From the IMG/VR virus record IMGVR_UViG_3300009610_000075, positions 1 to 27,472 of that record: 27,472 nt of DNA. One strand, 5' to 3'. The DNA comes from a virus. How positions within the stretch are numbered: position 1 is the first letter of the stretch; each line of letters begins with the position of its first letter. The translations under genes and the position numbers were made by a program. The notes below the pieces were generated by a model that ran no database searches, was not told the DNA's origin, and saw only the letters and a list, made by a program, of their open reading frames with translations. Of this stretch, positions 1 through 27,472 are shown piece after piece.

Positions 1-863
1 AGCTGCACGCGGTACACGTGGCTCACTATGCGGGACCTGGCTGATCTGTGCACTTGGTCGGCGATCATCGCCGGCTTGAACATGTGCAGCGGTAGGTCCA
101 ACCCTGTCTCCTCCCTCAGCTCCTTGGCCGCGTTCGCGATCAGGGTGAGGCCGGGCTCCAAGTATCCACCGGGCAGTGCGAGTTGCCGGTTGTCCTTTCT
201 CAACACTGTCAAAACTTCTTTGCCGTGCGTGACCACCGCGTCCGTGGCCAGGTGCGGACCGCTGCCCCACCGCGCGGTTGATTCGCATTTGTTGCCGTAT
301 GCCAGGGACATTTTCAGACTGAGGTGTGCGTTCTCTTCGGTCACCAGCCGCACGTTGTTGTGCAGGGACAGTCTCAGTAGCAGGTCTATGGAGTTCTTGG
401 ACATGGGTTCGCCGTTCAGCTTCTGGCCGAACATCGCCTCCCTGACCATGGTTCCGCTGACGCCGTCGTACCTCCCGGGCTTCGGCACGCTCATCCGCCA
501 GTTCTTCGGCAGCAGGTCGGCCATCCACTGGTCCTTTAGGCCACACACGAACACCACCTCCTGCTTGCCCTTGAACGCGTTCACCTCCAGGGTGATCTGC
601 CGCGCCCATTTGGCGTCGTCGTACGGGTAATCCCGCACCATCCTGCAGGTGACCTTGTCCTTGTGGGGTAGGGCCATCATCTGCAGCTGCACCATACGTA
701 GGCGGTCGTGGGCTGACCACGGTGTGTGCAGGTCCGGGGCGCGGCCCCTCGATCCGATGAACACCATGACCTCGTCGGCCACGTTAGTGGCGTGCTGCAA
801 CAGATGGGCATGGCCCATGTGCAGCGGGGCGAAGCGCCCGATCACGACGGCGAGTTTCTTCAT
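1..863 (-). CDS. Bifunctional NMN adenylyltransferase / Nudix hydrolase (partial)
   Basis: The first 287 residues are visible; the C-terminus lies beyond the left edge. The N-terminal half is a nucleotidyltransferase of the NadM/NMNAT type: GRFAPLHMGH at residues 9-18 holds the HxGH signature and SGTMVR at 136-141 is the second nucleotide-binding motif. NMNAT joins NMN and ATP to make NAD+. From about residue 205 a Nudix domain follows, with a box at 233-255 ending KELREETG. The first box Glu is Leu239 and the usual Arg is Lys247. Bifunctional NMNAT-Nudix proteins are known from bacteria and large phages (KVP40 NatV), where the Nudix half cleaves ADP-ribose. The ATG overlaps the stop of the macro-domain gene (ATGA), so the two are probably translationally coupled. 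The domain assignment is strong; substrate choice of the Nudix half is inferred. Confidence 0.88.
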   Translation of the reverse strand, partial: MKKLAVVIGRFAPLHMGHAHLLQHATNVADEVMVFIGSRGRAPDLHTPWSAHDRLRMVQLQMMALPHKDKVTCRMVRDYPYDDAKWARQITLEVNAFKGKQEVVFVCGLKDQWMADLLPKNWRMSVPKPGRYDGVSGTMVREAMFGQKLNGEPMSKNSIDLLLRLSLHNNVRLVTEENAHLSLKMSLAYGNKCESTARWGSGPHLATDAVVTHGKEVLTVLRKDNRQLALPGGYLEPGLTLIANAAKELREETGLDLPLHMFKPAMIADQVHRSARSRIVSHVYRVQ

Positions 864-1363
864 AGTATGTAGCACACTTTGTGCGGTACGTTCGGGGTGG
901 ACTTATCGATGATCACCTTGAGGATGTCCCAATCCCCACCGCCGAGCCCGGCGCCGATGCGCGGGAAGGCGAGCATGGGTTCGGTCTTGGTGAAGACCCC
1001 GTGTTTGTACCAGTCGTCGATGTACGCGAAGCAGGACGCCACGGCGTCGTAGCTGACGGCGCGGTCGCCCAGCAACCCTCCGACGTTGTCGTCGTACTCC
1101 ATGTTCCCCCTGCCGGTGCCTATGGCAGGCTGGGTCATGGCGTTCACGATCCACTTCTTGCTGGCGATCTTCACCAGCTGTATCGATCCGAGCACGAGCC
1201 CGTTGTCGAAGTGCTGTTTGGCGTATTCCTGCTCCACCGCCGGGAACCGCGTGGCGATCTCCTTAGCGATGCCGGAGCCCATGGCTCCCAGGCAGTTGCA
1301 TCCGTGGACGATTACGCCCTCGGGAATGTCTAAGACGTTGCCCCTGCGCTCGTGTATCGTCAT
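860..1363 (-). CDS. Macro-domain protein (ADP-ribose-1''-phosphatase-like)
   Basis: A 167-aa single-domain protein. GCNCLGAMGSGIAKEI at residues 21-36 and FPRIGAGLGGGDW at 133-145 are the two ligand-binding loops of the macro fold, in the form seen in Poa1p-like Appr-1''-P phosphatases. Asn23 matches the conserved Asn of these enzymes. The family binds ADP-ribose and either removes the 1''-phosphate, deacetylates O-acetyl-ADP-ribose, or removes ADP-ribose from proteins or DNA. The ATG at 1363 is chosen because it overlaps the upstream stop (ATGA) and places the macro fold at the N-terminus; there is no strong ribosome site, so coupling is likely. It lies directly before NMNAT-Nudix, which fits a role in ADP-ribose turnover. 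An alternative is reversal of ADP-ribosylation by a host toxin such as DarT. Confidence 0.87.
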   Translation of the reverse strand: MTIHERRGNVLDIPEGVIVHGCNCLGAMGSGIAKEIATRFPAVEQEYAKQHFDNGLVLGSIQLVKIASKKWIVNAMTQPAIGTGRGNMEYDDNVGGLLGDRAVSYDAVASCFAYIDDWYKHGVFTKTEPMLAFPRIGAGLGGGDWDILKVIIDKSTPNVPHKVCYIL

Positions 1364-1500
1364 TGGTTGGCCCAGTCGGCCAGCCTGTCCATCAGGAGCC
1401 GGTCTCTGTTCACGGCCCCGCGCCACACCCACCGCGCCCCGTCGGCCATGATGGCCGGCACTATGAGCACGAGGAACAGGAATCTTCTGACTTTGTCCAT
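1360..1500 (-). CDS. Small membrane protein, 46 aa
   Basis: A short protein starting MDKVRRFLFLVLIVPAIMA: a basic N-terminus followed by one hydrophobic segment (about residues 6-18), then a basic, amphipathic tail ending in LADWANQ. GGAGA lies 8 nt before the ATG, and the stop overlaps the start of the macro-domain gene as ATGA. It is the first gene after the terminator at 1515-1546, so its promoter is either inside that region or transcription reads through. No family is recognised. It could be a small inner-membrane peptide or a poorly cleaved signal-like peptide. Confidence 0.6.
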   Translation of the reverse strand: MDKVRRFLFLVLIVPAIMADGARWVWRGAVNRDRLLMDRLADWANQ

Positions 1501-1514
1501 CGTTGTTCTCCACA

Positions 1515-1546
1515 TTAAAAATGGCCCGACCATTGGCCGGGCCATT
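1515..1546 (-). terminator. Rho-independent terminator, leftward
   Basis: Read on the minus strand, AATGGCCCG (1546-1538) pairs with CGGGCCATT (1528-1520) across a 9-nt loop, and a run of Ts follows before TAATG. The stem is GC-rich and perfect. It lies just after the coiled-coil gene 1572-1850 and before the 46-aa membrane protein, so it separates two transcription units. Confidence 0.75.
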
Positions 1547-1571
1547 CTGCTCCACTTCTCTTGCCGGCGAA

Positions 1572-1850
1572 TTACGCGCCGAACAGCTGCTCGGCGATGC
1601 CCTTGAGCTGGGTCTCCAGCCGCTTGAGCAGGTCCAGCTCGTCCAAGTTGCTGACGATGCTGTTCACGTCGAGCGGGTAACGGCTCGCGGCGGTGTTCAC
1701 CGCGTTCTCGCGTCCCTGGATTTCGATGCTCAGCTCGGCGAGCCGCATCTGCAGCTTCGCGCGCTGCTCCTGCGCGCGGGCCGGCGCCATCTGCTTGTCC
1801 AGGTCTTCCTTGGACTGCAGGATGGCCTCTTCGTACTTCTTGAGTTTCAT
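1572..1850 (-). CDS. Small coiled-coil hypothetical protein, 92 aa
   Basis: A charged, helical protein (MKLKKYEEAILQSKEDLD...) with heptad-like Leu/Ile spacing over most of its length and no cysteine or membrane segment. AAGGAG lies 8 nt before the ATG. It is followed by the terminator at 1515-1546, so it closes its operon. It resembles the generic short helical proteins common in phage accessory regions, and no function can be assigned. Confidence 0.72.
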   Translation of the reverse strand: MKLKKYEEAILQSKEDLDKQMAPARAQEQRAKLQMRLAELSIEIQGRENAVNTAASRYPLDVNSIVSNLDELDLLKRLETQLKGIAEQLFGA

Positions 1851-1902
1851 TCACTTCTCCTTTTCGAAAGGTTGATTTGGTGCTTCTACAACACAACGCC
1901 GC

Positions 1903-2151
1903 TCAATGCTGCGTCTTGCTGCTCCTTGCGTCCGGGTCGTCCTTCGGATGCATCGCCCCGGGCTGTCTTTCTGTGTAGTACTCCTCGTCCTCCAACGCCG
2001 TCACCAGGATGGCACGCATGGTCTGAGGGTACACCTTGTGCTGGTTGTCGCATTTCATGATCGTGCAGGCAGTGATGTCGCCTTCCTTTTGCCTGTCGAG
2101 CTTGCTCAGCAGGGTGAGGAGGTTTCGCCGGGTGAGGAAGACGTGTTCCAT
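1903..2151 (-). CDS. Hypothetical protein, 82 aa
   Basis: The protein begins MEHVFLTRRNLLTLLSKLDR and has a charged C-terminal tail (DDPDARSSKTQH). The ATG lies one base after the RtcB stop, with AAGGGG just inside the end of rtcB as ribosome site, so it is co-translated with the ligase. The first half, with a TRRNLLTLLSKLDR helix and one CxxxxxC pair around residues 29-34, could be a small binding domain. No family is recognised. Confidence 0.65.
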   Translation of the reverse strand: MEHVFLTRRNLLTLLSKLDRQKEGDITACTIMKCDNQHKVYPQTMRAILVTALEDEEYYTERQPGAMHPKDDPDARSSKTQH

Positions 2152-2152
2152 G

Positions 2153-3328
2153 TCAATTCCCCTTCACGCACACCACCTGCTTCAGGGTGTGCACGATTTC
2201 CACGAGGTCGGCTTGGTTGGCCATGACCTCGTCGATGTCTTTGTAGGCCGACGGCAGTTCGTCGAGCACGCCCTCGTCTTTGCGGCAGACCACGCCCTCG
2301 GTCTGTCGCCTCAGGTCTTCCACCGTGAATCGTTCGCGGGCGGCTTTTCGACCATGTTTTCGACCAGCTCCATGAGAGCAGCTGGCGTAGGAAGCGGGGT
2401 TCCCTTTCCCACGAACAATAAAGGACCTGGCGCCCATGGAGCCAGGGATGATGCCCAGGTCTCCGAGACGAGCACGGATTGCCCCTTTGCGAGTAACCCA
2501 TGCGTTATGACCGTAATGATTTTCTTTTTCGACATAGTTGTGATGGCAGTTGATAGCCGTCTCCTCGATGGACACCGTGAGCTTGTGCAGCTCCCTGCAC
2601 ACCTTGTCCAGGGTCTGTACCATCATCGTCTCCCGGTTCAAGCGGGCGTAGTCCTGCGCCCACGACACCGCCTCAACGTAGTCGTCGTGGGTGGTGGTGC
2701 CGTCGGGGAGGTACGCCAGGTCTTTGTCCGGCAACGTGACGAAGAACCGCTCCATGAGCTTCTTCGCCTCGGAGATGTAGTGTGTGCCAATTTTATTTCC
2801 GATGCCGCGGCTGCCGGAGTGGAGCATGATCCACACCCGCTTCTCTTCGTCCAGGCAGATCTCCACGAAGTGGTTGCCGCCGCCGAGAGTGCCGAGTTGA
2901 CCCTCCACCCTGTCGAGCTTCATGAGGTGCTCGACCATGACTGCGAGCTTGGTGGACGGAAACTTCGGCATTGTGATCAGGGGCACCTGGTGCTGGCCTC
3001 CGGGGCCGGGCTCCACCGCCTTCTCGATGTTGTCGTGCATCCGCTGCAGGGAGTCGGGGAGCTGGTCCGCCCGCACGTTGAGTCGCGCAGCCATCATGCC
3101 GCAGCCGATGTCTACCCCCACGGCCGCGGGGATGATGGCTCCCCGAGTCGCGATAACTGAACCCACAGTTGCCCCGATTCCCCAATGCACGTCCGGCATC
3201 GCAGCGATTCCGTGAGGATGGATGAAAGGGAGGGACGCGACGTTCTTGAGCTGCTGCATGGCACCGTCGTCGACGTCGTCCGTCCAAAGGTGGATTGGGC
3301 GTTTGCCTTCTTCATTGATGACCCTCAT
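2153..3328 (-). CDS. rtcB: RtcB-type RNA 3'-phosphate ligase
   Basis: A 391-aa protein, close to the 408 aa of E. coli RtcB. All signature motifs are present: AVGVDIGCGM with metal ligands Asp73 and Cys76, GTLGGGNHF at 146-154, HSGSRGIG from His170, NCHHNY with His262/His263, PGSMG at 295-299, and CSHGAGR, whose His319 corresponds to the histidine that becomes guanylylated. RtcB joins RNA 3'-phosphate or 2',3'-cyclic phosphate ends to 5'-OH ends using GTP and Mn2+; in bacteria it repairs tRNA or rRNA cut by endonuclease toxins. The ATG at 3328 is chosen because it overlaps the lipoprotein stop (ATGA) and matches the N-terminus of the family. A tRNA-Tyr lies about 1 kb upstream in the same transcription direction. 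No archease or RtcA gene is seen in the window. Confidence 0.95.
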   Translation of the reverse strand: MRVINEEGKRPIHLWTDDVDDGAMQQLKNVASLPFIHPHGIAAMPDVHWGIGATVGSVIATRGAIIPAAVGVDIGCGMMAARLNVRADQLPDSLQRMHDNIEKAVEPGPGGQHQVPLITMPKFPSTKLAVMVEHLMKLDRVEGQLGTLGGGNHFVEICLDEEKRVWIMLHSGSRGIGNKIGTHYISEAKKLMERFFVTLPDKDLAYLPDGTTTHDDYVEAVSWAQDYARLNRETMMVQTLDKVCRELHKLTVSIEETAINCHHNYVEKENHYGHNAWVTRKGAIRARLGDLGIIPGSMGARSFIVRGKGNPASYASCSHGAGRKHGRKAARERFTVEDLRRQTEGVVCRKDEGVLDELPSAYKDIDEVMANQADLVEIVHTLKQVVCVKGN

Positions 3329-3621
3329 TGTCCGAACCTTATGGTTTCTCCCACGTTGCCCCAGAAGCCGCAGTCTTTCCACCTTCTCCCGGGTACCCCG
3401 GTTGGTGAACCTGCAGCGGTCTCGAATAGTGTTTCCTCTTTGCTGTTGCAATCTTCGTTTTTGCGGATGTCTATTACTTTTGCGAATACGTCCTTTGATC
3501 CTAGAATGGCTTCCGTCACAGGTTCAGATTTTGCAGCCGTTGATTCAACGGCTTTTGCTGCCGGCACTGGTTCGCCGCATCCTGTCAGTAGGAGGCTAAG
3601 AACTATGACTAGTTTTTTCAT
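3325..3621 (-). CDS. Predicted lipoprotein, 98 aa
   Basis: The N-terminus has two Lys, a hydrophobic core and a lipobox LTGC with Cys15, the expected site of lipid attachment. The mature part is polar, contains three further cysteines (in the stretches NEDCNS, WKDCGF and the lipid Cys itself) and no recognisable domain. AAGGTG lies about 7 nt before the ATG, and the stop overlaps rtcB. The first 26 bases overlap the preceding 55-aa gene. Phage lipoproteins are often superinfection-exclusion or Rz1-like spanin proteins; this one is not proline-rich, so a spanin is unlikely. The role is unknown. Confidence 0.72.
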   Translation of the reverse strand: MKKLVIVLSLLLTGCGEPVPAAKAVESTAAKSEPVTEAILGSKDVFAKVIDIRKNEDCNSKEETLFETAAGSPTGVPGRRWKDCGFWGNVGETIRFGQ

Positions 3622-3763
3622 TTTGCACCTTGAAATGTTCCGTCAGCCACACGATGAACATGCCCCATGAACTGTGAACGCCGTCTTTGGCTTTTCCGTC
3701 TTCCTGATATTGCACGAACACCCCGCCGTCGGTGGTTCGGCGGGCGTTGATATTCGTGATCAC
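3596..3763 (-). CDS. Hypothetical protein, 55 aa, GTG start
   Basis: The GTG overlaps the preceding stop codon as GTGA and is preceded by GGAGG at a good distance, so this start is preferred over upstream codons in the same frame. The protein begins MITNINARRTTDGGVFVQYQ and has a hydrophobic stretch MFIVWL in the middle. It ends 26 bases inside the lipoprotein gene. No homologous family is recognised. Confidence 0.6.
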   Translation of the reverse strand: MITNINARRTTDGGVFVQYQEDGKAKDGVHSSWGMFIVWLTEHFKVQNEKTSHSS

Positions 3764-4344
3764 TCGATCCTCCAGCCGCACTCCAATTGCACATACATGT
3801 TTTTCAGGTTCCTCTCCAGTTCGTCTTGACTGGGACGGCCGGAGTACCACGAGAACGGGTGCGGTGTGCCGCTCGATAGGGCCAGGCCTAAGTAGCCGAT
3901 GGTCTCGGAGTTGTATCCGTTCCTCATCGGCACGATGTATGGGATGCCTGGTTTTGTCTTCTGGGCGTACGCACATCCGAATCTGATGGCGTCGCTGGAG
4001 ACGCTGTGCAAGTTTTGTTTCAGTACCACTTTATTAATGCTTGGTTGCAGATCGTGCTTCTTCATGTACTGCTCCAGCTCCGAGAGCGACATGGGTGCCA
4101 CGCCCCACCAGCCGAGCAGTCCGTTCGACATGACTTGGATGAGTCCGTATCTCTCGGAGTCCCATGCAGCCTTCACGATCAAACATGGATCGTGCTTCCA
4201 GGATTTGTGCACCACAGTGGGGATGGGTGCCTTGAACACGGTGGGAGGAGACGAAGCTCCAGATGAATCCGCCATGTTCTTGTCTTTGTACACCGCAATG
4301 CCGCCGTGTCGCTTCTTCAACAGTGGCAATAGTCCCTCTTGCAT
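3760..4344 (-). CDS. Hypothetical protein, 194 aa
   Basis: The ATG at 4344 is chosen because GGAG sits 6 nt before it and because the longer start options would run into the tRNA gene. The protein is soluble-looking, with a central segment rich in Trp and Gly (SNGLLGWWGVAPMS) and a later segment RNGYNSETIGYLGLALSSG. The C-terminus ends CGWRIE and its stop overlaps the GTG of the next gene. It is the first protein gene after the tRNA. No domain is recognised. Confidence 0.7.
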   Translation of the reverse strand: MQEGLLPLLKKRHGGIAVYKDKNMADSSGASSPPTVFKAPIPTVVHKSWKHDPCLIVKAAWDSERYGLIQVMSNGLLGWWGVAPMSLSELEQYMKKHDLQPSINKVVLKQNLHSVSSDAIRFGCAYAQKTKPGIPYIVPMRNGYNSETIGYLGLALSSGTPHPFSWYSGRPSQDELERNLKNMYVQLECGWRIE

Positions 4345-4359
4345 GACATTCTCCATTAA

Positions 4360-4446
4360 TGGTGGGTGAGGCAGGGATCGAACCTGCACGGGCTAGCCGA
4401 CCTCGGAGTTACAGTCCGGTGCCCTTCCATCCTGGGCGTCCCACCC
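4360..4446 (-). tRNA. tRNA-Tyr (anticodon GTA)
   Basis: An 87-nt cloverleaf can be drawn by hand. The acceptor stem is GGGTGGG with CTCACCC (one G-T pair). The D stem is GCCC/GGGC. The anticodon loop is CTGTAAC, with GTA in the anticodon position on a stem of four pairs plus a closing C-A mismatch. The variable arm is about 15 nt with a CGG/CCG stem, which makes this a class II tRNA as expected for bacterial tRNA-Tyr. The T arm is GCAGG-TTCGATC-CCTGC. The discriminator is A and the 3' CCA is encoded. The gene lies between two protein genes with gaps of 2 and 15 nt, so it is probably processed from the operon mRNA. Confidence 0.94.
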
Positions 4447-4448
4447 CG

Positions 4449-4667
4449 TTATTCGGCCTTGATTAGGTCCTTGATCTTGACGATGACGAGCCTGGCCCTG
4501 CCGGCCTCGCCCTCGGCCGCGTTGGCTCCCTGCGTGGCCTGCTCCGCCTCTTCGCGCTTGGCGATGGCCTCGTCGTGCTTCTCGGCGGCGATCGCGTTTA
4601 ACTCGTCCACCGCTTTCGTGAAGACGCTCAGCACGTCGTCCACGGTCTTGCTTCCGAACAATTTCAT
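4449..4667 (-). CDS. Small Ala/Glu-rich helical protein, 72 aa
   Basis: The protein starts MKLFGSKTVDDVLSVFTKAV and continues as one long amphipathic, Ala/Glu/Lys-rich helix (about residues 15-55), then a short hydrophobic strand (ARLVIVKIKDLIKAE). GAGG lies 7 nt before the ATG. It ends 2 nt before the tRNA. Phages often encode such small coiled-coil proteins; the function is unknown. Confidence 0.72.
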   Translation of the reverse strand: MKLFGSKTVDDVLSVFTKAVDELNAIAAEKHDEAIAKREEAEQATQGANAAEGEAGRARLVIVKIKDLIKAE

Positions 4668-4755
4668 AGCATCCTCACGAAAATGGTGGAAGCGGAGCTG
4701 CTTTGGCCGGGCCGAAGCCCCGCTGTACGCCGCTTACCCCGCCCCCGTTGATGGG

Positions 4756-5994
4756 TTACTTCTTGAGATCCAAGTTCAGGTCTTTGGCCGTTTTGATGGT
4801 AAGCAGCTCCATGAACGTGGTCGCCATGTTCGGCGATCCGCCCGCGGCCCCGCCACCCATGTAGGTGCTGGGAACCCATGCGCCCTTGTAATTCTCGATC
4901 GCGTGTGCGTACATCTTGTTCACTTCCTTGTACGCGTCCAGTTTCTGCGTCAGCGCGCCGTCGGCATTCATCACCAGCCGCTTGCGCTCCGACTCGCCCT
5001 GGCCCAGCAGGATCTCACGTTGCTTCGTGAATTCGGCCGCTTCCTTCTGGAGCTTCGCAACCTCCTTCTGCTGCTCGGCCTCGGTCACCGCCTGTGCCTT
5101 AATGGTCTCCTGCTTCCACTTGGCCGCGGCCGCGTTCGACGCGCCCTGGGCTTCGGTGGTGAGCTTCTCCTGCTCGGCCCTGCGGGCGTTGGCCATGGCG
5201 ATTTGCACCTGCGTCTTCGATTGCTGTTGCTCCTGGATCTGCTTCTCGACCGCCTGCTCGTATTTGATCTCGCTTATCGTCGTCTGCACGAGCTGGATGC
5301 CGTACTCGGCTATGGCCGACACCGCGCTGCGCTGCGGAGTGCCGTCCTTGTTCTTCAGCACCTCCACTATGCTGACGGTTCGTTCGGTCTTGGTGATCGG
5401 ATCCATCTGCCGTTCCTGCCGCGTGCTGGTCTTGTACACGCCGTTCTTCAGCTGGTCTTCGATGAGGGACAACAGCTCGGCCCTTCGCTCGGCCGACGAC
5501 TCCGTAGACGTCATCATCTGGCCGGAGAAATAGATGGCGTTGGTCAGCGCCTTCGCCACCAGCTGCTGCTCCACCGCGTCCTGCGACCCGAAGTCCTTCT
5601 GGATCTGCAGCAGCAGCTCGGGCTTCAGCGGCATCTCCCACGACAGCGCGCCGCACAGCTGGGCGTGGCCGCCTTCGCTGAATCGGATGGTCTGCGGGCC
5701 GGAGTCCCCGTTCTTGGAGGCGCCCTTGCACACTTTCGCGTCGTTGTCGAACGAGAACTGACTCCGCCGCTCGTACTTCGTTGTCGTGCCGAACCACGTG
5801 AACGTCGGTCCCGGTTCGGTGTAGGTCTTCAACGTGCCGTTGGGGAACTGCACGTTCATCAGGTGCTTCGCGTCGAGCCACGTCACGCAGCCGAACAGGA
5901 CCACGATGATGGCCAGCAGCGCCGTCAGTCCCACGATTCCCTTGGCGAGAACGCTGCTGTTAATCGCCAGGTTTGGATTGTTTAAGCTGTTCAT
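4756..5994 (-). CDS. SPFH/band-7 domain membrane protein
   Basis: A 412-aa protein. A short cytoplasmic N-terminus is followed by one membrane helix (about residues 20-37, KGIVGLTALLAIIVVLFG). An SPFH-like region follows (about 45-250), with the phrase TEPGPTFTWFG resembling the 'PG-h-F' turn after the membrane segment in stomatins. A long Ala/Gln/Glu/Lys-rich coiled coil covers about 255-355, as in flotillin/prohibitin proteins. SPFH proteins form membrane-bound oligomeric rings or cages and often modulate proteases such as FtsH. AAGGAG precedes the ATG by 9 nt, and the start lies within the end of the small membrane protein gene 5960-6187. The family call rests on overall architecture and is fairly secure; the role in infection is unknown. 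Confidence 0.75.
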   Translation of the reverse strand: MNSLNNPNLAINSSVLAKGIVGLTALLAIIVVLFGCVTWLDAKHLMNVQFPNGTLKTYTEPGPTFTWFGTTTKYERRSQFSFDNDAKVCKGASKNGDSGPQTIRFSEGGHAQLCGALSWEMPLKPELLLQIQKDFGSQDAVEQQLVAKALTNAIYFSGQMMTSTESSAERRAELLSLIEDQLKNGVYKTSTRQERQMDPITKTERTVSIVEVLKNKDGTPQRSAVSAIAEYGIQLVQTTISEIKYEQAVEKQIQEQQQSKTQVQIAMANARRAEQEKLTTEAQGASNAAAAKWKQETIKAQAVTEAEQQKEVAKLQKEAAEFTKQREILLGQGESERKRLVMNADGALTQKLDAYKEVNKMYAHAIENYKGAWVPSTYMGGGAAGGSPNMATTFMELLTIKTAKDLNLDLKK

Positions 5995-6187
5995 CTTCGA
6001 TCTCCTTCTTGATGTTGCGATTGAGGGATTCTTCCTTGGCCATGGACCAGAGCCCGAGCAGTTTTCCTTCTTCCCTCAACATCGGGAACACGGGTGTTCC
6101 CCTCATGAGGGGCAGGCACACTTGCGTGACGAACCCCACGACGATGATGACAAATAGCAGGATCTGCACTATTAGTACGATGTTCAT
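5960..6187 (-). CDS. Small single-pass membrane protein, 75 aa
   Basis: The protein starts MNIVLIVQILLFVIIVVGFV, a single N-terminal membrane helix, followed by a charged cytoplasmic tail (SLNRNIKKEIEDEQLKQSK). AAGGAG lies 6 nt before the ATG. Its 3' end overlaps the SPFH gene start by 35 bases, so the two are probably made together and may act together. NfeD-like partners of SPFH proteins are larger and have an OB fold, which this lacks. Confidence 0.75.
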   Translation of the reverse strand: MNIVLIVQILLFVIIVVGFVTQVCLPLMRGTPVFPMLREEGKLLGLWSMAKEESLNRNIKKEIEDEQLKQSKPGD

Positions 6188-6220
6188 GCTGCTCCTTTGC
6201 CCATGTTGTCCTGGATGTGG

Positions 6221-6250
6221 AAAAGCACCAGGCCCACCTGGGCCCGGTGC
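6221..6250 (-). terminator. Rho-independent terminator, leftward
   Basis: On the minus strand GCACCGGGCCCA pairs with TGGGCCTGGTGC (one G-T pair) around a 2-nt turn and is followed by TTTTCC. It lies just after the 300-aa gene ending at 6261 and ahead of the small membrane protein starting at 6187. Confidence 0.72.
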
Positions 6251-6260
6251 TCGTGTTGCC

Positions 6261-7163
6261 TTACGCCGCTTTCTTCGCCGCTTCGTCCTTTGGTATCACG
6301 GGAAGGTCGTTCAGGACTGGGAGGTTGACTCCGCGGTCGAGTTCTTCCTTGATTTCCCGTTTGACCTTCGACTCTGCCAGCCAGGCGTTGATGCGCTTGC
6401 GCAGTTCCCTGCGCTCGCCTTCCAGCAGGGCCACGTTGCCCAGCGCGTCTGCCTGCCGCCACACGATGTGGCGCTTTTTCTCCTGCGTCGCCCTGCGCAT
6501 CAGGCCGGCGTCGCACGCCGCCAAGAGGCGCAGTCGGTTGATGGCCGGCAGCTTGTCGTAGATCCCTTCTGCGCCCAACGTGTCCGGATTCTCGAACGTC
6601 ATCCGCTCGATGCACTCCAGAACCAGCGACCGGTTGGTCGCCAAGAACGCCACGTTGTTCTTGTTCTGCGCCAGGAAGCCCTGCATCAGCTCTTCTTCGC
6701 TGATGTTGAGGGCCTTCGCTTCCGCCTTCATTGCCGCCGTGAGGCCGCGGGGCTCCCTGCTGATCTGGAAGTCCAGCGTGTCGGTGATGCGGTCGCCACA
6801 GGCGTACGGATCGGGAACGACCTTCTTGCTGAGGACCAACTCGACCTTGGGGGCGACCGCCACCATGTCGTCGCACAGGTAGCCGCGCACGGCCCTGAGC
6901 ATCCCGCCGAGAACCATCGGGTTCATTCGTGTGCTCGCGCCCTGCTCTTCCATCTGGCGGTCGTCTTCTTCCGCGGCCGCCTGGCCGGAACGCAGTTCGT
7001 TGTACGCGTCGATGCCTTCGCCGGTGCCGCCCATCCGGATCTCGTTCCGGATGATGCCCGACGCCAGCGCGATGAGCGCGAAGTTGATGGAACCGACGAC
7101 CCCGCGGCCTGCGGCCACGGCGACGACGGGTGCTGCCGAGTCGTGCTTGCATGACTTGAACAT
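6261..7163 (-). CDS. Hypothetical protein, 300 aa
   Basis: AAGGAG lies 8 nt before the ATG. The N-terminus (MFKSCKHDSAAPVVAVAAGRG) leads into a weakly hydrophobic Ala/Ile/Gly-rich stretch (about residues 12-38). The rest is charged and mostly helical, with an acidic linker around 60-75 (AAAEEDDRQMEEQ) and a basic, Arg-rich C-terminal third (AWLAESKVKREIKEELDRG). It forms its own unit: a leader of about 200 nt upstream and a terminator at 6221-6250 downstream. No family is recognised. It could be a virion-associated or membrane-associated protein. Confidence 0.72.
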   Translation of the reverse strand: MFKSCKHDSAAPVVAVAAGRGVVGSINFALIALASGIIRNEIRMGGTGEGIDAYNELRSGQAAAEEDDRQMEEQGASTRMNPMVLGGMLRAVRGYLCDDMVAVAPKVELVLSKKVVPDPYACGDRITDTLDFQISREPRGLTAAMKAEAKALNISEEELMQGFLAQNKNNVAFLATNRSLVLECIERMTFENPDTLGAEGIYDKLPAINRLRLLAACDAGLMRRATQEKKRHIVWRQADALGNVALLEGERRELRKRINAWLAESKVKREIKEELDRGVNLPVLNDLPVIPKDEAAKKAA

Positions 7164-7379
7164 GTGTTGCTCCTTTTAGTAGTTGAGTTTATCACGACGC
7201 GGATGGCGGCCGTCGCCGCCACCGCGTATTCGCTCGACCCGGGAGGAGGGATCGGACCGAGCTCATCAGGTGATTTTGCTGCACTCCCTCAATAGGTGGC
7301 AAGCCTGGGCGTCACACCGCTGAAGGCCCCTTCCATTGGGTCCTCAGCCTTACGTGCTCCTGCCGGCATGCCGGGTACT
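7164..7379. other. Intergenic leader with a strong hairpin
   Basis: This 216-bp stretch holds no convincing gene on either strand. CGCGG and TGGCGGC (7198-7202, 7204-7210) pair with GCCGCCA and CCGCG (7215-7226), giving 12 pairs with a single bulged A and a CGTC loop. A 12-bp palindrome, CCGGCATGCCGG, lies at 7363-7374 directly after the stop of the upstream gene. The region must carry the promoter of the 300-aa gene, but only a weak -10-like match (TGATAAACT on the minus strand near 7186-7194) is visible. Confidence 0.5.
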
Positions 7380-7565
7380 CTATGCTCTTGCAGTGCGCGA
7401 CAGCCCACTCATGATGTGCTGCGCCACTTCGTCTCCCTCTTCGGCTCGGATCAGCAAGTCGAGAGGATCTCCGTTCGGGTCTGCGGTGTCGTGGTCCCGC
7501 CAAAACTTCCAGTGCGGGTCATACGGCACTTCCATCTGCACGCGATTGAACATGGGGTAGGCCAT
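7380..7565 (-). CDS. Hypothetical protein, 61 aa
   Basis: The ATG at 7565 is preferred over an upstream in-frame ATG because GGAGAGGG lies just before it. The protein (MAYPMFNRVQMEVPYDPHW...) is polar, with a Trp/Asp-rich middle and an acidic helix (LLIRAEEGDEVAQHIM). It ends the run of small genes that starts near 8757. No family is recognised. Confidence 0.6.
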   Translation of the reverse strand: MAYPMFNRVQMEVPYDPHWKFWRDHDTADPNGDPLDLLIRAEEGDEVAQHIMSGLSRTARA

Positions 7566-7620
7566 GATCCCTCTCCGTGACGCAAGTTGATGAAACGTCG
7601 CCGTTTGAAGCACTGTTGTT

Positions 7621-7803
7621 TCAAGTATCTCTCATGGTCGCCTCCTCTTCGATGACTGTTGCCAGGTCCCCGCACTGAGGGCACCGGAATTCGTTCGTGG
7701 GGCCGTTCATCTTCTCCAGTTGCCTGTCGTACTGTGTCTCCGACAGGTATTGTGGGCCCACGCATTCGCCTTGGCATGCCACGGCGACGTATCCGTTCGT
7801 CAT
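7621..7803 (-). CDS. Small Cys-rich (possible zinc-binding) protein, 60 aa
   Basis: Cysteines at residues 10 and 14 (ACQGEC) and a CPQCGD motif near residue 41 could bind a metal, as in zinc-ribbon peptides. GGGAG lies 8 nt before the ATG, and the ATG overlaps the upstream stop (ATGA). The spacing of the first pair is CxxxC rather than CxxC, so zinc binding is a suggestion only. Confidence 0.65.
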   Translation of the reverse strand: MTNGYVAVACQGECVGPQYLSETQYDRQLEKMNGPTNEFRCPQCGDLATVIEEEATMRDT

Positions 7804-8276
7804 TTCTGGTCTCCCAATAGCAGCAGCTTGCGTTTGTTCCTACCGTCGGGCATCTTGATCTCCATCGTGTTATTGGATACGGTAAAGTCATCTTCCCGTG
7901 GATTTCCAAATGCTTCATTGTAGATCATGTTTTCGATGGAGGCATACACCCTGTTGTACCAGTAGTCTTCGCCTTGAAGTGTTTGACTCCAGGTGAACAA
8001 CTCGTTTTGTATTATGTGTTTCAACCTATGCAATTCGATTTTCGTTATGAGTTGTTTGCCATACACGCCGGATATCGATTTCGGTGGGGGCGGATATCCG
8101 CCCACGCTGGGCTCTTTACCACCGTCGCGCGCGTGATGGTGATGGGCTGACAAGCACATGGCGAGGCCGTACCAGAAGTCAGAGCCCTGCGGCGTCTCGT
8201 CCCATTTGATTTTGTTCACCAACATGTGTGCTTCCGTGGCCAAGCCCGCTTTCGCTCCGTCTCTGTATGGCATCAT
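7800..8276 (-). CDS. Hypothetical protein with an internal repeat, 158 aa
   Basis: AAGGA lies about 6 nt before the ATG at 8276. Two segments resemble each other: WDETPQGSDFWYGLAM (about residues 25-40) and WSQTLQGEDYWYNRVY (about 95-110), both W-x2-T-x-QG-x-D-[FY]-WY. A proline stretch (GGYPPPPKS) and an HHHH run separate them. This suggests an ancient duplication of a helical unit of about 70 residues. The stop overlaps the next gene (ATGA). The function is unknown. Confidence 0.7.
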   Translation of the reverse strand: MMPYRDGAKAGLATEAHMLVNKIKWDETPQGSDFWYGLAMCLSAHHHHARDGGKEPSVGGYPPPPKSISGVYGKQLITKIELHRLKHIIQNELFTWSQTLQGEDYWYNRVYASIENMIYNEAFGNPREDDFTVSNNTMEIKMPDGRNKRKLLLLGDQK

Positions 8277-8285
8277 ATCGTTTCC

Positions 8286-8381
8286 TTATCCGAACACCAG
8301 CATCCAGATGGACGCCAGCGCGACCCCCGCGAGCACGGCGATATTGAGGCCAAGTATCCATTTCTCCGTGGTCGTTATCAT
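8286..8381 (-). CDS. Single-pass membrane peptide, 31 aa
   Basis: The ATG at 8381 shares its first base with the last base of the preceding stop (TGATG), and AAGGAG lies 5 nt before it. The peptide starts MITTTEKWILGLNIAVLAGV and is a single hydrophobic helix from about residue 8 to the end (IWMLVFG). Its TAA lies within the ribosome-site region of the 158-aa gene. Tiny membrane peptides like this are easily missed in phage annotation. Confidence 0.65.
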   Translation of the reverse strand: MITTTEKWILGLNIAVLAGVALASIWMLVFG

Positions 8382-8593
8382 CACAACTCCTTGGGTGGGT
8401 GTAGCACTTCGAACCCACGTATCGCCTGGAATAGGCCGGCCCGCGCTGCATCTGGGTGCACCCCATGCTTCACCTGGCCCTCCACGTAGGATGATATCTG
8501 ACGCTCCATCCTGGACGCGTCCTCTTCTACGCGGAGGGCCCGTGGTTGATGTTCTGTCCCACCCACTAGCCTGAGTTTTGGGGTCACGGCCAC
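8381..8593 (-). CDS. Hypothetical protein, 70 aa, GTG start
   Basis: The GTG at 8593 has GGGAG 7 nt before it. A second GTG two codons later (8587) would give a GTGA overlap with the upstream stop. The protein starts MAVTPKLRLVGGTEHQPRAL and has a charged helix around residues 20-45 (EEDASRMERQISSYVEGQVK). The stop shares a base with the start of the 31-aa membrane peptide. No family is recognised. Confidence 0.62.
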   Translation of the reverse strand: MAVTPKLRLVGGTEHQPRALRVEEDASRMERQISSYVEGQVKHGVHPDAARAGLFQAIRGFEVLHPPKEL

Positions 8594-8757
8594 GTCCGCG
8601 CTCCCTGTAGGTGACAGAACTTGGTCTGGTCTACGTTCAAGTGTCCGGGCACGTAGATCAGGGGTCTGGGGTTGTCCACGTACACTCTGGTTTCCACGAA
8701 TCCCTGTACGTGGCACATGTACCAACGACCGTCTTCGTCTTGCTTCATTCCGACCAT
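8584..8757 (-). CDS. Hypothetical protein, 57 aa
   Basis: The ATG at 8757 is preceded by GAGGAG with a 6-nt spacer, so it is chosen over an in-frame ATG ten codons upstream that would lie inside the preceding gene. The protein is beta-rich and aromatic (DGRWYMCHVQGFVETRVYVD, then PLIYVPGHLNV). It ends with a 10-bp overlap of the next gene. No family is recognised. Confidence 0.62.
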   Translation of the reverse strand: MVGMKQDEDGRWYMCHVQGFVETRVYVDNPRPLIYVPGHLNVDQTKFCHLQGARTWP

Positions 8758-8767
8758 GCTGTTCTCC

Positions 8768-9034
8768 TCAATCAATTGTTCCGCCACCGATGGTGATGCT
8801 CTTCACCATCTCCCAGTTTGTTGCGTTCATGAGCATCTCGCAGTCGCATGGGCCACCGCGCATGAGCCTGTGCTCCGCGTCTTCCCATTTGACGCCGAGC
8901 TTGGAGACCGCGGCCTTAGTCAGCCTCAAGGTCCCGTCGCACGTCGTCCGCTCGCCGTCCGGCTGCTCTTTTCCGGTCCTCAATCGCTTCGAGACGTAGG
9001 CGCTTACCTTCGCCGCTTGGAGCTCCGTTATCAT
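8768..9034 (-). CDS. Hypothetical protein, 88 aa
   Basis: GGAGAAG lies about 6 nt before the ATG. The protein starts MITELQAAKVSAYVSKRLRT and looks globular, with a helical N-terminal half, a WEDAEHRLMRGG segment and a GPCDCEM motif around residues 61-67. Its first 119 bases overlap the end of the 131-aa gene in another frame. The strong ribosome site and natural composition support it. Confidence 0.62.
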   Translation of the reverse strand: MITELQAAKVSAYVSKRLRTGKEQPDGERTTCDGTLRLTKAAVSKLGVKWEDAEHRLMRGGPCDCEMLMNATNWEMVKSITIGGGTID

Positions 9035-9311
9035 CCGTCTTCTCCGGTATGGTTTTGTTTGGCAATCCCTGGAAATGCGTCCTGCCCAGGAGTCCTTGGA
9101 ACTCCGCGTCTGTGTAACCCAGCCATGAGAGCCAGAGCTCCCGAGTGTGCCGCATGTCCGGGTAGGTGAGGAACCGTCTGGCCGAGGCCCGTGCGCCCAT
9201 GGCTATGGGGCCTTTGCCCTTGGAGCGAAGGTCTTCGATCGCGGTGCTCAGCACCGCGCTGGCCAGGGCCTTGTATGCTTGTATCTGTTGCTCGGGCATG
9301 GTGTCGCTCAT
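8916..9311 (-). CDS. Hypothetical protein, 131 aa
   Basis: The ATG at 9311 overlaps the upstream stop (ATGA). A GAGA element lies close by, and coupling probably drives initiation. Residues 1-85 look like a natural globular helical domain (YKALASAVLSTAIEDLRSKG, then HTRELWLSWLGYTDAEFQGL). From about residue 92 the DNA is shared with the 88-aa gene, and this part is Arg/Asp-rich (EDRKRAAGRRADDVRRDLEA). The long overlap is unusual, and the tail may not be under selection in this frame. No family is recognised. Confidence 0.65.
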   Translation of the reverse strand: MSDTMPEQQIQAYKALASAVLSTAIEDLRSKGKGPIAMGARASARRFLTYPDMRHTRELWLSWLGYTDAEFQGLLGRTHFQGLPNKTIPEKTDDNGAPSGEGKRLRLEAIEDRKRAAGRRADDVRRDLEAD

Positions 9312-9643
9312 AATGGTCTCACATTCCCTTTGTCGTCGTAGATATTGACCTGGTCTTTGATCCAGTCTTTATTCTTCTTCCAGTCTTTGGGAATGGTGCG
9401 CACGAAGATGGCCACCTGGCATCCAGAATGGGCGTTCAGTTCTCGACACACGCAATCTGCAAACATGCCAGGCAGTTCCCGTCGCACTTCGTCTGCGATG
9501 TAGTAGCTGTAGCTGCCGTCGTTTGACACCAGGAACTTGGAGAATTTGTAGTTCGCTGCACGTTCCATGCGGTCAGCCATATGATTTGCAATCATGGCTT
9601 CCACTTCTGGTGGCAGTTCGTTGTATGTGTTGATGTTGTTCAT
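9308..9643 (-). CDS. Hypothetical protein, 111 aa
   Basis: GGGGGAA lies 4-5 nt before the ATG at 9643, which also overlaps the stop of the membrane-protein gene (ATGA). The protein starts MNNINTYNELPPEVEAMIAN. Its middle is aromatic (NDGSYSYYIADEVRRELPGM), and two cysteines sit close together (FADCVCRELN, residues about 73-75), followed by a strand GCQVAIFVRTIP. No family is recognised. Confidence 0.68.
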   Translation of the reverse strand: MNNINTYNELPPEVEAMIANHMADRMERAANYKFSKFLVSNDGSYSYYIADEVRRELPGMFADCVCRELNAHSGCQVAIFVRTIPKDWKKNKDWIKDQVNIYDDKGNVRPL

Positions 9644-9891
9644 GCTTTCCCCCATATGAATCGTGCCAGGTGGCACACGCCGATGCTGACCACGAACGCG
9701 GTGACGCCTGTCATTGTGCCGGTCATGGTGCCCCAGTGTATCCACAGGTTGAGTACCATGAATCCGATGTGCAGGGTGAATTCCCAGGTTCGCCTGGTCA
9801 GCACCAGGCGTCTGAGCCAGGGCAAGTAATGCAGGAACAGCAGTTCGCCGATGGCCGTGATCAGTGCGAAGGTGAACACCGCGCTTATCAT
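9640..9891 (-). CDS. Small membrane protein, 83 aa
   Basis: Two to three hydrophobic helices: about residues 1-22 (MISAVFTFALITAIGELLFL), 38-54 (FTLHIGFMVLNLWIHWG) and 60-78 (MTGVTAFVVSIGVCHLARFI), joined by a basic loop LRRLVLTRRTW. GAGGG lies 4 nt before the ATG, and both ends overlap neighbours by ATGA. A holin is conceivable from its size and topology, but nothing else in this block indicates lysis. Confidence 0.72.
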   Translation of the reverse strand: MISAVFTFALITAIGELLFLHYLPWLRRLVLTRRTWEFTLHIGFMVLNLWIHWGTMTGTMTGVTAFVVSIGVCHLARFIWGKA

Positions 9892-10211
9892 GGTGCCCTC
9901 ATTATTTCAAGTATCATCCTGGCATCAGCGTTGATGTCCGTCATGAGTTTATTTGCCTCTGGCGTGTGTGCCTTGATGTTGGGGAAGCATTGGAGGACCA
10001 TGTAGCTGGACATCTCGGCCAGCGCCCGCATGAGCGGCAGAGCCGTCATGGGGTTGACGCCGGCCTTGCCCAGGGTCTTGGATATGATTATCGACCTGAG
10101 GTGGACCTCCACGCAGTGCAGGTATGGTTCGCTGCGCCTGGCCTTGATGGCCTCACGCACCTCATTGAGCTTGGCGCGTCGCTCCAGTATTTGATTCAGA
10201 AAGTCGCTCAT
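9888..10211 (-). CDS. Hypothetical helical protein, 107 aa
   Basis: AGGAG lies 6 nt before the ATG. The protein starts MSDFLNQILERRAKLNEVRE and appears all-helical, with a basic N-terminal third (EAIKARRSEPYLHCVEVHLR) and a more hydrophobic middle (MTALPLMRALAEMSSYMVLQ). The stop overlaps the membrane-protein start. No family is recognised. Confidence 0.68.
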   Translation of the reverse strand: MSDFLNQILERRAKLNEVREAIKARRSEPYLHCVEVHLRSIIISKTLGKAGVNPMTALPLMRALAEMSSYMVLQCFPNIKAHTPEANKLMTDINADARMILEIMRAP

Positions 10212-10235
10212 GATCTACTCCTGTGGTAAAGCAGG

Positions 10236-10457
10236 TTAAACGGTGGGTCTCATCTCTAGGCCTTCGTCCTTGGCCCAGGCTTCGGCTTCCACCAGGGCTT
10301 CATCCCTGGTCGCGTAGCGGCCGAATCCCGTGTTCCAGGGTTCCCAGAACTCTTCGCCTGGGATGTCCTCTTTGTTCAGCCACATCTGGACCGCGGCCCA
10401 GCCGCTGCCCAGAAGTTGAACCGTCATCACCGAGTTCGACGAATTGGCCTGTGCCAT
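10236..10457 (-). CDS. Hypothetical protein, 73 aa
   Basis: AGGATA lies about 8 nt before the ATG. The sequence MTVQLLGSGWAAVQMWLNKE, then EPWNTGFGRYATRDEALVEA and a helix EAEAWAKDEGLEM has the strand-then-helix pattern of small proteins that act on nucleic acid or bind partners. It follows the terminator at 10490-10544, so it begins a new unit, but no clear promoter can be seen in the roughly 30 nt between them. Confidence 0.65.
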   Translation of the reverse strand: MAQANSSNSVMTVQLLGSGWAAVQMWLNKEDIPGEEFWEPWNTGFGRYATRDEALVEAEAWAKDEGLEMRPTV

Positions 10458-10489
10458 GGCAATATCCTATGAGAGAAAACGAAACATCG

Positions 10490-10544
10490 AAAAAGGAAGG
10501 CAGCGCGCACAGTGCCGACAGGCACAAGCGCGAGTCTGCCTTCC
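10490..10544 (-). terminator. Long-stem rho-independent terminator, leftward
   Basis: On the minus strand GGAAGGCAG (10544-10536) pairs with CTGCCTTCC (10503-10495), followed by TTTTTC. The enclosed sequence can fold further (GTGCC-TGTC-GGCAC and GCGC pairs). It lies after the gene ending at 10557 and before the one starting at 10457. Confidence 0.75.
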
Positions 10545-10556
10545 ACCAGGCTGGAA

Positions 10557-10832
10557 TTACAACAGTCGTCCGCGGAGTATCTCCGCGATCTCCTGCTGGT
10601 CGTTGTAGTTCTCCAGGTTTTCGACCATCTTGGCCGCGGTGTTGCGGCCGTGCTGGTCTTCCAGGTGTTTGACGTGGGCAGGCGTGACCACGGTGTCGTC
10701 GAGCGGTGTGGTCGGTATCTCGAACCTGAGTTCCTGGTTCTCTTCGTCCAGAACGGGCAGCAGCCCTTTCAAGTCGATCTTGATGATGCGACGGCACAGT
10801 GTGCCGTTGGTCGTCATGGGTCTTTTCAACAT
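10557..10832 (-). CDS. Hypothetical protein, 91 aa
   Basis: GGAG lies 6 nt before the ATG within a leader CAACCTGGAGAACATC that is nearly identical to the leader of the neighbouring 80-aa gene. The protein starts MLKRPMTTNGTLCRRIIKID, has a beta-rich middle (LRFEIPTTPLDDTVVTPAHV) and a helical C-terminus (NLENYNDQQEIAEILRGRLL). It is followed by the terminator at 10490-10544. No family is recognised. Confidence 0.68.
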   Translation of the reverse strand: MLKRPMTTNGTLCRRIIKIDLKGLLPVLDEENQELRFEIPTTPLDDTVVTPAHVKHLEDQHGRNTAAKMVENLENYNDQQEIAEILRGRLL

Positions 10833-10853
10833 GATGTTCTCCAGGTTGCGGGA

Positions 10854-10873
10854 GGCGGGGCGAATGCCCCGCC
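10854..10873 (-). other. GC-rich intergenic hairpin
   Basis: GGCGGGGC (10854-10861) pairs perfectly with GCCCCGCC (10866-10873) across a 4-nt loop, and flanking GGGA/TCCC-type bases can extend the stem. There is no T run, so it is more likely an RNA-processing or stability element between the two genes than a simple terminator. Confidence 0.5.
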
Positions 10874-10883
10874 GTTCCCGGTG

Positions 10884-11126
10884 CTACTCGTCGTTTTCCG
10901 TGAACTTCTTCTTGAGGTCCGTGATGGCGTTGGCCAGTTTCCTGGCTGCATCCAGCAGGGTGGGCAGGGCTTTCTCGACCCGGGCCATGAAGTCCGGAGC
11001 ATTGTCCATCAACCCTTCGTAGAAGGCCGCCACGAACTTGGCGCAAGCTTTGCCGTCCGTGGTGGCTTCGATGGTGAGGTCGATTGTATTGGGGCCGAGT
11101 TTGCCCCGAATGGTGATTTTCTCCAT
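10884..11126 (-). CDS. Hypothetical protein, 80 aa
   Basis: The ATG at 11126 has GGAG 6 nt before it in the leader CAACCTGGAGAACAGC. The protein starts MEKITIRGKLGPNTIDLTIE (a beta hairpin) and then forms an amphipathic helix with KFVAAFYEGLMDNAPDFMAR, ending LKKKFTENDE. It lies in the same leftward unit as the 182-aa gene upstream. No family is recognised. Confidence 0.68.
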   Translation of the reverse strand: MEKITIRGKLGPNTIDLTIEATTDGKACAKFVAAFYEGLMDNAPDFMARVEKALPTLLDAARKLANAITDLKKKFTENDE

Positions 11127-11151
11127 GCTGTTCTCCAGGTTGTGCTGCGAT

Positions 11152-11700
11152 TTACATCGGCATCGGGTTCTGCGATTTCCCGTCTGCGTCTTTGAGGACG
11201 CGGAAACGGATGCAGGCACCGATGTCGGCGCGGGGCGCTTGCTTCCAGCTGCGCAGCCGTCCGATGGCGGTGTCCACCACATGGGCGGGTTTGTTGCCGA
11301 AGGCAGGCATGACGAACGCGGAGATGTGCTTCCACTTGTCTCCGGGGTTGGAACCCGGATCCATGATCTTGAACTCGTAGCGGTCTCCGCCCGCTTCGAC
11401 GTGGGCCTTGACCAGGTCTTCGTGGGCCTTGACCAGGGCTTTGTGGATCTTGGCGGTCTTCTTGTCCGCTGCCGGGTCCAGGGGACCAGGTCCCGCGGCT
11501 GGGCCGCGGATCGCGGTGGCTTGGAGCACGACGCGGTGACCCGCTTTGAGCTCGACGACCTTGCCGTCAGACGCCACGATCTTGACGTCGGTGGGCAGCT
11601 TGAGGCCGCCTTGCCATAGGCCTACCCCTTGCGGGGTCATGGTGTTGAAGAATACCCAGCCTAAGCCGGGCGCGCCTTTGTTCTGCGTGGTTGAGTCCAT
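11152..11700 (-). CDS. Hypothetical protein, 182 aa
   Basis: AAGGA lies about 10 nt before the ATG. The N-terminal part is beta-rich (GLGWVFFNTMTPQGVGLWQG, DVKIVASDGKVVELKAGHRV), like a small OB- or SH3-type barrel. A Pro/Gly linker (GPAAGPGPLDPAADKK), a helix (KIHKALVKAHEDLVKAHVEA) and a second beta-rich part with KHISAFVMPAFGNKPAHVVD follow. No family is recognised. It could be a nucleic-acid-binding early protein. Confidence 0.7.
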   Translation of the reverse strand: MDSTTQNKGAPGLGWVFFNTMTPQGVGLWQGGLKLPTDVKIVASDGKVVELKAGHRVVLQATAIRGPAAGPGPLDPAADKKTAKIHKALVKAHEDLVKAHVEAGGDRYEFKIMDPGSNPGDKWKHISAFVMPAFGNKPAHVVDTAIGRLRSWKQAPRADIGACIRFRVLKDADGKSQNPMPM

Positions 11701-11756
11701 GGTTCAAAGTTCCTTTGAAAGTGAGGTGATTGACGATTTCACGATGTGGGAAGCCC

Positions 11757-11774
11757 CGGGGTCCAAGGACCCCG
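11757..11774 (-). other. GC-rich hairpin between the first two leftward genes
   Basis: CGGGGTCC (11757-11764) pairs perfectly with GGACCCCG (11767-11774) over a 2-nt turn. On the minus strand it is followed by GGGCTTCCC, too T-poor for a classic terminator. It lies after the 60-aa gene and before the 182-aa gene and may attenuate transcription. Confidence 0.45.
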
Positions 11775-11792
11775 AGGTGCCCCGTTCCAGAG

Positions 11793-11975
11793 TTACGAGA
11801 ACAGACCGGCGAAGAACCCGGTGACCGAGTCCTTGGCCACGACCGCGCCTGCGACCACGGCCGCCACGGCCACGGCAGTGCCTGCCTTGACGTCCTTGCC
11901 GAGTTGCTCGGCATTGCGTTCCGCGGTGCTGCGTGCGACGCGCTTCGCTGCTTGCTTTGGGGTGCGCTTTTTCAT
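11793..11975 (-). CDS. Small basic protein with a membrane segment, 60 aa
   Basis: This is the first gene of the leftward block. AGGAG lies 8 nt before the ATG. The N-terminus is strongly basic (MKKRTPKQAAKRVARSTAER), and residues about 31-48 form an Ala/Val/Gly-rich hydrophobic helix (AGTAVAVAAVVAGAVVA), ending GFFAGLFS. The pattern fits a small membrane-anchored protein or a glycine-zipper-like peptide. No family is recognised. Confidence 0.7.
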   Translation of the reverse strand: MKKRTPKQAAKRVARSTAERNAEQLGKDVKAGTAVAVAAVVAGAVVAKDSVTGFFAGLFS

Positions 11976-12097
11976 CGATATCTCCTAAGTGGTTGAAGTG
12001 AGAGCCAAAGGCTCAACACCGGAGGGCAGGGCGCACAGCGCCGGGTTCATCGGCGCAAGCGCCAGGGGTTATGCACGCGAAGGCGTGCATGCAGTAT

Positions 12098-12151
12098 CTC
12101 GATGCTCGCGGGCTGCGTGTTCTGGGAACACGCTGAGCCGCGAGCATCGAG
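12098..12151. repeat. 54-nt two-tier inverted repeat
   Basis: CTCGATGCTCGCGG (12098-12111) is perfectly complementary to CCGCGAGCATCGAG (12138-12151). Inside it GCGTGTTC (12115-12122) pairs with GAACACGC (12126-12133) around TGG. That is 22 base pairs interrupted only by a small internal loop, far beyond chance. Confidence 0.85.
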
Positions 12152-12158
12152 CTGTCCA

Positions 12159-12184
12159 CCGGGAAAAAGAATTCTTTTTCCCGG
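12159..12184. repeat. Perfect 26-bp palindrome centred on GAATTC
   Basis: CCGGGAAAAAGAA (12159-12171) is followed directly by its exact reverse complement TTCTTTTTCCCGG (12172-12184). With no loop, this suits a dimeric DNA-binding protein or a structural site better than an RNA hairpin. The A5 and T5 runs would bend the DNA symmetrically. Confidence 0.88.
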
Positions 12185-12190
12185 GGGACT

Positions 12191-12227
12191 CAGACCGAAC
12201 GAACCGGGTACCCGGTTCTTCGGTCTG
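12191..12227. repeat. 37-nt near-perfect palindrome centred on GGGTACCC
   Basis: CAGACCGAA (12191-12199) and GAACCGGGT (12201-12209) pair with ACCCGGTTC (12210-12218) and TTCGGTCTG (12219-12227): 18 base pairs with one bulged C at 12200. It begins 6 nt after the 26-bp palindrome. Confidence 0.87.
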
Positions 12228-12323
12228 TGGGGGAGGGGACCCAGCACCTTGTCATAGACCACCTTTTTTCACGATGTGAAATCCTAGGAGCTGCAGGCAC
12301 CGGGCTGCGCGCAAATGTAAAAC

Positions 12324-12352
12324 TTGAAAAAATATATAAAATCCTGTATACT
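12324..12352 (+). promoter_or_regulatory. Sigma-70-like promoter of the small terminase gene
   Basis: TTGAAA (12324-12329), a 17-bp AT-rich spacer and TATACT (12347-12352). The expected start of transcription is about 12359, only three bases before the terS ATG at 12362. The preceding 12310-12345 is strikingly AT-rich for this genome. Confidence 0.8.
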
Positions 12353-12361
12353 CTTAGACCT

Positions 12362-13027
12362 ATGACTCGCAAAATGAGCGGCCGGCAAGAGAAATACGTC
12401 GAGGCGCGGGCCCGCGGGCTGCCGCGGGAGGAGTCGGCCATATTGGCGGGCTACCCGGCGGGGCAAGGAGCCGGAAAGCAAGTGGAAACAAAGCCCACCG
12501 TGGCCCAGGAACTGGCCAAAATACGGGCCGCCATGGCCATCGGCTCCGGCGTGACCAAGGAGGACATCGTCCAGATGCTCCTCGACGCTGCCGCCATCTC
12601 AAAACTGAACATGGACGCCATCGGCATGATCGGGGCGGCCCGCGAACTCGGCCGGATGCTCGGTTTTTACGCCCCGGAGGTCAAAAAGACCTTGATTGGG
12701 CTTGACAAAGACATGATGCGCAAGGCCATAAACGACATGACCGACGAAGAACTGCTGAAAATTGCCAACGCGAGGACGATCGATGGACAACATAGTCGAG
12801 TTGCTGATCCCACCCCGAATTTGCAGCAACTGCAAGACGGAAAAGCCAGCGAACCAGTTCTACCGCCTCCACACGGAGTGCAGGGGATGCGTGAGGACAG
12901 CCTCGGCGGCGGACAACACGTTGACTCTGGACCAGAAGGCGGAGTCGCGGAAGCAGGAGAGGCTGCTGAGGCAGGAACTGAAGAAGATAGCCCTGGCGAG
13001 GTTCGAAAAGAAGAGGACCGAGCGTAA
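12362..13027 (+). CDS. terS: Terminase small subunit
   Basis: A 221-aa protein. Residues 5-32 (MSGRQEKYVEARARGLPREE...ILAGYP) match the helix-turn-helix start of many phage small terminases ('LTxxQxxFVxxYxxGxxxxxAxxxAGY'). Helices for oligomerisation follow (VTKEDIVQMLLDAAAISKLN, residues about 62-81), and the segment ending DMTDEELLKIANAR (about 127-140) resembles the usual C-terminal part. TerS recognises the packaging site and regulates TerL. The last roughly 80 residues (after about 141) overlap the N-terminus of TerL in another frame, are Gly/Glu/Pro-rich and look unlike a normal domain. No ribosome site precedes the ATG, consistent with a leaderless mRNA. An in-frame ATG four codons later is the alternative start. 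Confidence 0.82.
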   Translation: MTRKMSGRQEKYVEARARGLPREESAILAGYPAGQGAGKQVETKPTVAQELAKIRAAMAIGSGVTKEDIVQMLLDAAAISKLNMDAIGMIGAARELGRMLGFYAPEVKKTLIGLDKDMMRKAINDMTDEELLKIANARTIDGQHSRVADPTPNLQQLQDGKASEPVLPPPHGVQGMREDSLGGGQHVDSGPEGGVAEAGEAAEAGTEEDSPGEVRKEEDRA

Positions 13028-14618
13028 GAAGAAGGCCCGACACCAGGTCGAGAAGCCAACCGACGTCAGCGACGTCCCGCCGGTAGACCCGGCGTTCAAG
13101 GAGTTGGCGCGCCGCGAGCTGGCCAGGCGCAAACTCATCGAGTTCGTGAAGCAGTTCCACCCCCGGTACAAGGCCGGGTGGGTGCACCACGACATCTGCC
13201 GCCGGCTGGAGAAGTTCATGCGGGACGTGGAGGCCGGCCTGTCTCCGCGCCTCATGATCCTGATGCCCCCGCGGCATGGCAAGAGCCAGCTCGCGTCGAA
13301 GCTGTACCCGGCGTACCACCTGGGGCACTTCCCACACCACGAGTTCATTGCCTGCTCGTACAACATATCGCTGGCGCTGGAGTTCTCGCGGGAGGTGCGC
13401 GAGGTGGTCCGGTCGGACTACTACTCGAAGCTGTTCCCGAACACCCGGATCAACCCCGAGTTCCAGTCGGCGGAGACGTGGAAGCTCGCCAGTCCCACCG
13501 GCGTCGGCTCCGGCGGGTACGTCGCGGCCGGCATCGGGGTGGGCATCACCGGGAAGGGCGCCCACGTCCTCGTGATCGACGATCCCGTCAAGAACGCGGA
13601 GGAGGCGGAGAGCGCCGAGCTGCGCCAGAAGCACTGGGACTGGTACATCTCGTCCGCCTACAGCCGGCTCGCGCCGGGCGGCGGCGTGCTGGTGATCCAG
13701 ACATGGTGGCACGACGACGACCTGGCCGGCCGCCTGCAGAAGCTCATGCTGGAGGACCCGGAGGGGGCGGATAAGTTCGAGGTCATCAAGTACCCGGCGA
13801 TCGCGGAGGAGGACGAGGAGTTCAGGCAGAAGGGCGAGGCGCTGCATCCCGAGCGCTACGACCTCAAGTCCCTGGAGCGGATCCGCCGGCTGCACCAGGG
13901 CGGCCGGTACTGGTCGGCCCTGTACCAGCAGTCCCCGGTCAGCGACGACGGCGCCTACTTCACGGACAAGATGTTCACGTATCGGGACAACACGCCCCGG
14001 ATAGAGGACATGCACATCTACCAGGCCTGGGACACCGCCATATCGGAGGAGTCCCAGCGCCAGAACAACTGGACCGTCGGCGTGACGATGGGCCTGGACC
14101 ACAACGACATGGTGCACGTGCTCAAACGGGTGAGGATCAAGACCAATGACTCGGCCGAGATCGAGGACGCCATCATCGACATGTACCGGGAGTACCCCCG
14201 CGTCCACGGCATCGGGTTTGAGGATGGCCAGATCTTCAAGACGATGCGCTCGTCCTTGAAAAGGCGAATGAAAGAGCGTAAAGTGTACATCCCGCTGGAC
14301 GAGAAGGCGAACGTGCTCAAGCCGGTCAAGGAGAAGACCGTCCGCGCGCGGCCGCTACAGGCCCGGATGCAGAATGGCAAGGTCACCTGGCCCCGGGGAC
14401 AGGAGTGGGTGGACGAGATGCGGAAGGAGTTCGTCAGGTTCCCGGTCGGGACCCAGGACGACCAGGTCGACGCCTCGGCATGGTGCATCCAGCTGCTTTT
14501 GGGCAAGTCGCCGCCGAACGCGCCCAAGCCGCCGCGGTCTAAAACCGAGAAGACGGTCGCCCAGAAATTACGCGCATTTGGTCACATTAGTGACGCTGGT
14601 GGGCACATGCTGGCTTGA
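12783..14618 (+). CDS. terL: Terminase large subunit with N-terminal zinc ribbon
   Basis: A 611-aa packaging motor. The ATPase half has Walker A MPPRHGKS (residues 161-168) and Walker B HVLVIDDP (about 261-268). The RNase-H-like nuclease half has AWDTAISEES with Asp417 and a C-terminal QDDQVDASAW with Asp559, Asp560 and Asp563. It drives DNA into the prohead and cuts it. The ATG at 12783 has GAGG 8 nt before it, inside terS. Residues 14-36 form a four-cysteine zinc ribbon (CSNC and CRGC), followed by a very basic coiled linker (about residues 56-95). This ribbon is not a usual part of TerL and resembles those next to phage HNH proteins. The first 245 bases are shared with terS. Confidence 0.95.
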   Translation: MDNIVELLIPPRICSNCKTEKPANQFYRLHTECRGCVRTASAADNTLTLDQKAESRKQERLLRQELKKIALARFEKKRTERKKKARHQVEKPTDVSDVPPVDPAFKELARRELARRKLIEFVKQFHPRYKAGWVHHDICRRLEKFMRDVEAGLSPRLMILMPPRHGKSQLASKLYPAYHLGHFPHHEFIACSYNISLALEFSREVREVVRSDYYSKLFPNTRINPEFQSAETWKLASPTGVGSGGYVAAGIGVGITGKGAHVLVIDDPVKNAEEAESAELRQKHWDWYISSAYSRLAPGGGVLVIQTWWHDDDLAGRLQKLMLEDPEGADKFEVIKYPAIAEEDEEFRQKGEALHPERYDLKSLERIRRLHQGGRYWSALYQQSPVSDDGAYFTDKMFTYRDNTPRIEDMHIYQAWDTAISEESQRQNNWTVGVTMGLDHNDMVHVLKRVRIKTNDSAEIEDAIIDMYREYPRVHGIGFEDGQIFKTMRSSLKRRMKERKVYIPLDEKANVLKPVKEKTVRARPLQARMQNGKVTWPRGQEWVDEMRKEFVRFPVGTQDDQVDASAWCIQLLLGKSPPNAPKPPRSKTEKTVAQKLRAFGHISDAGGHMLA

Positions 14619-14640
14619 TTTATGTAACGAGAATGGCCCT

Positions 14641-14969
14641 TTTCGTGTAAAAACTACACAAATTACACTTTCAACTACACTTATCCCATTGATTACGAAG
14701 GGAATTACAGATTAGGTTACACTTTAAGAATCGTCTGTAACCTGTTGATTGTTCGCCCCTAAGAGAACCTAAAGAAAGAAAAAACTACACTTTATCTATA
14801 TATTTACTTTAAAAATAAAAATTTATTTTTGGACCCAGTGGTTTTATAGTGGAAGTAGAAAAAAGTGTAGTTTCTGTAGTTTTTTGCCATTTTTGCCTGT
14901 TTCGCCCGTTGAATCATGTGCTTGGGCCACTACACATTGTGTAGTGGAAGTGTAGTCAAAGTGTAGTTT
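14641..14969. repeat. AT-rich region with iteron-like ACTACAC/GTGTAGT array
   Basis: The 362 bp between terL and the next gene (14619-14980) hold no gene and are far more AT-rich than the surroundings. The heptamer ACTACAC occurs four times forward (14653, 14674, 14784, 14929) and four times as GTGTAGT (14865, 14939, 14950, 14961), with near matches at 14662, 14716 and 14874. The 12-mer AAACTACACTTT is exact three times (14782-14793 forward; 14862-14873 and 14958-14969 reversed). Two copies form a 9-bp inverted repeat around ATT (14927-14947). The forward copies mostly lie left and the reversed copies right of a core of A/T runs (14791-14830). The layout resembles a replication origin with iterons and an unwinding element, or an operator array. 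Confidence 0.85.
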
Positions 14970-14980
14970 CCGGAGAAATC

Positions 14981-15157
14981 ATGAAATTCAGGCTCCCAAA
15001 CGGACAAATCATCACCCGGCACACGACTGCGCCGGTCTGCGGCACCGGGATCAAGGCTGTCGAGTTCACGGCCCGGGACTTCCGGACCTTCATGCAGCTG
15101 CCGGATGGCAAGCTCAGGGACTACCTCAACCACATCCATTGCAGGTTCGTCCCATGA
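14981..15157 (+). CDS. Hypothetical protein, 58 aa
   Basis: GGAG lies 5-6 nt before the ATG. The protein starts MKFRLPNGQIITRHTTAPVC, with short strands followed by a helix (VEFTARDFRTFMQLPDGKLR) and ends HIHCRFVP. The stop overlaps the next start (ATGA). It lies directly beside the last repeat of the ACTACAC array, so it may be controlled by whatever binds there. No family is recognised. Confidence 0.65.
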   Translation: MKFRLPNGQIITRHTTAPVCGTGIKAVEFTARDFRTFMQLPDGKLRDYLNHIHCRFVP

Positions 15158-15357
15158 TCCCTTGGTACAACCCGCTGCGTTTCCTGATCCTGGTGGCCGC
15201 GTGCCTGGTCGCCGGCATCATGCTCCTGCTCATGGCCGTCGGCGCCCTGGCGCGCCGGCTCGCGCCGCCCAGCGCCGAGTCGCCCAGGTCTGGGTACCAG
15301 GGTCCCGAGCGCCGGGGTACCGCGCGCTGGCAGGACGACGGAGGGATCGATGGCTGA
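15154..15357 (+). CDS. Single-pass membrane protein, 67 aa
   Basis: The ATG at 15154 overlaps the upstream stop (ATGA). The protein starts MIPWYNPLRFLILVAACLVA and has one long hydrophobic helix (about residues 9-31), then a basic, Pro/Arg/Gly-rich tail (RRLAPPSAESPRSGYQGPER). Its end overlaps the next gene by 8 bases. Size and position in a late operon allow a holin or spanin-like role, but no lysis enzyme is seen nearby. Confidence 0.7.
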   Translation: MIPWYNPLRFLILVAACLVAGIMLLLMAVGALARRLAPPSAESPRSGYQGPERRGTARWQDDGGIDG

Positions 15358-17311
15358 TGAGCTGAGGGCGCTGGAGAGGGTCGAGTCCGGGGGTGAGAAA
15401 CACCTCAAGTTCGCCCGCGGGCGGCTCGCTGCGCTCGCCGCGGCCAGGAAAGATCTCCGACTCCCCAGCCTGCAGAAGCACTTCAAGATTGGGTCATCGC
15501 TTGTCCGCATGAAGTCCACTGACTGGGGTGACTTAATCTATATCACCGCGGGAGGTGGTCCGTGGAACTTCTACTTCCTCACGACAAAGGCCACCATACC
15601 GGGGACGGACGCACAGGTGGCTGCCCTCGCTGCGGCCTTTGGCCTAACCATCCCTCAGCTCCTGGCGGCGCTGGGGTTGTCCACCGTGGAGCAACTGAAA
15701 GAGCTGCTCGGCACTGGCGTGGTCAGGCGGCTGCACGTGGGGGACATAGGTGGCGCCACGTCCGTCGCTACAGCGTCCACTGTGCTGGATGCAGGAGCCG
15801 GGTCACTGACCGTATCTTCTTCCAGGTCCGTGGACGCTCCGCACCTCATAGTCAGGCAGGACAACACATGGAGGGTGGTAGATCCAGACAGGAAGACGAT
15901 ATATGTCAGCGATGGGTTGTTCGATGGCTTGACCATTCATAGTTTCGTGGCTGGTAACAGCTGGGCCCTATCACTGAACGAGGGATCTGGTTTCAGGCTG
16001 CTCACGAAAGACACCAGCATCGCCATCCCGGCCAGGTCGTCCACCAATAACGTCCTCCGTCCAACGGAGGACGCTGCATACTTTGTGCGGTCTCGGACGA
16101 CGTCCGTGGTCGATGGTCTGCCTGGCATACAGATATATAAGGCGGGGGTGATCGCTCCTCAGGAAGTGCGTACGGACTGGGATGTTGCATGGCCGCCGGG
16201 GGTAAACTTCGACACGTCTGTCCCCAAGTCTTCCACCAGGAGGGACTGCCTGGTTTTGTGGTGGGGGGAGGCCACAGGCACCATCCTCTCTGGAGGTGGG
16301 GCAAGCTTAGAGGCCAATAGGTTGGCGGCCCCGACCCATGTGTACTCGTATGTCTTGAACAGGGAAGTCGGGTTTGTCTCACAGGGGTATTCGCTGTTGG
16401 ACACTCCGGACAATGACTCCACGAACAGGGAGACGGCGAATGCCACGGACTTATTTGTCATGGGCCTTCGCGGCTCCAGGGGTACTACCAGCGGTTCCCT
16501 GGTAGATGATCCACTGTCAAACCACACCTTCTGTACCGTTCGCGCCGCGGCCCAGTTCTCAGAGGCAGGAGAGTTGACGGACTACGTCGTCTCCTCTCTA
16601 GACACGGTCATAGTCGGTCCGTCTGTTGCGGACGAGTTCACCAACTTCAGGGCAGCCGGCCCACTGCCGCTTAAGAACGGGGCGTGGCTGCCGTTCGTCC
16701 TGCGGGATTCTTACCATGATCCGTTGGAGTTCGAGTATTGGTCACTGAGGAGCGACGGCACTACATTCTCTTTCAGGTCCCCGATAGTGGCCAACACGTT
16801 CGACAGTTTTACTCGCGAGTTCCGGGCCTCCGTCGGCGACGACATGTGGACAATACTCTTGAATGGTCAGACCGGCATCAGCAGCACGCTGCAGTTCTGG
16901 AGGCAGGGCTTCAAGGTGTTTGAGAGCGCGGCCTTCGTCCCGAATAACACACTTAGAGTGGCGGGAGCTACGGCGAGCACGGTGTACATGCACTGCCCGA
17001 TCGCAGGATCCAGTCGCTTGATAGGTAGCGATGGGACAGATTTCAGGGTGCACGACTACCTGCCGGCCACGGCCGGCTTGGTGCAGTCCTTCCAGGCAAC
17101 ACAGGACACAATATATGGCTTCGGGTCTCATTCTACCGGGAAGATCTATCATATAACTGATCTGAAAGCAGCAGCGGAAGGTCCTCCGGTTCCTGGCGTG
17201 AAGACGTATCCCTATGATGGTGCGTTGGTGCTGACCGTCCCGTCTGTGGCTATCCCGGATCCGTCGTACATCTTGCGTGGTCAGGAGCTCGAAGCATGGC
17301 CTGCACCTTGA
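15350..17311 (+). CDS. Large hypothetical protein, probable virion component, 653 aa
   Basis: GGAGGG lies 4 nt before the ATG. Residues 1-50 are charged and helical. Residues 75-130 include a hydrophobic helix pair (AQVAALAAAFGLTIPQLLAA). From about 135 to the end the protein is rich in beta strands, Ser, Thr, Gly and Asp with many aromatic turns (for example RQDNTWRVVDPDRKTIYVSD and FGSHSTGKIYHITDLKA), the pattern of beta-propeller or beta-helix virion proteins. The gene lies between terL and portal, an unusual place for a tail or decoration protein. The stop codon lies inside the -35 box of the portal promoter. No family could be named; receptor-binding or tail-associated function is inferred only. 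Confidence 0.78.
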   Translation: MADELRALERVESGGEKHLKFARGRLAALAAARKDLRLPSLQKHFKIGSSLVRMKSTDWGDLIYITAGGGPWNFYFLTTKATIPGTDAQVAALAAAFGLTIPQLLAALGLSTVEQLKELLGTGVVRRLHVGDIGGATSVATASTVLDAGAGSLTVSSSRSVDAPHLIVRQDNTWRVVDPDRKTIYVSDGLFDGLTIHSFVAGNSWALSLNEGSGFRLLTKDTSIAIPARSSTNNVLRPTEDAAYFVRSRTTSVVDGLPGIQIYKAGVIAPQEVRTDWDVAWPPGVNFDTSVPKSSTRRDCLVLWWGEATGTILSGGGASLEANRLAAPTHVYSYVLNREVGFVSQGYSLLDTPDNDSTNRETANATDLFVMGLRGSRGTTSGSLVDDPLSNHTFCTVRAAAQFSEAGELTDYVVSSLDTVIVGPSVADEFTNFRAAGPLPLKNGAWLPFVLRDSYHDPLEFEYWSLRSDGTTFSFRSPIVANTFDSFTREFRASVGDDMWTILLNGQTGISSTLQFWRQGFKVFESAAFVPNNTLRVAGATASTVYMHCPIAGSSRLIGSDGTDFRVHDYLPATAGLVQSFQATQDTIYGFGSHSTGKIYHITDLKAAAEGPPVPGVKTYPYDGALVLTVPSVAIPDPSYILRGQELEAWPAP

Positions 17312-17336
17312 CCCCCAGCCACTTGTGCTGTATACT
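17308..17336 (+). promoter_or_regulatory. Sigma-70-like promoter of the portal gene
   Basis: TTGACC (17308-17313), 17 bp, TATACT (17331-17336), preceded by GCTG. The TGA stop of the 653-aa gene is part of the -35 box. Transcription would begin near 17343, leaving a leader of about 20 nt with GAGG before the portal ATG. Confidence 0.75.
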
Positions 17337-17363
17337 GTTTGACCCTACCTTCGAGGCGATTTC

Positions 17364-19499
17364 ATGCCCACCGACACAAAAGTAGCGCAGGACCAGTGGG
17401 AGAGGTACGCGTACTGCCGCGACGAGGGCGGGCACCTGGAGTACGTCCGGAAGTCGCGTATGTGCGAGGACTTCTTCGCCGGGCTCCAGTGGGACCCGGC
17501 CATCGCCGCCGAGCTCAAGGAGCAGCGCCGGCCCGCGCTCACGATCAACAAGATCCTAGGGACGATGTCCTCGATCTTCGGGGAGCAGATCGACCTGCGC
17601 CAGGAGATTGCCTACAAGGCCGCCTTCGGCGCGCCGGCCGGCGGCTCCGACATCCTGACGAAGACTTTCCGGCACATCTCCGGGAAGAACCAACTCGACT
17701 GGCTCCGCAGCGAGATGTTCGCCGACGGGTGCATCACGTCCCGCGGCTACGTCGACGCCCGCATGAACTTCGACCGCTCCCTGACCGGGGACGTGGTCAT
17801 CTCCAGCCGGAACCCCCGCAACACGATCCCCGACCCGGACGCGCACGAGTACGATCCGGACAAGTGGGGCGACGTCATCCACACGTCCTGGATGTCGGCG
17901 GACGACATCGCCGTTCTATACAGCGAGGCCAAGGCCAAGGAGCTCCGCAACAGGGGCGCGTCGGCCTGGGCCTTCGGCTTCGACTCCCTGGACAACTTCC
18001 GCGACAGGTTCGCGGGAGACAGCCAGCTCGGCTCGGTGAACGTCGCGCACGGCGACGACCCCACCTCCCGCATGATCCGGGTCATCGACCGGCAGCACCG
18101 CGTGCTGTCCAGGATCAAGTACTTCGTGAACACGAGGTCCGGCGACCGGAAGGAGATACCCGGCTCGTGGGACCAGAACAAGATCAACCTGTTCCTGGCG
18201 CAGAACCAGGTCCTTGCCGTGGACGAGGTCCCGGGACGCAAGATACAGTGGACCGTGACCGCGGACGACGTGGTCCTGCACGACAAGGCGTCGCCGTACA
18301 AGCACTTCACCATCGTGCCGTTCTTCCCGCACTTCCGGTACGGGCGGACCATCGGCCTGGTCGAGAACCTGATCGACCTGCAGGAGCTGCTCAACAAGAC
18401 CACGTCCCAGGAGCTGCACGTCGTGAACACGATGGCGAACTCGGGGTGGAAGGTCAAGACCGGCTCGCTCAAGAACCTCACCATGGACGAGCTGGAGATG
18501 ACCGGCGCCCGCACGGGGATCGTGCTGGAGCTGGACGACACCAAGGACGCGGAGAAGATCCAGCCGAACCAGATACCGCAGGGCCTTGACCGCCTGTCGA
18601 TGAAGGCGGAGAACTACATCAAGTCCGTGTCCGGCCGGGGCGACGCCCAGATGGGGATGACCCGGGCCGACGTGTCCGCGGACCAGATCGAGGCGAACAA
18701 CGCGTTCGGCGACGTGTCCCTGCTCAAGTGCATGGACAACCTGCGCCGGACCGACTGGATACTGGCGCGGAACGTGCGCGACCTGGTCCAGGAGTTCTAC
18801 ACCGACCCGCGCATCCTCCGGATCACGAACAACCAGCTGACCGGGGAGCAGCAGGAGATCAAGATCAACTGGCCGGACCCGACCACGGGGGAGATCCAAG
18901 ACGACCTGTCAATGGGGGACTACGACATCGAGGTCATCAGCCAGCCCGCGAAGCAGACCCTGGAGGACAGTCAGTTCGAGCAGGCGGCGTACCTCAAGGA
19001 GAAGCTCGGGGTGCCGATCCCCGACGAGTTCCTGATCGAGAACAGCCGGCTGATCAACAAGACGGCCCTGGTCCAAGGGATCAAGGCGGCGCGCGAGGGC
19101 CCGGAGGCCCAGGCCCAGCAGAAGATCCAGATGCTCGGCGGGCAGCTGGAGCTGGCGAACCTCAAGGCAGACATCTCGAAGACTGAGGCGGACGCCGTGC
19201 TCAAGCGGTCGAAGGCGGCGTCGGAGCTGCAGAGCATGCAGGGGCAGCCCGGGGAGGCCGAGGCCGCCCAGCAGGAGATGCTCCTGGAGCAGCAGAAGCA
19301 CGAGCAGAAGATGACCCAGGACAAGGAGAAGCACGACCAGGAGATGGCGCTGGCCGTGGAGAAGGCGCGGCTGGATGCGCAGATCAAGGCGCAGCAGGCG
19401 AAGGAAGACGCCCGGCTCAAGCGGGCGCAGGCGATCCTCACGATGAAGCAGGCGGCGGAGAAGCCGGCCGCCGGTGGGCAGGAGAAGAAGGCCGCGTAG
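17364..19499 (+). CDS. Portal protein (P22-like)
   Basis: At 711 aa it matches the length of P22-type portals (725 aa in P22). The N-terminal region (ERYAYCRDEGGHLEYVRKSR, PALTINKILGTMSSIFGEQI) and the middle (FFPHFRYGRTIGLVENLIDL, then QELLNKTTSQELHVVNTMAN) carry the typical sequence of this family, including the glycine-rich turn before the long stem helix. The last roughly 150 residues are an Ala/Gln/Glu/Lys-rich coiled coil like the barrel of P22 gp1. Twelve copies form the DNA entry channel at one head vertex and dock TerL. GAGG precedes the ATG. It has its own promoter at 17308-17336. Confidence 0.93.
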   Translation: MPTDTKVAQDQWERYAYCRDEGGHLEYVRKSRMCEDFFAGLQWDPAIAAELKEQRRPALTINKILGTMSSIFGEQIDLRQEIAYKAAFGAPAGGSDILTKTFRHISGKNQLDWLRSEMFADGCITSRGYVDARMNFDRSLTGDVVISSRNPRNTIPDPDAHEYDPDKWGDVIHTSWMSADDIAVLYSEAKAKELRNRGASAWAFGFDSLDNFRDRFAGDSQLGSVNVAHGDDPTSRMIRVIDRQHRVLSRIKYFVNTRSGDRKEIPGSWDQNKINLFLAQNQVLAVDEVPGRKIQWTVTADDVVLHDKASPYKHFTIVPFFPHFRYGRTIGLVENLIDLQELLNKTTSQELHVVNTMANSGWKVKTGSLKNLTMDELEMTGARTGIVLELDDTKDAEKIQPNQIPQGLDRLSMKAENYIKSVSGRGDAQMGMTRADVSADQIEANNAFGDVSLLKCMDNLRRTDWILARNVRDLVQEFYTDPRILRITNNQLTGEQQEIKINWPDPTTGEIQDDLSMGDYDIEVISQPAKQTLEDSQFEQAAYLKEKLGVPIPDEFLIENSRLINKTALVQGIKAAREGPEAQAQQKIQMLGGQLELANLKADISKTEADAVLKRSKAASELQSMQGQPGEAEAAQQEMLLEQQKHEQKMTQDKEKHDQEMALAVEKARLDAQIKAQQAKEDARLKRAQAILTMKQAAEKPAAGGQEKKAA

Positions 19500-19500
19500 C

Positions 19501-19531
19501 CCTGGCTTTTCGCCAGGCGGCGTGATATAAT
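19501..19531 (+). promoter_or_regulatory. Hairpin plus extended -10 promoter before the scaffold gene
   Basis: CCTGGC (19501-19506) pairs with GCCAGG (19512-19517) just after the portal stop, probably a weak terminator or RNA-stability hairpin. TGATATAAT (19523-19531) is a perfect extended -10 box, while the -35 match (CTGGCT, 18 bp upstream) is weak. Transcription would begin near 19538, 30 nt before the scaffold ATG. Confidence 0.65.
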
Positions 19532-19567
19532 GTTCGCACGACTCAACAACCATTGGAGGCAGCGCAG

Positions 19568-20515
19568 ATGACCGAAAAAGCAACGGATCGCGGGGACAAC
19601 TTGGACTCGACGGCGACGGGTGACGACAACACCGATCTGGAAGCAGGAAAGAAGGAAGAACTGGAAGCTGCAGGGAAGGCGGAAGCAGAGGCCAAGGTCA
19701 AGGCCGAAGCGGAGGCGAAGGCGGGCGCGGAGGCCGAGGCGAAGGCCAAGGCCGACAAAGAAAAAGGCATCATGATCCCGAAGGCTCGCTTCGACGAGGG
19801 GATCAAGAAGGCCAGGACCGAGGCAGAGGCCGCGCTCAAGCGCCTGGCCGAGGCCGAAGCCAAGCTCAAGGAGTCGGAGGGGAAGGTCAACGCCGAGCAG
19901 GTCGAGTCGGACATCGACAAGCTCGAAGAGGACCTGGAGAAGGCCCGGGCAGACGGCAACGCCGAGAAGGCGGCCGCGCTCCGGAAGCAGATCAGGGGCA
20001 AAGTCCAGCTGCTCGCCGACGCCAGGGCGGACGCCAAGGCCAACATGGCGGTGGCGATCGCGGTGGAGAAGGTGAAGTACGAGTCCGTCGTCTCCAAGAT
20101 GGAGGAGGTCCATCCGGAGCTCAACCCGGACGACACGGACAACTACGACCAGGAGAAGGTCGACGAGGTCCTGGAGCTGAAAGAGGCGTTCGAGGCGGCC
20201 GGTCACGCGTCCTCGGCGGCCCTGGACAAGGCCCTCAAGCACGTGTACAAGGGCGGCAAGGGCCCGGAGAAGGACACGAAGGCCGCGGCGGAAGCCGAGG
20301 CGAAGGCCAAGGCGGAGGCCGAGAAGCGCACGGCCGAGGCGGCCAAGCGCGGACTCGATACCAAGAACGCCCAGCCAGCCGATGCGAAGGCGGGGGCGGA
20401 CAGCGACAAGGGCGGGAAGACCGGCTCGACGAAGGACACGGCAAGGATGTCCGACTCAGAGTTCAACAAGCTGACCGAGGACGAGAAGCGGAAGCTGCGG
20501 GGAGACGACCTGTGA
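19568..20515 (+). CDS. Putative scaffolding protein
   Basis: A 315-aa, highly charged and almost entirely helical protein lying between portal and capsid genes, as scaffolds do. The ATG at 19568 has GGAGG 8 nt before it. Residues about 25-65 are an Ala/Glu/Lys repeat (KAEAEAKAGAEAEAKAKADK), a coiled coil covers about 70-140, and the C-terminus ends SEFNKLTEDEKRKLRGDDL, a charged tail resembling the shell-binding end of other phage scaffolds. It would guide capsid assembly and then leave or be digested. The repeat composition makes detection by similarity difficult, so the call rests mainly on position and composition. Confidence 0.8.
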   Translation: MTEKATDRGDNLDSTATGDDNTDLEAGKKEELEAAGKAEAEAKVKAEAEAKAGAEAEAKAKADKEKGIMIPKARFDEGIKKARTEAEAALKRLAEAEAKLKESEGKVNAEQVESDIDKLEEDLEKARADGNAEKAAALRKQIRGKVQLLADARADAKANMAVAIAVEKVKYESVVSKMEEVHPELNPDDTDNYDQEKVDEVLELKEAFEAAGHASSAALDKALKHVYKGGKGPEKDTKAAAEAEAKAKAEAEKRTAEAAKRGLDTKNAQPADAKAGADSDKGGKTGSTKDTARMSDSEFNKLTEDEKRKLRGDDL

Positions 20516-20856
20516 TGGACGTCATCAAGATCGCAGCCGTCTGCCACGAGACGAACAGGGCCTACTGCCGGGCCATCGGCGACAACTCCCAGCCGTCATG
20601 GGAGGAGGCGCCGACCTGGCAGAAGACCAGCGCGGTGAACGGGGTGGCCTTCCATATGGCCAACCCCGGCTCGGGACCGTCCCACAGCCACGATGAGTGG
20701 TTGAAGGAGAAGGAGAACACGGGTTGGCGGTACGGTCCCGTCAAGGATCCCGCGAAGAAGGAGCACCCGTGCATGGTGGGGTATGAGATGCTCCCCGCCG
20801 AGCAGAAGGCCAAGGACAGGTTGTTCGTGGCCGTAGTGAGAGCACTGACCACATGA
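20515..20856 (+). CDS. RyR-domain protein, 113 aa
   Basis: The whole protein matches the RyR domain (named after repeats in the ryanodine receptor), which also occurs as a stand-alone phage protein: IAAVCHETNRAYCRAIGDNS near the start, then WEEAPTWQKTSAVNGVAFH, a SHDEWLKEKENTGWRYGPVK core and AKDRLFVAVVRAL at the end. In phages it is often found among head genes, and its role is unclear. The ATG shares a base with the scaffold stop (TGATG), with GGGGAG upstream; a GTG three bases earlier is the alternative start. Confidence 0.88.
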   Translation: MDVIKIAAVCHETNRAYCRAIGDNSQPSWEEAPTWQKTSAVNGVAFHMANPGSGPSHSHDEWLKEKENTGWRYGPVKDPAKKEHPCMVGYEMLPAEQKAKDRLFVAVVRALTT

Positions 20857-20866
20857 GGAGGCCACC

Positions 20867-20956
20867 ATGGCCAACACGAAGAAGCCGCAGGGTCTGCGCG
20901 GCAAGCCGGTGATGCCGGCCAAGAAGTACAGGCCAGCGAAGGGGAGGGCATACTGA
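20867..20956 (+). CDS. Tiny basic protein, 29 aa
   Basis: GAGGAGG lies 5 nt before the ATG, one of the strongest ribosome sites in the window. The protein starts MANTKKPQGLRGKPVMPAKK, is one-third Lys/Arg with several Pro and Gly, and ends GRAY. The TGA shares a base with the next ATG (TGATG). It may be a small nucleic-acid-binding or capsid-internal peptide. Its first codons resemble those of the next gene (both start MANT). Confidence 0.65.
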   Translation: MANTKKPQGLRGKPVMPAKKYRPAKGRAY

Positions 20957-21255
20957 TGGCAAACACGAACGGACACGCGAACCGCACCGAGACGATCGGC
21001 GACACAGCCGAGAACGTGATCTCGGCCAAGCCGTGCATCTTGTACGGCATCTACCCCCGTCTGACCACGACCGGGACCATCACGACCAGGAACACGGCCA
21101 CCGCGGCCGGGGGCGCGGTCGAGCACATCTGCGCCATCGGCCTCACACAGCAGGGCAAGACGTTCGGTCCGAAGGGCGTGATCTACAGGACCGGCCTCAC
21201 GATCCAGTTGTCGGTCGCGTCGGACCTGTGCACCATCGCTTGGGAACCGTTGTGA
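20956..21255 (+). CDS. Small beta-rich probable virion protein, 99 aa
   Basis: GGGGAGG lies about 8 nt before the ATG. The protein starts MANTNGHANRTETIGDTAEN and then consists of beta strands (KPCILYGIYPRLTTTGTITT, VEHICAIGLTQQGKTFGPKG, LTIQLSVASDLCTIAWEPL), the pattern of small head-associated proteins near capsid genes. It could decorate the capsid. The stop overlaps the GTG start of the next gene (GTGA). Confidence 0.7.
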   Translation: MANTNGHANRTETIGDTAENVISAKPCILYGIYPRLTTTGTITTRNTATAAGGAVEHICAIGLTQQGKTFGPKGVIYRTGLTIQLSVASDLCTIAWEPL

Positions 21256-21557
21256 AAAAGCTGTTGATAATCATGGCCTTGGCAGCCGCGGCGCTGAGTA
21301 CAGCGCTCTTTGGCGCCTCGGATACACAGTCCATCATCAACGGCGTGACTGTCACTCGGCGCTCGGCTCCGTGCACTCTCGAATCTGTTCCAGCTCAGCT
21401 CAGGCCTCTTTTTTCCAGCGGCCGGCTGGAGCTCAGCGGCTCGGGAGCCGTGGAGATGTGTTGGTCTCTGCGTACCGACCCCGGCAATGTGTGCATCGTG
21501 GACGAGAACGGGTGGCACATTGACGTGCCGCTGAAAAGCTTCGGTACTGGTACTTGA
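21252..21557 (+). CDS. Predicted secreted protein, 101 aa
   Basis: The GTG overlaps the upstream stop (GTGA); only a weak GGGAA ribosome site is present, so coupling is likely. The N-terminus MKKLLIIMALAAAALSTALF followed by GAS is a typical Sec signal peptide. The mature part (about 78 aa) has cysteines at 41, 70 and 81 and a Gly/Ser-rich strand pattern (RLELSGSGAVEMCWSLRTD). It is the only clearly exported protein in the rightward block. The TGA stop lies inside the -35 box of the capsid promoter. No family is recognised. Confidence 0.72.
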   Translation: MKKLLIIMALAAAALSTALFGASDTQSIINGVTVTRRSAPCTLESVPAQLRPLFSSGRLELSGSGAVEMCWSLRTDPGNVCIVDENGWHIDVPLKSFGTGT

Positions 21558-21582
21558 CATCCAGCACGAGTTGCTGTAGAAT
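21554..21582 (+). promoter_or_regulatory. Consensus sigma-70-like promoter of the capsid gene
   Basis: TTGACA (21554-21559), a perfect -35, a 17-bp spacer, then TAGAAT (21577-21582), again preceded by GCTG. It fits the need for very high capsid expression. Transcription would begin near 21589. Confidence 0.85.
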
Positions 21583-21588
21583 TATCAC

Positions 21589-21705
21589 CTTCGTTACTCG
21601 GCCGCGACAGCGCCGGGGGACTCCGGGACCTGATACCCGGTACGTCGCGGGCTTTGGCGATACAAAGCGAGAGCTGTACTTTGTACAACCAATGGAGAGC
21701 ATACC
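21589..21705 (+). promoter_or_regulatory. Structured 5' leader of the capsid mRNA
   Basis: The roughly 117-nt leader contains an outer stem CCGCGAC/GTCGCGG (21602-21608, 21644-21650) enclosing CCGGG/CCCGG (21623-21627, 21636-21640). After it two hairpins exclude each other: GCTTTG/CAAAGC (21651-21656, 21663-21668) and TACAAAG/CTTTGTA (21661-21667, 21679-21685). GGAGAG with an 8-nt spacer precedes the ATG. The structures could protect the mRNA or regulate its translation. Confidence 0.6.
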
Positions 21706-22818
21706 ATGCCCAATACCACAAATTTCACCAGGCTGACCACCGAGCAGAAAACAGTCTGGTCCCGCGACCTCTGGAAGCAAGCACGGAACCAGATGTTCGT
21801 GAACAAGTTCCTGGGCGAAGGCCCGAACGCGATGATCCAGCACATCAGCTCGCTCACGAAGAGCGAACGCGGTGCGCGTGCGGTCATGACCCTCGTGCCC
21901 GATCTCGAAGGGGACGGCGTGGCGGGTGACCGCGCGCTGGAAGGCAACGAAGAGGCCATCAAGGCATTCGACAAGGTGATCCGCGTCGACCAGCTGCGCA
22001 ACGCGAACATCACCGAAGGCCGCATGGCCGAGCAGAAGTCAATCGTCCGGTTCCGCGAGACGTCGAAGGACGTCCTGGCGTACTGGATGGCAGACCGCTG
22101 CGACCAGGTGGCGTTCCTGACGCTGTCGGGGGTGGCCTACTCCCAGAAGAACACCGGCGCCGCGCGCACGGGTTCCGACCTGATCAACCTGGAATTCGCG
22201 GCCGACGTGGCTGCGCCCTCCAGCGCCCGCGTGTTCCGTTGGGACGGCACCAACAAGACTCTCGTGATCAACGGCGCGACCAGCGCTGTGACCGCGGCGG
22301 ACCTCCCGACGTACAACATGTTCGTCCAACTGAAAGCGCAGGCCAAGGAGATGTACGTCCGCGGCATCCGCGAGAAGGGCGAAGAGACCTACCACGCGTT
22401 CCTGACGCCGACCGCGATGGCGAAGCTCAAGCTGGACCCGGACTACATCAAGAACGTCCGGCAGGCGATGCCGCGCAGCGAAAGCAATCCGCTGTTCAGC
22501 GGCGACACGGTGAAGCTCGACGGGATTTATTTCCACGAGTTCCGCCACGTCTACAACACCAGCGGCACGGCCACCAAGTGGGGCGCCGGCAACCTGATCG
22601 ACGGGTGCCAGATCCTCTTCTGCGGCGCACAGGCGCTGGGCATGGCCGACATCGGTATGCCGTCGTGGGACGAGATCGAGAAGGACTACGGTAACCAGAA
22701 CGGCATCTCGGTGTCGAAGATCTTCGGGTTCCTGAAGCCCTCCTTCAACACCCAGTACGGGCCGTCGCCGTCGACCGTGCAGGACTTCGGCGTGATCAGC
22801 GTCTACGTCGCGCAGTAA
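21706..22818 (+). CDS. Major capsid protein (N4-gp56 family)
   Basis: A 370-aa protein with the characteristic sequence of the N4-gp56 capsid family: an N-terminal region with LTTEQKTVWSRDLWKQARNQ, then VRFRETSKDVLAYWMADRCD, a later FHEFRHVYNTSGTATKWGAG and an end near FGVISVYVAQ. It adopts an HK97-type fold in this family and builds the shell. It follows scaffold, decoration-like and secreted-protein genes and has its own consensus promoter and long leader. Slightly shorter than N4 gp56 itself. Confidence 0.93.
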   Translation: MPNTTNFTRLTTEQKTVWSRDLWKQARNQMFVNKFLGEGPNAMIQHISSLTKSERGARAVMTLVPDLEGDGVAGDRALEGNEEAIKAFDKVIRVDQLRNANITEGRMAEQKSIVRFRETSKDVLAYWMADRCDQVAFLTLSGVAYSQKNTGAARTGSDLINLEFAADVAAPSSARVFRWDGTNKTLVINGATSAVTAADLPTYNMFVQLKAQAKEMYVRGIREKGEETYHAFLTPTAMAKLKLDPDYIKNVRQAMPRSESNPLFSGDTVKLDGIYFHEFRHVYNTSGTATKWGAGNLIDGCQILFCGAQALGMADIGMPSWDEIEKDYGNQNGISVSKIFGFLKPSFNTQYGPSPSTVQDFGVISVYVAQ

Positions 22819-22848
22819 CGCGGCCATACAGGAAAAGGAGATATAACC

Positions 22849-23304
22849 ATGGCTCTTCTCAAGAAAATCCCCAATGCACAATACCCGCTGTCGGTTGTGT
22901 TCACTGCGAGCACAACTGACACGATGGTGAACGTGGCCGGTGCAACGGTCACGTTCGGCGATGCCGCTCCCGGCGCCTTCGACATCTTCTATCCGCCTCC
23001 CGGTTCAATCGTGATCGGCGGGGTGGTGAAGGTGGAGACGGCCGCGGTCGGCAGCACGAGCACCGTGGATGTGGGCGACTCGGATCAAACCGACCGCTAC
23101 ACCGAGACCGCGGCCATCGACCTGACGGACGTGGACGCTCCGGCGACCGGGTTCGACCAGCTCGGTGTCCACAAGGTCTACAACGGCTCGCAGGCGGTCC
23201 GAATCACAATGGCGAACGGCGGGGCACTCTCCGCTGGCAAGTTCCACGTCATCGTGAACCTGATCGTCCCGGGTCGAGGCAACGAGAACCTCAAGACCGT
23301 GTAA
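22849..23304 (+). CDS. Beta-rich probable head protein, 151 aa
   Basis: AAGGAG with a 7-nt AT-rich spacer precedes the ATG. The protein starts MALLKKIPNAQYPLSVVFTA and is made of strands rich in Val, Thr, Gly and Asp (ATVTFGDAAPGAFDIFYPPP, SIVIGGVVKVETAAVGSTST), ending HVIVNLIVPGRGNENLKTV. It follows the capsid gene directly, as head decoration proteins do. The function is inferred from position and composition. Confidence 0.75.
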   Translation: MALLKKIPNAQYPLSVVFTASTTDTMVNVAGATVTFGDAAPGAFDIFYPPPGSIVIGGVVKVETAAVGSTSTVDVGDSDQTDRYTETAAIDLTDVDAPATGFDQLGVHKVYNGSQAVRITMANGGALSAGKFHVIVNLIVPGRGNENLKTV

Positions 23305-23310
23305 GGCTGA

Positions 23311-23335
23311 CAGGCCCTGGCTATGCCGGGGCCTG
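23311..23335 (+). other. Intergenic hairpin after the 151-aa gene
   Basis: CAGGCCCTGGC (23311-23321) pairs with GCCGGGGCCTG (23325-23335), 11 pairs with one T-G, around TAT. No T run follows, so it may weaken rather than stop transcription or protect the capsid mRNA 3' end. Confidence 0.55.
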
Positions 23336-23371
23336 TAGGACGTGCACGCCAACCAACAGGAGACACCGCTC

Positions 23372-23785
23372 GTGGACTACATTTCCAACCGAGACGTCGT
23401 TGTTCGCAGCAAAAAGACGGGACACGCAATCGAGTTCAAGAAGGGCGTCCCGACCGCAGTACCGAAGTCGATGGTGGAAGAAGTTCTCGAGAAAGGCATC
23501 CTGCCCGCCTCCAACGAAGCCGTTGAGCCGGGTAAGACGGAGCTGGTCGCGGAGAAGCCGAAGATCGTGCTGCCCCCGGACGACGGGGACGTGAGGGAGG
23601 AGCAAGTCCTCGCGGTCATCAAGGCGATCGTGAAGCGCAACGACCCGAAGGACTTCACCGGCGGCGGGGCACCCTCCGCAGGCGCGGTTACCGCGGTCCT
23701 GGGATGGCGCGCAGACAGAAAAGACGTGCAGAAGGTTTGGGAGAAGCACAAGGCCGAACTCGTCGGCCGTGGCAACCCGGCCTGA
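23372..23785 (+). CDS. Phage structural-module protein, 137 aa
   Basis: The GTG at 23372 has AGGAG 9 nt before it and is preferred over a GTG ten codons earlier that lacks a good site. The N-terminal part starts with MDYISNRDVVVRSKKTGHAI, typical of small head-completion proteins. The C-terminus has KAIVKRNDPKDFTGGGAPSA and VTAVLGWRADRKDVQKVWE, a winged-helix-like motif often seen in phage proteins encoded after the capsid gene. It lies between the head protein and the neck protein. The family is common but has no firm function. Confidence 0.72.
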   Translation: MDYISNRDVVVRSKKTGHAIEFKKGVPTAVPKSMVEEVLEKGILPASNEAVEPGKTELVAEKPKIVLPPDDGDVREEQVLAVIKAIVKRNDPKDFTGGGAPSAGAVTAVLGWRADRKDVQKVWEKHKAELVGRGNPA

Positions 23786-23795
23786 GGAGTAGGCC

Positions 23796-24482
23796 GTGGA
23801 ACTGCAGGAACTCATAACCCTGTTCCGTAAACAGGTGTCCGACCAGGCCAAGCCGTACCTCTGGGACGACACTGAGACCCTGCAGTACGCCATCGACTCC
23901 CAGGACATGTATGTCAGGAAGATCGGCGGCATACGGGACGGCTCCACGAGGGCCCTCACCGACGTGCAGCTGTCGCCCAACGCGGCGTTCTCGGGGCACA
24001 GCAGGTATGTGCTCCGGATACGGTCGGCGCGGCTGCTGACCGCCGGCAGGGACCTCAAGATCATAAACGAGGGCGACGTCGGGCTGCAGCGGTTCACCGA
24101 CTACAACCTCGACCAGGGGTTGTCGGCGCTGGACGACGAGGACACGGGCGACGTGGTCGCCATGATCCTCGGCATCACCGAGAACAAGATCAGATGGTTG
24201 AAGGTGCCGTTGGTGGCGGACACGTGCAGGATGCACATCCACCGCCTCCCGTTCCCGAGGATCAAGGACACGAACGGCTGCCTGGAGATCGACGAGCAAC
24301 ATCACATCCACCTGCTGATGTGGATGAAGCACCTGGCATACTCCAAACAGGACGCGGAGACGTATGACAAGGGGCTGGCAGAGAGCAACAAGACGGCGTT
24401 CGAAAAGTACTGCGCGGACGCCGAGGTAGAGGCTGAGAAGAAGCGGTTCAGGCCTCGAAGCATGCAGTACGGCGGCATCTAA
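23796..24482 (+). CDS. Head-tail adaptor/neck protein, 228 aa
   Basis: A GTG start with GAGGAG 6-7 nt upstream. The N-terminus MELQELITLFRKQVSDQAKP followed by WDDTETLQYAIDSQDMYVRK is the typical helical start of gp4/gp6-like adaptor proteins that bind under the portal. The middle is beta-rich (RYVLRIRSARLLTAGRDLKI), and the C-terminus is helical with HIHLLMWMKHLAYSKQDAET. The adaptor call fits the position after capsid genes; exact homology is inferred. Confidence 0.78.
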   Translation: MELQELITLFRKQVSDQAKPYLWDDTETLQYAIDSQDMYVRKIGGIRDGSTRALTDVQLSPNAAFSGHSRYVLRIRSARLLTAGRDLKIINEGDVGLQRFTDYNLDQGLSALDDEDTGDVVAMILGITENKIRWLKVPLVADTCRMHIHRLPFPRIKDTNGCLEIDEQHHIHLLMWMKHLAYSKQDAETYDKGLAESNKTAFEKYCADAEVEAEKKRFRPRSMQYGGI

Positions 24483-24503
24483 GCGAACATAGAGGACATC
24501 ACC

Positions 24504-25184
24504 ATGGCAAATTACACCAAGAATAAACCCGGCGCCCCCGACAGCGGGCGCTACGCGTACGGCGACACCGTGCTCGACTCCAACAACGTGACCTGGCTGT
24601 GCGTGCAGTCCGGCATCCCCGGCATGTTCGTTCCGAACACCTTCTCGACCGGCGCGGGGGCAGTGATCCCGACCGCGTCGCAGACGGGCATGACGGTCAA
24701 GGACATCGGGGTGGGCGGGTACCACACGACCACGCTGACCCTGACGGACTGGCCGCTGGTGGTCACCGACGCGCTGGCGTACGCCGGCAAGCAGCTCCTG
24801 GACTTCCCCGAGGGTCGCGTCTACGTGATCGGCGCCATCGCCGTCGCGCAGTTCGGCGTGACCACGGTCCGTGCCTCGACGATCAACAACAGCTCGACGA
24901 TCGACTGGTCGATCGGCACAGCGACTGCCTCGAACGTGGTTCTCTCTGCCACCATGATCGACCTGGGCGTGCTGGTTGACGAACAGGCCATCGGCGACGA
25001 CTCCGCATACGGCGCGGCCGGCAACAGCGTGCTGGCGGCGGCTGCATTTTTCGACGGCACGTCCACGGCAAAGGACGCGTTCTTCAACGTCGCGTTCTCG
25101 GACAACACCGACATTGACGCGGACGGCACCCTCAAGATCACCGGGACCATCCAGATCACCTGGCTGCACCTCGGCGACAAGTAA
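24504..25184 (+). CDS. Probable virion structural protein, 226 aa
   Basis: GAGG lies about 7 nt before the ATG. The protein starts MANYTKNKPGAPDSGRYAYG and is dominated by strands with Thr, Val, Gly and Ala (LAYAGKQLLDFPEGRVYVIG, TIQITWLHLGDK at the end). Composition and place after the adaptor suggest a head-fibre, decoration or tail-tube-like component. It is followed by the hairpin/promoter at 25206-25247, so it closes its unit. Confidence 0.7.
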   Translation: MANYTKNKPGAPDSGRYAYGDTVLDSNNVTWLCVQSGIPGMFVPNTFSTGAGAVIPTASQTGMTVKDIGVGGYHTTTLTLTDWPLVVTDALAYAGKQLLDFPEGRVYVIGAIAVAQFGVTTVRASTINNSSTIDWSIGTATASNVVLSATMIDLGVLVDEQAIGDDSAYGAAGNSVLAAAAFFDGTSTAKDAFFNVAFSDNTDIDADGTLKITGTIQITWLHLGDK

Positions 25185-25205
25185 GCCTGGTCGAGACGTA
25201 ACCGC

Positions 25206-25236
25206 GGGCGCCTGGACCTTGTCCACGGCGCCCGTT
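25206..25236 (+). terminator. Probable terminator overlapping a promoter
   Basis: GGGCGCCTGGAC (25206-25217) pairs with GTCCA and GGCGCCC (25221-25225, 25227-25233) with one bulged C, followed by GTTT. The short T run makes it moderate. The -35 box of the next promoter lies in its loop and right arm. Confidence 0.6.
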
Positions 25237-25247
25237 TGCTGTATAAT
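25219..25247 (+). promoter_or_regulatory. Sigma-70-like promoter of the 201-aa tail gene
   Basis: TTGTCC (25219-25224), 17 bp, TATAAT (25242-25247), preceded by GCTG. Transcription would begin near 25254, three bases before the ATG at 25257, the same spacing as at terS. Confidence 0.75.
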
Positions 25248-25256
25248 AGGTGCCCC

Positions 25257-25862
25257 ATGACATGTAACACTCAAGACATAACGATCAACAAGGGAGCAAC
25301 CTTCACCCAGGTGGTGCGGTGGGAGACACCACCTTTGGTGTCGAAGGCCGTCACCGGCGTCACGAATGCAGCACCCGCCGTGGTGACGGCGGTGGGACAC
25401 GGACTCACCACGGGATGGCTGGCCGCTGTGGTGTCGGCGGGTGGGATCTCAGACATCAATGCGGAGACGTTTCCTCCGAACAGTTCGGATTTCAGCCCGG
25501 TAACCGTGTTGACGGTGGACACGGTGTCCTTGGACGACATCAACTCGGCGGAGTACTCTGCGTACACGAGCGGCGGGTTCTTGGTGTACTACACGCCAGT
25601 GTCCTTGTCAGGATACACGGCGCGCATGCACATCAGGGAGACGGTGGGCTCGTCCACCACGGAGCTGGAGCTGACTTCGCCGTCGGCCGGCATCGTGATA
25701 GACGACGCGGCGAAGACCATCACGCTGACGATCTCCGCCGTTGACACCGCCGCGCTCGACATGACCAGCGGCGTGTACGACCTAGAGCTGGTGTCGGGTT
25801 CGGGAGTTGTAACCAGATTGCTGGAAGGCACCGTGACCATCACGGAAGAAGTCACAAGATAA
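25257..25862 (+). CDS. Phage tail/baseplate-associated protein, 201 aa
   Basis: The ATG at 25257 starts MTCNTQDITINKGATFTQVV, like BppU-type N-terminal domains ('...dihqGdTf'). The C-terminal half (SGYTARMHIRETVGSSTTEL, ITLTISAVDTAALDMTSGVY, then DLELVSGSGVVTRLLEGTVT) is a beta-sandwich unit widespread in phage tail-associated proteins. A segment between about residues 30 and 110 (SKAVTGVTNAAPAVVTAVGH and later) looks inserted and Ig-like. An AGGTG element lies 5 nt before the ATG, but the promoter position suggests that most of it would lie outside the transcript. Confidence 0.75.
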   Translation: MTCNTQDITINKGATFTQVVRWETPPLVSKAVTGVTNAAPAVVTAVGHGLTTGWLAAVVSAGGISDINAETFPPNSSDFSPVTVLTVDTVSLDDINSAEYSAYTSGGFLVYYTPVSLSGYTARMHIRETVGSSTTELELTSPSAGIVIDDAAKTITLTISAVDTAALDMTSGVYDLELVSGSGVVTRLLEGTVTITEEVTR

Positions 25863-25872
25863 GGAGCTCACC

Positions 25873-26319
25873 ATGAGCGCATCGAACGTATTTGAAAACG
25901 GCCTGCTGTCCCTGATCTTCGAGAACGCGAACTACGCGAACGTCGGAGACGCGACCGGGCTCCGAGGGTCGAGCACCGCAGGCGTGTTCTACGTGTCCCT
26001 GCACACGGCGTCGCCGGGCGAGGGCGGGAGCCAGAGCACCAGCGAGACGGCCTACACCAACTACCTCCGCTCCGGTGGCAGCGTGGCCCGCTCCACGGCG
26101 GGCTGGTCGGTCGCCGCAGGCGTGGCGGACAACGACGGCGCCATCACCTACGCGACGTGCGGCGCCTCCGGCGCCACGCTGACGGACTTTGGCATCGGCT
26201 CGGACAGCACCGGCGCGGGGAACTTGTTCCTCTACGGCGCCCTGACGGCGTCGCTGATCGTGAACTCCGGCATCACGCCGAGCTTCGCGGCCGGCGCCCT
26301 GGACGTGACGCTGGACTAA
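25873..26319 (+). CDS. Phage virion protein of the 'LHTASPGEGGSQ' type, 148 aa
   Basis: AAGGAG lies 6 nt before the ATG. The segment VFYVSLHTASPGEGGSQSTS followed by SETAYTNYLR, a W-S-V-A strand, DFGIGSDSTGAGNLFLYGAL and TPSFAAGALDVTLD is typical of a common small tail-associated phage protein family with a beta-sandwich fold. It lies between the 201-aa tail protein and two small proteins, in the same unit. Confidence 0.78.
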   Translation: MSASNVFENGLLSLIFENANYANVGDATGLRGSSTAGVFYVSLHTASPGEGGSQSTSETAYTNYLRSGGSVARSTAGWSVAAGVADNDGAITYATCGASGATLTDFGIGSDSTGAGNLFLYGALTASLIVNSGITPSFAAGALDVTLD

Positions 26320-26320
26320 C

Positions 26321-26542
26321 ATGGACCTGCTCAAGAAGGAGCGCATCGCGGTATCGATCGAGGGTGAGCTGGTCGTCATCCAGCTGGGCAACGTCACATT
26401 GAAGGTGCCATACGAGACGGCCCTCCAGCTGTCGCAGTGGATTCGCTTCCGGGCCAAGGAGGCCAAGAAGCGGGCGGGCGACGTGTCGAGGCACTGGAGC
26501 GTCATCGGTAACCTGACCGACGCGAACGAGACAAGGGGATAA
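26321..26542 (+). CDS. Small phage protein, 73 aa
   Basis: The protein starts MDLLKKERIAVSIEGELVVI: a beta meander (VSIEGELVVIQLGNVTLKVP) followed by a helix (YETALQLSQWIRFRAKEAKK). The start lies one base after the upstream stop, and coupling probably drives it because the ribosome site is weak. Similar short strand-helix proteins are common in phage tail modules. No function is known. Confidence 0.72.
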   Translation: MDLLKKERIAVSIEGELVVIQLGNVTLKVPYETALQLSQWIRFRAKEAKKRAGDVSRHWSVIGNLTDANETRG

Positions 26543-26544
26543 AT

Positions 26545-27015
26545 ATGGCAGCAGTCGGATATTCAGTAACGACCGAAGGCGCGGTAGCGGTGGCAGCGGC
26601 CACCGTCGAGTCCGTCCTCGGCGTCAAGGCGCACGCGAACTCGGGCCTGCAGCTGAAGGGCTTCGTCATCGCGTTCGACGGCGTGACGGCCTCGGCCGTC
26701 CCGGTCCTCGTGGAAGTCTGCTACGCGACGTTCGCCACGAACTCGCCCGGCACGAACTCGACCTCCGTCACCGCGCGGCAGACCTATGGCCGCGTCCTGA
26801 CGGCTGGCTTCACCGGCGCGAAGAACTGGACGGCGGAGCCGACCACGCTCACCGCGATCAAAGAGTTTCTCTTGGCACCCGACAAGGGTGTCATCGCCTA
26901 CCAATTTCCGCTCGGCCAGGAGCCGGACTCCGCGCTCGCGGAGGGTTTCACGCTCCGTGTCACCGCTCCCGCCGTCGTGAACCTCCGCGCAACCATGGAC
27001 GTCGAGCGCATCTAA
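26545..27015 (+). CDS. Probable virion structural protein, 156 aa
   Basis: AAGGGG lies about 6 nt before the ATG. The protein starts MAAVGYSVTTEGAVAVAAAT and consists of Val/Ala/Thr-rich strands (LQLKGFVIAFDGVTASAVPV) with a C-terminal EGFTLRVTAPAVVNLRATMD, the pattern of small beta-sandwich virion proteins. It lies between the tail-associated genes and the Asp-box protein. Identity is inferred from composition and location. Confidence 0.72.
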   Translation: MAAVGYSVTTEGAVAVAAATVESVLGVKAHANSGLQLKGFVIAFDGVTASAVPVLVEVCYATFATNSPGTNSTSVTARQTYGRVLTAGFTGAKNWTAEPTTLTAIKEFLLAPDKGVIAYQFPLGQEPDSALAEGFTLRVTAPAVVNLRATMDVERI

Positions 27016-27024
27016 GGATGCGCC

Positions 27025-27472
27025 ATGGCTGACGTAACAATAGACGCGGCGGTAGGCGCCACCGACTCTCGCGGAATACGGAGAGTTGTATTCTCCACGT
27101 CCGAGATAGGGTACTGGTTCTACATCGACGGCGACGGCACGTTCGGATACTCCAAGACCACGGACGGTGGTGCCACGTGGGGCGCGCAAGTCGAGATCGC
27201 CTCGGCCACCACCCACCAAGCATACGACGTGTGGTTCGACCAGTGGACGCCCGGCGGCACCGGTACGCTTATCCATACGTGGTATTTCGACACCACCAAC
27301 GACGACGTCTTCTGGCGCACGCTGGACACGAACGGCGACACCCTCGGCACGCAGCGGGTGGCGTTCGCCGCTTCCACCTCCGTCTCTGGTCGGGGCGTGT
27401 TCGTATCCGGCACCAAGACCCGCAGCGGCTATCTCTACTGTGCTTTCGACGTGGACGCCGGCGCGGAGCGCG
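27025..27472 (+). CDS. Asp-box (sialidase-fold-like) virion protein, partial
   Basis: AAGGATG lies 5 nt before the ATG; the reading frame stays open to the right edge (149 residues visible). The protein starts MADVTIDAAVGATDSRGIRR. SKTTDGGATWG near residue 43 is an Asp-box (S-x-D-x-G-x-T-W type), the turn that marks blades of sialidase-like beta-propellers. Further strands follow (LIHTWYFDTTNDDVFWRTLD, VSGRGVFVSGTKTRSGYLYC). In phages such propellers occur in tail fibres and receptor-binding proteins. The C-terminal part is outside the window. Confidence 0.75.
   Translation, partial: MADVTIDAAVGATDSRGIRRVVFSTSEIGYWFYIDGDGTFGYSKTTDGGATWGAQVEIASATTHQAYDVWFDQWTPGGTGTLIHTWYFDTTNDDVFWRTLDTNGDTLGTQRVAFAASTSVSGRGVFVSGTKTRSGYLYCAFDVDAGAER

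Follow-up and report, generated by a model that had tools for sequence, protein, structure and literature searches.

A mirrored array of short repeats around an AT-rich core in a KPP25-like podovirus: a candidate movable replication origin

Introduction

What is a dense array of short repeats doing in an AT-rich gap between the large terminase gene and the late genes of a phage? The array lies in a 27,472-bp IMG/VR virus record (hereafter the window), a fragment of a KPP25-like podovirus. A sequence-only reading of this DNA had recognised in it the layout of a replication origin, i.e., iterons plus an unwinding element, or else a multi-site operator. To our knowledge, most phage origins are unknown and unannotated. 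Here we compare the array with the corresponding sites of close and distant relatives, with similar arrays in unrelated phages, and with the primase-helicases that might act on it. The iteron-and-unwinding-element layout held and gained comparative support, and an operator stands as the main rival. We favour the view that the element is the replication origin of this phage, or one of its origins, with a probability of roughly 0.6.

Results

The plus strand of the window encodes the terminase subunits, a P22-type portal protein and a coat protein, and the minus strand has a cluster running leftward that includes RtcB and a Band_7 protein. By TerL, the nearest named phages are phiA008 and the Kochitakasuvirus group (KPP25, phiR18, CRPAP1904, and R4900a), at ~42-45% identity. 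Used as query, the first 25 kb of this DNA gave no nucleotide-level match to phage records, and the array gap itself showed no nucleotide similarity to such records. The true start of terL may lie somewhat downstream of position 12762. The 653-aa protein encoded after the array is conserved over its ~75 N-terminal residues and highly variable in the remainder among close relatives, resembling by its sequence a virion-attached variable (receptor-binding-like) protein; its structure model had a pLDDT of 29. No initiator gene was found in the window, a fragment that ends before the primase-helicase region.

The leftward cluster includes the RtcB RNA ligase gene (2153-3451, minus strand) and a tRNA-Tyr (GTA) gene (4360-4446, minus strand). 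The window also encodes a Macro-domain protein (860-1555, minus strand) and an NMNAT+NUDIX protein (3-875, minus strand) that is cut by the window edge. In G001, a 67-kb member of the same clade, NAMPT is encoded beside NMNAT/NUDIX (L250:3691-4722, 4709-6115); together these enzymes form an NAD+ salvage set that possibly acts against NAD-depleting defences.

The array gap contains eight exact copies of one heptamer, four as ACTACAC on the plus strand (14653, 14674, 14784, and 14929) and four as its complement GTGTAGT (14865, 14939, 14950, and 14961), within 315 bp (14653-14967). This count agrees with the eight copies in ~320 bp originally reported, and is far beyond chance: in dinucleotide shuffles of the gap the best heptamer averaged 2.4 copies and never exceeded four (0/2000 reached eight). 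The window as a whole contains ten exact copies, compared to 1.25 ± 1.18 in shuffles (0/100 reached ten). Only two of these lie outside the gap, and the scatter of the 12-mer AAACTACACTTT/AAAGTGTAGTTT through the genome that would have spoken against a localised element was not seen. As the sequence-only reading had stated, this 12-mer encloses three of the copies (at 14782, 14862, and 14958). Its three near copies were borne out in part: two have one mismatch (14662 and 14874), and a third is obtained only by counting two-mismatch copies of the TTACACT type.

Layout and composition of the gap are likewise distinctive. Seven of the eight exact copies point inward, forward to the left of an A/T-rich core and reversed to its right, the exception being the copy at 14929; this bears out the orientation first described. 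Neighbouring copies are often spaced by 10-11 or 21 bp, e.g., 14653/14674 (21 bp) and 14929/14939/14950/14961 (10, 11, and 11 bp), a regularity that the sequence-only reading did not mention. The inverted pair noted near the downstream gene is present, CCACTACACA/TGTGTAGTGG at 14927-14936/14938-14947, and is perfect over 10 bp rather than the 9 bp given before. With a GC content of 0.35 against 0.61 for the window, the gap is the lowest-GC site of the window, so the AT content does stand out; its neighbours are terL and the virion-like gene, which confirms the reported position between terL and late genes. No other inverted hexamer array with at least six copies occurs in the window. Within the gap we found no DnaA boxes and no convincing RNA family, tRNA, or terminator.

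Table 1. Coordinates of the array, its parts and the neighbouring genes in the window
Positions	Strand	Feature	Basis
12227..13027	+	ORF that includes terS, the small-terminase gene; HTH motif is conserved across the clade	
12762..14618	+	terL, large terminase (phrog_38; Terminase_6N/6C), upstream neighbour of array	
14619..14980	.	AT-rich non-coding gap holding the array, 362 bp, GC 0.35; proposed replication-origin-like element	
14645..14680	+	Left repeat set: two ACTACAC (14653, 14674), one-mismatch copy at 14662, GTGTAAA at 14645	
14715..14740	.	GGTTACACTTT and CTGTAAC, degenerate copies with two mismatches, located from the left set to the core	Read from sequence
14782..14793	+	Left edge of AT core: 12-mer AAACTACACTTT	
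14791..14862	.	AT-rich core, 72 bp, 79% A+T, TTTATCTATATATTTACTTTAAAAATAAAAATTTATTTTT...; candidate DNA unwinding element	
14862..14885	-	Right edge of AT core: 12-mer AAAGTGTAGTTT and one-mismatch CTGTAGT at 14874	
14927..14969	-	Right repeat set: three GTGTAGT (14939, 14950 and 14961; 11-bp steps) and forward copy at 14929	
14981..15157	+	First small ORF 3' of array, 58 aa, MKFRLPNGQ...	Read from sequence
15350..17311	+	653-aa protein between array and portal; virion-protein-like	
17364..19499	+	P22-type portal protein	

Searches with TerL yielded 80 loci, and a portal-profile search added L090 and L094 (genomes G018 and G001, respectively) and L146 (G019), which are organised in the same way. 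Among the 80 TerL loci, only the two closest, L002 and L003, have an AT-rich gap after terL, and each gap contains a repeated heptamer of its own. Overall, the array occupies the gap downstream of terL in the window and in four other distinct clade members, and its position is kept across these five while the repeat letters differ: CTGCTAC occurs seven times in L003, CTCGTAA ten times in L002, CGTAACA eight times in L094, and GACACGA six times in L146. Each of the five arrays was unmatched in shuffles (0/2000), with a significant inverted score as well. In all of them the copies change direction across an AT-rich core, apart from exceptions like that in the window, and 11 of the 16 short same-strand distances across them equal 10, 11, 21 or 22 bp. 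Downstream of the array, the window, L002, L003, and L146 encode a large protein that has the conserved ~75-aa N-terminus and variable remainder described above; relatives without an array have at most one short gene from terL to the portal gene.

We extended the comparison to 16 relatives that lack an array in the terL gap and whose TerL proteins are ~50% identical. In 14 of the 16, the AT-richest 300 bp lies directly upstream of the gene for a primase-helicase (DUF5906/VapE-like, phrog_24712), and in the other two this site ranks second-lowest in GC. In the clade of the window the AT-richest site is instead the terL gap, and the primase gap of G001, the sole clade genome that reaches the primase, is ordinary (GC 0.44-0.46, no repeats). 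By eye, the primase gaps of the outgroups contain AT cores, often with mirrored short repeats. Most of these sites are AT-rich without significant exact repeats and some hold simple-repeat runs; since exact arrays stand out statistically in no gaps but those of G009 and G012 (CTTCCA), with G013 marginal, these sites are likely, not proven, equivalents of the window array.

Many genomes carry a second, matching site. The best 300-bp match to the primase gap by shared 8-mers is found at a distance of 24-34 kb (0.37-0.50 of the contig) in 13 of 15 outgroup contigs; it stands clearly above the next best in ten contigs and slightly above it in three (G003, G010, and G014), and 8-mer sharing with the primase gap revealed no matched site in G005 and G016. 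Separately, G005 carries a head-to-tail tandem repeat of CGTACGTATTGCT (~six units, L274:8783-8860) upstream of its terminase region. The complete, circular 64.1-kb genome of KPP25 contains CGTAACA arrays in two gaps, at ~26.4-26.8 and ~58.25-58.55 kb, that are about half a genome apart, gene-free, and unannotated (L324:26218-26894, L333:20070-20633). The arrangement in phiR18 is alike, with a pair of CGTAACA arrays that are unannotated and separated by half a genome (L331/L363). The heptamer of KPP25 overlaps the one in L002 and recurs unchanged in G001, a genome in which no second array was found. The use of the same letters at paired sites within a genome, and different letters across genomes, fits a single genome-specific DNA-binding protein. 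A term search of a paper on a KPP25-like phage gave no mention of a replication origin (PMC13340246).

A D5/SF3-type primase-helicase is encoded by G001 and by all long relatives examined; in KPP25 the gene is ORF056. A winged-helix-like segment is predicted at the C-terminus of the G001 protein, with helices at 707-718 and 725-734 and then two strands. Its structure model (mean pLDDT 70, low pTM) matched the C-terminal region of the NrS-1 primase, D5/E5, PriRep1, the SaPI5 primase-helicase, and E1, and a profile search retrieved the NrS-1 primase by sequence. These modelled matches are to self-loading initiator helicases, which would favour the origin reading. Repeat letters and winged-helix residues both group KPP25 with G001, and G008, G011, and G017 form another group. 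Such joint variation is suggestive, and the formal test did not reach significance (partial Mantel-type test, partial r = 0.16, P = 0.056). The primase-helicase of G010 (L285:15643-18840, minus strand) has an apparent intein with an HNH endonuclease at residues ~537-755.

Similar arrays also occur in unrelated phages. A scan for three ACTACAC copies at 11-bp steps returned 16 viral contigs, and a control heptamer returned 13; phased triplets are thus not rare, the contig count is meaningless, and the contexts of the arrays alone were used. Inverted, phased arrays around an AT core lie directly beside genes for a D5/DUF5906 primase-helicase (L343), another primase-helicase (L341), and a Prim-Pol (L345). 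The control set has such arrays immediately next to Toprim primases; these TGGTGCAG arrays (L351:3569-3700, L362:530-720) have the same design with other letters in unrelated phages. One-directional arrays sit elsewhere, e.g., at an ArpU-like regulator (L335) or integrases (L355 and L358), and L344 has a mirrored array close to an ArpU-like gene.

GC skew was set aside as origin evidence. Skew follows gene direction, shows no turn at the array, and within the window turns ~5 kb to its left. The cumulative skew of G001 has its minimum at 51.5 kb (terL-forward), ~2.4 kb from the array, and its maximum half a genome away. This turn coincides with a switch of gene strand, the outgroups have the opposite polarity, and KPP25 has no turn at its arrays; skew is therefore uninformative here.

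Discussion

An origin is favoured by the design of the array, its kept position with changing letters, its apparent movement, the matched pairs, and the adjacency of similar arrays to primase genes. As relatives carry a like stretch elsewhere with other letters, the element is probably a movable replication origin. In the mechanism that we infer, a phage-encoded initiator would bind the 7-bp repeats, many of them on one face of the helix owing to the 10-11-bp steps. The opposed repeat sets would load two initiator/helicase assemblies, face to face over the 72-bp AT-rich core, which would melt between them, allowing initiation. Initiation would probably fall to the D5/SF3-type primase-helicase, whose gene is located elsewhere in the genome and which has a predicted winged-helix DNA-binding segment at its C-terminus. 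In the clade the element would serve from inside the late operon, between terL and the variable virion-like gene, and in most relatives from upstream of the primase gene. Several of the above results count against an origin: the window fragment holds no initiator gene, G001 yields no second array, significant exact repeats are absent from most primase gaps of relatives, skew does not turn at the array, and the covariation of repeat letters with the winged helix is weak. Also counting against it are that G001, the only clade genome to include the primase, has it ~15 kb from the array, and that some phased ACTACAC arrays lie beside ArpU-like late regulators (L335 and L344).

The latter observation bears on the main rival, a multi-site operator in which a regulator on the phased repeats would control the genes after terL or, in relatives, the primase operon. 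Phasing along the helix is a usual feature of sites for cooperative regulators, 13 bp separate the end of the array from the start codon that follows, the gap of the relatives also sits upstream of a gene, and the same heptamer recurs at 11-bp spacing beside the ArpU-like regulators of L335/L337 and L344. The mirrored arrangement in L344 in particular keeps this explanation alive. However, an operator does not require a long AT-rich core amid mirrored sets, and no sigma-70-like promoter, the only type scanned, was found in or near the gap. The element moves among unrelated genes (terL and the virion-like gene, the primase, and the early and late gaps of KPP25) with no fixed promoter, and AT-core arrays also occur 3' of primase genes (L343 and L341), where a primase promoter is not expected. 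No late regulator gene was recognised among the array neighbours examined. We consider an operator unlikely, though the strongest of the rivals. The array may otherwise be functionless, i.e., a mobile-DNA remnant or a fast-evolving AT-rich spacer with repeats from slippage, in keeping with the wholly different letters between relatives and the simple-repeat runs in some outgroup gaps. Against this, position and design are shared by five distinct members, the repeats are mirrored and phased, and a matching second element within single genomes indicates a shared trans-acting constraint, leaving a functionless spacer quite improbable.

Sites of packaging and partition can have a comparable appearance. 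In the pac site of P1, repeated hexamers form two sets around a centre, and ring models of TerS have DNA wrapped with helical periodicity. The two short-repeat sets of the array resemble that arrangement and, in the clade, adjoin the terminase genes, as a pac-like site read by the small terminase might. Yet the HTH motif of TerS (RARGLxREQSAIxAGY-like) is conserved in the window, G001/G018, and G019 while the repeats differ, which makes a packaging site less likely, if only inferentially; moreover, no array lies close to terL in relatives whose terminase is of the same type, and paired elements half a genome apart are ill-suited to a pac site. Packaging is accordingly an improbable function. 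The centromeres of ParR and related systems also consist of short repeats, phased at 10-11 bp, that flank a centre, and the array would match a partition site of the ParR/TubR/omega type in a plasmid-like phage. A ParB-type site is disfavoured because no ParB N-domain protein was found in G001, KPP25, and eight relatives by a search that was positive in control genomes, and the two antipodal sites of the relatives also speak against partition, an explanation that we regard as highly improbable.

Returning to the favoured reading of the array as an origin, its relatives tentatively suggest a broader picture. The family might replicate from paired, matched, roughly antipodal origins of iterons and AT core, bound by the primase-helicase and with fast-changing letters; the clade of the window would then retain a single origin, relocated to the packaging/structural operon. 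If so, initiation in this clade would occur next to terL, with possible coupling to late transcription or packaging. An origin at this site would provide a sequence signature for the origins of a widespread, poorly studied podovirus group that includes cultured Pseudomonas phages such as KPP25, and the two-origin arrangement would be directly testable in cultivable phages. It would also mean that origins shift in place and letters between close relatives, and would caution against assuming that an origin is located with the replication genes.

Known replication systems offer several parallels. Phage P4 has its alpha protein with ori1 and crr. Alpha, a primase-helicase that serves as initiator, has its DNA-binding domain at the C-terminus and works with two iteron-bearing sites located apart from each other, paralleling the arrangement proposed here, whereas the iterons and the genome type differ. 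Alpha and its cognate site are mentioned in work on E. coli PICIs, whose origins always have two iteron sets around an AT-rich region (PMC6092414). In the Pri-Rep origins of PICIs and SaPIs (EcCICFT073, SaPIbov1, and SaPI5), the iteron letters differ among elements, as they do among the arrays described here. Their initiators are cognate D5/SF3-type primase-helicases, to which the modelled G001 primase-helicase appears similar in fold. However, PICIs and SaPIs are satellites with the origin directly beside the rep gene, and the present element belongs to a ~65-kb phage and sits within the late operon, in G001 at ~15 kb from the primase gene. As the array is not beside the primase-helicase, we class it as working like a PICI/SaPI-type origin, not as a member of that group. 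The SaPI Rep recognises iterons via its C-terminal domain, as does Cch2 of SCCmec, a helicase whose C-terminal domain binds short iterons (AAGTG) near its gene (PMC7581432). The putative SCCmec origin, as far as it is described there, has three direct repeats only, unmirrored around an AT core, in contrast to the mirrored sets here.

For an origin within late genes, phage SPP1 provides a precedent. It has two similarly organised origins, of which oriR lies in a segment with three moron genes that interrupts the late genes; oriR and oriL both consist of direct repeats plus an AT-rich unwinding element, with repeats common to both sites (PMC6316719), and KPP25 is alike in this respect. SPP1 uses the initiator G38P with a DnaB-type helicase, in contrast to the D5-type primase-helicase here. 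Its origins are ~13 kb apart, compared to about half a genome for the arrays of KPP25 and phiR18 and to the one array seen in the window clade. The repeats and AT-rich unwinding element of oriR lie within the late gene block, as do the repeats and the candidate unwinding element of the window.
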